From contig SVSN01000012.1 of the NCBI GenBank assembly GCA_015064285.1, forward strand, positions 1-58,376: a DNA stretch of 58,376 nt. The letters are read 5' to 3'. Under the pieces are notes generated by a model. That model was not told the DNA's origin and searched no databases. It was given only the letters and a program-made list of their open reading frames with translations. Shown here one piece after another: positions 1-58,376 of the stretch; within the stretch, counting starts at the first letter, position 1, and every line of letters starts with the position of its first letter. A program made the position numbers and the translations under genes. This DNA comes from Oscillospiraceae bacterium. GTDB lineage: Bacteria > Bacillota > Clostridia > Oscillospirales > CAG-272.

Positions 1-905
1 TGGAGGATGGGCGAGCCCGACATTCCCTGTACGATCCCGCCTGTTTTTTCTATAAGGTTTTCATCTGTTATCATGATTTCGAATTTTCCATCGTTATTAT
101 TTTCCAATGATGTGATGCATATTGAAAACTTCTCTGCTTTGTCTCCATCCAGGGTACACCAGATATAGGCGTCTCCTGTCTCAACCATGTTTTTTTCTGC
201 GATCGGGACCCGTTTTTCCGGGATTTTATCCATTGGGATTTCTTTCAAAATACCATATACCCCAGATTCTCTGTTATGCAGCAGGAGACCGGTTTCCTTT
301 TCCGCAAAAAAACCTTTCAGTTCTCCCGGACGCCCGGATACACCTTTGGAAACACCTGTTATTGTTACATCCACTACCGTCCCACGACGCATCGGAAGCA
401 GTTCTCCGGTGTTCTGATCACAGATCCCATGCCCAAGACCGGCAAAAGATCCGGTATCCGGTTCAATAAATGTGACGGTACCAATACCTGCTGTCGTGTC
501 CCGGATCCACATTCCTGTTTTGTATTTTCCTTCTTCCGCACAATATGCCGGTTTTAGCTTAGTGCTGCATTCTTTCCCCTGCCGCTGATATGTGATTTCC
601 ACCGAATCACCACAGTTCTCTATTTTTCCGGCAAAGTCCGCACTGGTATATACTTTTTCACCATTGACACGGAAAATAATATCATTTACCCGCAGGCCTG
701 CATCAAAAGCCGGCATACATACGCCTTCTTCTGTAACTACTTCTGTGAAGCCTACCACAACAAGGCCATCGCAGGCAAACTTGATCCCAAACGGCATGCC
801 TCCGGGATATACTTCACTGGGTATTGCTGCCGCAACAGGACAGATACAGATACTGATCAGAACAAGGAGACATACTGCCCATTTATTCCATTTTGTTCTC
901 CACAT
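1..905 (-). CDS. spoIVB: SpoIVB peptidase, stage IV sporulation protein B (3' end cut by window edge)
   Basis: Membrane-anchored S55 serine protease that, in Bacillus, signals from the forespore to activate pro-sigma-K processing in the mother cell. 301 codons are visible. An N-terminal hydrophobic segment spans about residues 5-25, followed by a PDZ domain (about 35-115) and the S55 domain with GLGHG (His159) and GMSGSP (Ser296), the expected catalytic His and Ser. Probably about 45 residues are missing beyond base 1. The ATG at 905 has GAGG seven bases upstream; an in-frame ATG at 911 is less well placed. A 9-bp inverted repeat (ATAAAGCCG/CGGCTTTAT) lies just upstream, around 924-952. No sporulation promoter could be assigned. 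The family call is secure from the motifs. Confidence 0.93.
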   Translation of the reverse strand, partial: MWRTKWNKWAVCLLVLISICICPVAAAIPSEVYPGGMPFGIKFACDGLVVVGFTEVVTEEGVCMPAFDAGLRVNDIIFRVNGEKVYTSADFAGKIENCGDSVEITYQRQGKECSTKLKPAYCAEEGKYKTGMWIRDTTAGIGTVTFIEPDTGSFAGLGHGICDQNTGELLPMRRGTVVDVTITGVSKGVSGRPGELKGFFAEKETGLLLHNRESGVYGILKEIPMDKIPEKRVPIAEKNMVETGDAYIWCTLDGDKAEKFSICITSLENNNDGKFEIMITDENLIEKTGGIVQGMSGSPIL

Positions 906-996
906 TTCCATTCCTCTTTTCAATCGCATAAAGCCGATTTATTTGCTACGGCTTTATCATGCTCATTCCGCGTGGAAATATGTTATGAAATTATGA

Positions 997-1055
997 TTGT
1001 CAGAGGGAATCCCTGACAAAAAACTGCCGGACCATATTTAGTCTGACAGTTTTTT
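997..1055 (-). terminator. Overlapping hairpins, rho-independent terminator
   Basis: AAAAAACTG (1018-1026) pairs with CAGTTTTTT (1047-1055), extended inward by CGGAC/GTCTG with one G-T pair. A second stem, TTGTCAG/CTGACAA (997-1019), overlaps it. The larger hairpin has T-runs in both directions and ends the amidohydrolase transcript reading leftwards. Confidence 0.75.
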
Positions 1056-1097
1056 GATCATATATAAATGGAAGAAAACGTTTTTGCGATAGAGCTA

Positions 1098-1982
1098 TCA
1101 GACAGCAGCGACCGGCGGTGTTAGATTCTCTGCATTTTTGTAATAGAATCTTGCAAGCACATCTTCCGGAAGATCCAGTGTATCGATAAACTGCGAAAGG
1201 TTATCATCGAAATAATCTCTGGCGTAAACAAATCTTTCCGGATATGTAAGGATAAGCTTTTTTGTATAGTCTGGGTCTCTCTTCAGAGCATTCAGGCAGG
1301 AGCCAGCGGAACAGTCACAGTACAGATTGGGGTATCTTTCCAGCAATTTTTCAATACGTCCGCCGGGAATGACAGGGCCTTTCGGATATGCCTGTGTCAG
1401 ACCGAGGGTATCGTCTGATATATGACACCAGAAACCGGGAGCATGTCCCAGAAAATTCGTTTCGGGACATAATTTCAGCACCCGCTCCAGTGTATCAATA
1501 TCACCGCCATACCACCAGGAGCGCCTTGGGAATTCTCTTCCTGTCTGCTGGGCACCATCATTGTCAAAGTGAAGTGTTACAGGCAAACCGTTTTCCCCGC
1601 AAAAGCGGAACAAAGCAATGGCATCGGGATTATCATACATCATGCGCAGTTTTACTTCTCCGCATACCTGTACCTGGTATGTATGAATCGCAGCACGCAT
1701 TTTTTGAATTGCATCCGGTTTCCGGGGATCCGGTGCGTATCCGAGTATAAACCGATCCGGTGCTTTCTGCTTGTATTCCCAGCACTGCATGAAAGGCACG
1801 GGAGAAGTTCCGTCCTTTCCAAGAGAAAACGCAAATATGGTATTGGGGTCCCATTCATCGGCCGGGCATTCCCATGACAACAGCCAGGTTTTGGCAATTC
1901 CTTTTTCGTCCATGTCGGCTTTGTGTCTCTCAAAATTCCGACCATGGTAATCTGCATGATTATGTGCATCTATTTTATACAT
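1098..1982 (-). CDS. Amidohydrolase_2 family metal-dependent hydrolase
   Basis: 294-residue TIM-barrel hydrolase of the amidohydrolase-related family (PF04909 type). The N-terminus carries the metal-binding H-x-H in DAHNHADYHG. Further likely ligand positions are a histidine in LHFDND, GHAPGFW, and an Asp in YARDYF near the C-terminus. The C-terminal LPEDVLARFYYKNAENL is typical of this family (barrel end plus helix that precedes the stop). The frame extends 20 codons upstream, but the ATG at 1982 has GGGAG seven bases away and directly follows a strong promoter, so I use it. The substrate is unknown. Monocistronic between two terminators. Confidence 0.85.
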   Translation of the reverse strand: MYKIDAHNHADYHGRNFERHKADMDEKGIAKTWLLSWECPADEWDPNTIFAFSLGKDGTSPVPFMQCWEYKQKAPDRFILGYAPDPRKPDAIQKMRAAIHTYQVQVCGEVKLRMMYDNPDAIALFRFCGENGLPVTLHFDNDGAQQTGREFPRRSWWYGGDIDTLERVLKLCPETNFLGHAPGFWCHISDDTLGLTQAYPKGPVIPGGRIEKLLERYPNLYCDCSAGSCLNALKRDPDYTKKLILTYPERFVYARDYFDDNLSQFIDTLDLPEDVLARFYYKNAENLTPPVAAV

Positions 1983-2013
1983 AAGTTTTCTCCCAACGTA
2001 AGATTCTGTTTGT

Positions 2014-2042
2014 ATTATAACACAACCGATTGTTTTTGGCAA
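2014..2042 (-). promoter_or_regulatory. Sigma-A-type promoter of the amidohydrolase gene
   Basis: On the minus strand TTGCCA (2037-2042), a 17-base spacer and TATAAT (2014-2019). Transcription would start about 25 bases before the ATG at 1982. A weak ACAA-N4-TTGT inverted repeat sits in the spacer. Confidence 0.8.
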
Positions 2043-2051
2043 CCGTTATGC

Positions 2052-2090
2052 AAAAAGAAAAAGCCGTCTGGATTTCTCCTGACAGCTTTT
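2052..2090 (-). terminator. Terminator of the rplU-prp-rpmA operon
   Basis: On the minus strand AAAAGC-x-GTC pairs with GAC-x-GGCTTTT, followed by TCTTTTT. It sits 39 bases after the rpmA stop codon. Confidence 0.8.
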
Positions 2091-2129
2091 CTGACTGTTG
2101 AAACAGACAGATGCAATACTGCTTCTATC

Positions 2130-2408
2130 TTATTCGGCGTAAACGCTTACCTGTCTTCTGCCGCCTGCAATGTTTTCGAACTTAACCTTGCCGTCGATCA
2201 GAGCGAACAGAGTATCGTCGGAGCCACGGCCCACATTTTTACCGGGATGGATGTGAGTGCCTCTCTGTCTGATGATGATGTTGCCGGCAGTTACCTTGGA
2301 GCCGTCAGCGGACTTAACGCCCAGACGCTTGGATTCACTGTCACGGCCGTTCTTGGTAGAACCTACACCTTTTTTATGTGCAAAGAACTGTAAACCGAGT
2401 CTGATCAT
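2130..2408 (-). CDS. rpmA: Large ribosomal subunit protein bL27
   Basis: Essential 50S protein whose N-terminal tail reaches the peptidyl transferase centre. 92 residues. The N-terminus is the Firmicute type with a cleavable extension: LQFFA followed by HKKGVGS, the site cut by Prp. Typical core motifs [12 protein letters not shown] and [10 protein letters not shown] are present. The frame is open further upstream, but the ATG at 2408 has GAGG eight bases upstream and gives the standard length. Last gene of the L21-Prp-L27 operon, directly downstream of its processing protease. Confidence 0.98.
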
Positions 2409-2445
2409 TGTTATTTCCTCCATATCAATTTTCTGTTTCCGATCC

Positions 2446-2790
2446 TTAAACATCCAATAGTTCCACATCCAGAAACTCAAAATATTCTTCCGTCAGATCT
2501 ACAAGCTGATAATAATACCCTTCAAACAGTCCGGACACAGCAAAACGAATTTTTTCATCCTCTGTTGTCAATACCTTTTTACAGGTTACCCGGATGTCTG
2601 CATTGACATCGTCAATAGTATATTCTGTAGCTGTTTTATAAGCAACTTCAACGGTATTCAGGATCAGCATCGTCATTGCAGAGAGCGCAGCGCAGAGGAT
2701 ATCATCCCCTTCTTCTCCGAATCCTGCGTGACCTGTTTCCTGAAATCCCCAGAAAACGCCGTTCTGCCGAAAAAACGTTATCTTAGTCAT
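2446..2790 (-). CDS. prp: Ribosomal-processing cysteine protease Prp
   Basis: Cysteine protease that removes the N-terminal extension of L27 in Firmicutes (YsxB family). 114 residues. The conserved [19 protein letters not shown] region at about residues 20-38 supplies the catalytic His22 and Cys33. The position between rplU and rpmA is the standard arrangement and fits the cleavable LQFFA-HKKG tail of the neighbouring L27. Start ATG has AAGGA eight bases upstream. Confidence 0.95.
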
Positions 2791-2844
2791 AGAGCATGTC
2801 CTTTTATCGGATAGACCGGATTCTGTCTTTTGACAGATTATCCA

Positions 2845-3156
2845 TTAAAACGCGATCTTGTTGATCTGAACCTTGGTGTAAGGCTGTCTGTGACCGATCT
2901 TCTTCTTTTCGTTTTTCTTGGACTTGTAGGTCATAACGTAGATCTTCTTTGCCTTGCCGTTCTTCACTACGTTGGCAGATACGGTTGCACCTTCCACTAC
3001 GGGAGAACCAGCCTTGAAGCCTGCATCGGAGGATACAGCCAGAACCTTATCAAAGGTAATTTCTGCGCCTTCTTCTGCTTCCAGTTTTTCAACGAAGATG
3101 GTGTCACCTTCGCACACTTTGTACTGCTTACCGCCTGTTTCAATAATCGCAAACAT
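2845..3156 (-). CDS. rplU: Large ribosomal subunit protein bL21
   Basis: 50S protein of 103 residues, with the standard start [14 protein letters not shown] and a lysine-rich [20 protein letters not shown]-terminal half. The open frame continues 26 codons upstream, but that part is the transcribed leader. The ATG at 3156 gives the family length and has GAGAGG upstream. First gene of the rplU-prp-rpmA operon. Confidence 0.98.
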
Positions 3157-3240
3157 TCGTAACAGCACCTCTCTTTCTTGTGTTACTCGCTTAGTCGGCA
3201 TACAATTAAATGTATTTAAGGAACCTGACATCATGCGGCA
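3157..3240 (-). ncRNA. Probable L21 leader (autoregulatory 5' UTR)
   Basis: About 84 bases lie between the predicted transcription start and the rplU ATG. Firmicute rplU operons commonly have a structured L21 leader here, and size and position match. I did not confirm the fold by covariance. The assignment is by context plus size. Confidence 0.55.
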
Positions 3241-3246
3241 GGATAT

Positions 3247-3275
3247 ATTGTATCATGTTTTGGGGAGAAAGTCAA
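3247..3275 (-). promoter_or_regulatory. Promoter of the rplU-prp-rpmA operon
   Basis: On the minus strand TTGACT (3270-3275), a 17-base spacer and TACAAT (3247-3252). Near-consensus sigma-A type, as expected for a ribosomal protein operon. Confidence 0.85.
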
Positions 3276-3320
3276 TAGAATCCCCGTGTTTAAATGTCCG
3301 AAAATTCCTTCTTTTTCCGC

Positions 3321-4175
3321 TTATTTTCCGACACTTTCCACAGCGGCGGTCAGTGTATTTTCCAGCAGCATGGTGATGGTCATGGGACCTACACCGCCGG
3401 GGACAGGTGTGATGGCAGATACTTTCGGCTCCACAGAAGAAAAGTCCACATCCCCTGTCAGTTTACCGTCTTCCCTGCGGTTCATGCCAACATCAATCAC
3501 AACCGCGCCTTCCTTCACCATATCTCCTGTGACAAAATCCGCCTTACCGATGGCAACAACCAGAATATCCGCCCGTCTTGTGACTTCAGCAAGATCCCTG
3601 GTACGGGAATGGCAGATGGTCACAGTACCGTTAGCGTGGAGCAGAAGCATAGCCATGGGCTTACCAACGATATTGCTGCGGCCGATGACAACGCATTCTT
3701 TTCCGGAAACGTCAATACCTTCGTATTCCAGCATTTTCATGACACCCGCCGGCGTACAGGGCAAAAAGCTGTATTCTCCCAGCATGATTTTCCCGGTATT
3801 GATCAGATGAAAAGCATCCACATCTTTTTCCGGCGGAATGGCAGCGATCACAGCTTTTTCGTCCAGATGCTTCGGCAAGGGGAGCTGTACCAGGATACCG
3901 TGGATCTTTTCATCCCGTTTCAGTTCCTCGATTTTCAGGAGCAGTTCGTCAATTGTGGTATCCGCAGGCATTTCGTATACCTGAGAATAAAAACCAACTT
4001 CTTCACATGCCTTTTTCTTATTACGCACGTATACCTGAGAAGCGGGATCTTCCCCCACGATGATCACGGCAAGCCCGGGAGCAAAACCGTATTTCTTTGT
4101 AAATGCAGAAGTGCGGACAGCGATATCGGCACGGGTTTCCGCCGCAATTTTCTTTCCATCAATAATTTTTGCCAT
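3321..4175 (-). CDS. folD: Methylenetetrahydrofolate dehydrogenase / methenyltetrahydrofolate cyclohydrolase
   Basis: Bifunctional cytosolic enzyme of one-carbon metabolism that interconverts 5,10-methylene-, 5,10-methenyl- and 10-formyl-tetrahydrofolate. 284 residues, the usual length. Signatures: [14 protein letters not shown] (catalytic Lys in the YxxxK element), PLPKHLDEK, the [11 protein letters not shown] substrate-binding segment and the NAD(P)-binding [17 protein letters not shown]. The C-terminal GDVDF-VTPVPGG type block is present as [26 protein letters not shown] in pieces. ATG preceded by AGGAG. Only 8 bases separate it from lgt, so the two are co-transcribed. Confidence 0.97.
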
Positions 4176-4183
4176 GATTACTC

Positions 4184-5179
4184 CTATTCAGCAGGTGTTA
4201 TGGAATCGTCTTCTTTATTTTCAACGTCGTTTTCTTCCGTATTTTTTTCGGCAGGTTCTGCGGCAGCAGTATCGGTGTTCAGCTTATCGTAGACAGAAGT
4301 GTATGCCACTGCCTGCGCTGCTTTCCTGCGGGAAGAAAACACATACAGCAGGATTATGGCGATACCGATTATACAGGAAACGGCACCTACCAACTGAGAA
4401 ATCCTTACAGATCCCAGATACAGACTGTCGGTACGAAGACCTTCGATCAGCATACGTCCGAATCCGTACCACACCAGATACATAGCAAACATCTGTCCAT
4501 CGAATTTCTTCTTTTTATATACATTATGCAGGATCACGAACCCCAGCAGATTCCACAGGGATTCATACAGAAATGTGGGGTGTACGAACATTTCTTTGTC
4601 CCACACGCCGCTTTCAATACCGGAACCGTTCCAACTGTAATGCAGTCCCATCCGCCAGGGGAGATTTGTTTCACCACCATGGGCTTCCATATTGATAAAG
4701 TTTCCCCATCTGCCAATGATCTGTCCGATCATAACAGTAGGTGCAAGAATGTCGAACAGCTTGACAAAAGGCACTTTGCGGATTTTTGCGAAAATATAGG
4801 CTGTCAGAAGTCCTGCAAGAATACCCCCGTAAATCGCCAGACCGCCGTTCCATACGCTTATGATATTTTTCAGTGTTCCGCCCAGGTTGTACAGGAAATC
4901 TCCGGATGTTACCACATACGAATCCCATTCAAAAATCACATAATACAGTCTTGCGCCGGTAACACCGAACACAATAATGAAAAATGCCAGGTCGATGATC
5001 AGATCACTTTCCAGTTTTTCCCGTTTTACCCCCACATAATTGGCGTACATTACCGCAAGAATCATACCCAGTGTAATCAGGATACCGTACCATGCCACGT
5101 CTCTTCCGAAAAGACTGAAGGCCACTTTATCTATATGGAACGGTTCGATCCCCAGCCCGGGGAAAGAAATATAGTTCAT
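4184..5179 (-). CDS. lgt: Phosphatidylglycerol-prolipoprotein diacylglyceryl transferase
   Basis: Integral membrane enzyme that attaches diacylglycerol to the lipobox cysteine of prolipoproteins. 331 residues with about seven hydrophobic segments. The Lgt signature [15 protein letters not shown] follows IIGQ near residue 155, and the conserved Arg in NLPWRMGL follows. The C-terminal 45 residues form an acidic, low-complexity tail, which makes it longer than the usual 270-290. ATG preceded by AGGAG. Two probable substrates, the CapA-like and amidase lipoproteins at 23.6-25.6 kb, are encoded in this window. Confidence 0.96.
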
Positions 5180-5201
5180 AGTTTACTCCTGTGAAATTGG
5201 C

Positions 5202-5230
5202 AAAAGAGGAATACGAATGTACTCCTCTTT
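5202..5230 (-). terminator. Terminator after yebC
   Basis: On the minus strand AAAGAGGA-x-TAC pairs with GTA-x-TCCTCTTT with a four-base loop, ending in TTTT. It lies in the 59-base gap between yebC and lgt, so lgt-folD may have partly separate expression. Confidence 0.65.
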
Positions 5231-5238
5231 CTGATAAA

Positions 5239-5973
5239 TCAGTCGCAGTTTTCCCAGTTGTGGTAGATTTCCTGCACGTCATCGGATTCTTCCAGATGTT
5301 CGATCAGCAGGTTCATGTTCTTGATGTCGTCTTCGCTTTCCAGGGTTACATAGGTATTGGGGATCTTATCTTCTTCAGCAGATTCGATCTTATAACCCAG
5401 GGCTTCCAGAGCTTCCTTGATGGCGTATACATCGGAGGGTTCGGTGGTAATTTCGAAGGATTCTTCATCGGAGGAGAAGTCTTCTGCACCGGCTTCCAGA
5501 GCATCTTCCATCAGCTTGTCTTCATCCACGCCTTCGTTATCTTCCCGGAGCAGAATGATGACACCCTTGTCTTCAAACATATAGCTTACACAGCCGTTGG
5601 AACCCAGGTTTCCGCCGTACTTGTCGAAGAAGTGACGCACATCGGAGGCGGTACGGTTACGGCTGTCGGTAGCAGCTTCTACGATAACAGCAACACCGGA
5701 AGGACCGTAGCCTTCATAGGTGATTTCTTCGTACTGTACAGCGTCAGCACCGGTGGCCTTCTTGATGGCACGTTCGATGTTGTCGTTGGGCACATTATTG
5801 GCCTTTGCTTTGGCGATCAGATCACGGAGCTTACCGTTGGTGTTGGGGTCACCGCCGCCGTCACGAACACAGATAGCGATTTCCTTACCGATCTTGGTAA
5901 AAATCTTCGCTTTCTGGGCATCGGTCTTTTCTTTCTTGTTCTTGATATTGTTCCACTTACTATGGCCGGACAT
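5239..5973 (-). CDS. yebC: YebC/PmpR family transcription or translation factor (TACO1 family)
   Basis: 244-residue DNA/ribosome-associated regulator. In Bacillus and E. coli recent work links the family to translation of proline-rich stretches, while older work proposed a transcription role. Typical start MSGHSKWNNIKNKKEKTDAQKAKIFTKIG in pieces, then GGDPNTNGKLRDLIAKAKANNVPNDNIERAI and the EGYGPSGVAV segment. Start ATG has GAGG nine bases upstream. Lies 33 bases downstream of argS and followed by a terminator. Confidence 0.95.
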   Translation of the reverse strand: MSGHSKWNNIKNKKEKTDAQKAKIFTKIGKEIAICVRDGGGDPNTNGKLRDLIAKAKANNVPNDNIERAIKKATGADAVQYEEITYEGYGPSGVAVIVEAATDSRNRTASDVRHFFDKYGGNLGSNGCVSYMFEDKGVIILLREDNEGVDEDKLMEDALEAGAEDFSSDEESFEITTEPSDVYAIKEALEALGYKIESAEEDKIPNTYVTLESEDDIKNMNLLIEHLEESDDVQEIYHNWENCD

Positions 5974-6006
5974 ATAACTTAACCTCGTATATTATAAAAA
6001 TTATGA

Positions 6007-7713
6007 TCAGATCTTTTCAGGAGTTCTCATACAGATGAGATGCAGTGCAGATGCAAGAACTGTATTCACAGCCTTGGTGATACGAAGACGGAGTGCCTTG
6101 GTTCCTTCGTCTTCCACAGAAAGGATAGGACATGCTCTGTAGAAACGGTTGAAAGCGGTACACACGTCGATCACATACCGGGCGATCACGCAGGGCTCGT
6201 ATTCTTCGATGGCCTGCAGAACACGTTCCGGGAACTTGGCCAGAACTTTCAGCACATCAGCTTCTTCCTGTGCTGTGAGTTCCGCTTCTTCTGCCTTGAT
6301 TTCACCGGCTTTTTCCAGAATACTGCAGGTTCTTGCATACGTATACTGTGCGTACGGACCTGTGCTGCCTTCAAAGCTCAGGGCAGATTCCATGGTGAAG
6401 TTAATATCCTTGATACGGCTGTTATACAGATAATTGAACACAATCGCACCTACGCCAACAGCTTCTGCGGTTGCTTCCTTATCCGGCAGATCAGGATTCT
6501 TTTCTTCCATGATTTCGGTAACTTTCTCGATGGACTGACGGAAGAGATCCTTCAGCAGCACCACGTTGCCGGTTCTGGTGGCCAGTTTGGCACCACCGAT
6601 GCTGACAGTACCGTACGGTACATGTACAAGCTGGTCAACCCAGTCGTATCCCATCAGTTCCATTACCTTGAACCACTGGGCAAAGTGGAGATTCTGACCG
6701 GAAGAAGTTACATAAATACACTTATCAAAATTATAGGTATTCTTTCTGTAAACAGCCGCAGCAATATCACGGGCAGGATACAGAGATGTACCGTCACTCT
6801 TCAGGATCAGACAAGGAGGCATATTATAGGGTTCCAGGTCCACAATGGAGGCGCCTGCATCCAGCTTGAGCAAACCCTTGTCGCGCATGATCTGGATCTG
6901 GGCAGGCATTTTATCGGAATAGAAGCTTTCGCCCAGGTAATAATCAAAGGTGATGCCTAACTGCTTGTAGGTCATCTCATATTCTTTCAGACTGACATCC
7001 AGGAACCATTTCCAGAGAGCGATATTTTCCGGATCACGTTCTTCCATTTTCTTGAATTCGGCGCGCGCCTCATCATTCAGAGAAGGATCCTTTTCCGCTT
7101 CTTCATGGAATTTTACATACAGTTCCACCAGGCCGTCGCAGCCTTTGGATTCCACATATTCCTTATCGCCCCATCTCTTGAAAGCAACGATCTGCTTCCC
7201 GTTCTGTGTTCCCCAGTCGCCCAGGTGGTTCACGCTGATGCACTTGTACCCGGCGAATTCATGGAGCAGCTTCAGGCAATGACCGATGACAGTAGTGCCC
7301 AGATGCCCGATGTGGAAAGGCTTGGAGGTGTTCGGAGAAGAATAGTCCAGAACTACGGTTTTACCGGTTCCCATTTCGGAAGAACCGTATTTTTCCCCCT
7401 TCTCTTCCACAGAGGTCAGAACCGCATTTTTGAGATACTGGTTGGAAATCTTGAAATTGATATACCCACCGGCAGGAGCAATGTCGGAAAAGGTATCGGA
7501 AGAGAGGCTTTCCGCTACTGCTGCCGCAATTTTCGGAGGTGCGTTTCTCAGAATCTTTGCATATTTGAAGCAGGGGAACGCCAGATCTCCCATATTTTCA
7601 TCCGGAGGATACTCCAGCATACCGGCCAGTTCATCCAGTTCGGAATCCAGGTCATAGATTTTCTTCAGACCATCGGCTATGAGACCGGCGGCTATTTTTT
7701 TACAGTTTTGCAT
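6007..7713 (-). CDS. argS: Arginyl-tRNA synthetase
   Basis: Class I synthetase that charges tRNA-Arg. 568 residues, a normal length. An N-terminal additional domain covers about residues 1-100. The HIGH signature is in NTSKPFHIGHLG (about residues 130-141), the KMSK-equivalent loop is GAKLATRTGNVVLL (about 380), and a DALR anticodon-binding domain with a C-terminal hydrophobic end follows. The KMSK region lacks the second lysine, as is usual in ArgS. Ribosome-binding site is weak. Lies between prs and yebC with short gaps, probably one transcript. Confidence 0.97.
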   Translation of the reverse strand: MQNCKKIAAGLIADGLKKIYDLDSELDELAGMLEYPPDENMGDLAFPCFKYAKILRNAPPKIAAAVAESLSSDTFSDIAPAGGYINFKISNQYLKNAVLTSVEEKGEKYGSSEMGTGKTVVLDYSSPNTSKPFHIGHLGTTVIGHCLKLLHEFAGYKCISVNHLGDWGTQNGKQIVAFKRWGDKEYVESKGCDGLVELYVKFHEEAEKDPSLNDEARAEFKKMEERDPENIALWKWFLDVSLKEYEMTYKQLGITFDYYLGESFYSDKMPAQIQIMRDKGLLKLDAGASIVDLEPYNMPPCLILKSDGTSLYPARDIAAAVYRKNTYNFDKCIYVTSSGQNLHFAQWFKVMELMGYDWVDQLVHVPYGTVSIGGAKLATRTGNVVLLKDLFRQSIEKVTEIMEEKNPDLPDKEATAEAVGVGAIVFNYLYNSRIKDINFTMESALSFEGSTGPYAQYTYARTCSILEKAGEIKAEEAELTAQEEADVLKVLAKFPERVLQAIEEYEPCVIARYVIDVCTAFNRFYRACPILSVEDEGTKALRLRITKAVNTVLASALHLICMRTPEKI

Positions 7714-7757
7714 ATTCTATCTTCTTTCCGGCGTCCGCATCAGACGGACAGTAATGA

Positions 7758-8897
7758 TTAGTCTTCAAAAGGAAGGACTTCGTTATGCTTCTTGGCCTGT
7801 TCGTTCAGGATCCCGTGGATCTTGCGGACAGGATTGAGCAGAGTACTGATGGACTTATCCTGGTTCAGGGTATCGACGATCAGGGCAACATATTTGCACA
7901 TATTCACATCCACATACCATTCTCTTTTCATCAGTTCGGGGTCATGATATGTCAGGTTCGTGGTGAAGCACTTGGTGAAAATACCTTCTTCGTATGCTTT
8001 GTCAAATACGCCCAGACCGGCAGTAAAAAGACCAAACGTTACAAAGAAGAATACACGCTTTGCCCCTTTCGCTTTCAGCTGCTTGGAAACATCAATGATG
8101 GAATCCCCGGAAGCGATCATATCGTCAATTACGATAACATCTTTATCTTTTACATCCTTCCCCAGATATTCATGGGCTTCGATGGGGTTTTTTCCGTCTA
8201 CCACGATCGTATAATTTCTTCTCTTGTAGAACATCCCGAGTTCCAGACCCATGACGGAAGCATAGTACATGGTACGGGACATGGCACCTTCGTCAGGTGC
8301 GATGATCATGGTTTCGTCGTGGTTCAGAGAGATATCCGGAACGCTGCGAACCATTGCCTTGATCATCTGATAGGTAGGACGCACATTATCAAAACCGGTC
8401 AGAGGGATGGCATTGGAAACACGGGGATCATGAGCGTCAAAGGTGATAATATTGGAAACCCCCATCTGGGTCAGTTCCTGCAAAGCGATAGCACAGTCCA
8501 GAGATTCTCTGGTGGAACGTTTATGCTGTCTGCCTTCGTACAGCATAGGCATGATCACAGTGATTCTGCGTGCCTTCCCTGCGATGGCAGAAATGGTTCT
8601 TTTCAGATCTGCAAAATGATCATCGGGGCTCATGGGTACTTCCCGGCCGTACATCTTATATGTAACGCCGTAGTTGAAACAGTCAGAAATGATGTATACG
8701 TCATGTCCGCGCATGGAATCATGCAGAAGACCCTTGGCTTCACCTGTGCCGAAACGAGGGCAGTCCGCCTTGTTGATAAAGGTAATTTCATCGTCATGGC
8801 TTCTCCACTCACGGAGATAAAAATCCACCTGATCCACGAATTTTTCGCAGCCGCGCATACCGATTACACTCAGTTCTCCGAAAAAGCTGTCACTCAT
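7758..8897 (-). CDS. prs: Ribose-phosphate pyrophosphokinase (divergent PRPP synthetase)
   Basis: Makes PRPP from ribose 5-phosphate and ATP for nucleotide, His and Trp synthesis. 379 residues, longer than classical Prs (about 315). ATP/catalytic region MPMLYEGRQHKRSTRE replaces the usual MPYxxYARQDRK, followed by IITFDAHD (usual DLH). The flexible loop reads FYKRRNY and the PRPP-binding loop VIVIDDMIASGDSII. The last 60 residues (about 320-379) are an extra C-terminal segment. This matches a recognised divergent Prs subgroup; a different phosphoribosyl-transfer role is possible but less likely. SD GAGGGG upstream of the ATG. Confidence 0.88.
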   Translation of the reverse strand: MSDSFFGELSVIGMRGCEKFVDQVDFYLREWRSHDDEITFINKADCPRFGTGEAKGLLHDSMRGHDVYIISDCFNYGVTYKMYGREVPMSPDDHFADLKRTISAIAGKARRITVIMPMLYEGRQHKRSTRESLDCAIALQELTQMGVSNIITFDAHDPRVSNAIPLTGFDNVRPTYQMIKAMVRSVPDISLNHDETMIIAPDEGAMSRTMYYASVMGLELGMFYKRRNYTIVVDGKNPIEAHEYLGKDVKDKDVIVIDDMIASGDSIIDVSKQLKAKGAKRVFFFVTFGLFTAGLGVFDKAYEEGIFTKCFTTNLTYHDPELMKREWYVDVNMCKYVALIVDTLNQDKSISTLLNPVRKIHGILNEQAKKHNEVLPFED

Positions 8898-9010
8898 TTT
8901 TTTACCCCTCTTTTGTCATATTTCAGCACGGTTGTGCCATTTTTGCAGTGAGAAAGACCGCTTGAGAGTCCCGGACAGTCCATTCCACACCTTTCTTAGC
9001 ATACATTTAT

Positions 9011-9039
9011 ATTATACCATAGGTTCCGTCGTTTTTGTA
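9011..9039 (-). promoter_or_regulatory. Probable promoter of prs-argS-yebC
   Basis: On the minus strand a TATAAT (9011-9016) with a weak -35 (TACAAA, 9034-9039) at 17 bases. It lies in the 287-base gap upstream of prs. The rest of this gap holds only a GTTG/CAAC hairpin near 9107-9121, perhaps part of the mgtE end. Confidence 0.5.
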
Positions 9040-9184
9040 GTTTTTACATCATTTTTTGCACTGGCACTTCTTCCAGAATTTTTATATAAAAAACGACAGA
9101 ATTACGTTGTTTTCAACAACTTATTTTCTTGTTTTACGGAATCTGTACACAAAAATCGAAACATTTTCCTTTTTACATCGGGGC

Positions 9185-10534
9185 TCAAAGTCCAAGCAGG
9201 AGTTTTGCCAGGCCGAAATACACCAGCAGAGACATAACATCCACAATAGTCGTGATGAACGGATTGGCCATAACCGCCGGATCACATCCGAGCCGCTTTG
9301 CCAGAATCGGCATCAGCCCACCTACAAGCTTGGCAAGAATAACGACAGAAAAAACCGTTACGGAAACCACTGTTGCCACCAGCATGGTCACATTATCAAA
9401 GGCAAGCATTTTACAGAAATTCACAAGCGCCAGTGTTCCTCCGGCAAGAAGCGCCACACGGAGTTCTTTCCATAAAATGCGGAAAACATCCCCCATGCGC
9501 AGTTCCCCCAGAGACAACCCACGGATTACCGTTACGGAAACCTGACCGCCCGCATTCCCCCCGGTACCCATCAGCATGGGAATAAATGCCGTCAGCGCAG
9601 CGCATTGTACCAGAGCATCTTCGAAATGCTGCAGTATCTTACTGGTGAAAGTGGACGACAGCATCAGGATCAACAGCCATGGAATTCTGTTCTTCCAGGT
9701 TTCCCATACTGTATTTCTCAGATATGGTTTATCTGTCGGTGTGATAGCTGCCATCATTTCCATATCTTCGGAACTGCTTTCTTCCAGAACGTCCATAGCA
9801 TCGTCATAGGTAATAATACCGACAAGGCGGTTTTCGTTGTCTACCACCGGCAGCGCCATGAAGCCGTACTTTTTCAGCGTGCTTGCCACCACTTCCTCAT
9901 CGTCCAGTACACCGGCGGAGATGGGATCTGTCAGCATCAGGTTTTCCACTGTATCGTTGTCATCTTCCGCCAGAAGCAGATCCTTCACAGACAGCACACC
10001 GATCAGATGCCGGCTGGAGTCGGTAACGTAACAGTCGTATATGGTTTCCTTTTTTACACCGGAGCGCTTGATGTTCTTGAATACATCCTCGCAGGTCATG
10101 TGGGTTTTCAGTTCCACAAATTCCGTTGTCATCAGAGAACCGGCGCTGTATTTGGGATACTTCAGTATCTTGTTGATCTGCGCTCTTTTTTCAGGGTCAG
10201 CACTGTCCAGAATCCGTTTCACCACATTTGCCGGCATTTCTTCAATGATATCGACAGTATCGTCGACGAAGAGCTGATCAAACACTTCCTCCAGCTCTGC
10301 GTCACTGAAAGTCCGCAGCAGTGTTTCCTGCAGTTCTGTATCCAGTTCCACAAATACTTCCGCAGCGTATTCCTTGGGCAGAAGGCGGAAAAGGATCCCC
10401 AGTGTTTCCTGCGGCATTTCCGCAAACAGAAGCGCAATATCGGCCGCCTCATATTCCGAGAGACTACTTCGTAGTTTATAAAACTCCCGATTCTGCAGCA
10501 TGATACTGATTTCATCAATCATTTCGGTGAACAT
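9185..10534 (-). CDS. mgtE: Magnesium transporter MgtE
   Basis: Mg2+ channel of the inner membrane, gated by cytosolic Mg2+. 449 residues, full length. Order: the superhelical N domain (about 1-125, with LLRLLP-type repeats such as LGILFRLLPKEYAAEVF), two CBS domains (about 130-255, including LTDPISAGVLDDEEVV and MALPVVDNENRLVGIIT), a plug helix, then five membrane segments ending in the conserved ADPAVMANPFITT-like segment CDPAVMANPFITTIVD. SD AAGGAG nine bases before ATG. Follows rpe by 38 bases, so likely co-transcribed. No M-box riboswitch is visible upstream. Confidence 0.96.
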   Translation of the reverse strand: MFTEMIDEISIMLQNREFYKLRSSLSEYEAADIALLFAEMPQETLGILFRLLPKEYAAEVFVELDTELQETLLRTFSDAELEEVFDQLFVDDTVDIIEEMPANVVKRILDSADPEKRAQINKILKYPKYSAGSLMTTEFVELKTHMTCEDVFKNIKRSGVKKETIYDCYVTDSSRHLIGVLSVKDLLLAEDDNDTVENLMLTDPISAGVLDDEEVVASTLKKYGFMALPVVDNENRLVGIITYDDAMDVLEESSSEDMEMMAAITPTDKPYLRNTVWETWKNRIPWLLILMLSSTFTSKILQHFEDALVQCAALTAFIPMLMGTGGNAGGQVSVTVIRGLSLGELRMGDVFRILWKELRVALLAGGTLALVNFCKMLAFDNVTMLVATVVSVTVFSVVILAKLVGGLMPILAKRLGCDPAVMANPFITTIVDVMSLLVYFGLAKLLLGL

Positions 10535-10572
10535 ACAAGACGGCTCCTTTCATCTGATTTTTGAACGCAGTC

Positions 10573-11253
10573 TTATTTTACGGCGTCTTCCGCAATGGTT
10601 TTCATCTCTGCCAGGGCAGCAGCCATATCAGGCGCCCGGAAAGAGGAAGTACCGACCACAAACACATTGGCACCCGCTTCCGCACACTGGGCAATATTGG
10701 CCGCACTCACACCGCCGTCCACCTGAATATTCAGTTCAGGTTTGATTATTTCAGCCATCTCCCGGATCGCTTTGACTTTAGGCATCATATCCCCCATAAA
10801 CTTCTGTCCGCCAAACCCGGGTTCCACTGTCATAACAAGAATCATATCACAGTAGGGGATAAAATCATACACTTCTTCCGCAGCCACACCGGGCTTCAGC
10901 GCAACGGCAGAATCCATGCCCAGTTCTTTGATAGCCTTCAGGGTTTCGATGGTTTTTTCCTTGCTCAGAACATCGGAATGGATGTTTACAGAAGATGCGC
11001 CGGCTTTCTGCAGTACCTCCAGATATTTTTCCGGACATACAGTCATCATATGCACATCAAAATACAGATTGGAAACGGTATGCAGCTTGGAAATGATATC
11101 AAAACCAAAACTCAGATTGGGAACATACACGCCGTCCATTACGTCCAGGTGCAGCCAGTCGGAACCGGACTTTTCTGCGCGGATCACTTCGTCTTCCAGA
11201 TGGAGAAAATCACAGGCCAGCAGAGACGGCGCTGTCAGCATTTTCAGTTTCAT
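10573..11253 (-). CDS. rpe: Ribulose-phosphate 3-epimerase
   Basis: Interconverts ribulose 5-phosphate and xylulose 5-phosphate in the pentose phosphate pathway. 226 residues, usual size. Motifs: APSLLACDF at the N-terminus, LHLDVMDGVYVPNLSFG with the metal-binding and catalytic Asp, DVHMM, LVMTVEPGFGGQKF, and VDGGVS with the second catalytic Asp near residue 180. Start ATG with AAGGA seven bases upstream. Confidence 0.97.
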   Translation of the reverse strand: MKLKMLTAPSLLACDFLHLEDEVIRAEKSGSDWLHLDVMDGVYVPNLSFGFDIISKLHTVSNLYFDVHMMTVCPEKYLEVLQKAGASSVNIHSDVLSKEKTIETLKAIKELGMDSAVALKPGVAAEEVYDFIPYCDMILVMTVEPGFGGQKFMGDMMPKVKAIREMAEIIKPELNIQVDGGVSAANIAQCAEAGANVFVVGTSSFRAPDMAAALAEMKTIAEDAVK

Positions 11254-11298
11254 TTTTTTATCCTTCTTTTCAATAATTTTTTTCTGATGTTTTTATGG

Positions 11299-11334
11299 AA
11301 AATCCTGCGGTTGGATTCCCTGTCAGGATTTTTT
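11299..11334. terminator. Hairpin with T-run in the rpe-ispF gap
   Basis: AAAATCCTG (11299-11307) pairs with CAGGATTTT (11324-11332), then more T residues on the plus strand. On the minus strand the T-run is only four bases. No plus-strand gene ends here, so it may simply be the last of several hairpins ending the ispDF transcript. Confidence 0.4.
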
Positions 11335-11580
11335 CTGCAAACCTGAGTTCTGTTCGTTTTCCGGGGAATGGACTGCCGTACACCGCTGCTGCACTGATGC
11401 ATATACTGACACTGTGCAGCGGATTCGATTCTGCTGCCGCTGAAACAGATCCCCGGAACGGATGATACCCGGATGTGCCAAAGTCAGGATGTTCGAAAAA
11501 ACAGGGTTCTGTCCGTTTCGTTTTATGTCAGGAATACCTGACGGAATACCGGATTCTTCTCCGTAGGAATCCGGTGTTTC
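11335..11580. other. Intergenic region with inverted repeats downstream of ispF
   Basis: The 327-base gap 11254-11580 contains no convincing open frame. Close to ispF it holds two perfect inverted repeats: ACCGGATTC/GAATCCGGT (11548-11575) and GTCAGG-AATA-CCTGAC (11527-11542). Neither has a T-tract on the minus strand, so they could be RNA-end stabilising hairpins rather than classical terminators. Nothing else is recognised in 11335-11520. Confidence 0.5.
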
Positions 11581-12051
11581 CTATTCTGTCAGAAGACAAA
11601 CAGCATGGGCTCTGATTCCTTCTTCCCGGCCTGTGAAACCCATTTTTTCCTCAGTTGTGGCCTTAATATTCATACGATCTTCCCGGATACCCAGATCTTC
11701 TGCCAGAACGGTTTTCATAGAGCCGATATGGGGGGACAATTTCGGTTTCTGAGCGATAATGGTCACGTCCAGATAGTCTATTGAAAACCCTTTTCCCGTT
11801 ATACGGGCAACAGTATCCCGCAGGAGAATACGGCTGTCGATCCCTGTATAGGTATTATCGGTATCCGGATACAGGCGTCCTATATCCCCCTCTCCGGCAG
11901 CTCCGAGAAGAGCGTCTATCACTGCGTGAATGACCACATCTCCATCCGAGTGGGCCAGCAGACCAAGGGGATATTCTATGGTAACACCGCCCATCCGCAG
12001 CGGTTTGTTCTCGCAGAAACGATGTGCGTCATATCCGTGTCCGATCCGCAT
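11581..12051 (-). CDS. ispF: 2-C-methyl-D-erythritol 2,4-cyclodiphosphate synthase
   Basis: Fifth step of the MEP isoprenoid pathway. 156 residues, typical. Starts with [12 protein letters not shown] (Zn ligands Asp and His), then [32 protein letters not shown] in pieces, and the C-terminal [18 protein letters not shown]-binding block. The ATG at 12051 has GAGG six bases upstream; an in-frame TTG at 12057 is too close to that SD. The start overlaps the end of ispD by 23 bases, so translation is probably coupled. Confidence 0.96.
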
Positions 12052-12811
12052 AGGCAACCTCTTCCTTTTCCCGTTCCCGGCGCATATCCAGAATCAGCTT
12101 GGCTCTATAGACATCTTCCGGATAGGTGATCTTCAGATTTTCCCACCCGCATTCCACAAGCTTTACCTTGAATCCCAGTCGTTCCACCAATGCGCAGTCG
12201 TCAGTCGCGTTTACACCGTCCCGTTCCGCCATATAGGAAGCGGCACGATACATATCCGCCAGAAATGTCTGCGGTGTCTTTACCATCCAGATATATTCCC
12301 GATCCAATGTTTCTGTGATGATTCCGTTCTTATCGGCACGCTTGACTGTGTCTATTGTTTTTTCCGCTGCAGCGGCAGCACCGTGCAGAGAAGCCTGTTC
12401 CGCCACCAGGGTAATCAATTCGGGAGTCACAAGGCAGCGGGCCGCATCATGGATGGAAACCAGCTCCGATGCCGGATTGATCGCGTCAAAGCCCAGTTTG
12501 GCAGACTGCTGACGGGTTTCGCCGCCTGCTACAACATTGGTCAGTTTTGTGATCCCGGAAAGGAGATTCCGGCAGGTTTCCAGATCCTCTTTACGGGTTA
12601 CGACAATAATCTCATCTACAGCCGGACATGCTTCAAAAGCCATAACACTTCGTGCCAGCACCGGAATCCCTTCCACTATTGTCATATGTTTTCCTTCTGT
12701 ATTGCCAAACCGCACTCCGCTGCCGGCGGCAAGGATCACAGCAGAATGAAATTTCCGCGGTGTCTGTCTGCCGAACAGTTTCTGCAGAGAAGCTATCACT
12801 TTATTGGCCAT
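12029..12811 (-). CDS. ispD: 2-C-methyl-D-erythritol 4-phosphate cytidylyltransferase
   Basis: Third step of the MEP pathway, CTP-dependent. 260 residues with a roughly 20-residue N-terminal extension before the nucleotide-binding [13 protein letters not shown]. Other signatures: [23 protein letters not shown] and [11 protein letters not shown]. The ATG at 12811 has GGAGGG seven bases upstream, while the frame upstream to 12844 lacks an SD. Forms an overlapping pair with ispF, as often seen. Confidence 0.96.
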
Positions 12812-12863
12812 CGTCAACCCTCCGTGGTTATGGCTGGATACCATAATTTCCCTTATACCATAT

Positions 12864-12892
12864 AGTATACCACATATTGTGCCGTTTTTAAA
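12864..12892 (-). promoter_or_regulatory. Probable promoter of ispD-ispF
   Basis: On the minus strand TTTAAA (12887-12892), 17 bases and TATACT (12864-12869). Divergent from the pepD promoter about 50 bases away. Confidence 0.55.
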
Positions 12893-12942
12893 TAGTCCCG
12901 GAGAAATTTTATTATCCTGTGCGTGGAATTTTTCGTTTTGTC

Positions 12943-12970
12943 TTGCTATTTCCGGGATATCTGGTATAAT
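12943..12970 (+). promoter_or_regulatory. Promoter of the pepD-like gene
   Basis: TTGCTA (12943-12948), a 16-base spacer and TATAAT (12965-12970). It places the transcription start near 12977, so the ATG at 12972 and all upstream in-frame starts are excluded. Confidence 0.75.
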
Positions 12971-13013
12971 AATGAGAGAAAATACTTTCAGGAGGACTTT
13001 GATTCAATACGAT

Positions 13014-14447
13014 ATGTGTAACGTTTCTTTTCATAAGGTACTGGAACAGTTTCTTGCAATTTCCGCCATTCCAAGAGGATCCGGAAACGAGGCTGCCATA
13101 GCATCCTATATCGAAAATTTTGCCGCTGAAAGAGGGTATTTCTGCCGGCGTGATGCCTGGAATAATGTATTCTGCCGACGCCCTGCTTCTCCCGGATATG
13201 AACAGGCAATTCCTGTTGTCCTGCAGGGACATACGGACATGGTGTGTGAAGCCAACAGCGATACAGTGCATGATTTTTGCAAGGATCCGATCCGTGTGAT
13301 CCGCGAGGGGGACATTCTGCGTGCAGACGGCACTACCCTTGGGGCAGACAATGGTGTTGCAGTGGCTATTATGCTTGCTCTGCTGGATGAACCGGAACTG
13401 AAAGCACCGATGCTGGAATGCATCTTCACCACATCGGAAGAAACCGGTCTGGACGGTATGCGGAATTTTGATGCTTCTGTGGTTACAGGCCGCCGCATGA
13501 TCAATATGGACTCTGCCGGTGAAGGGGTAGCTACTGTAGCCTGTGCAGGCGGTGTCCGTACCGATCTGATCAAGCCGCTGGTACGGGAAGAAATTCCTGC
13601 CGGTTACACGGTTCTGCAGATACGGATCAGCGGACTGGCAGGGGGACATTCCGGTGAGGATATTCACAGAGGCAGAATGCCTGCCATCACAGCCATGAGC
13701 CGGATCCTCAGCCACATTGCCGGCTGCTGTGATGCTCGTCTGATCAGTATCTGCGGCGGCAGCAAGGACAATGCGATTCCCAGAGAATGCACTGCCCTTA
13801 TCGCTGTATCCGGCAGATCCGCAGCCGAACAGGCAGTACAGTATATGGAAACGGTACTCCGCAGAAGGCTGGTTGCCGAAGACGAACACTTCCTTGTACA
13901 GGTACAGGAAACTGCCCCCTCTCCCTGTATGTCGGAACAGGATTCCCGTACACTCCTTTCTTTGCTGCAGGTTCTGCCCCTGGGCGTCCGGAAAATGAGC
14001 CGGGACATACCCGATCTGGTGGAAACTTCCGCCAATCTTGGGGTCGTTATTACCGATGAACACCAGATCAAACTGACATTCTCCTCCCGTTCTTCCGTTG
14101 AAACGGAGCTGGATCAGATGCAGTCCATTCTGGAAAGCTGCGCTGCTCTGGCCGGGGCTTCCTTTACCCACAGAAACCGTTATCCCGGCTGGGCTTTCTG
14201 CACCGACTCCCGCATGCAGGAATGCTACAAAGAAGTATGGAAAACGCTGTACGGCACGGAGGCACAGATCATCGGAATCCATGCAGGTCTGGAATGCGGA
14301 CTGTTTATGGAAAAGATCCCGGATATGGACATCATCTCCATCGGTCCGGACATCTGCAATCTCCATTCCCCGGACGAAACCTGCACTGTCTCCTCGTTTG
14401 AAAGACTGTATCTTCTGGTTGTGAAAATGCTGCAGGAACTGCGCTGA
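13014..14447 (+). CDS. PepD-like M20 family aminoacyl-histidine dipeptidase
   Basis: Zinc peptidase that cleaves dipeptides such as Xaa-His in the cytosol. 477 residues from the ATG at 13014. N-terminal IPRGSGNE, then QGHTDMV (first Zn His and Asp), LGADNGVAVA (bridging Asp), TTSEETGLDG (catalytic Glu) and a lid domain with RISGLAGGHSGEDIHRG. C-terminal IHAGLECGLF supplies the last ligand. This motif order is that of PepD/PepV-like peptidases. The start is uncertain: a perfect AGGAGG (12990-12995) is 18 bases before this ATG but only 3 before an in-frame TTG at 12999. A TTG start would add five residues. Confidence 0.9.
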   Translation: MCNVSFHKVLEQFLAISAIPRGSGNEAAIASYIENFAAERGYFCRRDAWNNVFCRRPASPGYEQAIPVVLQGHTDMVCEANSDTVHDFCKDPIRVIREGDILRADGTTLGADNGVAVAIMLALLDEPELKAPMLECIFTTSEETGLDGMRNFDASVVTGRRMINMDSAGEGVATVACAGGVRTDLIKPLVREEIPAGYTVLQIRISGLAGGHSGEDIHRGRMPAITAMSRILSHIAGCCDARLISICGGSKDNAIPRECTALIAVSGRSAAEQAVQYMETVLRRRLVAEDEHFLVQVQETAPSPCMSEQDSRTLLSLLQVLPLGVRKMSRDIPDLVETSANLGVVITDEHQIKLTFSSRSSVETELDQMQSILESCAALAGASFTHRNRYPGWAFCTDSRMQECYKEVWKTLYGTEAQIIGIHAGLECGLFMEKIPDMDIISIGPDICNLHSPDETCTVSSFERLYLLVVKMLQELR

Positions 14448-14477
14448 GCACATCCGGATATCTCTGCTTAAAAATAT

Positions 14478-14511
14478 ACACCGCCGGTTTTCTTTCCGAC
14501 GGTGTTTTTTC
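14478..14511 (+). terminator. Convergent terminator between pepD-like gene and sigma factor
   Basis: ACACCG-x-CGG pairs with CCG-x-CGGTGT, followed by TTTTT on the plus strand. An A-run before it lets it serve the minus-strand sigma gene too. Confidence 0.85.
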
Positions 14512-16173
14512 TTATCGGGTGACAATCAGGGTGGTCAGAGCTTTACGCTGAGCTTCGGCAGGTTCTTTCAGTCTGCCGTTTTTCAGGAGCGCGGTAATGC
14601 AGTGGAGCAGAAACCATCCGTCTGCGTGGAAGGTATACTGCAGTTCATACTCCTTGACGCGGCGCAGATGGGCGGGGACTGAATCCAGGACTGCTTTATG
14701 GTACGGGGCTTTGATGGCATCAAATTCTGCCTTGTATTGCTGCTTGATCTGTTCCCCGATCGCCAGAAGTTTACCCCAGATTTCCGCATTTTTCAATACG
14801 GTGACCATCCACCTTGTTTTGAATACGTTGCTGCTGTCACCAAAGGTTTCCATGTACCCCCGTTCCACAAGCCATGCATAATCTTCTCCGGCAAGCAGCC
14901 ACTCCTTTTCGTGTTCATATAGAGAAAGAATCCGTCTGGCGTCTTCTGCATACTGGAATCCGTTCTGCACGCCGCGGTCAGACCATTCGCTGTCGATCTG
15001 CCAGAGAATGTACTTATCATTGCCGTTCCACATGGGGCCGCACCAGTTTTTCATGTACACATAATCATCCGGCAAAACCATGTTTCTGTCTGTTACCGAA
15101 GCATGAAAAATATTCTGGCCGCCGTCAGGACGTATGACAGCCACCTCCTCAAAAGAGATCTCTTCTTTCATCAGATTTTCGCCGGAACTGGCGGCAATGT
15201 ACGGAATGAGTGTCCACAGCAGGAAATTCTTATCCCGTATGGGCTTCTCAGTTGTCGAGCCGGCAAGCATATGATTGCAGAAAATGGCTTCATCGTCCAG
15301 AATACCGCTTTCCATCAAGGCATCATACAACGCATTGGCAAAGAGTTCTGCCGCTTTTTTGTACATGGCATCCTGCATGATGAGCAGTTCTGCCGTGGGT
15401 TCACTGATGATGAAATTGACAATATACTTTCCTTTGTCTTCCTTCAGAAAACCGTATTCTTCCAGATACGCGGTTTCCGATTCGATATACACAGGAGATA
15501 CGCCCAGATCATCGGCAATTTCGCTTATGGTTTTCGGTTCATTGCGCACACAATAACAGATATTCTGTGTAAGCGCCGAACGGAAGAATTCTCCGGGATT
15601 TTTGGTCCCTGCAGAACCATTTATCCCGTAAGAATCAAACCGGATGGGATTGAATTTCAGTTCGCTTGCTTTCCGCATGGTATCCATACCTCGTTTCAAT
15701 TCTTTTTTGGCTTCAAACAAGTGCCATTTTACCGTACCGACAGGGATCCCCAGTTCTTTGGCTATGTCAGCCTGCTTCCGGTTCTCATAATAATAGTCGA
15801 TCACAATCCGGCGCTGCAGAGAGGACAGATAGGCAATTTCTCTTTGCAGCCTGGCCAGAATATCATCCGGCTCTTCTCTGTCCGTACAGGCATCCGGATC
15901 GGCCAGTATATCGGTCATTGCATCGACAGGAATGCCGGTGATGCTCTTTGCCGTATCCCGGTAATAGTTGCTCAGTGCATTGTGGGCGATTGTCCATATG
16001 AATTTTACCGGATCTGTGATATCATTACGGACAAGGAGTACCCGGAACGCCTTCAGGACGATTTCCTGGGAGAGATCTTCCGCATCCTGCAGGGTACGGC
16101 AGCGTTTCAGAGCAAAACCGTAGATGGGCTTTACATATTCTGTTATAATCCTTTCGGCTTCCTGTCTTTTCAC
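14512..16173 (-). CDS. ECF-like sigma factor with long C-terminal extension
   Basis: 553 residues, about three times the length of a normal ECF sigma factor. Sigma region 2 spans about residues 8-75 (DAEDLSQEIVLKAF then FIWTIAHNALSNYYRD). Region 4 spans about 108-165, with the helix-turn-helix RKQADIAKELGIPVGTVKWHL. A second winged-helix-like segment follows at about 195-255 (ISEIADDLGVSPVYI then EEYGFLKEDKGKYIV). Residues 260-553 are a Trp-rich, mixed-charge region that I do not recognise. It starts with GTG, with AGAGG nine bases upstream. No anti-sigma gene is adjacent. The extension may sense a ligand or act as a built-in anti-sigma domain (inference). Confidence 0.8.
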   Translation of the reverse strand: MKRQEAERIITEYVKPIYGFALKRCRTLQDAEDLSQEIVLKAFRVLLVRNDITDPVKFIWTIAHNALSNYYRDTAKSITGIPVDAMTDILADPDACTDREEPDDILARLQREIAYLSSLQRRIVIDYYYENRKQADIAKELGIPVGTVKWHLFEAKKELKRGMDTMRKASELKFNPIRFDSYGINGSAGTKNPGEFFRSALTQNICYCVRNEPKTISEIADDLGVSPVYIESETAYLEEYGFLKEDKGKYIVNFIISEPTAELLIMQDAMYKKAAELFANALYDALMESGILDDEAIFCNHMLAGSTTEKPIRDKNFLLWTLIPYIAASSGENLMKEEISFEEVAVIRPDGGQNIFHASVTDRNMVLPDDYVYMKNWCGPMWNGNDKYILWQIDSEWSDRGVQNGFQYAEDARRILSLYEHEKEWLLAGEDYAWLVERGYMETFGDSSNVFKTRWMVTVLKNAEIWGKLLAIGEQIKQQYKAEFDAIKAPYHKAVLDSVPAHLRRVKEYELQYTFHADGWFLLHCITALLKNGRLKEPAEAQRKALTTLIVTR

Positions 16174-16255
16174 TTGTTTATACCTCTTTGAAAGCTTTCA
16201 TCTCTATAGACACAGAAAAGAAAAAAGGTTGGCGATTTCAGAAAAATTTTCTCAG

Positions 16256-16283
16256 AAAAGAGCACCGCGTAATTGGGTGCTCT
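16256..16283 (-). terminator. Terminator of the egsA-FAD oxidoreductase transcript
   Basis: On the minus strand AGAGCACC pairs with GGTGCTCT with a nine-base loop, followed by TTTTCT. It starts 6 bases after the oxidoreductase stop. Confidence 0.75.
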
Positions 16284-16289
16284 CTTCAT

Positions 16290-17639
16290 TCAGTCTCTGT
16301 AGTTGGGCAGGAAAGCTCCCATGTTTACAAGGCGCTTCTGGATTTCATGCACGTCCGCTTCATGGACATTGTTTCCGCCGCCATCACAGGTAACAGCGGC
16401 ACCGATTCCGGCTGCCTGACCGGTGATATAACATCCCGGCATTACCCGTATGGATGACTGCATATAACGGTCTGTGCAGACACAGCGTCCGGCGGTCAGC
16501 AGATTGTCAATGCCCTTGACCGTGAGGCTGCGATAGGGGATACCGTAGCTCTCTCCTCTTTTATACCGAAGAGATGTGTGATCCTTGATAAAGGTTTCGT
16601 ATCCGGCTTTATCGTTGGTGGGCGAATGGATGTCTATGTTATAGGAATACCGGCCGATTTCATCTTCAAAAACGGCCTGGCGTCTGAAATCATCCAGCAC
16701 CATCCGGTAATCACAGGTGATCCGGCGGCTTTCCCGTATCCCCAGATAGGAAGCGGAATACACAAGCTCGGCTTCTTCAAAACCATCCAGATATTCTTTA
16801 TAATATTTCCGGTATTCCAGAAGCTGCTTACGGCCTTTCACAATCCCTTCCGTCAGAGAGGCGGCTTCTCTGGCATCTATGTCGTACACATGTCCGGCAT
16901 TGGAGCCGCCGAGACCATTGGGACAGCTGTTCCCTTCCGGTGTTTTGCTTTCTTCCATCAGGCGCCACATACCTGGCAGGTGCCTGTCTTCGTTTGTAAA
17001 AATTCCGTCAGCAAAAGCATCGTCCAAACGTCGGCTGTCCGGCCCTTTGACGCGGCTCCAGTCGATACCGGTCCAGAGGCCGCAGAGGGTCGTTGCCATG
17101 GTTCTTCCGTTTTCGTCGCCGTATTCCCAGGCGGCACCGGCGTAATATGCCAGATCGCCGTCTCCGGTACAGTCGATATAGACCTTTGCTTTTACGGCAA
17201 ATACAGACCCTTTTGCGGCACAGATCACATACTGTATGCTTCCCTGCTCCACGATGACATCGATCAGATTTGTGTGGAACATATACTGTACCCCGGCATC
17301 CGTAATCATATCGTCATACAGGATCTTCAGCGTTTCCACCGGTATGGACATGGGACAGTAGCGCCGGAATTTGGGCGGAGCTTCCGTTTTTATAGCATCG
17401 TATATTTCCCGGCCGATCCCGCCTGCCAGGAAGTTTTCGCCGTCGCCGAATGTCATGTATGCCGGTACCAGCATCGTCACTGCCGCACCGCCGAACGCTG
17501 AAAAAGACTCGGCAAGAAATACGCTTCTTCCCTGTCTGGCACAGCTTACGGCAGCCGCCACACCGGCCGGTCCGCCGCCAGCCACAAACACATCCACATC
17601 ATATTTTACCGGTAATGACTTGTTATAGGAAATTTCCAT
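16290..17639 (-). CDS. FAD-dependent oxidoreductase (FAD_oxidored family)
   Basis: 449-residue flavoprotein. An N-terminal Rossmann dinucleotide fold has GGGPAG at residues 21-26 and the ribose-binding Glu in VFLAES (about 40). A second family motif is IDCTGDGDLAYYAGA (about 155), and the C-terminal GRCVCTDRYMQSSIRVMPGCYITGQAAG is the FAD-binding end that defines this family, seen in xanthan-lyase-like and related putative oxidoreductases. No signal peptide. SD GGAGG five bases before the ATG. Forms an operon with the upstream sn-glycerol-1-phosphate dehydrogenase gene, gap 30 bases. Substrate unknown. Confidence 0.85.
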   Translation of the reverse strand: MEISYNKSLPVKYDVDVFVAGGGPAGVAAAVSCARQGRSVFLAESFSAFGGAAVTMLVPAYMTFGDGENFLAGGIGREIYDAIKTEAPPKFRRYCPMSIPVETLKILYDDMITDAGVQYMFHTNLIDVIVEQGSIQYVICAAKGSVFAVKAKVYIDCTGDGDLAYYAGAAWEYGDENGRTMATTLCGLWTGIDWSRVKGPDSRRLDDAFADGIFTNEDRHLPGMWRLMEESKTPEGNSCPNGLGGSNAGHVYDIDAREAASLTEGIVKGRKQLLEYRKYYKEYLDGFEEAELVYSASYLGIRESRRITCDYRMVLDDFRRQAVFEDEIGRYSYNIDIHSPTNDKAGYETFIKDHTSLRYKRGESYGIPYRSLTVKGIDNLLTAGRCVCTDRYMQSSIRVMPGCYITGQAAGIGAAVTCDGGGNNVHEADVHEIQKRLVNMGAFLPNYRD

Positions 17640-17669
17640 ACTGCCTCCTCCGTTCTGTGTACATTTTTT

Positions 17670-18980
17670 TTATTGCTCTTTGGTTATTTTACAGGCTGAA
17701 AGTATTTTCAGCAGCGTAAGACGATTCCGGACGTACGGTGCATACTGCAGAGATTTTTCTCGGAAACTGTCATCCTCCGGCAGTCCGGTTTCCGCTATGG
17801 CAGTCATGCATCCTGCCGATTCAGCCAAGGCGCGAAGCTTTCCTGCATCCGGCAAAGCGGCAAAGAGAGCTTTAACTTCTCTGTCCGCTGCGGCAATATC
17901 ATCCACCCGGATCCCGGCAAGGCTGGAAGAAGCCGGGGTACCGTCAGGCATATTTTCCTGCAGGATTCCCGCAGTCATCTGACCGAATACAGGCGCCAGC
18001 CGTTCTGCAGAAAATATTTTATCGTACTGCAGATGCGAAACAGTCTCCCAGTCCAATCCTTTTTCGAGAGCCGCTTTGTATGTATCCATCACGGCCAGCG
18101 TTCCCACTGCTACCTGTTCTCCGTGGAGTGCTTCGGTTTCTCCGTTGATCACAGCCATTTCCCAGAGATGCGACATATGATGTTCCGCGGCGGATGCAGG
18201 ACGGGAATTGCCGGTGAGCTGCATGGCCAGACCGGAAACCAGAAGTGCTTCCAGTACACGGCAGGTGTAGTCCTGCACAGAAATATTCTCCCGGTTCTGC
18301 AGGGCATCCAGTACTCCATCAAGTGCAGCCTCTGTCAGTGCAACGATAGTGGGACATTCATATTCACCGGTCAGCAGATGAGAAAGGTGCCAGTCAAAGA
18401 GAGAGGTATACTTTCCCAGCACATCGCCCACACCGGATGCTGTCAGTCTGGCAGGCGCTTCCGCACTGATACGGGGATCCGCAAATACGGCGGCAGGCGG
18501 GGTAGAGGCAAATGACAGTTTCTGACCATACCAGGTCATGGCAGCTATCCCGGACATAAAACCGTCCACGCTGGCAGCTGTCGGATATGACACAAAAGGC
18601 AGACCGGCTGCATTGGCACAGTATCGTGTGATATCATGGAGAGAGCCGGAACCGCAGGCAATCAGAACATCCGGTTTTCTTTCCTGCAGCCAGGCATTGC
18701 CCCGGGCCGTCTGTACTTCTGTAGCATGGGCTTTTCCGGGGAACACCATACAGTCTTCCGCAGTGTAAAACGGCATGGCTTTTGCAAATCTTTCGGTATT
18801 CTCATCGCAGAATATCACCGGATGGCTGTATTTTGTCAGGAACTCTGCCATCATGGAGACTGCGTTATGGTCAATGATACAGGCAGTGGTTTCCAGCGTA
18901 TGTGTCCGTCCGCAGGGACAATTCTGTATTGCGGTATCCAGCAGCGTCTGGATTTTCGGATTCGTAAAACTGAACTGCAT
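17670..18980 (-). CDS. sn-glycerol-1-phosphate dehydrogenase (EgsA/AraM family)
   Basis: NAD(P)H- and metal-dependent reduction of dihydroxyacetone phosphate to sn-glycerol 1-phosphate, as in Bacillus AraM. 436 residues of the iron-alcohol-dehydrogenase-like fold. The nucleotide loop is ACGSGSLHD (about 108-116), followed by YPTAASVDGFMSG (about 132-144) and metal-ligand regions GVGDVLGKYT, AAEHHMSHLWEM and LHGEQVAVG. These three blocks supply the Asp-His-His ligands. Start ATG with AGGAG six bases upstream. The family call is firm; the exact substrate is inferred. Confidence 0.88.
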   Translation of the reverse strand: MQFSFTNPKIQTLLDTAIQNCPCGRTHTLETTACIIDHNAVSMMAEFLTKYSHPVIFCDENTERFAKAMPFYTAEDCMVFPGKAHATEVQTARGNAWLQERKPDVLIACGSGSLHDITRYCANAAGLPFVSYPTAASVDGFMSGIAAMTWYGQKLSFASTPPAAVFADPRISAEAPARLTASGVGDVLGKYTSLFDWHLSHLLTGEYECPTIVALTEAALDGVLDALQNRENISVQDYTCRVLEALLVSGLAMQLTGNSRPASAAEHHMSHLWEMAVINGETEALHGEQVAVGTLAVMDTYKAALEKGLDWETVSHLQYDKIFSAERLAPVFGQMTAGILQENMPDGTPASSSLAGIRVDDIAAADREVKALFAALPDAGKLRALAESAGCMTAIAETGLPEDDSFREKSLQYAPYVRNRLTLLKILSACKITKEQ

Positions 18981-19076
18981 ACTTCTCTCCTGAAAAAAGT
19001 TTTATGTTTTGGTATATGCCGCCCGGAAACTCATATACTGTACCAGTTATCTGATGTATCGGAACATGGAGGGCAT

Positions 19077-19571
19077 ATGTTTATTTATACGGTACGGGCC
19101 AACACGCTGAAATTCATCGGAATCATCAGCGCTGCCATTCTGGCACTTTGCATGCTGATCGTTTTTATACCGGCTTATGAACCGGCAACTACAGCAGCGA
19201 TTGCGGAAAAAAATGCCAAATATTCTTATGACAAGATCAAAACGGAAGCGGATGTTGTTTCATTCCTGGAACAGTTCGGCTGGACAGTGGAAGAACCGCC
19301 TCTGGAACAGATCGAAATCCGGATTCCCGTACAGTTTGACAAAGTTATGAATGCATACAATGAGCTGCAGAAGAATCAGGGTCTGGATCTTGCCCGCTAC
19401 AAGGACAAGGATGTGATCCGGTATACGTACAGAATCACAAATTATCCGGACTACAACGGAACTGTGTATGCCAATGTAATCGTTTATAAACGAAAGGTGA
19501 TCGGCGGCGACATATGCTCCTCCGATGTAACCGGATTTATAAACGGTTTCCAGTATCCGGAAAAGAAATGA
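19077..19571 (+). CDS. DUF4830-like membrane-anchored protein
   Basis: 164 residues. One N-terminal membrane segment (about residues 10-32, LKFIGIISAAILALCMLIVFIP) anchors an external domain of about 125 residues. The domain contains FLEQFGWTVEEPPLEQIEIRIP and ends with DVTGFINGFQYPEKK. This pattern matches clostridial proteins annotated with DUF4830; the function is unknown. The ATG at 19077 has GGAGGG three bases upstream, closer than ideal. Longer in-frame starts would run through the divergent egsA gene. Read away from egsA in a 96-base divergent gap. Confidence 0.75.
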   Translation: MFIYTVRANTLKFIGIISAAILALCMLIVFIPAYEPATTAAIAEKNAKYSYDKIKTEADVVSFLEQFGWTVEEPPLEQIEIRIPVQFDKVMNAYNELQKNQGLDLARYKDKDVIRYTYRITNYPDYNGTVYANVIVYKRKVIGGDICSSDVTGFINGFQYPEKK

Positions 19572-19630
19572 CTGTATTCAGTATATCATGATTTCACACC
19601 GGATGCAAGTTATTTCAGAAAAAATGTCCA

Positions 19631-19661
19631 GGGTCTGTTCTCTGTCGGGGGCAGACCTTTT
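19631..19661 (+). terminator. Terminator after the DUF4830-like gene
   Basis: GGTCTG (19632-19637) pairs with CAGACC (19652-19657), followed by TTTT. Short T-run, so moderate confidence. Confidence 0.55.
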
Positions 19662-19762
19662 CCGATGCCCGTAAATGCTTTCTGCTGGCAGGCGATCTTT
19701 TATACTAATTCCGGCAGTGCCTGAATAGAATGTTACAAATGGATCGGAAGGATGGATAATGC

Positions 19763-22465
19763 ATGGTACAGACCAAAACACATACGGGAACTGCCAGGAA
19801 GCCGGATCTGCTGTCGGAATACAAGGGACTCACCTCAGCAGAAGCCGAATTGTCCCGCCGGGAGAATGGCAGCAATCACTTTTCCCGTAAAAAACAACCC
19901 GGCTTCGCGTCGCAATTTCTGAAAAATCTGAATGATCCCATTATACGGATCCTGATCGGTGCGCTGTTTTTGAATATTCTGTTCCTGTTTCCCGATATCG
20001 ACTGGTATGAATGCGGCGGAATTGCCTTTGCGGTTCTGATTTCTTCCCTGGTTTCTACCATATCCGAATACAACAGCGGCAAAGCTTTTGACGGACTGTA
20101 CCGGAAACTCGGGGATATTTCCTGCACAGTCCTGCGCAACGGTTCTTTTATGCAGATGCCCATCGGCGATCTGGTATGTATGGATATTGTAAGGCTGCAT
20201 CCGGGGGAAATCATTCCGGCGGACGGACTTCTGGTTTCCGGTGCCATACAGGCAGATGAAGCCTCGCTGACCGGTGAGAGTCTTCCGGCAGAAAAAACAG
20301 CCTGTCCTGCCCTGGCGGAAGCTGCAGCCCGTCAGCCGTTTCCACGGTATCGTCCGGAAGATCCTTATGCGGTTTTTCGCGGCAGTACTGTCTGCAGCGG
20401 CGACGGCGTCATGCTGGTAACCCATGTCGGAGATGATACCGTTTACGGACAGGTGGCCGCACAGCTGCAGGAAGATGATCTGCCCAGTCCCCTGAAAGAG
20501 AGACTTACCCGTCTGGCACGTACGATCAGCAGAATTGGCTATGTTTCCGCCGCATTTGTGGCATTGGCCCATCTGTTTCATGCTTTTTATCTGGAATCCG
20601 GCATGAACCTGCATGTTATGCTTACCCGTATGCAGGATTTTTCGTTCGTATGGTCCGAATGTCTTGCGGCGATGACGATGGCCATTTCCATTCTGGTTGT
20701 TGCGGTTCCGGAAGGGCTGCCCATGATGATCACCGTGGTTCTATCTTCCAATATGCAGAAAATGATGAAGAACGGTGTGCTTGTGCGGAAACTGGTAGGC
20801 ATTGAGACATCCGGCAGTCTGAGCATGCTGTTCACCGATAAAACAGGCACACTTACCACAGGTGCGCTGTCTGTTTCCGAACTCTGTACCGGATACGGCC
20901 GGTATGATTCTGTTTCTGCCCTCAGCCGCCCGGAACTGGACATGTACCGGCAATGTGCTTCAGCCTGCAGCGGCAGCGGAAATGCTACGGAAAAAGCCAT
21001 AGCCTCCTTTCTGGCTTTGCCTGAACCGTATAAAAACCCGGCATGGCAGACAATCCCATTTGATTCGGATAGGAAATACAGTGCTGCCTGTACCCAAGAC
21101 TGCGGTTATATCCGTGGGGCAGCGGAGATACTTCTGCCGTACTGCAAATTCTGGTTGGATCAGAATGGGAAAAGCATACCCATGTCTTACCAGAAGCGCA
21201 GTGAGCTGCATGAGATTCTGCAGACTGCTGCCGCCAATAGCAGTCGTGTGATCTTACAGGGATGTTTTCCGGTTCCTGATTTTCCGCACCTGAAAAATAA
21301 CACTCCCGAATGTGCGGATATCTGTTTTACAGGATTATGGATCCTTCAGGATGAAATACGCAGCGAAGCCGTAAAAGCTGTCGGAGAATGTCATGCAGCG
21401 GGGATTCAGGTGGTGATGATTACCGGAGACAACGAATGGACAGCGGCTGCCATTGCCCGGCGCACCGGTATCCTCTCCCCTTCCTGGAAAGTTTATTTGC
21501 CCTCTGCCCAACCGGTTTTCGGTGAGGAATACCTGCTGCGCGGACAAGATCTGCAGAATCTGTCAGACGGGCAGCTCTCCTCTCTGCTTCCTCATGTACG
21601 GGTGATATCACGGGTTACTCCCACCGATAAAAGCAGATTGGTTCGTGCTGCACAGGCTTCCGGACACATTGTGGGAATGACCGGCGACGGAATCAATGAT
21701 ACGCCTGCCCTGAAAGCCGCCGATGTAGGGTATGCCATGGGCAGCGGCACGGAAGCAGCCAAAGAAGCCGGAGATATTGTAATTACCGACGACAACTTCA
21801 GTTCCATCTGCAATGCGGTTTTGTTCGGGCGAACGATTTTTCAAAGCATACGGAAGTTTATTGTGTTTCAGCTGATCATGAATCTTTCTGCTGTATGCAT
21901 ATCTCTGCTTGGTCCTCTCGTGGGCATAGAACATCCTGTTACTGTCATCCAGATGCTTTGGGTCAATATCATTATGGACACACTTGGGTCACTTGCTTTT
22001 GCGGGAGAAGCTCCGCTGCGGGAATATATGCACCAGATGCCGGTCAGCCGCAAAGAGCCGATTCTTACCGGAAGCATGGTTCAGCAGATTCTTTTTTCTG
22101 CCGCTTACGGGACTGTTCTGTGTATGGGATTTCTTACTTCCACATATGCTTTTTACCGGATCGGTCGCGGTGACACTGCGTATTTCCTGACTGTATTTTT
22201 TGCTCTGTTTGTATTTTGCGGTGTACATTTCGCTTTTACGGTACGGACACCCCGGATCAATCTTTTCGCCAATCTGCAGAAGAACCGTGCTTTTCTTTTG
22301 ATCATGCCGGCTGTAGCCTGTATTCAGCTTCTGATTATTTATTTCGGAGGCAATATTTTCCGGACAGTCCCGCTGCAGATGGACACACTGCTCTGGTGCT
22401 GGCTGCTTTCTCTGACGGTCATACCTTTTGATATGATCCGCAAAAAACTGTCAAAAAGAAAATAG
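19763..22465 (+). CDS. P-type cation-transporting ATPase, calcium type
   Basis: 900-residue P2-type ATPase of the cytoplasmic membrane, likely exporting Ca2+. N-terminal cation-ATPase domain with KGLTSAEAELSRRENGSN. TGES at 170-173 (actuator), PEGLP at 316-320 in the fourth membrane helix (Ca2+ pump type), phosphorylation site DKTGTLT with Asp359, hinge MTGDGINDTP from 639, then six C-terminal membrane segments. The PEGLP motif and TM5-TM6 sequences (MNLSAVCISLL, WVNIIMDTLGSLAFA) favour Ca2+ over heavy metals. The N-domain is shorter than in SERCA. SD GGATGG near the ATG. Stands alone between terminators. Confidence 0.92.
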   Translation: MVQTKTHTGTARKPDLLSEYKGLTSAEAELSRRENGSNHFSRKKQPGFASQFLKNLNDPIIRILIGALFLNILFLFPDIDWYECGGIAFAVLISSLVSTISEYNSGKAFDGLYRKLGDISCTVLRNGSFMQMPIGDLVCMDIVRLHPGEIIPADGLLVSGAIQADEASLTGESLPAEKTACPALAEAAARQPFPRYRPEDPYAVFRGSTVCSGDGVMLVTHVGDDTVYGQVAAQLQEDDLPSPLKERLTRLARTISRIGYVSAAFVALAHLFHAFYLESGMNLHVMLTRMQDFSFVWSECLAAMTMAISILVVAVPEGLPMMITVVLSSNMQKMMKNGVLVRKLVGIETSGSLSMLFTDKTGTLTTGALSVSELCTGYGRYDSVSALSRPELDMYRQCASACSGSGNATEKAIASFLALPEPYKNPAWQTIPFDSDRKYSAACTQDCGYIRGAAEILLPYCKFWLDQNGKSIPMSYQKRSELHEILQTAAANSSRVILQGCFPVPDFPHLKNNTPECADICFTGLWILQDEIRSEAVKAVGECHAAGIQVVMITGDNEWTAAAIARRTGILSPSWKVYLPSAQPVFGEEYLLRGQDLQNLSDGQLSSLLPHVRVISRVTPTDKSRLVRAAQASGHIVGMTGDGINDTPALKAADVGYAMGSGTEAAKEAGDIVITDDNFSSICNAVLFGRTIFQSIRKFIVFQLIMNLSAVCISLLGPLVGIEHPVTVIQMLWVNIIMDTLGSLAFAGEAPLREYMHQMPVSRKEPILTGSMVQQILFSAAYGTVLCMGFLTSTYAFYRIGRGDTAYFLTVFFALFVFCGVHFAFTVRTPRINLFANLQKNRAFLLIMPAVACIQLLIIYFGGNIFRTVPLQMDTLLWCWLLSLTVIPFDMIRKKLSKRK

Positions 22466-22491
22466 TCTTCTGCCACATCTCTTTGCATATG

Positions 22492-22537
22492 AAAAAAGCT
22501 CCGGCATTTGGAAACGTCCATTTGCCGGAAGCTTTTT
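22492..22537. terminator. Convergent terminator between Ca-ATPase and AEC transporter
   Basis: AAAAAAGCT-x-CGGCA pairs with TGCCG-x-AAGCTTTTT. Long stem with A-run and T-run on both sides, so bidirectional. Confidence 0.85.
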
Positions 22538-22597
22538 ACATTACATGGTGATATTGATCTCGTTGATGATAGATTCTGTTCGGGTCTGTGATTTCGA

Positions 22598-23557
22598 TCA
22601 GATGAACTGCAGGGTCTTCAGAATAAAGATGCCGGCAAAAATGGTAAAAATACAGAGCAGCGTGGTGAGCAGCAATATCTGCGCCGCCAGTTCTCCGTCA
22701 TTCTTCATTTTTTTCGCCATGATATAACTGGAAACCGCAGTGGGTGCTCCGAACAGGATCAGAACAACCCCCAGCGCAGCATCCCGGAATCCCAGCAGCA
22801 CAGCCAGTGTTACCATGATCCCCGGCAGTATTACCGTCTTGCAGAGAGAAGCTGCCACCGCATATCCTACTCTTCCCTTCATATTGGCCGGTTTGAAATT
22901 GGCTCCCAGGCTCATCAGGGCGAGAGGGGTACACAGGTTATTCAGATATGTAAGGCTTTTATGCATGATCACTGGCATTTCCCAGTCCAGCAGCATAAAC
23001 GGCAGACCGAGTACCACACCTATAATCAGCGGGTTGGTTACGATATTTTTCAGAATTCCGACAATACTTTTTTTATTCAGTCTATGCTCGGCATCACTGG
23101 AAAATACCGACAGAATAATGACGGAATAGGAATTGAACATCAGGATCACAAACGGCATGACTATCGCAATCATCTGTGTTCCGACAGTTCCAAACATATT
23201 TTCCGCCAGCGGTACACCCAGTATGGCGAAATTGGACCGGCAGGCTCCCTGTACAAAAGCGCCTCGTCTGGCCGGATCCTTGATACAAAGCAGTGCCAAA
23301 ACAGCCCCCACCGTAAAGGAAGCTGTCACTGTGATCAGACAGAACCAGATCAGCCGCATATCACCGATCACATCCAGGGAGGACTTGGCTACTTCCAGAA
23401 ACAGCATTACGGGGAGCGCAATCTTAAAAACAACACGCTCTGAAACCTCACAGAATTCTTCCGTGATGAACCGGAATTGCTTCAGAAGATATCCAAGGAT
23501 TACAAGAATAAAAATCGGTACTACGGCATTGATGCTGTATGTCAGGTTGGATAGCAT
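22598..23557 (-). CDS. AEC (auxin efflux carrier) family transporter
   Basis: 319-residue membrane protein with about ten hydrophobic segments and a hydrophilic centre, as in AEC/malonate permease carriers. N-terminal VVPIFILVILGYLLKQFRFI is typical. Central NFAILGVPLAENMFG and C-terminal GAPTAVSSYIMAKKM contain the conserved proline-crossover regions. The substrate cannot be read; the family moves organic acids. SD GAGG seven bases before the ATG. Last gene of the rhamnose-led transcript, 13 bases after the amidase gene. Confidence 0.88.
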   Translation of the reverse strand: MLSNLTYSINAVVPIFILVILGYLLKQFRFITEEFCEVSERVVFKIALPVMLFLEVAKSSLDVIGDMRLIWFCLITVTASFTVGAVLALLCIKDPARRGAFVQGACRSNFAILGVPLAENMFGTVGTQMIAIVMPFVILMFNSYSVIILSVFSSDAEHRLNKKSIVGILKNIVTNPLIIGVVLGLPFMLLDWEMPVIMHKSLTYLNNLCTPLALMSLGANFKPANMKGRVGYAVAASLCKTVILPGIMVTLAVLLGFRDAALGVVLILFGAPTAVSSYIMAKKMKNDGELAAQILLLTTLLCIFTIFAGIFILKTLQFI

Positions 23558-23570
23558 AGAACTGCCTCGA

Positions 23571-24359
23571 TTATTGATAGAGTGAAAAATAACTGTCTAT
23601 ACCGGCGGTTACTCCGATAATGAATTTTTCCTGCCATACGGCATCCTGAATGTTTTCCGCATCGGTTTTGTTGGAAATAAAACCGATCTCAAGCAGAGCA
23701 GATGCCGTAGTGGTTTCCCGCAGAACGATATATGGCTGATTGTCATGAACAGACGGTACTTTTACATCGGGAAATTCCTTGGCAAGATATGCGCTGATGG
23801 AATTGGCGATCGCATCGGAATAGGTTGCTGTTTTGATATCTGTATCATAATAATAAACACGTGTACCGCCGATGGAATAGTCTTCCTCAAATGTATCGCA
23901 ATGCAGAGACAGCAGATAATCCACATCCAGTGAATTTACATAGGCAGCCCGTTCATCGGCACTGAATATATTATTATTATTGAAATTGAACTCCTGGGGA
24001 AAAGAGACGCCGTCATGGGTAAGGATCACGGTATACCCCATCTGCTCCAGTTTATCCTGAAGCGCTTTGGCATACAGCATGGTCATATCTTTTTCTTCCC
24101 TGTCGTTCAGCAGATAATCGCTGGAACAACCAACATCATCAAACCCATGTCCCGGGTCGATGCAGATGCGGATCCCCTGATCTTCTGCAGGTTCTTCTTC
24201 TTCCGCTTTTGTTTCCCGCTCCACGCCTATGGCCGGATATGCGGGTTTCAGTTTCAGAATTTCCTCCCCCTGTTGACCGCCGCAGGAAAACAGGCAGAAA
24301 AATGAAACGCAAAACGGAAGAAGGCGGATAAATTGTGTTTTTTCAGAATTCAGCTTCAT
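23571..24359 (-). CDS. N-acetylmuramoyl-L-alanine amidase, lipoprotein
   Basis: Zinc amidase (Amidase_3) that splits the MurNAc-L-Ala bond in peptidoglycan. 262 residues from the ATG at 24359. The signal peptide ends at the lipobox LFSC, so it should be anchored outside the membrane by Lgt modification. Catalytic features are intact: CIDPGHG (Zn His), the Glu in NDREEKD (second ligand), LLSLHCDTF (third ligand His) and LLEIGFISNK (catalytic Glu). A possible TTG start at 24389 overlaps the stop of the capA-like gene by a few bases and would add ten residues. Neither start has a strong SD, which suggests coupling. Confidence 0.88.
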   Translation of the reverse strand: MKLNSEKTQFIRLLPFCVSFFCLFSCGGQQGEEILKLKPAYPAIGVERETKAEEEEPAEDQGIRICIDPGHGFDDVGCSSDYLLNDREEKDMTMLYAKALQDKLEQMGYTVILTHDGVSFPQEFNFNNNNIFSADERAAYVNSLDVDYLLSLHCDTFEEDYSIGGTRVYYYDTDIKTATYSDAIANSISAYLAKEFPDVKVPSVHDNQPYIVLRETTTASALLEIGFISNKTDAENIQDAVWQEKFIIGVTAGIDSYFSLYQ

Positions 24360-24385
24360 TCGATATGTACAAGAACGCTTGAGAG

Positions 24386-25639
24386 TCAACCATCATTCCG
24401 GGGCAGAAATTCTGCGGGAATGATTTCGTTGATCACAGACTGCATGGCATCCATACTGAGACTGCCGGAACCGTGAACAGCGGCAAGTTCTTCCGAGTAC
24501 TGGGAAAACTGCACTGCCTGATAACCGGTCATATCCGCTTCATAGTGCTTCACAATGGGATGAATTGTAACGTTATCAAGAGCTACAGCACCGTTTTCAT
24601 CGGCGGTAATGTCCACAGTCAAAAGGCCGCCAAGCACCCCTGCCGCATCGGAACCGGTCGCCATCAGATTCCCCAGGGAATACGCAGTAAATGTTCTGGT
24701 ACCATCTTCTGTGGTCAGCCATTCTGCCGTCTGCAGTCCGGAGCCGTCAGAACCGATAATAATATCCGCACCGGCTTCTGCGATGGTCTGCGCGGCCGCT
24801 TTCTGCTCCGCACGGATAGCACTGCCTGTACCGTTGTCCCATGTTACGGAAACAACCACTATATCCGACACCAGATCAGCATACGTAATCATAGAGGATA
24901 CGGCAGCATAATCTGTCAGATCATACATAACCAGACCGTTTGTGTCGGTATTCTTATTTTCGGTCAGAGCAACAAATGCCACAACAACACCGTCTTTTTC
25001 CATCAGACGGATATCTCCGGCATCTATATCATCCTTATAGGCTCCGATCTGAAGCATACCGGATTCGCTGACATTCTCAATAGTGGAACGCAGCGCTTCC
25101 GCACCGCAGACCAGTCGTCCTGTACCGGCTGCATTGGCTACATCAAATCCCAGTTCCATCAGAGCGGTCAGGGATTCTGCCGGCATATTGGTATACACAT
25201 CTGTGGACAGACCATATACATCCCGGTCAGCTGCCGGAGAATGCAGTGTTGCCATGGCCATATCCGCATTATGCACCAGAGGGTACAGACTGGAATACAT
25301 GGTGAGGAAACTGAATTCTTTCCCTTCCACAGCACGGGATGCAGCATCCTTGCAGATTGCTTCATCGATGATCACACCGCCTGCCGCTGCCAGAGAAATT
25401 CTGGTTTCCGTTTCCGGAACCGCAGTTTCGGTTTTGGTCTCCGCAAGTGTTTCTGCTTTCTGCAGGGGCTTCGTTTCCACTTCACTGTAGCGTTCTGCCT
25501 GCTGAAGTGTGGGAGCTGCCGTTTCTTCTTTGGTAAGAATTTCACTGGTTGCATCCCGCATTTCCACCAGTCCGCAGGAAGTGGCAGAAAACACCAACAG
25601 ACTGGTCGCACTGAAAAGTGCAGCCAGTCTCTTGGTCAT
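24386..25639 (-). CDS. CapA-like lipoprotein, apparently catalytically degenerate
   Basis: About 417 residues. Signal peptide with lipobox SATSC (Cys near residue 22), then a low-complexity Glu/Thr linker (to about 95) and a domain resembling CapA/PgsA metallophosphatase folds. The overall order fits: a GG-VIID motif in place of the first GD, NAAGTGRL in place of GNH, SVTWDNGT in place of HWGxE, and GSDGSGLQ in place of GHHPH. All usual metal ligands appear to be lost. The ATG at 25639 follows the rhaA stop by 19 bases; the longer frame from 25690 overlaps rhaA. No good SD for either. Probably a binding or structural cell-envelope lipoprotein. Confidence 0.7.
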   Translation of the reverse strand: MTKRLAALFSATSLLVFSATSCGLVEMRDATSEILTKEETAAPTLQQAERYSEVETKPLQKAETLAETKTETAVPETETRISLAAAGGVIIDEAICKDAASRAVEGKEFSFLTMYSSLYPLVHNADMAMATLHSPAADRDVYGLSTDVYTNMPAESLTALMELGFDVANAAGTGRLVCGAEALRSTIENVSESGMLQIGAYKDDIDAGDIRLMEKDGVVVAFVALTENKNTDTNGLVMYDLTDYAAVSSMITYADLVSDIVVVSVTWDNGTGSAIRAEQKAAAQTIAEAGADIIIGSDGSGLQTAEWLTTEDGTRTFTAYSLGNLMATGSDAAGVLGGLLTVDITADENGAVALDNVTIHPIVKHYEADMTGYQAVQFSQYSEELAAVHGSGSLSMDAMQSVINEIIPAEFLPRNDG

Positions 25640-25658
25640 CAGAACAAACGAAGCCGGA

Positions 25659-26915
25659 TTAGTTTCTAACTTCGAGAATCTTCTTTTCATAATCCTTTAC
25701 TTCTTTCAGCCAGCTGTCGCGAACCGGTACGCCCTGCTTTTCGCAGTACATATCCCAGACAGCAGCAAACGGGAGAGTCTTGATTTCTTCCAGATATGCC
25801 AGACGGGAGGTGAAGTCACCTTCTGCTTCGAACTTCTGCAGCATAGCAACAGGTTCCAGAGCAGCCCACAGCAGAGCCTTCTGCATGCTTCTGGTACCGA
25901 TGGCCCAGCAGGCAATACGGTTGATGGAAGCATCGAAGAAGTCCAGACCGATGTTTACTCTGTTTTCATAACCGCCGCGGGCGATTTCGTTGGCAATGGC
26001 CTTCAGTTCGTCGTCAAAGATAACAACGTGGTCAGAGTCCCAGCGAACAGGGCGGGATACGTGCAGCATAACTTCCTTCATGAAGGTCAGAACGGCGCTC
26101 AGCTTATCGGAAACCACTTCGGTGGGATGGAAGTGCCCGGTATCCAGAGTAACCATCTTGCCGTGCTTCATAGCGCAGGCAACATAGAATTCGTTGGAAC
26201 CGATGGTGCAGCTTTCGGCACCGATACCGAATACCTTGGATTCCAGAGCATCACCGATGCAGGTATCGTCCAGCTGTTCAGCGAAAATCTTGTCGTAGGA
26301 ATCAGCCAGATACTGTCTGGACAGAGCGCGGTTTACGGGAATATCCTTGTATCCGTCGGGTACCCAGTGGTTGATCATAGCACGCTGGCCGGTTTCCTTA
26401 CCGAAATATTCGGCGATGTGACGGGAGCGGATGCAGTGTTCGATCCAGTAGTTACGAACGGCAGGATCGTTGTGGGACAGGGTCAGACCATCATCAGCCA
26501 TGGGATGAGAGAAGCAGGTGGGGTTATAGTCAAGACCCAGGCCTCTTTCCTTTGCCCACTGTACCCAGGAGGTAAAGTGTTCAATGTCGATTTCGTTTCT
26601 TTCTACCTTCTTGCCGCCGTTGTCCAGGTAGATAGCATGCAGGGACAGCTTCTTCTTACCGGGGATCAGCTTTGAGGCGAAGTCGAAGTCGGCTCTCAGT
26701 TCATCGATGTTGCGGGCACGTCCGGGATAGTTACCGGTGGTCTGGATACCGCCGCTCAGTTCTCCGTCGGGGTTTTCAAAACCTCTTACGTCGTCACCCT
26801 GCCAGCAGTGGATGGAAACAGGGGTGTTGGCAACCTTTGCCATCGCTGCGTCAACGTCTACGCCATATTCTGCATATACTTCCTTGGCATATTCGTACAT
26901 TTTTTCGATGCTCAT
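25659..26915 (-). CDS. rhaA: L-rhamnose isomerase
   Basis: Converts L-rhamnose to L-rhamnulose with Mn2+ in the cytosol. 418 residues, the standard length. N-terminal VSIHCWQGDDVRGFE, then GGIQTTGNYPGRARN, the metal-site region LDTGHFHPTEVVSDK and DSDHVVIFDDEL. The ATG at 26915 has GGAG nine bases upstream, while the frame from 26954 has none. Lies 57 bases after rhaB. Confidence 0.97.
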   Translation of the reverse strand: MSIEKMYEYAKEVYAEYGVDVDAAMAKVANTPVSIHCWQGDDVRGFENPDGELSGGIQTTGNYPGRARNIDELRADFDFASKLIPGKKKLSLHAIYLDNGGKKVERNEIDIEHFTSWVQWAKERGLGLDYNPTCFSHPMADDGLTLSHNDPAVRNYWIEHCIRSRHIAEYFGKETGQRAMINHWVPDGYKDIPVNRALSRQYLADSYDKIFAEQLDDTCIGDALESKVFGIGAESCTIGSNEFYVACAMKHGKMVTLDTGHFHPTEVVSDKLSAVLTFMKEVMLHVSRPVRWDSDHVVIFDDELKAIANEIARGGYENRVNIGLDFFDASINRIACWAIGTRSMQKALLWAALEPVAMLQKFEAEGDFTSRLAYLEEIKTLPFAAVWDMYCEKQGVPVRDSWLKEVKDYEKKILEVRN

Positions 26916-26972
26916 ACTGTTATTCTCCGTTTCGTTTGAATTTTTATGGATCAAAAGTGGTTTACGTGATTA

Positions 26973-28448
26973 TTATTCACCGATAAGTGCGCAGAACTTG
27001 CCGTAAGCTTCGTCCCATGCACCGGCCATATCCGCGTCGGGCTTGTATTCCTTGATTTCAAAGGAATTCCGGATCACCCGTCTGGCTTCCCACATATCGG
27101 AAAATTCGCCGGATGCAATCCCCTGCATAGCGATGTTGCCAAGAGAAGTTGCTTCCACGGGGCCTGCGTTGACCATTCTGTGAGATGCGTCTGCAGCAAA
27201 CTGAGACAGCATTTCTTCCTTGATACCGCCGCCCACAATGTTGATCACAGGATACTTCCGGCCGGTGATCAGTTCCAGCTTTTCAGCCGTCCAGCGATAC
27301 CGCAGGGCCAGGCTTTCGAAGATGCAGCGAACGATTTCGCCAACGGTTTCCGGAACGTACTGACCGGTTTCTTTGCAGTATTCGCGGATCCGCTTGGGCA
27401 TGTTGCCGGCAGTGGCGAACCGCTGGTCATCGGGATTGATCAGGCACTGCAGAGGCTTGGAAGCCAGTGCCATAGCGGACAGTTCATCAAAGGTATACTT
27501 TGTGCCTTCTCTTGCCCACTGACGGCGGGATTCCTGTTCGATCCACAGCCCCATGATGTTTTTCAGAATACGGATCGTGCCGAACACGCCGCCTTCGTTG
27601 GTGAAGTCATACTTCAGAGTCTGGTCATTGATAACGGGAGTTTTGGATTCGATACCCATCAGGGACCATGTGCCGCTGGAGATATACAGGAAATCTTCGT
27701 CCAGAGCGGGAACGGAGAGAACAGCGGAAGCGGTATCATGGGAAGCAACCTTAACTACCTTGGCAGTGGAGTTGCCCATTTCTTCTTCCAGTCTCAGCTG
27801 ACCGAGCTCGGTACCGGGCTGAACGATATCGCAGAACACATCCCGGCGGATTCCGAATTTCTGCAGCAGAGCATCTGCATAATCCCGCTTTGCTGCATCC
27901 AGAACGGCACCGGTGGAGGCGATAGTATATTCAGTCTGCTTGTTGCCGGTCAGGAAGTAGCCCAGCAGGTCAGGCACAAACAGCATCTTGTCTGCGTTTT
28001 CCACCAGCCAGGGACGGTCACGCAGGTCGGCGGCTATCTGGTACAGAGTGTTGAAGTTCATGTTCTGGATCCCGGTAACACCGTAGATTTCTTCCCAGGG
28101 AGCGAACTTGCTGAACACATAGTCGGTAATACCCAGAGTCCGGGTATCTCTGTAGTTGAAGGGATTGGACAGCAGTGCGCCGGTTTTATCCAGATAACCG
28201 TAGTCAACGCCCCAGGTATCGATACCCAGCGTATCAATGCCGCCTTCCTGGGTAGATTTCAGAATGGCAGTCTTGATTTCAAACAGGAGACGGATGGTGT
28301 CCCAGTAGAACCCGGTGGGGGTCATTACCGGATCATTGGAGAAACGATGGATTTCTTCCAGTGTGATTTTGCTTCCGTCATAACCACCGATGATACCGCG
28401 GCCGCTGGATGCGCCCAGGTCGATGGCAAGCATTTTCTTCATAGCCAT
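26973..28448 (-). CDS. rhaB: L-rhamnulokinase
   Basis: FGGY-family kinase that phosphorylates L-rhamnulose with ATP. 491 residues. N-terminal phosphate-binding AIDLGASSGRGIIGG, then GIDTWGVDYGYLD with the catalytic Asp, SHDTASAV, YISSGTWSLMGIE and the C-terminal NIVGGGIKEEMLSQFAAD adenosine site. Identical motif set to bacterial RhaB. SD AAGGA upstream of the ATG. Second gene of the rhamnose operon. No rhaD aldolase is found in the window. Confidence 0.97.
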   Translation of the reverse strand: MAMKKMLAIDLGASSGRGIIGGYDGSKITLEEIHRFSNDPVMTPTGFYWDTIRLLFEIKTAILKSTQEGGIDTLGIDTWGVDYGYLDKTGALLSNPFNYRDTRTLGITDYVFSKFAPWEEIYGVTGIQNMNFNTLYQIAADLRDRPWLVENADKMLFVPDLLGYFLTGNKQTEYTIASTGAVLDAAKRDYADALLQKFGIRRDVFCDIVQPGTELGQLRLEEEMGNSTAKVVKVASHDTASAVLSVPALDEDFLYISSGTWSLMGIESKTPVINDQTLKYDFTNEGGVFGTIRILKNIMGLWIEQESRRQWAREGTKYTFDELSAMALASKPLQCLINPDDQRFATAGNMPKRIREYCKETGQYVPETVGEIVRCIFESLALRYRWTAEKLELITGRKYPVINIVGGGIKEEMLSQFAADASHRMVNAGPVEATSLGNIAMQGIASGEFSDMWEARRVIRNSFEIKEYKPDADMAGAWDEAYGKFCALIGE

Positions 28449-28487
28449 GTGTATGTAAATCCTTTCTGTGAAAGTATTCCGTTTCGT

Positions 28488-29357
28488 TTACAGCACTTCC
28501 GCCGTTCTGGGCAGGCAGTTTCTTGTCCAGGTAATGGCGGTACCGAAAGCTTCTTCCGCGGTGGCAAAGGTATTGCCGATGGTGCTGTGGTTTTCTGTGC
28601 CGCTTTCCAGGGCAGCAAGACCGGCAAAGACACGAAGATGAGGTTCAACGGTCAGGATAACTTCCTCTTTGGTGTTCTTATTGATCAGGGCCAGAATTTC
28701 CGGCAGGCAGCCGATTCCGGATCCGGGAACCACAATGGTACCGTTGCGTACAGCATCCTTGATGTGCATGTATGTGATATAGTGCTTCAGCAGGTTGTAG
28801 GCATGGGGAAAGGGTTCGCAGCCGCTCTGGATAAAGTTGGCGGGATCAAATACGCATCCCAGTCTGCCGTCGGTTGATTTCAGCAGATCCAGGCACCGTT
28901 CGGCGATATCACCGTAGATACCCTTTTCGTTTTCATGGCAGAGGTGCATACCGTATTCGTCGGCAACGTCCAGCATCTGTCCCATACGGTCGATCACTTC
29001 GTCCCGGCATTCGTCATAGTTTCCGTCCGGAATATAGAAGGAAAACATACGAATCCGACGGGTACCCATGATTTCAGCCGTTTCACAGGTCTGCTTCAGC
29101 TTGTCCAGATGGGGTTCCATGGGATCGGTAATTTTGATCTTGCCGATAGGGGAACCAATGGCAGAAATACCGATTCCGAAAGCATCGAGTTTGCTCTTGA
29201 CGTTCATGGCCTGCATGACGGTCAGGTCGGATACATTGATACCGTCCACACCGCGCAGTTCGGTCATTTTTACCTTGTTCTTCACCAGACCTTCAATCTG
29301 GCTGTCCAGTTCCTTTGCATATTCGTCTGAAAATGCACTGAGCTTAAATTTTGCCAT
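28488..29357 (-). CDS. Sugar phosphate isomerase/epimerase (xylose isomerase-like TIM barrel)
   Basis: 289-residue AP-endonuclease-2 type barrel. Conserved metal-binding residues are visible: Glu in HENEKG, Asp in CVFDPANF, His in YMHIKDA and Glu in LTVEPHL. N-terminal KFKLSAFSDEYAKELDSQIEGL is typical of this family in sugar operons. First gene of the rhaB-rhaA operon, so it may act on rhamnose or a related sugar, but the reaction is not known. SD AGGAG six bases before the ATG. Confidence 0.88.
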   Translation of the reverse strand: MAKFKLSAFSDEYAKELDSQIEGLVKNKVKMTELRGVDGINVSDLTVMQAMNVKSKLDAFGIGISAIGSPIGKIKITDPMEPHLDKLKQTCETAEIMGTRRIRMFSFYIPDGNYDECRDEVIDRMGQMLDVADEYGMHLCHENEKGIYGDIAERCLDLLKSTDGRLGCVFDPANFIQSGCEPFPHAYNLLKHYITYMHIKDAVRNGTIVVPGSGIGCLPEILALINKNTKEEVILTVEPHLRVFAGLAALESGTENHSTIGNTFATAEEAFGTAITWTRNCLPRTAEVL

Positions 29358-29374
29358 ATGCTTCTCCTAATATT

Positions 29375-29404
29375 TTTCCGGCTTTGGCCAGCAAAACCCG
29401 GAAA
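29375..29404 (-). other. Leader stem-loop of the rhamnose operon
   Basis: TTTCCGG (29375-29381) and CCGGAAA (29398-29404) are perfect complements around a 16-base loop. It lies between the predicted transcription start and the first gene, ending 18 bases before the ATG. Could be a leader hairpin or a regulator-binding site. Confidence 0.5.
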
Positions 29405-29422
29405 GTTTCCATACTTACAGAT

Positions 29423-29451
29423 ATTATACCATCAATCCATGCATTTTTCAA
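29423..29451 (-). promoter_or_regulatory. Promoter of the rhamnose operon
   Basis: On the minus strand TTGAAA (29446-29451), a 17-base spacer and TATAAT (29423-29428). About 66 bases upstream of the first ATG. Confidence 0.82.
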
Positions 29452-29521
29452 TGCCAGATTATGAATTTTTCTGCATCCCGGCCATAAAAATGTCAAAAGT
29501 TGATGATTACCGCGGCTGATT

Positions 29522-31894
29522 TTATTTCAGCTCCACCACGGTAACGCCGTAATCCCCCTCCCCGTACTGTCCGGCCCGGAAGGAAGAGACTCTTGTGTCG
29601 GACTTGAACTGCTTCCACAGGGCATTGCGCAGAGCACCGGTTCCCTTGCCGTGGATGATCATGACACTTTTCATATTGACCACTTTGGCTTCATCCAGAT
29701 ACTTATCCACCACAAACCAGGCTTCCTCGCCGGTCATGCCGCGGACATCGCACTCTGTTTTGAAAGAACGGGACACGGAGGTCTTCACACCGCCGCCGTT
29801 TTTCTTCTTTTCCTGTTTCAGTTCCTCTTCGTCCAGCAGACGCAGATCGGCCACATTGGCTCTGGTCTTTACAGCGCCCATCCGGATGGTTACGTTGCCG
29901 TTCTTGTCCGGATCATCCAGAAGCACGCCTTTGGTACCGATATTCCGGTGCAGTACGGCATCCCCCTTCTGATAGGGTCTCGGCGGAATATATTCTTCCT
30001 CTTCTTCCGGTTCCATACCGGGATTCATCCGGTCGTCATAATCCCGTACACGCTTGCGGACATCCTTCCTGGCGGCGGCAAGCTTTTCAGCAAGGTCAGC
30101 GGCATCTTTTTCTTTTTTCAGTGTTTCCAGCTGATCGAACACGTACTGGCTGGTGATTCTGGCACCGTCCAGGGTTTCCTGCGCTTTCTGCCGGATCTTT
30201 TCCGCTTCCTTTTCCGCCTTACCGACTTTTTCCGCCAGTTCCTTTTCCGCTTTGGCTTTATACTCGGCAAATTCCCGTTTCAGTCGGGACACTTCATTCT
30301 TTTCCGTTTCCAGTTCATGACGGGTGGCTTCCAGTTTTTCGATAACGCCTTCAAAATTCCGGCTGCCGGTATCCACAAAGTTTTCTGCCCGCTTCACAAT
30401 GGTTTCCGGCAGGCCCAGCTTTTCGGAAATGGCAAAAGCATTGGATTTCCCGGGAGTACCTATGATCAGACGATATGTGGGCCGCAGGGTGGACACATCG
30501 AACTCACAGGAAGCGTTGCAGACACCTTCGGTTTCCAGCGCATAGGATTTCAGTTCGGCGTAGTGGGTCGTTGCGGCGCACAGAGCACCGGACTGCCGTA
30601 CTTCTTCCAGAATGGACATGGCCAGAGCCGCACCTTCCACCGGGTCGGTACCGGCACCCAGTTCGTCAAACAGTACCAAGGAGCGACCGGTCATATTCTC
30701 AATGATGGGAACAATCCCCTTCATATGAGAAGAGAATGTGGACAGAGACTGTTCAATACTCTGTTCATCGCCGATATCGGAGAAAATTTCATCAAATATA
30801 CCGATACGGGATGTATCTTCGGCGGGGATATGGAGCCCTGCCTGGGTCATCATGGTGAAAAGTCCGATGGTTTTCAGCGTAACCGTTTTACCGCCTGTAT
30901 TGGGACCGGTGATCACCAGCATCTGCTGGCCTTCTCCCAGCGCTACGGTGATAGGTACTACTTTGTTTTTATCCAGCAGCGGATGGCGGGCTTTGAACAG
31001 GGTGATCTCCTGTTTTGGGGAAATCTTTGCCGGAGAAGCGTCCATCCGGTAGGACAGATCTGCGCAGGCAAACAGGAACGCCATTTCGTTGATGTTCAGA
31101 TAATTCAGCACCATTGCCTGTCCGGATACAGCCACACCGGCAGACAGATCCCGCAGAATCCGTTCGATTTCGTGGGCTTCCCTGCTTTCCAGCGTCCGCA
31201 GTTCATTGTTCGCTTCCACAACGGCCATCGGTTCAATGAAGATGGTGGCGCCGGACTGGGAGGTATCGTGGATCAGACCTTTTACTTCATTCCGGTATTC
31301 GGCCTTCACGGGAATCACATACCGGCCGCCCCGGGATGTAACGATGTTTTCCTGCAGATATTTGGAGGATCCGCTGACATACTGCTGCAGGGTGTCTTTG
31401 ATCTTACTGTTGACCTGACGGATCTTGCGGCGGATATCGGAAAGCTCAGGGCTTGCTTCGTCCGCCATAAAGTCTTCCGCCACAATGGAACGTGTGATTT
31501 TTTCTTCCAGCAGACGATTGGGGATCAGACGGTCAAAAATTTCGTCCAGAGATGTTTCCGGTGTTCTCTCCCCCTGTCTGTAATCGGTCAGGGTCCGGGC
31601 ACAACGGAGGACAGCGGCACAGTCCAGCAGTTCACGCATGGACAGCATGGCATCCTTTTCCGCCCGTTCCACGGAAGGACGGATGTCTTTGATGTTTCCG
31701 AAGGAAGGCTGGCCTTTGATCCCCACCAGTTTTTTAGCATCGGTGGTTCTCTGCTGCATTTTCTGCACCTTCACTATATCGGAAGACGGCACCAGCTTCA
31801 TAGCCAGTTCCTTTGCACCTTCCGTATGGGCGCATTCTGCCAGCATTTCCCGGATCTTATGGAATTCCAATATATAGATAGCTTTTTGATTCAT
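29522..31894 (-). CDS. mutS2: MutS2, Smr-domain ribosome-collision and recombination ATPase
   Basis: 790-residue MutS2, the usual size. The core MutS lever and ATPase domain has Walker A VITGPNTGGKTVTLKT (about 330) and the following SRIGIFDEIFSDIGDEQSIEQSLSTFS in pieces, plus the Walker B region VLFDELGAGTDPVEGAALA. A coiled coil rich in Lys and Glu spans about 515-620. The C-terminal Smr domain has the DVRGMT motif and HGKGTGALR. In Bacillus MutS2 acts on stalled ribosomes and recombination intermediates. Last gene of the yqfC to mutS2 cluster, no clear terminator seen after it. Confidence 0.97.
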   Translation of the reverse strand: MNQKAIYILEFHKIREMLAECAHTEGAKELAMKLVPSSDIVKVQKMQQRTTDAKKLVGIKGQPSFGNIKDIRPSVERAEKDAMLSMRELLDCAAVLRCARTLTDYRQGERTPETSLDEIFDRLIPNRLLEEKITRSIVAEDFMADEASPELSDIRRKIRQVNSKIKDTLQQYVSGSSKYLQENIVTSRGGRYVIPVKAEYRNEVKGLIHDTSQSGATIFIEPMAVVEANNELRTLESREAHEIERILRDLSAGVAVSGQAMVLNYLNINEMAFLFACADLSYRMDASPAKISPKQEITLFKARHPLLDKNKVVPITVALGEGQQMLVITGPNTGGKTVTLKTIGLFTMMTQAGLHIPAEDTSRIGIFDEIFSDIGDEQSIEQSLSTFSSHMKGIVPIIENMTGRSLVLFDELGAGTDPVEGAALAMSILEEVRQSGALCAATTHYAELKSYALETEGVCNASCEFDVSTLRPTYRLIIGTPGKSNAFAISEKLGLPETIVKRAENFVDTGSRNFEGVIEKLEATRHELETEKNEVSRLKREFAEYKAKAEKELAEKVGKAEKEAEKIRQKAQETLDGARITSQYVFDQLETLKKEKDAADLAEKLAAARKDVRKRVRDYDDRMNPGMEPEEEEEYIPPRPYQKGDAVLHRNIGTKGVLLDDPDKNGNVTIRMGAVKTRANVADLRLLDEEELKQEKKKNGGGVKTSVSRSFKTECDVRGMTGEEAWFVVDKYLDEAKVVNMKSVMIIHGKGTGALRNALWKQFKSDTRVSSFRAGQYGEGDYGVTVVELK

Positions 31895-31919
31895 TACAGA
31901 TATACCTCAGTTTCCCTGC

Positions 31920-32717
31920 TTACAGTCTGTTTTCCCGCAGGGCATGATAATACTCCAGCGACGTGAAAGAATGCTCCAGATGGTTGACCAGGTACCGCTC
32001 ACAGGCGATCGCCAGAATTTCGCTGTCGCTTTTTTCCAGTTGAAAGGATAATACCCGTTTCATGGGGGCAGACATGATGTACCGCATGGCACACAGTACA
32101 GCCGGCGTCACACGGATATGGATCTTGGCTGTCACTTCATCCATAGCATATGCCGCAGAATTGACATACCGTTCCTGGCATTCCCTGCAGAGAACCCGGC
32201 CGTTCATTACATCCAGGTAGCTGTTTTCTGTCAGCTCTTTCCGGCAGATGCCGCAGGAGTACAGTTCCGGGGCAAATCCCTCCTCGCACACGGTTCTGAA
32301 CTCATAGGCTGCCTTGATTCTCTCCAGAGGAATATCCTCTCTGTACGCAATGGCATACAGGGCGTTCAGGGTGATCTGCATCAGCGGCGGATCCGCTACA
32401 TCTTCCAGAGAAAATTCTGCCGCCACATCGCACAAATATGTTGCCAGCGCCAGTTTTTCCACATCATAGCGGATACCCATGAAATTCTCAATAAAAAACG
32501 AATCGGTGATATAATAATACTTCTTCGGTTTATGGAGAAGGAGGGTGCTGTAGGAGAACAACTGGACAGAAGCAGCGTGGCGGTTCCGCATACTGCGCAC
32601 CCCTTTGCCGCTGATGGTGATCCTGCCATGGTCCGCAGTCAGTATGGTCAGGATCTCGTCCGCTTCTCCCGTCCGGGTTTCCCGGATTACCAGGCCTTCC
32701 ACTTCCAGATCTTCCAT
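31920..32717 (-). CDS. recO: DNA repair protein RecO
   Basis: Loads RecA together with RecR. 265 residues. N-terminal OB fold with VEGLVIRETRTGEADEI and SGKGVRSMRNR, then a helical region. Four-cysteine zinc site CGICRKEL and CRECQ at about residues 156-182. Strong SD GGGAGAGGG before the ATG. Sits between era and mutS2, gaps of 25-29 bases. Confidence 0.94.
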   Translation of the reverse strand: MEDLEVEGLVIRETRTGEADEILTILTADHGRITISGKGVRSMRNRHAASVQLFSYSTLLLHKPKKYYYITDSFFIENFMGIRYDVEKLALATYLCDVAAEFSLEDVADPPLMQITLNALYAIAYREDIPLERIKAAYEFRTVCEEGFAPELYSCGICRKELTENSYLDVMNGRVLCRECQERYVNSAAYAMDEVTAKIHIRVTPAVLCAMRYIMSAPMKRVLSFQLEKSDSEILAIACERYLVNHLEHSFTSLEYYHALRENRL

Positions 32718-32746
32718 ATTCCCTCTCCCTCTGACGGCAGTATCCG

Positions 32747-33655
32747 TCAGCCGTCGATGTCCTTTTTATTGTATCCGAAATTATTCAGGGCAAAATCGGA
32801 ATCCCGCCAGTTTTCCTTGATCTTTACCCAGAGATTCAGATATACCTTGATGCCGAAGAAGGCTTCCATGTCTTCTCTGGCATAGCTGCCGATTTTCTTA
32901 AGGGTCTCGCCGCCTTTGCCTACGATGATGCCTTTATGGGAATTCTTTTCACAGAAAATTTCTGCACGGATCCGCAGCATATCCTTTTCTTCCCGGAATT
33001 CTTCGATGACAACAGCCGTACCGTGAGGCACTTCTTCCGACAGGGTACGCAGCAGCTTTTCCCGGATGATTTCGGCTGCAATCTGCTTTTCCGGCTGGTC
33101 GGTCAGGGTATCGGAAGCAAACATCCAGTCGCCTTCATACAGGAACTGGGCGGCTTCTTCCAGTACGGCATCCACGTTTTTACCGGATTCGGCACAGGTA
33201 GGAACCACCGCGTCAAACGAATGGAGTTCCGCATACCCTGCAATGGTTTCCGCCAGTTTTTCCCGGTTGATCAGGTCGATTTTATTCAGCACCAGCATAG
33301 AAGGCAGTTCGCTTTTCCTGATCTGTTCGATCAGCTGCTTTTCGATATCTCCGGCAGGATGGCCCGCATCGGCAATCAGAATCACCGCATCGGCGGCACC
33401 CACGGAGGACCGGACAGACTTCATCATATAATCGCCCAGTTTGTTTTTGGCCTTGTGTACACCGGGGGTATCAAAAAAGACAAACTGTTTTTCGTCCTGG
33501 GTCAGCACACCCATGATGCGGTTTCTGGTTGTCTGGGGTTTGGAGGAAACAATGGCAATCTTTTCTCCCAGCAGATGGTTCATCAGGGTAGACTTGCCTA
33601 CGTTGGGTCTGCCGACTATCGCGATAAACGCGGTTTTTGTGGTCATATTTTCCAT
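32747..33655 (-). CDS. era: GTPase Era
   Basis: Essential GTPase that binds 16S rRNA and helps assemble the small subunit. 302 residues. G1 GRPNVGKS (about 15-22), G3 FFDTPGVHKAK, G4 NKID (about 122), and a C-terminal KH domain with GIIVGKGGETLKKIGSYAR. The ATG at 33655 has GGGAG eight bases upstream. Located as expected after ybeY and before recO. Confidence 0.97.
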   Translation of the reverse strand: MENMTTKTAFIAIVGRPNVGKSTLMNHLLGEKIAIVSSKPQTTRNRIMGVLTQDEKQFVFFDTPGVHKAKNKLGDYMMKSVRSSVGAADAVILIADAGHPAGDIEKQLIEQIRKSELPSMLVLNKIDLINREKLAETIAGYAELHSFDAVVPTCAESGKNVDAVLEEAAQFLYEGDWMFASDTLTDQPEKQIAAEIIREKLLRTLSEEVPHGTAVVIEEFREEKDMLRIRAEIFCEKNSHKGIIVGKGGETLKKIGSYAREDMEAFFGIKVYLNLWVKIKENWRDSDFALNNFGYNKKDIDG

Positions 33656-33677
33656 ACTCTCTACTCCCGTTTCTGTA

Positions 33678-34154
33678 TCATTTTCTCGGCAGACCCAGGA
33701 TGTTCATGATCTCTTCCTGCCGCCGGAACATATCTTTTTCTTCTTCTTCGCTTCTTTCGTGATCATACCCCAGAAGATGCAGCATGGAATGCACAGTCAG
33801 AAAAGCGGTTTCTCTCCGGAAACTGTGTCCGTATTCCGCCGCCTGTTCCGCTGCTCTTTCCAGAGAAAGTACAATATCCCCCAGCTGTGCCGCCATGTCC
33901 ACCTCCGGTCTGTCGTCGTCTTCCATGGTATACATGGGGAAAGACAGCACATCCGTTGCCGCATCCTTCTGCCGGTACTCCCGGTTCAGCTCCCGTATGC
34001 CCGCATTATCCGTAAAGGTTACCGACACCATCACATCCTGCGTGAAATTTTCATATACCAGTGCGGCGCGGATGGCTTTTTTCAGCCGGTGTTTCAGCAG
34101 GAATCCGGTTTTGAAAAGAGTCTGGTTATCAGACCAGTCAATGTGTATCTTCAT
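33678..34154 (-). CDS. ybeY: Endoribonuclease YbeY, rRNA maturation factor
   Basis: Zinc endoribonuclease for 16S rRNA 3' processing and ribosome quality control. 158 residues. The signature HSMLHLLGYDHERSEEE (near 118-134) provides the three zinc His residues. Upstream, AATDVLSFP is the conserved substrate segment. The SD is weak. Coupled gene between phoH and era. Confidence 0.95.
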   Translation of the reverse strand: MKIHIDWSDNQTLFKTGFLLKHRLKKAIRAALVYENFTQDVMVSVTFTDNAGIRELNREYRQKDAATDVLSFPMYTMEDDDRPEVDMAAQLGDIVLSLERAAEQAAEYGHSFRRETAFLTVHSMLHLLGYDHERSEEEEKDMFRRQEEIMNILGLPRK

Positions 34155-34174
34155 AATGTCTGTATCCGTTGTCC

Positions 34175-35218
34175 TTATTTTTTCGTATCTCTGCCGGCGG
34201 GACGGAACCGTTTCTTTTCCCGTTCCTTCCGTTCGGCCTCTTTCACACTGCGTTCCCGTTCGTACTTATCATACGCCAGAATGATCTTCTGTACCAGTCT
34301 GTGACGCACCACATCCCGTTCGGTAAACTGGTGCACCGCGATGTCCTCTATGCCTTCCAGAATCCGCACGGCAGCTGCAAGACCGCTCTTCTGTCCGAAA
34401 GGCAGGTCTGTCTGGGTCAGGTCACCCGTGACAACAATATGGGATCCGTTGCCCAGACGGGTCAGGAACATTTTCATCTGTTCCGGTGTGGTGTTCTGCG
34501 CTTCATCCAGAATGATAAACGCATCGTCCAGTGTACGTCCGCGCATATATGCCAGGGGAGCGATCTCGATGGTCATTTTTTCCATGAGCCGGGCGCAGTT
34601 TTCCGGGCCCAGCATTTCATACAGAGCATCGTAAAGGGGGCGCAGATAGGGATCGATCTTGCTCTGCAGATCACCGGGCAGAAAACCCAGCCGTTCGCCT
34701 GCTTCCACTGCCGGTCTTGTCAGTATAATACGGCTCACTTCATGGTTTTTCAGGGCCTTGACCGCCATGGCTACTGCCAGATACGTTTTCCCTGTCCCGG
34801 CAGGACCTATGCCCAGTACCACTGTATTCTTCCGTATGGCATCCACATATCGCTTCTGCCCGATGGTTTTGGCTTTGATGGGCTTCCCCTTGACGGTGAC
34901 CAGAAAACAGTCTTCGTCAAAGGCAGCCAGCTCTTCCATCTTACCGTCTTTGACCATGCCGATGACATAATCCACGTTCTGGTCGGTAATATCATTCCCC
35001 AGCGCCGCAATCCGTTTGAGATAATTCAGGCAGTCCGCCGCCATCCGCACAGCCTCTTCTTCCCCGTCGATGAGAATGGTATCGCCGATCTCGTTGACGG
35101 ACTGACGGTTACTGATCCGCACGCCGAAGGCTTCTTCGATCCGGGCGGCGTTTTTATCGTAGCTGCCAAACAGTCTTGCTGTGATTTCGCTGTTTGTTAT
35201 TTCTATGGTTTTCTGCAT
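34175..35218 (-). CDS. phoH: PhoH-like ATPase
   Basis: 347-residue predicted RNA-associated ATPase/helicase. KH-like N-terminal region (about 20-90), then the Walker A motif GPAGTGKTYLA (about 135) and Walker B IILDEAQNTTPEQMKMFLTR. The conserved GDLTQTDLP follows. The frame opens at 35239, but the ATG at 35218 has GGAG six bases upstream. The C-terminus is a basic tail rich in Arg and Lys. Normal position just after yqfD; pgpH, often found next, is absent. Confidence 0.94.
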   Translation of the reverse strand: MQKTIEITNSEITARLFGSYDKNAARIEEAFGVRISNRQSVNEIGDTILIDGEEEAVRMAADCLNYLKRIAALGNDITDQNVDYVIGMVKDGKMEELAAFDEDCFLVTVKGKPIKAKTIGQKRYVDAIRKNTVVLGIGPAGTGKTYLAVAMAVKALKNHEVSRIILTRPAVEAGERLGFLPGDLQSKIDPYLRPLYDALYEMLGPENCARLMEKMTIEIAPLAYMRGRTLDDAFIILDEAQNTTPEQMKMFLTRLGNGSHIVVTGDLTQTDLPFGQKSGLAAAVRILEGIEDIAVHQFTERDVVRHRLVQKIILAYDKYERERSVKEAERKEREKKRFRPAGRDTKK

Positions 35219-35262
35219 TGTATTCTCCATACTCAACACGTTACAGATTCTTGACGGAAGTT

Positions 35263-36477
35263 TTATGCTTCAGGTTCCCGGACGGCGGGACTTACGGAAA
35301 ACTCCTCTGTCACGGCTATGTCCCGCAGCAGATACAGCAGGCAGTCGATCCGGTATGTGCCCTCTTCCGAAAAACCGGCGGTTACGGTACGGCTCAGCAT
35401 CTCCCCCGCACCGATCGCCTCGTCCATCTCTTTCCGCAGCTGCATCATTGCCTCTGCCGCCGCAGTCTCCGGCGTTATGGTTTCTTTCTGCCATTCATAT
35501 TCCCGGTATACAGTGGAATACAAAACCACCGGGATCGGAATACGGTCAAACAGGCACACTTCTTCCATCTTATCTATTGTATCATAAGTGGCATACGGAA
35601 TTCCAGTGTTTGCGGAAAGATTTATGGTATTTTTAAAAATTTTTACACTTTTTTCTGTTTTTTCCCGGCCCGTGTATACTTTTTTCTCCCGCTCCGGTGA
35701 TACTTCCACCGTGATCGGACAGGCCACCTGTGCCATCACGCTGCCTGACGCATATTCCGGACGGTTTTCCGTGTCCGTTTTCATGGGAACAACACCGGAA
35801 ATCAGCAGCTCTCCCGGCATGACCACATCTCCCGCCGCTACCACAGCCTGTCCCTCAAACACACGCACCGAAACGATCTCACCTGCCTCCGATGCCACAA
35901 CATTGGCATAGCAGCCTTCTTCGTGTTCTGTGGTCTCGCCCTTCTTTTTTTCCCGCATCTGTACTTCGGCGACAGTACCGTGCATATACACCGAAAGCCA
36001 TGCAATGTCCGGATTTTCCGCACGGATATCGGCATGCAGCAAGTCAAAATCAATACCGGGATAAAAGTCCCCCACACCACAGCCGGCCTCTGTCAGGATG
36101 GCTTCCACTTCGGCTTCGGACATGGTTTCACAGCCATCAATTCTGATATCCCATATCAGGTTCTGGGAATACAGGCACCATGCCAGCAGCAGCAGACCAC
36201 CGACCCACAGGCCGGGACGCCGCCTGCAGAACGCAAGGATGACCGGCAGACCGTTTTGCGCCTCAACTTCATAACATAAGGCTCTGTCGCATGCTGCACC
36301 TTCCAGAAGTGGCAGATCCTTTACGGAGATACGTACATACAGTTTCCCGTCGGCTTCCCGCTCCCGCCAGAATGGAATTTCCTTCTGCCAGAGCAGATCG
36401 GCCAGAAGCGTCCTGCAGGATGGGTGTACCCCGATCTCCACCCACCCGGTCAGAAAACGCCATATCCATTCAAACAT
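35263..36477 (-). CDS. yqfD: Sporulation protein YqfD
   Basis: 404-residue membrane protein required for normal sporulation in Bacillus. An N-terminal domain (about 1-85) precedes one membrane segment (about 88-105, LWVGGLLLLAWCLYS), and a large extracytoplasmic region follows. It contains IRIDGCETMSEAEVEAIL and VVASEAGEIVSVRVFEGQAVVAAGDVV in pieces, which match the YqfD family. SD GGGAGGGG six bases before the ATG. Only three bases after yqfC, so translationally coupled. Confidence 0.92.
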   Translation of the reverse strand: MFEWIWRFLTGWVEIGVHPSCRTLLADLLWQKEIPFWREREADGKLYVRISVKDLPLLEGAACDRALCYEVEAQNGLPVILAFCRRRPGLWVGGLLLLAWCLYSQNLIWDIRIDGCETMSEAEVEAILTEAGCGVGDFYPGIDFDLLHADIRAENPDIAWLSVYMHGTVAEVQMREKKKGETTEHEEGCYANVVASEAGEIVSVRVFEGQAVVAAGDVVMPGELLISGVVPMKTDTENRPEYASGSVMAQVACPITVEVSPEREKKVYTGREKTEKSVKIFKNTINLSANTGIPYATYDTIDKMEEVCLFDRIPIPVVLYSTVYREYEWQKETITPETAAAEAMMQLRKEMDEAIGAGEMLSRTVTAGFSEEGTYRIDCLLYLLRDIAVTEEFSVSPAVREPEA

Positions 36478-36480
36478 ATT

Positions 36481-36771
36481 CTACCCCTCCCAGCATATCC
36501 GATGTATCTGCCCACGGATCCTCAGACTGTTTCTGCGGAACTCCGACATGACCAGATCCGCGCCCTCCACAAGCAGTATCTTTTTCCGCATATCCAGTCG
36601 GATCCGGCTGCGGCTGTATTCCAGAATGGCACGGCAGCCTTCCGTTACCATTTCCGATGGGCCTTTGCATATCAGAAGCGGTATATCGGTCAGTGCTTCG
36701 GTGGGGAATCCGGTCATATCGGAAAAAAACTGCGCCAGGCTTCCTGTATGTTTTTTGGGTGTATTCGGCAA
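36481..36771 (-). CDS. yqfC: Sporulation protein YqfC (YabP/YqfC family)
   Basis: 96 residues. Family features LTDIPLLICKGPSEMVTEGC and ILEYSRSRIRLDMRKKILLVEG in pieces, and the C-terminal VMSEFRRNSLRIRGQI, match YabP/YqfC proteins. The start is TTG with a perfect AGGAGGT seven bases upstream. First gene of the operon yqfC-yqfD-phoH-ybeY-era-recO-mutS2. The divergent ylbJ-like gene is 66 bases away, so a sporulation promoter region lies between, but I could not assign it firmly. Confidence 0.9.
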   Translation of the reverse strand: MPNTPKKHTGSLAQFFSDMTGFPTEALTDIPLLICKGPSEMVTEGCRAILEYSRSRIRLDMRKKILLVEGADLVMSEFRRNSLRIRGQIHRICWEG

Positions 36772-36837
36772 TCCGGCACCTCCTCAGGCATATATATGGG
36801 TACTACTGTCTTATGGTATGCCGGGAGTTTGTGTTAC

Positions 36838-37887
36838 ATGTCTGTTATCCGATGGGCAAAACGGTGGAAAATGGTACTGACAGCCGGTACGGTGTTTTTG
36901 TTTCTTTCCCTTCTGCTGCAGCCGGAAAAAGCTTCGGGTTCCATTATCCATGCTATGGAAAACTACTGTACCCGGCTGATTCCGGTTCTGTTTCCTTACA
37001 TGGTATTGTCTCATTTTTTCTGTACCTATGGGATGCTGCAGCCGCTGGCATTTCTGCTGCCTGTGAACCGGTTGTTCCGCATGGGCCGTGACGCTGTGCC
37101 TGTCTTTCTGATGGGACATCTGTGCGGATATCCCATCGGCGCGGGAATGACCGGCACCCTTGTCCGTTCGGAAAAACTGAATCGCAGGCAGGGGGAAATC
37201 CTGTGTGCCATAGCCAGCGGCGCCAGTCCGGCATTTCTACTGCATGCGGTGGGCGGGTATCTCTGGCATTCCGTTCCCTTCGGCGGTTTTCTGCTGGTTC
37301 TTCAGATTCTGGCGGGACTTGCTGCCGGAGCCATTCTCTGCCGCCGGTCAGAAGCCGCTCCTGCCGCACCGGATGTCATGGGGGAGAATATTCCCTTTTC
37401 CCAATGTTTCTGTGAAGCTGTGGGCGGCAGTGCCGTGAAAATTGTTTCCATCGGAGGCTACATTGTGTTTTTTTCTCTGCTGACCGATATGCTGCCCGGC
37501 AGTATGCTTTTCCGGTCAGTGTCTGCTGCCGTATTGGAATTTTCTTCCGGGGCACGCATGGCTGCTTCCGTAGGGGGAAAAGCCGGACTGTTTCTGACCG
37601 GTTTTTCTGCAGGGTTCGGCGGTCTTTCGGTTCTGGCGCAGAACGCACACATGCTGGCAGGCACCGGTATCCGTCTGCACATATATCTTCTGTATAAAGT
37701 ATTCCTGGGATTTTTCTGCGGTACCGGCTGTCTGCTGTACGGTTTTCTGTTTCCTGAAATGCAGGCATTCCGGAATGTTTCCGCTTCTCTGTATCCGGCG
37801 GACAGTCAGCTCTATCTGTATTTATTTTTTGTTTTATTGGGCATGATGTGGTACACATGGTATGCCTACAGGGAAAGCAGGCAATAA
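36838..37887 (+). CDS. YlbJ-like sporulation integral membrane protein
   Basis: 349-residue membrane protein with about nine hydrophobic segments. Glycine-rich GHLCGYPIGAGMTG and FSAGFGGLSVLAQNAHML are the two nucleoside-recognition (Gate) motifs that define YlbJ-like proteins in spore formers. Several in-frame ATGs exist; 36838 has GGGAG ten bases upstream and gives a compact N-terminus. Divergent to yqfC, which supports a sporulation role. Confidence 0.85.
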   Translation: MSVIRWAKRWKMVLTAGTVFLFLSLLLQPEKASGSIIHAMENYCTRLIPVLFPYMVLSHFFCTYGMLQPLAFLLPVNRLFRMGRDAVPVFLMGHLCGYPIGAGMTGTLVRSEKLNRRQGEILCAIASGASPAFLLHAVGGYLWHSVPFGGFLLVLQILAGLAAGAILCRRSEAAPAAPDVMGENIPFSQCFCEAVGGSAVKIVSIGGYIVFFSLLTDMLPGSMLFRSVSAAVLEFSSGARMAASVGGKAGLFLTGFSAGFGGLSVLAQNAHMLAGTGIRLHIYLLYKVFLGFFCGTGCLLYGFLFPEMQAFRNVSASLYPADSQLYLYLFFVLLGMMWYTWYAYRESRQ

Positions 37888-37932
37888 TTTCTCCAAATCG
37901 TTCAGAATCCGCATAAATCTTCTCACGGGGAC

Positions 37933-37961
37933 TTGATTTTGTGCCGGTTTTCCTCTATAAT
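37933..37961 (+). promoter_or_regulatory. Promoter of the small Cys-rich gene and prfB
   Basis: TTGATT (37933-37938), a 17-base spacer and TATAAT (37956-37961). Transcription starts about 45 bases before the TTG start at 38012. Confidence 0.8.
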
Positions 37962-38011
37962 ATTATAGAATGTGTATTTATGCCATTTTATCATACGGAG
38001 GAGTGATTGGT

Positions 38012-38218
38012 TTGAAAAAACGGTATACTGCCGAGCTGGAACGATACTGTAAGTACTGCGAGCACGCCTCCGGATTATCGGATCCTGACCGGATGCTGTG
38101 CCGGAAACACGGTGTCGTGGAAGCCGGCGGATGCTGCCGCAGATTTGTGTACGATCCCCTGAAACGGGAACCGGCACCGGCAGTACAGATCAAGCCCATG
38201 GAGTATGTGGAGCTGTAG
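38012..38218 (+). CDS. Small cysteine-rich protein
   Basis: 68 residues. Starts with TTG, with GGAGG ten bases upstream and a promoter at 37933-37961. Features: CKYCEHA near residues 11-17, then an LCRKHG element and GGCCRRFVYDPLKREP. The Cys/His spacing looks like a small zinc-binding knuckle. This pattern occurs in many clostridial proteins of unknown function, but I cannot name a family. Lies 87 bases upstream of prfB and is probably co-transcribed with it. Confidence 0.72.
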   Translation: MKKRYTAELERYCKYCEHASGLSDPDRMLCRKHGVVEAGGCCRRFVYDPLKREPAPAVQIKPMEYVEL

Positions 38219-38305
38219 CATGCCATTTATTCCGGCAGAATCTATCATGCCATTTTCCGGGTAGTTTTCTATAGTAAGTAATATGTGATTTTGGAGGAAA
38301 CAGAT

Positions 38306-39415
38306 TTGATTATCGCACTGGAAGACGCAAAATATCAGCTTGGTAATTTCCGCGAAAACCTGAAGGAACTGGGAAGCGCCCTGCGCATTGACGAACTGAG
38401 AGCCCAGGTGGAAGAACTGGAAAAGAAAACTGCGGAACCGGATTTCTGGAACGACCAGGCCAACTCCGGCAAGATCCTGCAGCAGGTAAAGCAGCTCAAG
38501 GACAAGATCGAATCCTATGATGAGCTTTGCACACGGCTGGAAGATGCCATTACCCTGGCGGAACTCGGCAGCGAAGAAAACGATGAATCCATGGTGGAAG
38601 AAGTTCTCTCCGAACAGAAAGCCATCGAAGCGGAAGAAGAAAAGCTCCGCATCGAAATTCTGCTTTCCGGCGAATACGACCGCAACAACGCCATTGTCAG
38701 CTTCCATCCCGGTGCAGGCGGTACCGAAGCACAGGACTGGGCACAGATGCTGTACCGTATGATCACCCGCTGGGGCGAACGTCACGGTTACAATGTAAAA
38801 CTGATCGACTGGCTGGACGGTGAAGAAGCCGGTCTGAAGTCCGCTACCATCATGGTGGAAGGGGTCAACGCCTATGGGTATCTCAAGAGTGAAAACGGTG
38901 TACACAGACTGGTTCGTGTATCTCCCTTTGACTCTTCCGGACGCCGCCACACCTCTTTCGCTTCCGTGGAAGTTATGCCGGAATTCGACGATGACAACAC
39001 CATCGAGCTGAAGGAAGAAGAACTGGAAATCACCGCACACCGTTCCTCCGGTGCCGGCGGTCAGCATATCAACAAAACCGACTCCGCCATCCGGATCCTG
39101 CACATCCCCACCGGTATCGTGGTAGGCTGTCAGACCGAACGGAGCCAGCTGCAGAACAAGGAAACCGCTCTGAAAATGCTGAAGTCCAAGCTGATGGAAA
39201 TCAAGGAACGGGAAAAGCTGGACAGAATCGAAGACATTCAGGGCAACAAGACCAACATCGAATGGGGCGCACAGATCCGTTCTTACGTGTTCATGCCCTA
39301 CACCCTGGCCAAGGATACCAGAACCGGTTATGAAGACGGGAACATTCAGGCGGTCATGGATGGGGAAATCGACGGCTTTATCAACGCTTACCTGAAGCAG
39401 AACGCAGCCAAGTAA
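38306..39415 (+). CDS. prfB: Peptide chain release factor 2, without programmed frameshift
   Basis: Class I release factor for UAA and UGA. 369 residues. Features are the SPF stop-codon motif in RVSPFDSSGRR, the GGQ motif at 251-253 and the following INKTDSAIR. The start is TTG at 38306 with GGAGG eight bases upstream; a GTG at 38285 lies before that SD. Most bacterial prfB genes need a +1 frameshift near codon 25, but here the region NFRENLKELGSALRIDEL is one continuous frame. Followed four bases later by the SpoU gene. Confidence 0.96.
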   Translation: MIIALEDAKYQLGNFRENLKELGSALRIDELRAQVEELEKKTAEPDFWNDQANSGKILQQVKQLKDKIESYDELCTRLEDAITLAELGSEENDESMVEEVLSEQKAIEAEEEKLRIEILLSGEYDRNNAIVSFHPGAGGTEAQDWAQMLYRMITRWGERHGYNVKLIDWLDGEEAGLKSATIMVEGVNAYGYLKSENGVHRLVRVSPFDSSGRRHTSFASVEVMPEFDDDNTIELKEEELEITAHRSSGAGGQHINKTDSAIRILHIPTGIVVGCQTERSQLQNKETALKMLKSKLMEIKEREKLDRIEDIQGNKTNIEWGAQIRSYVFMPYTLAKDTRTGYEDGNIQAVMDGEIDGFINAYLKQNAAK

Positions 39416-39419
39416 AAGT

Positions 39420-40193
39420 ATGAAAAAAGAAGAATCCCGCTTTGCCGACTCGGTGCTGTTTGAAGGGATGACCTCCATACGGGCCTGTATCCGGGCTATG
39501 GAAGACAACCTGCATGACAGACGGCTCCTGCGGGTGCTGTACGACAGAGAAAAAGCGGATGCCAAGCGGAAAGAGCTTTGTTGGCTTCGCGCTATGGGAC
39601 AGAAATTCGGTTTTCCGCTGGAAGAAGTGAGCGGAGAATACCTGGATTCTGTCACGGTCGGCGCATCGCACGGCGGTATTATAGCGGAATGTACGGACAG
39701 AACCATCCCTTCCCTCTCCCCCGCCGCACTGCATCCGGACGGTTTTTATGTACTGATCGAGGGGATCGAAGACCCCTACAATTTCGGGTATGCCATCCGT
39801 TCGCTGTATGCCTGCGGTGTGGACGGAATTGTTCTCTCTCCCCGGAACTGGATGAGCGCTGCCGGTGTGGTATGCCGTTCTTCCGCGGGTGCCTCTGAGC
39901 TTCTGCCCATGTTCACCTGCGACGGTGTGGAAGCGGCAGGAATATTCCGCCGTCTGGGATACAGGATCTGCTGTGCCGGGATCCGTGACTCCGTTTCCTC
40001 CTTTGATGCGGATCTGACAAAACCCATTTTTCTGATCGTGGGCGGCGAAAAACGGGGGATCTCCCGGGCACTGCTGGACACGGCGGACACGATCGTCAGA
40101 ATTGACTACGGCAGAGAGTTTGCCGGTTCCCTTTCGGCGGCATCGGCTGTTTCCATGCTGGGGTATGAAGTACTCCGGCAGAACAGGGGATAA
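39420..40193 (+). CDS. SpoU/TrmH family RNA 2'-O-methyltransferase
   Basis: 257 residues of the SPOUT knot-fold methylase family. N-terminal substrate-binding region to about residue 95 (with GASHGGIIAE), then the three SpoU motifs: IEDPYNFGYAIRS (about 120), IVGGEKRGIS (about 205) and SLSAASAVSMLGYE (about 237-250). It probably methylates 23S rRNA or tRNA, but the exact site cannot be told. Starts four bases after the prfB stop with no clear SD, so translation is likely coupled. Confidence 0.88.
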   Translation: MKKEESRFADSVLFEGMTSIRACIRAMEDNLHDRRLLRVLYDREKADAKRKELCWLRAMGQKFGFPLEEVSGEYLDSVTVGASHGGIIAECTDRTIPSLSPAALHPDGFYVLIEGIEDPYNFGYAIRSLYACGVDGIVLSPRNWMSAAGVVCRSSAGASELLPMFTCDGVEAAGIFRRLGYRICCAGIRDSVSSFDADLTKPIFLIVGGEKRGISRALLDTADTIVRIDYGREFAGSLSAASAVSMLGYEVLRQNRG

Positions 40194-40204
40194 GAAGTAT
40201 TGGA

Positions 40205-40236
40205 AGATCGGCTTCGTTATGAAGTCGGTCTTTTTT
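40205..40236 (+). terminator. Terminator after the prfB-SpoU transcript
   Basis: An 11-bp stem with two G-T pairs (AGATCGGCTTC with GAAGTCGGTCT) and a five-base loop, followed by a run of six T. Starts 11 bases after the SpoU stop. Confidence 0.85.
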
Positions 40237-40325
40237 CAATCGGTACATGTAAGAGGAGACATCATCATACACTCACATCCGCAACAGACTGTTGTGAGAT
40301 TTATGCAAAAACAACAGCCAGTCTG

Positions 40326-40354
40326 TGTTTTCCACCGCAGGAATGTGGTATAAT
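40326..40354 (+). promoter_or_regulatory. Probable promoter of the first XRE regulator
   Basis: TATAAT at 40349-40354 with a poor -35 (TGTTTT at 40326). Lies 55 bases before the ATG. Confidence 0.5.
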
Positions 40355-40408
40355 GAATCCATCGAAAGTGCACTTCGAAATTTATTCTTTCAAAGTATAG
40401 AGGTATAT

Positions 40409-40930
40409 ATGAGTACTATCGGTGAAAACATTGCTGCATTTCGGAAGGAGAAAAAGCTGACCCAGGAAGAACTGGCTGAAAAAATGTCGGTCACGCCACA
40501 GGCGGTCAGCAAGTGGGAATGTGACAGTTCTTACCCGGATGTGATCGTAATGCAGCAGCTGGCACAGATATTGGGGGTAACAGTAAATGATATCCTGAAT
40601 GGGAAACAGGAACTTCCGACCTTTCTGCAGGCAGAACCAGAGACAATTGATAAACGGATATTATACATCGAAGTGACCACCGGTGACACCGTTATCAAAA
40701 CCCGATTCCCTGTTTCCATGATCCGTACATTGTTGGAAAATGGCCTGCTCGCCAAGATTCTCGGATTTGCCAATGACTATGATGACGATGATGCCGATGA
40801 CAAAACGGAGCTTGATAATACCCTCCGACTGATCCGGAGTTTTGTGGAGGAAGGTGTGGTTGGCCCTATTATGCAGATTGATAATGATGACACACATGTC
40901 TCCATTGAGGTATTGTACCATGAAAATTGA
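40409..40930 (+). CDS. XRE-family regulator with SHOCT-like C-terminal domain
   Basis: 173 residues. HTH_3 domain at about 1-60 (FRKEKKLTQEELAEKMSV, then TPQAVSKWECDSSYPD). The C-terminal part (about 80-173) contains KTRFPVSMIRTLLENGLLAK and the acidic segment DYDDDDADD, followed by VGPIMQIDNDDTHVSIEV. That matches the SHOCT-like domain seen in YvlB/LiaX-type proteins. The target is unknown. SD AGAGG five bases upstream. The next gene overlaps by 11 bases, so the two are a coupled pair. Confidence 0.82.
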   Translation: MSTIGENIAAFRKEKKLTQEELAEKMSVTPQAVSKWECDSSYPDVIVMQQLAQILGVTVNDILNGKQELPTFLQAEPETIDKRILYIEVTTGDTVIKTRFPVSMIRTLLENGLLAKILGFANDYDDDDADDKTELDNTLRLIRSFVEEGVVGPIMQIDNDDTHVSIEVLYHEN

Positions 40931-41234
40931 TGTCACTCTGCCGGATAGAACAGAAACTTTCTCTGTGGAAGCGGATCTGGTAGGGCTGCAGCTGCAGGTG
41001 GGGAGCAGTCATCATAAAATCAGCATCCTGGACTTAGACGATTTTCTGGAAGAACTCTTAACAGAATCGGATATTTCGTGTACCTGTTCTATCCGGGAAT
41101 TCCGGATTACAGATGATGTACATCTGACCCTATGCTGCTATTCTTCCCCTCTGTTCCGGGATATAGCAAGGTTTCCCGGTATGGTGTTTGCAGAAGTACA
41201 CACAGACTTCGCCGGTATTGTCATTACAGTATAA
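40920..41234 (+). CDS. Hypothetical protein coupled to the XRE regulator
   Basis: 104 residues, no family recognised. Acidic, with no membrane segment or signal peptide. Contains VEADLVGLQLQVGSSHHKISILDL and ends in AEVHTDFAGIVITV. The start overlaps the regulator stop by 11 bases (ATG inside the last codons), which suggests translational coupling and a joint role. Could be a co-regulator or the sensing partner of the regulator (inference). Confidence 0.6.
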   Translation: MKIDVTLPDRTETFSVEADLVGLQLQVGSSHHKISILDLDDFLEELLTESDISCTCSIREFRITDDVHLTLCCYSSPLFRDIARFPGMVFAEVHTDFAGIVITV

Positions 41235-41309
41235 CAGCCTGTACTGTCCTTCTCCGGGTGATCTGTCTTTTCCCAACTGTTATTTGGAATCCCTCAAACG
41301 AATGGGTCA

Positions 41310-41338
41310 TTGCTTCCGGAGTATTCCTGTGCTATAAT
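41310..41338 (+). promoter_or_regulatory. Promoter of the second XRE regulator
   Basis: TTGCTT (41310-41315), a 17-base spacer and TATAAT (41333-41338). Transcript starts about 35 bases before the ATG at 41379. Confidence 0.8.
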
Positions 41339-41378
41339 GAAATCACACCGGTGATATCTTTATAGGGAGGAACAGAAT

Positions 41379-42596
41379 ATGCGGATCACGATCGGAGAAA
41401 AAATCAAGGAGCTGCGGCTTCAGAAAAACTGTACCCAGGAGGAGTTGGCGTCGGTACTGGGGATTACGGGACAGGCTGTATCCCGCTGGGAGTCGGGCAG
41501 CAGTTATCCGGATCTGGAGATGATTCCGTCGCTGGCCAATTATTTTCAGATCAGTATTGATCAGCTTTTCGGGTATGATACGGATCGGCAAAAGCGGATC
41601 GGGGAGATTCTTGCCGCAGCGGAGGAACTGAACAAAGCGGCAAAACCGGATGATGAGAAGATTGTAGCCCTTCTGCGCAGTGCCTGCGGGGAGTTTCCCG
41701 GGGATGAAAAACTGCTTTTTGAGCTGGCATATGCTCTGTACAAGCAGGGGAACCGGGACGGCTTGACTGTATTTATCGATTCCGACAGCATCTATCCACG
41801 TTATGACACCGAGAAAAACCGGGAAAATGTGTACTGGCAGGAAAGCATACAACTGTTCAAACGGCTGGTTTCCTCTGCTTCCGATGAGAAGATTGTACGG
41901 TGCTCCCGGCAGAATCTGATCTATATGTACCACCTGACCGGCGAACATGAGGAAGCGGTGCGGCTTGCCGAAACCTTTCCGGAAATGTGCATCTGCCGGG
42001 AAAATATGCTGGCGGCGGCTACCGATGGGAAGGAACACTGCCGGTATTCACAGGAACTGCTGCTCTCTGCTCTTGATAATTTCCGGTTTGCACTGGTAGG
42101 TGCTCTGTTCAGCAAAAGGTATCATGCCTACAAGGCTCCGGAAGAATTCAAAGCGTATAACAAAACAGAGATTGAAAAATACAGAGGACTGATTTCGCTT
42201 TATGAACTCATTTTTGAGGACGGAAACCTCGGCAGGGAGCATCTCAAAGTACAGGATCTGTATTTCCGGATTGTCAACAACTACGGTATGCTGCTGCTTC
42301 ATGTACCGGATGCCGACAAAGCCGCCTGTCTGGATGCCATTTTTGACTGTCTGGACAAGGTATTGGAGCATGCCAAACGATATGACGAGCTGCCGGAGAA
42401 TTACCGGTTTACGACACCCGTGCTGGATCATGTTTCCGCACAGGAGAAAGAAGTTTCCGATACCCTGGCGCTGTCAAAGCTGGCCGATGTGTGGGTTCTG
42501 CAGTGGAAGGAACTGAAGGAAAAGCTGATGGAAGATCCCCGGTGGGAGGTGTGGGACCGTAAACTGGCGGAGGCCTGTGAAACAGTTATGAAATAA
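41379..42596 (+). CDS. XRE-family regulator with long C-terminal helical region
   Basis: 405 residues. HTH_3 at about 1-65 (LRLQKNCTQEELASVLGITG, QAVSRWESGSSYPDLEM). The remaining 340 residues have alternating amphipathic helices similar to TPR-like repeats (for example VALLRSACGEFPGDEKLLFELAYALYKQ), as in clostridial regulators of this type. No enzymatic motif. Such proteins usually control a neighbouring operon, but the next gene is convergent. AGGGAGG before the ATG. Confidence 0.85.
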   Translation: MRITIGEKIKELRLQKNCTQEELASVLGITGQAVSRWESGSSYPDLEMIPSLANYFQISIDQLFGYDTDRQKRIGEILAAAEELNKAAKPDDEKIVALLRSACGEFPGDEKLLFELAYALYKQGNRDGLTVFIDSDSIYPRYDTEKNRENVYWQESIQLFKRLVSSASDEKIVRCSRQNLIYMYHLTGEHEEAVRLAETFPEMCICRENMLAAATDGKEHCRYSQELLLSALDNFRFALVGALFSKRYHAYKAPEEFKAYNKTEIEKYRGLISLYELIFEDGNLGREHLKVQDLYFRIVNNYGMLLLHVPDADKAACLDAIFDCLDKVLEHAKRYDELPENYRFTTPVLDHVSAQEKEVSDTLALSKLADVWVLQWKELKEKLMEDPRWEVWDRKLAEACETVMK

Positions 42597-42600
42597 TGCC

Positions 42601-42647
42601 AAAAAGCGTCTGAAAAATTCCGATAAAGGAATACAGACGCTTTTTTT
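42601..42647. terminator. Convergent terminator
   Basis: AAAAAGCGTCTG pairs with CAGACGCTTTTTTT, 7 bases or more of perfect stem with A-run and T-run. Serves the XRE gene and the minus-strand membrane protein gene. Confidence 0.88.
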
Positions 42648-42661
42648 GTTTGCTTTTGGCT

Positions 42662-43576
42662 TCAGAACAGGCCGGGCAGGATTTCCGCAAGCAGGAGGCC
42701 GCCGAAAAATGACAGTGCATTGGCAATCACGGCATACAGGATGCACACCCATTTCTCCGGCGGATCATCTGTGGCTTTCGGCAGCAGGATGCTGTATGCA
42801 GCTGCTTCTGCGATGACGATGATAATTTCCAGAAATGCATAAGTCAGGAAAAACATCAGGCCGCCCATACCGGGGTTGGTAATCTGCAGGGTTATGTTCA
42901 GGAAAAGCTGGGTGGCAAGGTTGACGACAAGGAGGATGAGGTACTCCTTTTGGTACCGGAAGCGGAACAGACGGGCTGCAGCCATTTCAAGCAGTACAGT
43001 CAGCACCACTCGGGCCGTAAACATGAGAATTTCTTTGCCCCACGGATAGGATTTCACCACATCCGGCAGGCGTGTTTCCCCTTCTGTCACGGAAAAATCG
43101 GTCATATCCACGGTGAAATAGCTGTCGAAGGCATACCTTTCCTGAATGCCGCTTACCGCATAGGTATCCGTTTCCGGCCAGTACAGCAGGATCTTGAAGG
43201 TGTCCGGCGGATAGTATGTCCAGTTCAGTTCTCCGGATCCGCTGACGCACCAGCTCTCCTGCAGGAAATAGTATCCGTCAGAATCGTTGTAGTCCACAAA
43301 AGCTTTCCAGATTTCATAATCCGGCAGCCAGCCGTTTGAGCTGCCGTCTTTATCATATCGGGCATATTCTTCCACACCGTCCCATGCGGATGCCGGTCCG
43401 GTGGAATCCGCTTCGGACAACAGGGTTCCGTAACAGAGCGTATCCTCCATTCCCGTAAAGGTAATCCTTACAGACGGCTTGGGCCCTGTATCCGCGTGAG
43501 CCTGTATAGGCAGCATAAAGACAGCCATCAGGACAAAATATATACATAGCATGACATGCATAGTCCGGGTACGCAT
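42662..43576 (-). CDS. Membrane protein of unknown function with exported domain
   Basis: 304 residues. A signal peptide at about 1-30 ends near QAHA, followed by ADTGPKPSVRITFTG and a soluble extracytoplasmic domain to about residue 180. The domain has two Cys residues (LCYG, SWCVSG), aromatic-rich parts and WYYPPDTFKILLYWPETD-like segments. Four C-terminal membrane helices follow (about 190-300). It resembles conserved clostridial proteins of unknown function that share an ADTGPKPS start. SD GAGGTGG before the ATG. Confidence 0.7.
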   Translation of the reverse strand: MRTRTMHVMLCIYFVLMAVFMLPIQAHADTGPKPSVRITFTGMEDTLCYGTLLSEADSTGPASAWDGVEEYARYDKDGSSNGWLPDYEIWKAFVDYNDSDGYYFLQESWCVSGSGELNWTYYPPDTFKILLYWPETDTYAVSGIQERYAFDSYFTVDMTDFSVTEGETRLPDVVKSYPWGKEILMFTARVVLTVLLEMAAARLFRFRYQKEYLILLVVNLATQLFLNITLQITNPGMGGLMFFLTYAFLEIIIVIAEAAAYSILLPKATDDPPEKWVCILYAVIANALSFFGGLLLAEILPGLF

Positions 43577-43681
43577 AAAGCCACCTCATTTCCTGTCCGG
43601 TTTCTGTATTCTTGGACGTTTTTTCCGGCCAAAAGTTCCCTTTTCCACAAAAATGCATAGCATATGTTTTCAGTGAACCGG

Positions 43682-43710
43682 TTGCAGATCCGGTGGATAT
43701 ATGGTATAAT
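43682..43710 (+). promoter_or_regulatory. Promoter of the GTPase-Rae1 fusion gene
   Basis: TTGCAG (43682-43687), a 17-base spacer and TATAAT (43705-43710). Start codon 31 bases further. No leader-peptide-type attenuator seen in this short leader, unlike tet(M). Confidence 0.82.
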
Positions 43711-43740
43711 AAAATGATATTATCAGAAAAAAGGTATATT

Positions 43741-46290
43741 ATGAAGAAACAGGTCATCGGGGTTCTGGCCCATGTGGATGCCGGGAAAACAACCCTATCG
43801 GAAGCGCTGCTGTATGCGGCCGGAAAAATCAAATCCCTGGGTCGGGTAGACTGGCGCAACACCTATCTGGATACCCATAGTCTGGAGAGAGAACGCGGAA
43901 TCACCATCTTTTCCAAACAGGCTCTTTTTTCTTATGGAAATATGGAGATCACGCTGCTTGACACACCGGGACATGTAGATTTTTCAGCGGAAGCAGAACG
44001 GACGCTGGCGGTGCTGGATTATGCCATTCTGGTCATCAGCGGTTCGGAAGGGGTTCAGGCACATACACAGACGCTGTGGCACCTTCTGCAGCGGTATCAT
44101 GTACCTACCTTTATTTTTATCACAAAAATGGATCTGGCAGCCTGCAGTGCCGCGGAAACTATGGCGGATCTCTGCACGCATCTGGACACCGGGTGCGTGA
44201 ATTTTTCGGATCCGACGGATTTCGGAGAACGGATTGCCGTATGTGAGGAAGAACTGTTTGAACGGTTTATGGACGGAGGGGAAATCACGGACACCGATAT
44301 TGCGGGACTGATCGCCGACAGAAAGGTGTTTCCCTGTTATTTCGGCAGCGGTCTGAAGAACACCGGCATCGGTGAACTGCTGGACGGACTGGAACGGTAC
44401 ACACTGGAAACGGAATACCCGGACGCATTCGGCGCACAGGTTTACAAAATCGGGCATGATCCGGGCGGGGTTCGTCTTACCTATATGAAGATCACCGGCG
44501 GTTCCCTGTCGGTACGGCAGCTTCTGCGGTATCACGGTGCGGCAGAAGAAATGGAAGAAAAGATAACCGGGATCCGGCTCTATTCCGGTGCCAGGTTTGA
44601 AACCAGAGACAAGGTGACGGCCGGAGATATCTGTGCTGTAACCGGCTTATCGGAAACCTATGTCGGACAGGGACTGGGGGATGAAGACTCTGCCCTGCCG
44701 CCGTTTCTGGAACCGGTACTGCATTACAGAATAAGTCTGCCGAAGGAGGTGGATCCCCGTCTGTTTCTGCCGAAACTGAAGGAGCTGGAAGAAGAAGAGC
44801 CTCTGCTGCATATCGTCTGGAACGAACGGTACGGTGAAATTCATGCACAGGTTATGGGGCAGGTGCAGACGGAAGTTCTGGTGCGTCTTGTGGACGAGCG
44901 GTTCGGAACGGAGATCTCCTTTGAAGACGGACGGATTTTATACAAGGAAACCATCTCGGCGCCGGTGGAAGGGGTCGGACATTTTGAACCGCTGCGTCAT
45001 TATGCGGAAGTACATCTGGTAATGGAACCGCTGGAAGCCGGAGCAGGACTGATTTTTGATACGGCTGTCAACGAGGACTGGCTGGAACGGAACTGGCAGC
45101 GGCTGATCCTGACCCATCTGGAAGAAAAGACCCATCTGGGCGTACTGACCGGCGCACCCATCACCGATATGAAAATCACACTGACGGCCGGCCGGGCACA
45201 TCTGAAGCATACGGAAGGAGGAGATTTCCGGCAGGCTACCTACCGTGCTGTCCGTCAGGGTCTTATGACGGCAAAGGAAGCCGGGAAAGCGGTTCTGCTG
45301 GAGCCATGGTATGCGTTCCGTCTGGAAGTTCCCGGAGAATGTGTGGGACGGGCCATTTCGGATATTCTTGCCCGGGACGGTACCTATGATGAACACGAAG
45401 CCACGCCCGGGACATCGGTTCTGCAGGGCCGCGCACCGGTTTCCTCCATCGGAGACTATGCCCGGGAAGTGGCGTCATACACCCATGGAAAAGGTAAGTT
45501 TTCCTGTCGGGTAGAGGGGTATTATCCTTGTCACAACGCCGAGGAAGTCATTGCAGCGGCAGGATATAACCCCGAAGCGGACATGGACAACTCTCCGGAT
45601 TCTGTGTTCTGTTCCCATGGTGCCGGGGTGATCGTCCCCTGGCGGCAGGTACCGGAATATATGCATCTGGAAACCACATTGGCGAAGGAGAAGGAAGAAC
45701 CGGATCCTGTACCGAAAGTGATTCGGAAGAATCTGAATCTGGATGAAAAAGAACTGGAAGCCATCATGGAACGGGAATTCGGGCCGATCCGCCGTAAAGT
45801 GTACGGAGAGGGAAAACGGGTGGTCACAGCGGAACCCAAACTCCACAGAAACCGGAAATCCCTGTACATCATTGACGGATACAACGTGATTTTCGCCTGG
45901 GAAGAACTGGCGGCCATTGCGGAAACGGATCTGGAAGGCGCCAGAAACCAGCTCTGCGATATTCTGGCCAACTACCGTGCTTTTACCAAACGGGAAATGA
46001 TCCTGGTATTCGACGCATACAATGTAAAAGGGACAGCAGCCAGAAAGCTGGACTATCAGGGGCTGAATGTGGTTTACACCAAGGAAAACGAGCTGGGTGA
46101 CACATACATCGAAAAGCTGGTCAATGAGATCGGCCGGGATCATTCGGTCAGAGTGGTCACTTCAGACGGTCTGATTCAGCTGCAGGCGGTACGCTCGGGA
46201 GTCCTGCGGCTCTCCGCCAGAGAATTCCGGGAAGAAATCCTTTCGGTGGACAAGGAAATTGCCGAAATCCTGCAGAAGCTCAGAGGCTGA
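43741..46290 (+). CDS. TetM/EF-G-like ribosomal GTPase fused to a Rae1 (YacP) NYN endoribonuclease domain
   Basis: 849 residues. Residues 1 to about 645 are an EF-G-like translational GTPase close to Tet(M): G1 AHVDAGKTTLSE (10-21), G3 DTPGH (74-78), G4 ITKMD (about 126), then domains II to V. The last 150 residues (about 700-849) are a PIN-like NYN domain of the YacP/Rae1 type. Its probable catalytic Asp residues are Asp712 (IIDGYN), Asp758 (VFDAYN) and Asp809 (TSDG). It also carries NELGDTYIEKLVNE. Rae1 is the ribosome A-site-associated mRNase of Firmicutes. Fused to a GTPase that enters the A-site, it suggests a ribosome-rescue or mRNA-decay factor. It may or may not protect from tetracycline. 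Confidence 0.88.
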   Translation: MKKQVIGVLAHVDAGKTTLSEALLYAAGKIKSLGRVDWRNTYLDTHSLERERGITIFSKQALFSYGNMEITLLDTPGHVDFSAEAERTLAVLDYAILVISGSEGVQAHTQTLWHLLQRYHVPTFIFITKMDLAACSAAETMADLCTHLDTGCVNFSDPTDFGERIAVCEEELFERFMDGGEITDTDIAGLIADRKVFPCYFGSGLKNTGIGELLDGLERYTLETEYPDAFGAQVYKIGHDPGGVRLTYMKITGGSLSVRQLLRYHGAAEEMEEKITGIRLYSGARFETRDKVTAGDICAVTGLSETYVGQGLGDEDSALPPFLEPVLHYRISLPKEVDPRLFLPKLKELEEEEPLLHIVWNERYGEIHAQVMGQVQTEVLVRLVDERFGTEISFEDGRILYKETISAPVEGVGHFEPLRHYAEVHLVMEPLEAGAGLIFDTAVNEDWLERNWQRLILTHLEEKTHLGVLTGAPITDMKITLTAGRAHLKHTEGGDFRQATYRAVRQGLMTAKEAGKAVLLEPWYAFRLEVPGECVGRAISDILARDGTYDEHEATPGTSVLQGRAPVSSIGDYAREVASYTHGKGKFSCRVEGYYPCHNAEEVIAAAGYNPEADMDNSPDSVFCSHGAGVIVPWRQVPEYMHLETTLAKEKEEPDPVPKVIRKNLNLDEKELEAIMEREFGPIRRKVYGEGKRVVTAEPKLHRNRKSLYIIDGYNVIFAWEELAAIAETDLEGARNQLCDILANYRAFTKREMILVFDAYNVKGTAARKLDYQGLNVVYTKENELGDTYIEKLVNEIGRDHSVRVVTSDGLIQLQAVRSGVLRLSAREFREEILSVDKEIAEILQKLRG

Positions 46291-46297
46291 TAAACGG

Positions 46298-46338
46298 AAA
46301 ATACCACTCCGTCCGTGGGGAAAGAGTGGTATTTTTTT
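46298..46338. terminator. Convergent terminator between fusion gene and GH95
   Basis: AAAATACCACTC pairs with GAGTGGTATTTTTTT around a 14-base loop. Bidirectional. Confidence 0.88.
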
Positions 46339-46340
46339 CA

Positions 46341-48599
46341 TTATACTGCTGTGTGGATCTCCATTGTTTCACCGGCGGCAAGAGATACTTTCCGTACCGC
46401 TGTGTCCCTGATCAGCACTTCGGCGGCAAATGCTTGTTTGGCCCGGATCACAGCGGATACAGCGTTTTCGTCCCACTGCAGATCCACGGAACCGTAAGGG
46501 AACACAAATCCTTTGGCATTTCCTTTTTTCAGTCTTTCCGGCAGGGCGGGCAGGAAGAACAGATATCCCTCGCACCAGCGGAACAGCATTTCCTGCAGGG
46601 CATTGACAGCACCGAAATTGGCATCCAGCTGAACAGGTGCGAAATTTTCCAGATCCAGAGTCATGCCCATATGCCGCCAGTCGTTATGTGTGGTGACAAG
46701 GGCGCTGTTGACCACACTTTTCACCAGTATATCCAGGCATTCGGCCGCCTTTTCGCCTTCGCCCAGACGGGCATAAATATTTGCCATATGCGTCAGAGAC
46801 CAGCCGGACTGGCCGCCCAGTTTCCGTAAATGCACCGCTTTCCGGCAGGCTTCGAACAATTCCGGCGTGCGTCGGCTGTTGATCTCGTTCCCCGGGAAAA
46901 GGGGATATATATGGGAAAGATGGCGATGATAATAGTGGTCCTGCAGCCTGTCGTCCATCCATTCCTGCAGTGCACCGTCGGAATTGATCCGATAGGCCGG
47001 CACCGCATCCAGCAGATTCTGCCATACGTCTGTTTCTCCGGCATACATACCGGTTATCCGGATTCCCTCCAGCAGATTGGTCAGCAGTTCTTTCAGCACG
47101 GCAAAATCCATGGTGGCATTTTTTACGGCGGGGGCAATGTGTCCCATATTTTCTGTAAAGAATGCAGGCATCAGGTTCCCCGGGGTATTCTCCGGTGAAA
47201 CGGAAGGAACCAGCTCCAGGCTGCCGTTTTCCGTATACAGCACGTAATCCTTATAGAACAGTGCCGCCTCCCGCATAAACGGCAGTATTTCCTTCCGCAG
47301 GGTTTCCGTGTCACCGGTATACCGATAGTATTCCCAGAGGTGCTGACAGATCCAGCCGCTGCCGCTGATCCAGTTGATGATCACGCCTACCGGTACACAG
47401 GGACCGCTTACCCCAGGCGTGGTATATGCCGAGAGCCATATACCGTTCATGCCGAACAGCTTTCCGGCAGATTCCCGGAATGCTTCCGTTTTGCCGGTGT
47501 AATACCGTATCAGGGGCAGCAGCGCTTCGGCAAGGCCTCCTGCCGCTGCATGCCAGTATGTCATCTGGACGTTTTCGTTTTCCACATACTGGCTCCAGGG
47601 CATAGCATCTCCGCCGTGCCACAGCCCGTACAGAGGGATGGGATTTCCCCTGGCAGAAGCGGCGCTGATAAACAGATACCGCCCGAACCGCCATAATTTT
47701 TCCAGAAGAACAGGGGAAGCTGTGTCTCCGTAAGCATCTGCCAGCAGCTCTTCCGTACAGACATCATGGGCAGCATCCTCTGTCAGTTCAAGAGATACGG
47801 CATCGTACAGAGGCGTGTAAAGAGCGGTATGCCGGGCAAGCAGTTCTTCGTAGGTATGGGTACACGCTTCCGTAAAATCAGCAGGTTCGCTGTGTGACCA
47901 GAGCTGGAGGAAGACCAGATAACGGCTGCCGGTAATGTACACACGGTTGTTTTGGATTTTTGCGGTATAATCTCCGGTGAAACGGATATTGGCGCCGTAG
48001 GCATTATCAGTTGTACGGCTGATGATGGTGGATTCTGTCAGAGTCTCTGTGCCTTCCCTGCCGTCTGCTAAAAACAGTTCAAAACGATACGATGCGGTAA
48101 AGGGATGATCGGCTTCCATGGACAGAACCACAAGATCCCAGTCCCGGGATACAAACACACGGCGGCGGAAGCTTGTTTCCCCGATGGTGTACTGTACAAA
48201 GCCCTCCGCGGTACGCATATGGATGCCGCGCCGGTAATTTTTGAAGATGGTATCCGGTTCGGTTGTGATCTTCAGGCTGCCGAGCGGATGGGGAACTTCC
48301 GGTGAAGCACTGTATCCTTTTTCCCGCAGTGCCGCTGCCATCCGGTTGGTATTGGCTTCTGTATACCTGCCGTCCAGAATCAGCTGCCGCATTTCGGCAA
48401 AGGTATCGGATATATCCGGAACAGGCCCGCCCGGATTTCCGCCGTGCCACAGGTCAAACCGGTTGCACTGTATGGTTTCTTCCGCTATGGCACCGTGCAT
48501 CAGGATTCCGCTCAGGCCGTTGCCGAGAAACAGGGCATCCCGCCACAGTTCTCCATGCCAGGCGGAAGGATGACGGATCTGGATAGTATGTCTGTTCAT
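46341..48599 (-). CDS. Glycoside hydrolase family 95 protein (alpha-L-fucosidase or alpha-L-galactosidase type)
   Basis: 752 residues with an (alpha/alpha)6 barrel core. N-terminal LGNGLSGILMHG and QCNRFDLWHGGN correspond to the GH95 beta-domain signature. The central VPSVSPENTPG is the catalytic-region motif, with Glu and neighbouring Asn. C-terminal WSLTHMANIYARLGEGEKA and DANFGAVNALQEML are also typical. No signal peptide, so cytoplasmic. Fucose, galactose or arabinose specificity cannot be told. The ATG at 48599 has AGGAG six bases upstream. Third gene of the Gfo/Idh-kinase-GH95 transcript. Confidence 0.86.
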   Translation of the reverse strand: MNRHTIQIRHPSAWHGELWRDALFLGNGLSGILMHGAIAEETIQCNRFDLWHGGNPGGPVPDISDTFAEMRQLILDGRYTEANTNRMAAALREKGYSASPEVPHPLGSLKITTEPDTIFKNYRRGIHMRTAEGFVQYTIGETSFRRRVFVSRDWDLVVLSMEADHPFTASYRFELFLADGREGTETLTESTIISRTTDNAYGANIRFTGDYTAKIQNNRVYITGSRYLVFLQLWSHSEPADFTEACTHTYEELLARHTALYTPLYDAVSLELTEDAAHDVCTEELLADAYGDTASPVLLEKLWRFGRYLFISAASARGNPIPLYGLWHGGDAMPWSQYVENENVQMTYWHAAAGGLAEALLPLIRYYTGKTEAFRESAGKLFGMNGIWLSAYTTPGVSGPCVPVGVIINWISGSGWICQHLWEYYRYTGDTETLRKEILPFMREAALFYKDYVLYTENGSLELVPSVSPENTPGNLMPAFFTENMGHIAPAVKNATMDFAVLKELLTNLLEGIRITGMYAGETDVWQNLLDAVPAYRINSDGALQEWMDDRLQDHYYHRHLSHIYPLFPGNEINSRRTPELFEACRKAVHLRKLGGQSGWSLTHMANIYARLGEGEKAAECLDILVKSVVNSALVTTHNDWRHMGMTLDLENFAPVQLDANFGAVNALQEMLFRWCEGYLFFLPALPERLKKGNAKGFVFPYGSVDLQWDENAVSAVIRAKQAFAAEVLIRDTAVRKVSLAAGETMEIHTAV

Positions 48600-48614
48600 A
48601 TAACACTCCTGCAA

Positions 48615-48830
48615 TCATATAACGCTTTTGGGATTCTTTTCGTACCGGTATACATCCTTTGTCCGGGAATCGGCGTATTTTCCGGTTCAGGTCAATACCG
48701 CCTGCCACCGGTTCACCATGAGTATCCCTGTGTGCCGGCAATTCTCCCGGCGGTGAGACCACTCCTGCCGGGCTACAGCCATGGGAGAATTCTGTCGTCA
48801 GAGCATGGCGCAGGGTTTCTGTCATATCAT
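48615..48830 (-). other. Structured intergenic region before the GH95 gene
   Basis: The 231-base gap has no credible gene. It contains strong nested inverted repeats: AATTCTCCC (48740-48748) with GGGAGAATT (48783-48791), and within it CCCGGC (48746-48751) with GCCGGG (48767-48772). The two stems share bases, so they are mutually exclusive. No known riboswitch core was recognised. A possible regulatory RNA of the operon. Confidence 0.4.
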
Positions 48831-49430
48831 TCACGCGTTCTGCTCCGCCAGAATTCCGGCAAGGACTTTTGTGATTTTCTGTATATTGTCCGAAACAGGA
48901 TGCGTACCGTCCAGCGGAATCACAGGGCATTGCAAACCCGCAAAGCTGTCTGTCACCACCGATTCTTCCCTTTCGGCGGCAAAACTGCGGAACTGCACCT
49001 GCCCTTCGTACATATCTCCCCCCGGCAGCACACGGGAACCGAAACGCCGGACTTCCCTTCTGACAATCCGTTCGGCCCGTTCATCCGGTGGGGTCAGAAT
49101 ATGAAAGACAACAGCAGCACGGGACAGGATTTCCGGATCCCAGTCCGCTTTTACCCCGGCCAGGATGAACGCCGGTGTTTTTTCGATATCCGCCAGAACA
49201 GCACGCTGCACTTCCGCTTTGGAGACCGGATCTGTAAAAGGTATTTTTTCGCCGGGACAGTTATCCCCATTTCCGTCTGCTTCCAGAGAGGCAAGTCTGG
49301 AGGTTTTCTGAGAGGGAAAATAGTAATCCTCCGCATCCAGTACCGTATATCCGATAGCTTTGGCAAGTGCATGCCCCAGCGTGGATTTTCCGGCACCGTT
49401 CAGGCCGCATAGCAGAATTCCTTTGGGCAT
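48831..49430 (-). CDS. P-loop kinase-like NTPase
   Basis: 199 residues. Walker A GLNGAGKSTLGHALA (about 9-23), then the LDAEDYYFPSQ region that resembles the Asp of shikimate-kinase or adenylate-kinase-like proteins. R-rich lid RAERIVRREVRRFG follows near 120-133. No family-specific name is justified; a small-molecule or nucleotide kinase is likely. Located between a sugar oxidoreductase and GH95, so a sugar kinase role is possible. SD GGAG upstream. Confidence 0.78.
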   Translation of the reverse strand: MPKGILLCGLNGAGKSTLGHALAKAIGYTVLDAEDYYFPSQKTSRLASLEADGNGDNCPGEKIPFTDPVSKAEVQRAVLADIEKTPAFILAGVKADWDPEILSRAAVVFHILTPPDERAERIVRREVRRFGSRVLPGGDMYEGQVQFRSFAAEREESVVTDSFAGLQCPVIPLDGTHPVSDNIQKITKVLAGILAEQNA

Positions 49431-49505
49431 GAGTATCTCCTTTCGCCGGATATAAGAAGCCCCCGAAGAAGGTATATCATCTCCGGGGACATAATGCTTT
49501 CCTGT

Positions 49506-49530
49506 ACACCCGCTGACCGGGTGCTTTTTT
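49506..49530 (+). terminator. Hairpin with T-run in the Gfo/Idh-kinase gap
   Basis: CACCCG (49507-49512) and CGGGTG (49518-49523) with a five-base loop, followed by six T on the plus strand. No plus-strand gene ends here. On the minus strand it lacks a T-tract and is not expected to stop the operon. Confidence 0.4.
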
Positions 49531-49534
49531 ATAT

Positions 49535-50581
49535 TCAGATGGTCACTTCTGCGTGGGCTTCGGCGGATCTGTAGATAGCGTCCAGCATTCTCTGTACGGT
49601 AACAGCGTCGTCGATGGGAGAAATGGGAGTCTTGCCTTCGTTCAGGCAGGTGATGAAGTGACGGATTTCTTCTTCAAAGTAATTGTTGCCGACAACTTCG
49701 GGCTTGGTGTCAGACAGATAACCTTCTTCATTTTCACCGTAGATGGTCAGAGGATCGAAGGTACAGCCGGCTTTGGAACCGAACAGCTGGGTGCCTGCAA
49801 ATTCGGGACCGTTGATCGCCCATGCGATTTCAGCCATCATGGTCTTGCCGCCTTCGAAACGGAAGAATACAGTTGCGGAGTCTTCGGTATCGAACACACC
49901 CTTGCCTTCACCGAAGGGACACCAACGGCCAACGCCCTTGGTCTGGTAGTTACCGATTCTGTAAGAAGTTTCAGCGGAGCAGGAGATCGGCTTCGGTCTG
50001 TCCATCAGGTACCAGGTACGGTCGATGGCATGTACGCCGATGTCAAGCACAGGACCGCCGCCTGCCAGTTCCTTATCGGTGAACCAGCCGCCGGGAGTAC
50101 CTCTGCGGCGAACATACTGACACTTGGCAGCATAAATTTCACCGAATACGCCCTGTTCGTACAGTTCACGGAACTTGAACTGTTCAGCACCGTAACGGGT
50201 TACCACTGCCAGCATAAACTGAACGCCGGCTTCCTTCACTGCCTTTTCCATTGCCAGACCCTGTTCCAGAGTAGCGGCCAGAGGCTTTTCGCACAGGATG
50301 TTCTTGCCGGCCTTGGCTGCGGCAATACATACAGGTGCATGGGCTGCGGTCCAGGTGCAGATATCGATATAGTCAACATCTACATTTTCCATCAGTTCTT
50401 CCACGGAAGCGTAGTAGTTGGGAATGTTGTACTTTTCGGCAGCGGCCTTTGCTCTTTCGGGAACGATGTCCGCGATGGCAACTACTTCCACCAGATCGGT
50501 CAGCTTCTGGTATGCGGGCAGGTGAGCGGAGGTTGCAATGTTACCGGCACCGATGATGCCGACTCTCAGTTTTTTAGCCAT
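49535..50581 (-). CDS. Gfo/Idh/MocA family oxidoreductase
   Basis: 348-residue NAD(P)-dependent sugar-type dehydrogenase. The N-terminal Rossmann fold has GIIGAGNIATSAH (about 8-20). The EKP motif is CEKPLAATLEQG (near residue 98), and the catalytic region is GGPVLDIGVHAID. A long substrate domain follows. First gene of the minus-strand carbohydrate operon. The usual role is oxidation or epimerisation of a released sugar. SD AGGG before the ATG. Confidence 0.92.
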   Translation of the reverse strand: MAKKLRVGIIGAGNIATSAHLPAYQKLTDLVEVVAIADIVPERAKAAAEKYNIPNYYASVEELMENVDVDYIDICTWTAAHAPVCIAAAKAGKNILCEKPLAATLEQGLAMEKAVKEAGVQFMLAVVTRYGAEQFKFRELYEQGVFGEIYAAKCQYVRRRGTPGGWFTDKELAGGGPVLDIGVHAIDRTWYLMDRPKPISCSAETSYRIGNYQTKGVGRWCPFGEGKGVFDTEDSATVFFRFEGGKTMMAEIAWAINGPEFAGTQLFGSKAGCTFDPLTIYGENEEGYLSDTKPEVVGNNYFEEEIRHFITCLNEGKTPISPIDDAVTVQRMLDAIYRSAEAHAEVTI

Positions 50582-50689
50582 GATAATACCCTGTTCCGGC
50601 TATGTATACCGGAAAATTCCTTTCCTTTATTGGGATCGAAATATGAATTTGTAAGAAAGAGACAAAATCTGTCAATCTTACTGTGATTT

Positions 50690-50704
50690 CATTGTATCAC
50701 AATG
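50690..50704. promoter_or_regulatory. Operator-like palindrome over the Gfo/Idh promoter
   Basis: Perfect inverted repeat CATTGT-ATC-ACAATG that covers the -10 hexamer of the Gfo/Idh promoter. Position suits a repressor of the sugar operon. No regulator gene is in this locus. Confidence 0.6.
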
Positions 50705-50719
50705 GTTTCCCAGTGTCAA
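50691..50719 (-). promoter_or_regulatory. Promoter of the Gfo/Idh-kinase-GH95 operon
   Basis: On the minus strand TTGACA (50714-50719), a 17-base spacer and TACAAT (50691-50696). The leader of about 100 bases carries a second inverted repeat, GTAAGA/TCTTAC (50651-50681). Confidence 0.85.
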
Positions 50720-50767
50720 GGGTTATCATTTATTTTTCATTTTTTTGCAGAATATTCTTTTTCGAAA

Positions 50768-50796
50768 TTGACTTGTCACGGCTTTGATGTTATAAT
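50768..50796 (+). promoter_or_regulatory. Promoter of the GH127-GH78 operon
   Basis: TTGACT (50768-50773), a 17-base spacer and TATAAT (50791-50796). The repeat element begins 20 bases downstream and so lies inside the transcript. Confidence 0.82.
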
Positions 50797-50818
50797 ACAA
50801 ACAGTTCTATTTGTATTA
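50793..50818. promoter_or_regulatory. Operator-like inverted repeat at the GH127 promoter
   Basis: TAATACAAA (50793-50801) and TTTGTATTA (50810-50818) are perfect complements separated by eight bases. They start in the -10 and end in the repeat's first bases. Part of the right arm comes from the repeat, so part of the symmetry may be accidental. Confidence 0.45.
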
Positions 50819-51051
50819 GCCGATTGCAAAACTCTTGTAAAGGGGGAACGCGGCTTTCTTGAAAGAAAGCCTGGCAAAGAACTTTAAAAAGGTTTTGCTG
50901 GATATAGTGACTGCAATTCCATGTGCCCCTATATATAGAAATTGCAAAACACCAGAAATAGTAAAGCGAGCTCCTGGGGGCCTCTACCCCAGTCGCCACA
51001 GAACGTTTTCGAGTGCTTGATTTCGTTTTTTCTGAGTTTTGCAATCGGCTA
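50817..51051 (+). repeat. Structured dispersed repeat, copy 1 (MITE-like, transcribed)
   Basis: 235-bp unit with perfect 18-bp terminal inverted repeats TAGCCGATTGCAAAACTC (50817-50834) and its complement (51034-51051). Flanks TCTATTTGTAT (50806-50816) and TCTATTTGTCT (51052-51062) differ at one of 11 bases, as a target duplication would. Inner stems include a GGCTTTC/GAAAGCC hairpin, GCAATT/AATTGC, and GCGA..CTGGGG with CCCCAG..TCGC (50966-50996). Removing the unit and one flank joins the promoter at 50768-50796 directly to the SD of the GH127 gene. It carries no convincing reading frame. Copy 2 is at the window's right edge. Confidence 0.88.
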
Positions 51052-51079
51052 TCTATTTGTCTGATAAGGAGATCATTTT

Positions 51080-53005
51080 ATGAAATATGTTGTAGAATAC
51101 AAGGTACCGAACATACTCCGGATTCCGGAAGCGGGAATGGTTTCGCTGGACGGTGAGATCGGCGCCCGTTTTGACCGTTTTGTATACGAACGGATCACCG
51201 GGAAATTCGCCATTGATGAAATCTGGCGGGAAGCGGAAGAATGTTTCTTTGATCAGTATGACGATGAATATGCTGCCGGTATGTGGCGTGGGGAATTCTG
51301 GGGCAAGCTGCTGCTGTCCGCCGCCAGAGTCTGCGCTATGAAAAACGATCCCCAGCTGGAAGAAGATATCCGCACCTCTGTGTACCGTATGCTTTCCATG
51401 CAGAGAGCGGATGGCTATCTGAGCACGTACCGGGACTGTGACAGTCTGTTTCCGCCGAAAAAAGAAGATGCCGTACGGGATGTGGGCTGGGAATGCCCTT
51501 ACAACTGGAACATCTGGGGGCAGAAATATACCCTTTGGGCATTGATCGAGTGTGCCATGCTGCTGGATGATCCCATCGTGCTGAACGGCTGTGTGAAGAT
51601 GGCAGACTTTATCGTAAATCAGGTACACCGGCTCGGCTGCCGGATGAAGGACATCGGTACCATGAACGGTATGGCGCCCTGTTCCATCATGAAGCCTCTG
51701 CTGGTGCTGTACCGGCTGACAGGTGACACCAGGTATTACGACTTCTGTGTGGAAATCGCCGATCAGTGGGAAAGAGAAGACGGCGAGCTGCCCAATCTGA
51801 TTTCCAATTCCCTCTCCGGTGTACCGGTTTCCAACTGGAGCGACCGTGCCAAAGGCTGGTATGCCAAGGCATATGAAATGATGTCCTGTCTGGACGGGAT
51901 CTGCGAACTGTACCGCTGCAGCGGGAACGAAACCTATCTGAAAGCGCTGACCATGTTCTGGGATACCACAAAGGAATCCGAAACCAACATTCTGGGCAGC
52001 GTCGGATACTGCGAACAGTTTTTTGATGCGGCTTCCCATCCCAACGCTGCCACGGAAATCTGTGATGTCATCCACTGGATGCGTCTGTCTTACGAACTGT
52101 TCCGGCTGACCGGGGACGCCAAGTATATGGACGCCATGGAAAAAGCTTTCCTGAACGCTTTCCTGGCTGGGATTTATGAAGACGGCAAAACCGGAGCATT
52201 CTTTGTCCGGAGTGCCGGCCGTCACTGGACTGCAGAACCGCAGGTACAGACCAAGTATCAGCACTGCTGCGTGAACAATGCTGCCAGAGGCTTCACCAAT
52301 GCGGCAGAATCCATCATTATGGCCGGGGACGACGGATACTACATCAATATGTACATCCCCACCCGGGTACATTTCGGGGAAACTTCCTTCCGGATCAGCT
52401 CCGGGTATGTGGACAACGGCAATATTTCCATCATTATCCGCGGTGCTGAGGCGGGAACCAGACTCCGTCTGCGCATCCCCGACTGGTGCCGTACCATGAC
52501 TGTCATCTCCCGGAACGGGGCGGAAGATATCACAGACTCCTATACTTCCCGTTACGGATATGCAGATGTGGTGCTTCAGGAAGGCGACACCATTGTGAAA
52601 GTACGCTTTGACATGACCCCCGAGGTTATGGACACCCCTGCAGGCAATATTGAACTGCCGGAAACCGATTATCACAGACTGCGCTGGTGTGACTCTGTTG
52701 TGGGTCCCTGCGGCAGAGAACAGATGCTGTATCACCCTATGAGCGTTGTACGGCGCGGCCCGCTGATGCTGGCACGTTCCAAGAGAGTGGGCAGCACCGA
52801 AGCGGAAATGTTCGGCGGCGAAACTGTATTCGGCAAGGAACGCACCTGCACTTCCGTCCGTACCATCCGTCACGACCGGCTGCTGACCGCCTGCCGCATC
52901 CAGCTTTCCTGTGAAGGGGAAGAAAAGACATACATCATGTGCGACTATGCTTCCGCCGCCAACCGGGATCTGGAAGATGTGCGCTTCTTCTCCATGTATA
53001 TTTGA
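51080..53005 (+). CDS. Glycoside hydrolase family 127 protein (beta-L-arabinofuranosidase type)
   Basis: 641 residues with an (alpha/alpha)6 barrel followed by beta domains. Residues match the zinc-thiolate site of characterised GH127: Glu and Cys in ATEICDVIHW (near 335-338) and paired Cys in YQHCCVNNAARG (near 395). GYCEQFFDAASHPN precedes them. No signal peptide, so cytoplasmic. The exact sugar is not read, since DUF1680/GH127 proteins vary. SD AAGGAG eight bases before the ATG. First gene of the plus-strand operon, downstream of the repeat. Confidence 0.9.
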   Translation: MKYVVEYKVPNILRIPEAGMVSLDGEIGARFDRFVYERITGKFAIDEIWREAEECFFDQYDDEYAAGMWRGEFWGKLLLSAARVCAMKNDPQLEEDIRTSVYRMLSMQRADGYLSTYRDCDSLFPPKKEDAVRDVGWECPYNWNIWGQKYTLWALIECAMLLDDPIVLNGCVKMADFIVNQVHRLGCRMKDIGTMNGMAPCSIMKPLLVLYRLTGDTRYYDFCVEIADQWEREDGELPNLISNSLSGVPVSNWSDRAKGWYAKAYEMMSCLDGICELYRCSGNETYLKALTMFWDTTKESETNILGSVGYCEQFFDAASHPNAATEICDVIHWMRLSYELFRLTGDAKYMDAMEKAFLNAFLAGIYEDGKTGAFFVRSAGRHWTAEPQVQTKYQHCCVNNAARGFTNAAESIIMAGDDGYYINMYIPTRVHFGETSFRISSGYVDNGNISIIIRGAEAGTRLRLRIPDWCRTMTVISRNGAEDITDSYTSRYGYADVVLQEGDTIVKVRFDMTPEVMDTPAGNIELPETDYHRLRWCDSVVGPCGREQMLYHPMSVVRRGPLMLARSKRVGSTEAEMFGGETVFGKERTCTSVRTIRHDRLLTACRIQLSCEGEEKTYIMCDYASAANRDLEDVRFFSMYI

Positions 53006-53040
53006 TTTCTTTATATCTTTGCAGCGGAAAGGAGTCTCCT

Positions 53041-55224
53041 ATGCCTTTTGAACGAATCAATTTTATCAAGGTAAACCGAATTTTCAATCCTTCGGAACCC
53101 GGATTTGCTCCTATGTTCCGTCGGAAATTCATCGTGAAGGAACCGGTTGCATCTGCTGTGGTGCATGTCTGCGGTCTGGGATATGCCTATTATTACCTGA
53201 ACGGTCAGGCGGTGACGGAAGATCTGTTCATAGCTCCTGTCAGTGATTACCGCAAAACCCTGTGGTACACCAGTTATGATGTGACGGACAAGCTGCAGCA
53301 GGGAGAAAATGTTTTTGCAGTACTCTGCGGCAACGGCTGGTACAATGAGAACCACCGAACTTCCTGGAATCACAACATTGCCCCCTGGCGGGACAATCCC
53401 AAGTTCATCCTGGAACTGGAAGTGAACGGCAAGAGAGTGCTTTCCTCCGATGAACACTGGAAATGCACGGCAGACACAGCCATCGTATACAACCAGCTGC
53501 GCTGCGGAGAACACTTTGACGCAAGACTGTATGACGAAAACTGGACTGCCGCTGACTATGACGACAGTGCCTGGCAGAATGCCGTTTCCGACAGCACGCC
53601 GCCGGTGGGTACATTCCGTCCCTGTCCCTGCGAACCCATCCGGATCGACCGGGTATACCCTGCGCTGTCCGTGAAGGATATGGGGGAAGACCGGTACATC
53701 TTCGATTTCGGGCAGAATATGTCCGGGTTTATCCGGCTGACGGTGGATCAGGATGACGGGGATGAGATCGTGATCCGGTATGCGGAAGAACTGTATGAAA
53801 ACGGGGAACCCAACTTCAACAACATGGGCTGCCATTATCCGGACACGCCCTTCCAGACGGACCGGCTGATCTGCCCTGACGGGAAATTCACATGGTCTCC
53901 GAAGTTTGTATACCACGGTTTCCGGTATGCGGAAGTGACCGGGATCAAAAATCCTACCCCGGCATCTGCCGCCGGTGTGTTCGTGCATCAGGATGTAAAA
54001 GCCAGAAGCAGCTTTGAATGCTCCGATCCTTTCCTGAACGAACTGTTCCGGATCGGTCAGATGGCTACCCTGTCCAATCTGTTCTACATGCCCACGGACT
54101 GTCCCACAAGAGAAAAGCTGGGCTGGTGCAATGATGCCCAGTCCTCCTGTGAGCAGATGCTGACAAACTTTACCACGGAACGGCTTTTCGCCAAGTGGCT
54201 GCAGGATATTTACGATGCCATGCTGCCGGACGGTCAGCTTCCCGGGATCATTCCCACAAGCGGCTGGGGGTACGCCTGGGGCAACGGGCCGGTTTCCGAC
54301 GGAATTCTGTTTGAGATCCCCCACCGGCTGTATCTGCACACCGGAGAGACAAAATATCTCATAGAATCCCTGCCCTATTTCGACCGGTATCTCTGTTTCC
54401 TGGAAACCCGTGAAAATGCTGACGGGGATGTAACCTTCGGACTGGACGACTGGGCTCACCCCAGAGGCGCGGATAAAGTTACTGCCCCCTTCGTCAACAG
54501 TGCGCTGCGGATCAAGTTCCTGAAGATTGCCAACCTGGCGGCACAGCTTGCCGGTGAAGGAGAGGCGTACTGGGCAGAAAAACTGGCTAAACAGATTGCC
54601 GTTCACAGAGAAAAATACATGAACGCGGACAGCACCTGCAAAATCGACAAGCAGACTGCCGTTGCCATGAACATTGTTTACGGCATCTATGATGATCCGG
54701 AACCGCTGAAGGCACAGCTGGAACGTCTGGTGGAAGAAATGGATTACCATCACGACTGCGGCATGCTGGGTCTGCCCCATCTGTGGGAAGCACTGAATCT
54801 GTGCGGACTCCAGGAAGACGCCTACCGGATCCTGACCGCTTCCGGGTTCCCGTCCTACCGGAACTGGGTTGAGGACGGTGCCACCACCCTGTATGAAATG
54901 TGGAACATGGATTACTCCCAGAATCATCATATGTACTCCTGCTTCATGGGGTGGATGATGAGCACTATCATAGGGATCCGCAAAACCGAACCTGCTTACA
55001 ATGCTGTCGAACTGGAGCCCTGCTTCTTTGAGGGACTTGACTGGGCAAAGGGACACATTGACACCCCTCACGGCACTGTATCCGTGGAATGGAAGAGGAG
55101 AAAAAATCCCCTCGTTACGGATGTTTCACTGACGATCCCGGAAGGTATGCGCGCACATTTCCGCGATACAGCGCTGTCGGCAGGGACTTCCGAATTCACA
55201 ATAATCACAACTGTAATGTATTGA
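53041..55224 (+). CDS. Alpha-L-rhamnosidase, glycoside hydrolase family 78
   Basis: 727 residues. N-terminal beta-sandwich domains (to about 330, with GLGYAYYYLNGQAV and FDFGQNMSGFIRL) precede an (alpha/alpha)6 catalytic domain. GH78 signature TDCPTREKLGWCNDAQSS contains the general-acid Asp. The second key motif DGATTLYEMWN has the catalytic Glu near residue 620. No signal peptide, so it hydrolyses imported rhamnosides. The ATG at 53041 has AAGGAG six bases upstream; the frame further upstream overlaps GH127. Gap to GH127 35 bases, an operon. Confidence 0.95.
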   Translation: MPFERINFIKVNRIFNPSEPGFAPMFRRKFIVKEPVASAVVHVCGLGYAYYYLNGQAVTEDLFIAPVSDYRKTLWYTSYDVTDKLQQGENVFAVLCGNGWYNENHRTSWNHNIAPWRDNPKFILELEVNGKRVLSSDEHWKCTADTAIVYNQLRCGEHFDARLYDENWTAADYDDSAWQNAVSDSTPPVGTFRPCPCEPIRIDRVYPALSVKDMGEDRYIFDFGQNMSGFIRLTVDQDDGDEIVIRYAEELYENGEPNFNNMGCHYPDTPFQTDRLICPDGKFTWSPKFVYHGFRYAEVTGIKNPTPASAAGVFVHQDVKARSSFECSDPFLNELFRIGQMATLSNLFYMPTDCPTREKLGWCNDAQSSCEQMLTNFTTERLFAKWLQDIYDAMLPDGQLPGIIPTSGWGYAWGNGPVSDGILFEIPHRLYLHTGETKYLIESLPYFDRYLCFLETRENADGDVTFGLDDWAHPRGADKVTAPFVNSALRIKFLKIANLAAQLAGEGEAYWAEKLAKQIAVHREKYMNADSTCKIDKQTAVAMNIVYGIYDDPEPLKAQLERLVEEMDYHHDCGMLGLPHLWEALNLCGLQEDAYRILTASGFPSYRNWVEDGATTLYEMWNMDYSQNHHMYSCFMGWMMSTIIGIRKTEPAYNAVELEPCFFEGLDWAKGHIDTPHGTVSVEWKRRKNPLVTDVSLTIPEGMRAHFRDTALSAGTSEFTIITTVMY

Positions 55225-55238
55225 TGCGATTTCCACAG

Positions 55239-55283
55239 AAAAAAGAGTCTCCGAAGACCGATTTGGTCCCGGAGGCTCTTTTG
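55239..55283. terminator. Convergent terminator after GH78
   Basis: AAAAGAG-x-CTCCG with an inner GACC/GGTC pairs with CGGAG-x-CTCTTTT. Bidirectional, and serves the EamA gene on the other strand. Confidence 0.88.
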
Positions 55284-55285
55284 GG

Positions 55286-56137
55286 TTACAGAACAGCCAG
55301 CAGTATACCGGTTATTATAATACCGGCACACAGCAGTTTCCGCAGGATATGTTTTTCTTTATAAATAATCTTTCCGGCAGCGATGGTAACAAGCACGGAA
55401 CACTGCTTGATCAGGGTCATGACAGTCACCTTGCTGTCCGGATCCGCATTGGCGGTGAACAGAAGTCTGTCACCGAACACCAGAAACAGGCTCATCAGCC
55501 AGATATACGGATTCTTCAGAGAACCTGTGATATCCGGTTTTTCTTTTTTCAGCAGAATGTATGCCAGATACATACAGGACAGGATCAGCATGAACCAGAA
55601 CTGGAGCTGGGCGCCGGTGATCGGTTCGGTGGTCATGATATATTTGTCCAGGACACCTGATGTGGCACTGAACAGACTGGAAGCCATGGCGATCAGTATA
55701 TCCCGCAGTGCACAGCCTTCTCTGGCGGCACTTTTCCGGTTGCCTGCCATATACAGTCCGAAACAGATCAGCGCCAGACTGATAATGCCGCGTACCGTCA
55801 GGGTTTCTCCCAGAAAAAGCACGCCCATGGCTGTGGAGAAAAACATACGGGACAGATCCACCACCCCATAAAAACTGACCGGCAGTTTTTTCAGGGAAAC
55901 CAGGGAAGCCATCCAGGCAATAAACAGGACGGCGGCTTTCAGCGCGGACAGCCCCAGGCCACGGGGAGAGACGGAAAACACATTGCCTGCGGTGGGAATG
56001 GTCATGAGAAACCCGAGAAAGGTATACATGAAGAGGGTGCTCAGGATATCGGTCCGGGTCAGCGCTTTCTTCTTGATCGGTTCTCGGATTCCTTTGCACA
56101 AACCGAACAGGGTGACATACAGAATCCAGGTTTTCAT
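55286..56137 (-). CDS. EamA/DMT family transporter
   Basis: 283 residues with ten hydrophobic segments in two five-helix halves, the DMT pattern. LLGET-type motifs appear as LFLGETLTVRGIISLALICFG near residue 120 and KIIYKEKHILRKLLCAGIIITG near the C-terminus. Exports or imports a small metabolite; substrate unknown. Last gene of the SDR-nagA-EamA operon, so a sugar-related substrate is possible. SD GGAG before the ATG. Confidence 0.87.
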   Translation of the reverse strand: MKTWILYVTLFGLCKGIREPIKKKALTRTDILSTLFMYTFLGFLMTIPTAGNVFSVSPRGLGLSALKAAVLFIAWMASLVSLKKLPVSFYGVVDLSRMFFSTAMGVLFLGETLTVRGIISLALICFGLYMAGNRKSAAREGCALRDILIAMASSLFSATSGVLDKYIMTTEPITGAQLQFWFMLILSCMYLAYILLKKEKPDITGSLKNPYIWLMSLFLVFGDRLLFTANADPDSKVTVMTLIKQCSVLVTIAAGKIIYKEKHILRKLLCAGIIITGILLAVL

Positions 56138-56175
56138 GGGATTGCTCCGGTGGTATCAAATGAGAATTTTATAGT

Positions 56176-57309
56176 TCAGCAACAGCGGTACAGGTGGGAA
56201 CCGATCCAGGTGTTTTCCGGTTCCCGGGAGCCGTTCCAGCCTGTCAGAAATACTGTTTTTCCTTCTGCCGGCAACAGATCCAGTTCCAGCCAGCGGACAG
56301 GATTGACGGCAGCGGCCATGACCGCTTCTGCAAAGGAAAAGCCGATTTCCGTCAGATTCTTTACGGATTTTGCGGTATAGCATCCGCCGCCGCTGAGACA
56401 GCCCAGTTCCTTTACCCGGTTGACGCCGTTTTTCACTTCCACTCTGCCGTAAATACCGTCCGGCAGATGGGTGGTAGCCACAGCATCGGACACCAGCATC
56501 AGACGTTCTGCGGGTTTACAGTGCCGCAGGAGCCGCAGCGTACCCGGATGCAGATGGGCCAGGTCACCGATCATTTCGCAGTATATAGCCGGATCTGTCA
56601 GGGCGGCGGTCAGAATGCCGGGTTCCCTGTGATGGATGGGTCTGGCGGCGTTGAAGGTATGGCAGATGGAACCCACACCGGCTTCAAAGGCTTCCAGCGC
56701 CGTTTCATACGCGCAGTCTGTATGTCCTGCCTGTATTTTCACACCTTTTTCCCGCAGATAGGCGATGACCTCCCGCGCTCCCTCCTTTTCGGGGGCAATA
56801 GTCATTTCACGGACGATATCTTCGTACCCTTCCGTCATTCTGCGATATGTTTCCACAGACGGCGGAATGACGGCTTCCATGGCACCGGGACGTTTTTCAC
56901 TGATAAAAGGGCCTTCCAGATGTGCGCCCAGCAGAAGTGCGCCGCCGGCTTCCCCTTTTTTCTGCCGTTCCATAACTATGCGTATATTTTCCAGGCCTTT
57001 CCGGATCCGTTCGGGCTGACCGGATGGCGCCAGCATAATGCCGCTTGTACCGGCTTCCGCCAGTTTGACGAGCCAGTTTTCTATCTCCTCCGGCGTGGAA
57101 CCGTATACCGAAACACCGTCGCCGCCGTGGATATGATTGTCCACAAGGCCGGGCGTCACATAGGCATACCGGAAACCGGCCTCCTCTTGGCTGTTTTCTT
57201 CTATGGCAGTGATCACGCCGTTTTCCACTGTGATAACAACATCATCGATCCAGTTGCCGTCTTTCAGAAATTTTTCTGCGGAAATACGGCAGGGGTCTGT
57301 ATTTTTCAT
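56176..57309 (-). CDS. nagA: N-acetylglucosamine-6-phosphate deacetylase
   Basis: Releases acetate from GlcNAc-6-P in amino-sugar use and cell-wall recycling. 377 residues. N-terminal VTPGLVDNHIHGGDG (metal HxH), then GAHLEGPFIS (metal Glu), AGHTDCAYETA (His), CHTFNAARPIHHREPG (His) and LVSDAVATTHL (catalytic Asp). Complete active site. SD GAGGG seven bases before the ATG. nagB is not present in the window. Confidence 0.95.
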   Translation of the reverse strand: MKNTDPCRISAEKFLKDGNWIDDVVITVENGVITAIEENSQEEAGFRYAYVTPGLVDNHIHGGDGVSVYGSTPEEIENWLVKLAEAGTSGIMLAPSGQPERIRKGLENIRIVMERQKKGEAGGALLLGAHLEGPFISEKRPGAMEAVIPPSVETYRRMTEGYEDIVREMTIAPEKEGAREVIAYLREKGVKIQAGHTDCAYETALEAFEAGVGSICHTFNAARPIHHREPGILTAALTDPAIYCEMIGDLAHLHPGTLRLLRHCKPAERLMLVSDAVATTHLPDGIYGRVEVKNGVNRVKELGCLSGGGCYTAKSVKNLTEIGFSFAEAVMAAAVNPVRWLELDLLPAEGKTVFLTGWNGSREPENTWIGSHLYRCC

Positions 57310-57341
57310 ACTGTTTCCCTCTCTTGCTTTCAGGCGGCTTT

Positions 57342-58094
57342 TCAGCGGCGGTAAGGACTGTCAAAATGTGCTTCCGCATAAGCCACAGCTTCTTCCAGTG
57401 TCATGCCGGTAAAACTCTGGGCCCCCAGATAGCGTCCGGACTTCTTATCATCCGCAAAAATCCCTACCACATAGCCGGGAATCGCACTTTCCGGTGCACT
57501 GGGGGCATGTGGACCGCCCAGGTCTGTACGGCACCAACCCGGATCGGTCAGATTGATCATTACATCGGTGCCTTCTACTTTGGAACCCAGGTCAATGGTG
57601 ATTTTGTCCAGTGCGGCTTTGCTGGCGGAATACCCTGCCTGTTCCGGCTGATACCGGATACCGCTGGTGGTATTGACAACCCGGCCGAAACCGCGCTCGA
57701 TCATTTTCGGCATGAAATGATTGCAGATCATGGCAGGGGCGATGGTATTGATAAGGAAACTGTCTGTATAATCGGATACGGGTGTCTTGAAATATTCCGT
57801 ACGGTATCCCACCTGCAGCCCGGCGTTGTTCATGACAATATCCACCTGCAGGTTCATAGCATCGATGGAATCCAGCATCCGGCTCACTTCTTCCGGATCG
57901 GACAGTTCTGCCGCCACGCTGCGTGCTTCCACACCCATAGCGCATACTTCTGCCATAATTTTTTCCGTATGTTCCGTCTTACGGCTGTGAAGGATCAGAT
58001 TACAGCCCTGTTCTGCCAGAAATCCGGCTGCAAGATACCCGATTCCCCGGCTTGCTCCGGTGATAAGCGCCCATTTTCCCTTTACGTTTACCAT
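57342..58094 (-). CDS. Short-chain dehydrogenase/reductase
   Basis: 250-residue SDR with the classical features TGASRGIG (cofactor), NNAG, and the catalytic tetrad Ser in NTTSG with YSASK. Late region LTDPGWCRTDLGG is typical of the Rossmann end. Most similar in pattern to SDRs with 3-ketoacyl or sugar reductase activity; substrate not known. The ATG at 58094 has AGGAG six bases upstream. A longer frame runs into the repeat and is not used. First gene of the minus-strand operon with nagA and EamA. Confidence 0.9.
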   Translation of the reverse strand: MVNVKGKWALITGASRGIGYLAAGFLAEQGCNLILHSRKTEHTEKIMAEVCAMGVEARSVAAELSDPEEVSRMLDSIDAMNLQVDIVMNNAGLQVGYRTEYFKTPVSDYTDSFLINTIAPAMICNHFMPKMIERGFGRVVNTTSGIRYQPEQAGYSASKAALDKITIDLGSKVEGTDVMINLTDPGWCRTDLGGPHAPSAPESAIPGYVVGIFADDKKSGRYLGAQSFTGMTLEEAVAYAEAHFDSPYRR

Positions 58095-58113
58095 ATAAAT
58101 CTCCTGTTTTCTA

Positions 58114-58142
58114 TTGCTATTTACGTGTTTTTTTGCTATACT
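58114..58142 (+). promoter_or_regulatory. Plus-strand promoter reading into repeat copy 2
   Basis: TTGCTA (58114-58119), a 17-base spacer and TATACT (58137-58142). It ends 7 bases before the repeat, paralleling copy 1. The gene it serves is beyond the window. Confidence 0.65.
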
Positions 58143-58145
58143 GTT

Positions 58146-58174
58146 ACTATAGCCAATTGCAAAACTCTTGTAAA
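58146..58174 (-). promoter_or_regulatory. Hybrid outward promoter at the left end of repeat copy 2
   Basis: On the minus strand TTTACA (58169-58174, inside the repeat), a 17-base spacer and TATAGT (58146-58151, across the junction). Points at the SDR gene 52 bases away. The -35 is conserved in copy 1, where the junction gives only TAATAC. Confidence 0.6.
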
Positions 58175-58376
58175 GGGGAACGCGGCTTTCTTGAAAGAAA
58201 GCCTGGCAAAGAACTTTAAAAGATTTTTGACTGGATATAGTGACTGCAATTCCGTGTGCCACTATATATAGAAATTGCAAAACACCAGAAATAGTGGAGC
58301 GAGCTCACGGGGACCTCTACCCCGTTCGCCACAGAACATTTTCGAGTGCTTGATTTCGTTTTTGGTGAGTTTTGCA
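58150..58376 (+). repeat. Structured dispersed repeat, copy 2 (last 8 bases outside the window)
   Basis: Same orientation as copy 1. My hand alignment gives about 16 substitutions and two single-base indels over 227 bases. The left terminal repeat TAGCCAATTGCAAAACTC has one change; the right one is cut after GAGTTTTGCA. In the 58299-58329 hairpin the stem is ACGGGG with CCCCGT, against CTGGGG with CCCCAG in copy 1, so two base pairs have changed on both sides. The indel shifts all reading frames, so no common protein is encoded. Target duplication cannot be checked here because the right flank is absent. Confidence 0.85.

Follow-up and report, generated by a model that had tools for sequence, protein, structure and literature searches.

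A MITE in the leader of a GH127 gene of an Oscillospiraceae bacterium, and the fixed spacing between its insertions and the word GGAG

The locus considered here raises the question of what kind of DNA lies between a sigma-70-like promoter and the AAGGAG motif and start of a GH127 gene, and of how it came to be placed there. The window, meaning the whole stretch of DNA analysed (58,376 nucleotides), is the entire contig C8, one of 134 contigs in an assembly of 3.2 Mb whose completeness is rated at 73%. At 50817-51051 lies a unit of 235 bp that starts with TAGCCGATTGCAAAACTC and finishes with its exact reverse complement, giving the 18-bp perfect inverted ends of the preliminary description, and its flanks, identical at 10 of 11 bases, bear out the near-perfect duplication reported there; the promoter left after removal of the unit and the second copy in the window are likewise as described, this copy reaching query base 227 of 235 and stopping there because the contig ends at 58376. 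No reading frame of at least 90 aa is confined to the unit, which holds at most 78 codons anyway, and a search of Rfam gave just a sub-threshold match to c-di-GMP-I-UAU (19 bits, with 65.9 needed). The unit thus has the makings of a MITE, being short, bounded by terminal inverted repeats and without a transposase gene. The GH127 leader keeps its promoter and Shine-Dalgarno sequence and is longer by a structured segment of 235 nt and a further 11 nt; AAGGAG begins 3 nt past the duplication, its GGAG 5 nt past. The features of the locus are:

50768-50796, forward strand: sigma-70-like promoter (TTGACT-17-TATAAT) of the leader entered by the MITE
50806-50816, no strand: target duplication copy TCTATTTGTAT
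50817-51051, no strand: MITE, 235 bp, non-coding, recognised by its ends, copies and duplications
50817-50834, forward strand: left terminal inverted repeat, 18 bp
50852-50871, forward strand: internal palindrome GGCTTTCTTGAAAGAAAGCC, belonging to a module widespread in the genus
50970-50996, forward strand: internal hairpin showing compensatory changes between copies
51034-51051, reverse strand: right terminal inverted repeat, 18 bp
51052-51062, no strand: target duplication copy TCTATTTGTCT, 10/11 identical
51066-51071, forward strand: AAGGAG, Shine-Dalgarno sequence of the GH127 gene and proposed target motif
51080-53005, forward strand: downstream GH127 beta-L-arabinofuranosidase-like gene (Pfam PF07944)
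58150-58376, forward strand: second copy, cut by the contig end

Dispersed copies of the unit have been identified throughout its own genome, where a search returned at least 42 matches, itself included (a lower bound, 40 of 90 candidates having been scored); the full query (positions 1-235) is covered by 15 of the 42, some others share the core alone, and near-identical copies (97%) are present. Terminal 16-mers with up to two mismatches occur 50 times in this genome, against once for a reversed control. Pairing of ends gave 38 pairs, from which those of 230-340 bp were retained as 35 two-ended copies (21 in G000, 11 in G013, two in G014 and one in a viral contig), 20 of them flanked by exact 10-13 bp duplications; pairs of 61, 761 and 2063 bp were left out, the last (in L031) covering two host genes and being a degenerate MITE fragment paired with another MITE rather than an element. 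Of 59 genomes searched, one being the unit's own, 19 gave matches at E 0.001, with those over approximately the whole length in G000, G013 and G014 and most same-genus matches corresponding to a short module at query 20-76. The MITE end (up to one mismatch) is found in six of the 25 genus genomes and is numerous in three alone, at 46, 29 and 10 places. Two IMG/VR viral contigs carry a 331-bp variant, inserted at one shared site, and phage and plasmid records gave no match to the MITE. In four loci (L026, L028, L030 and L069) an extra hairpin insert of the GTTGCTATGCAACTC / TCGACTACGTCGAA type brings the MITE to 281-331 bp, and an exact 18-bp MITE end lies in L032 (approximately 3172-3189) within the 3'-terminal part of a reading frame, the remainder being absent, perhaps as a remnant.

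An element-free leader was found in the relative G013, where the region before the orthologous GH127 gene consists of a promoter, approximately 20 nt and AGGAG, with no MITE; orthology was judged on the gene alone, which is 85% identical over its first 423 residues. The preliminary description had read the unit as a non-autonomous transposon insertion, a reading that would fail if there were no other copies and no empty allele; other copies exist, and the G013 leader lacks the element. With exact 10-13 bp duplications around dispersed copies, an element-free ortholog and, in another genome, an autonomous element with matching ends (below), the assignment of the unit as a MITE is supported; its ends, its duplications and the element-free leader are established by direct observation.

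Beyond this assignment, the copies reveal a rule of target position that the earlier reading did not contain. The best match to AAGGAG lies 12-17 nt from one element edge in 35/35 copies, and at least five of its six bases are found within 12-18 nt in 32/35, compared with 6.6% of random positions. Where the duplication is exact (20/35), the AAGGAG frame equals duplication length plus 3 without exception, with paired values (duplication length, frame) of (10,13) in one copy, (11,14) in five, (12,15) in seven and (13,16) in seven, and the offset of the exact word GGAG from the duplication end is +5 in 20/20. Offsets were scored at 48 sites (35 MITE and 13 insertion sequence, IS); for the exact-duplication sites of both kinds GGAG is at +5 in 30/33, the other 15 offsets tested sum to two, and the random either-side chance is 0.8%. 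A is frequent at both bases preceding GGAG (22 and 21 of 27). The 15 MITE copies that lack an exact duplication comprise seven with one mismatch in the best duplication, five of which fit the rule and two do not; four with two or three mismatches, one of which fits; and four with no duplication. The window copy is among those that fit, via its one-mismatch 11-bp duplication. The elements face either way with respect to the gene, 12/35 being co-oriented. As duplication length varies and the spacing to GGAG is fixed, one cut is therefore fixed to the motif and the other variable.

A candidate autonomous partner emerged from a scan of contigs from 84,980 species for TTTTGCAATNGGNTA with AAGGAG coming 12-18 nt later, which gave 61 loci, part of them in unrelated phyla and probably chance matches. 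One of these, L163 (CANQLX010000005.1, uncultured Clostridia, Lapin-013 bin48), is a 1702-bp element with one 476-aa gene, ends TAAGCGATTGCAAAAG and CATTTTGCAATCGGCTA, and a 13-bp exact duplication followed by AGA and then AAGGAG. The preliminary description had called for a transposase gene with the same 18-bp ends: L163 has a transposase gene between matching ends in another genome, 15 exact terminal bases being in common at one end, and none was found in the unit's own genome. MITE and L163 IS have ends alone in common, their interiors being unrelated; the ends on which an L163-type transposase would act are of the form TAGCCGATTGCAAAAC. Two further loci at contig ends, L180 and L200, look on our reading like ends of this same IS.

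The same spacing has been observed for the IS insertions, where 10 of the 13 with exact duplications have GGAG at +5 (L163, L236, L237, L240, L250, L255, L265, L266, L268 and L269), a set to which G602 and G663 contribute three copies apiece; since L163 came from a scan requiring AAGGAG at 12-18 nt, the count excluding it is 9/12. The exceptions are L242 (off the position), L248 (GGGG at the place) and L218 (a 14-bp repeat with no GGAG, embedded in a larger repeat). The 13 derive from 26 loci examined, of which 12 were end-plus-duplication candidates and eight were scored, together with L163 and four further copies; L249, L251 and L252 (one-mismatch duplications), L253 (false span) and L267 (two abutting elements) were left out, L251 and L252 showing AAGGGG where GGAG is expected. 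For 15 loci with no usable duplication, a TIR-like end with an AAGGAG-like site (5/6) 12-18 nt off was seen in 9/15. MITE families L196 and L208 of other hosts, from the scan conditioned on AAGGAG, also fit the rule with one-mismatch 12-bp duplications; L196 has an 18-bp end identical to that of the window MITE and a different interior. The fixed spacing, and an autonomous element with like ends and the same spacing, are likewise established. In the Clostridia MAG loci L158, L172, L176, L201 and L203, a conserved leader (TTTTGCAATCGGCTATCAAA..AAGGAG, then a hairpin) precedes similar coding starts, and is perhaps an old fixed element end.

The L163 transposase, the only one tested for domains, carries DUF772 (37.6 bits) and DDE_Tnp_1 (27.4 bits), both above cut-off, in keeping with the IS1182 family. 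Against the NCBIfam IS1182 model NF033551, with a cut-off of 270 bits, the L163 protein scores 52.9 and nine relatives 45.7-82.9, so that all 10 transposases fall below the score by which family members are recognised. In an alignment of 15 sequences D148, D285 and cysteines 330, 356, 370 and 374 are invariant and E415 is nearly invariant; comparison of the transposase with solved structures gave no significant match.

The earlier statement that the window holds no transposase can be extended to the whole of its genome as judged through two families alone, neither DDE_Tnp_1 nor DUF772 having a match in the 73%-complete assembly, where a search with the L163 protein also gave none. The mobilising enzyme, which that description placed outside the window, was not located in the unit's own genome. 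Matches to the transposase were recovered in one of the 25 genus genomes (a single weak 58-aa match), in 7/394 genomes of the order and in 47/391 of the class, many of them partial; eight plasmid records match, the best being Butyrivibrio pCY360 and a Roseburia plasmid, and viral contigs and phages contain no relative. Twenty DDE_Tnp_1 loci of the genus were rejected as partners, as no element end (up to three mismatches) lies nearby, and no autonomous element was reached from lone MITE ends in six loci. Contigs commonly terminate within MITE copies, as the window does at 58376 and many G013 contigs do, and these assemblies may therefore lack repeats, the missing IS among them.

It is highly probable, in our assessment, that the MITE is moved in trans by an IS1182-related DDE transposase that inserts at a position fixed to GGAG. 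It is inferred that the L163-type group is responsible, that GGAG is recognised by the transposase itself, and that the host has, or once had, a copy of the enzyme. By analogy with DDE transposases in general, the enzyme would synapse both ends and contact GGAG; it would join one end at a point 5 nt ahead of the motif, and the second end would go to the opposite strand, 10-14 bp further out, with gap repair of the staggered cut generating the 10-14 bp duplications. AAGGAG is the hosts' usual Shine-Dalgarno sequence and hits within genes would mostly be lost, leaving surviving copies in 5' leaders, immediately ahead of ribosome-binding sites and in either orientation.

Whether the motif or the gene start is recognised bears directly on this reading, and a host feature of gene starts (the ribosome, SD/anti-SD pairing, open leader DNA or a guide RNA) could be proposed to pick the target in place of the transposase. 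A start codon follows GGAG within 15 nt at 34/35 MITE sites (ATG at 32, GTG/TTG at two, none in L011), though most GGAG words lie elsewhere: the window contains 390, of which 55 precede an ORF start, and a crude gene model divides them into 17 SD, 335 coding and 36 other (several of the last resembling missed SDs). With GGAG common and mostly off gene starts, the 34/35 MITE sites call for selection that removes coding hits, or for recognition of bases beyond GGAG. The IS copies of G602 argue against the involvement of gene starts, as L237 (at GAT TTG GAG GTG) and L265 (at ACA TGG GAG GAG) interrupt reading frames that remain open on either side of the IS, the interrupted pieces matching HATPase/Hpt-like (Hpt below cut-off) and methyltransferase sequences; an initial placement of L237 beside 16S rRNA was discarded, Rfam having given none. 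For MITE L011, likewise, no start codon follows the GGAG within 15 nt, and L250 lies at the GGAG of a putative tRNA-Ser 5' fragment (our own reading, not called as a tRNA by the tools run). With two IS insertions in coding genes, the DNA motif GGAG, rather than translation, therefore seems to be read, and selection of the target by a host feature is considered unlikely.

Survival could also be invoked with an ordinary MITE of little target preference, the copies upstream of SDs being those spared by selection; insertions in coding sequence would disappear, and MITEs are mostly intergenic. Selection cannot, however, set a one-base spacing while duplication length varies, as it does around the peak at +5, and this account is given very little credence. 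Less probable still is that the unit is now a conserved leader RNA cassette, retained for regulation and no longer mobile. The single-strand fold of the unit is better than that of shuffles (z -4.8 and -6.0, in part owing to the inverted ends), and among 22 aligned cores one internal hairpin has 97.6% of cells paired with changes on both sides, a covariation score of 0.433 versus 0.182 in shuffles (0/500 as high) and numbers of paired cells and of cells changed on both sides that 0/500 shuffles reach; against this, pairs changed on both sides were matched by 48/500 shuffles and pair types by 498/500. Wobble intermediates are almost absent, so that selection on a DNA hairpin or templated palindrome correction is as possible as an RNA function. 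The occurrence of both orientations, the exact duplications, the ortholog lacking the unit, the near-identical copies and those in viral contigs all speak against retention as a leader cassette.

The interior of the MITE is common to elements with other ends (AAGTMAAYGATGATTAACT) and AAGAATT-like flanks, one core thus occurring in two MITE types; eight AAGTMAAYGATGATTAACT-ended elements were found by pattern, in L027, L029, L033, L039, L041, L042, L044 and L100, often after stop codons and with an exact 7-bp duplication in 2/8. The module AAAGGGGAACGCGGCTTTCTTGAAAGAAAGCCTGGCAAAGAACTTT (window 50838-50892; L052-L064) appears in many contexts and in most of the matching same-genus genomes.

In anatomy the element is ordinary, sharing with bacterial MITEs such as Correia, RUP and MITEAba12 (PMC10969869 among the sources) short non-coding length, inverted ends, duplications, many copies and mobilisation in trans; it is unlike them in its variable 10-14 bp duplications and in an insertion point fixed to GGAG at one base, and it is this target rule that is unusual. 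The transposase shares DUF772 and DDE_Tnp_1 with the IS1182 family (IS1182, IS1272), whose NCBIfam model gives its top, partial-length match, although scores of the L163 group lie far below the cut-off. According to PMC5678879, the IS1182-family element IS1272 takes the place of inverted repeats and makes no duplication, whereas the L163 group makes 10-14 bp duplications beside GGAG. A fixed distance from a conserved host motif is shared with the dif/pdif-targeting IS1202 group, which inserts 5 bp from its motif (PMC10132070); the L163 group differs in that the motif is the Shine-Dalgarno core before many genes, and in its ends and duplication lengths. No IS or MITE directed to GGAG or to the Shine-Dalgarno sequence was found in the open-access literature searched.

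Few bacterial transposons are known whose target is set to the base by a short motif, and none known to us targets a ribosome-binding site. A broader proposal, to which we give slightly less than an even chance, is that the group uses the Shine-Dalgarno sequence as an integration signal, the enzyme reading GGAG to the exact base, so that its MITEs would regularly be built into 5' leaders and spread structured and possibly regulatory leader segments, differing in core and sharing the same ends, over many genes. If the GGAG rule holds true, mobile DNA would enter the leaders of many genes with the start signal intact, and insertion sites would be predictable from sequence. As a compact transposase, the L163-type enzyme would further lend itself to work on asymmetric target recognition, in which one cut is fixed to the motif and the other variable (10-14 bp); the cysteine-rich segment inserted between its second D and its E is a candidate target-reading part.
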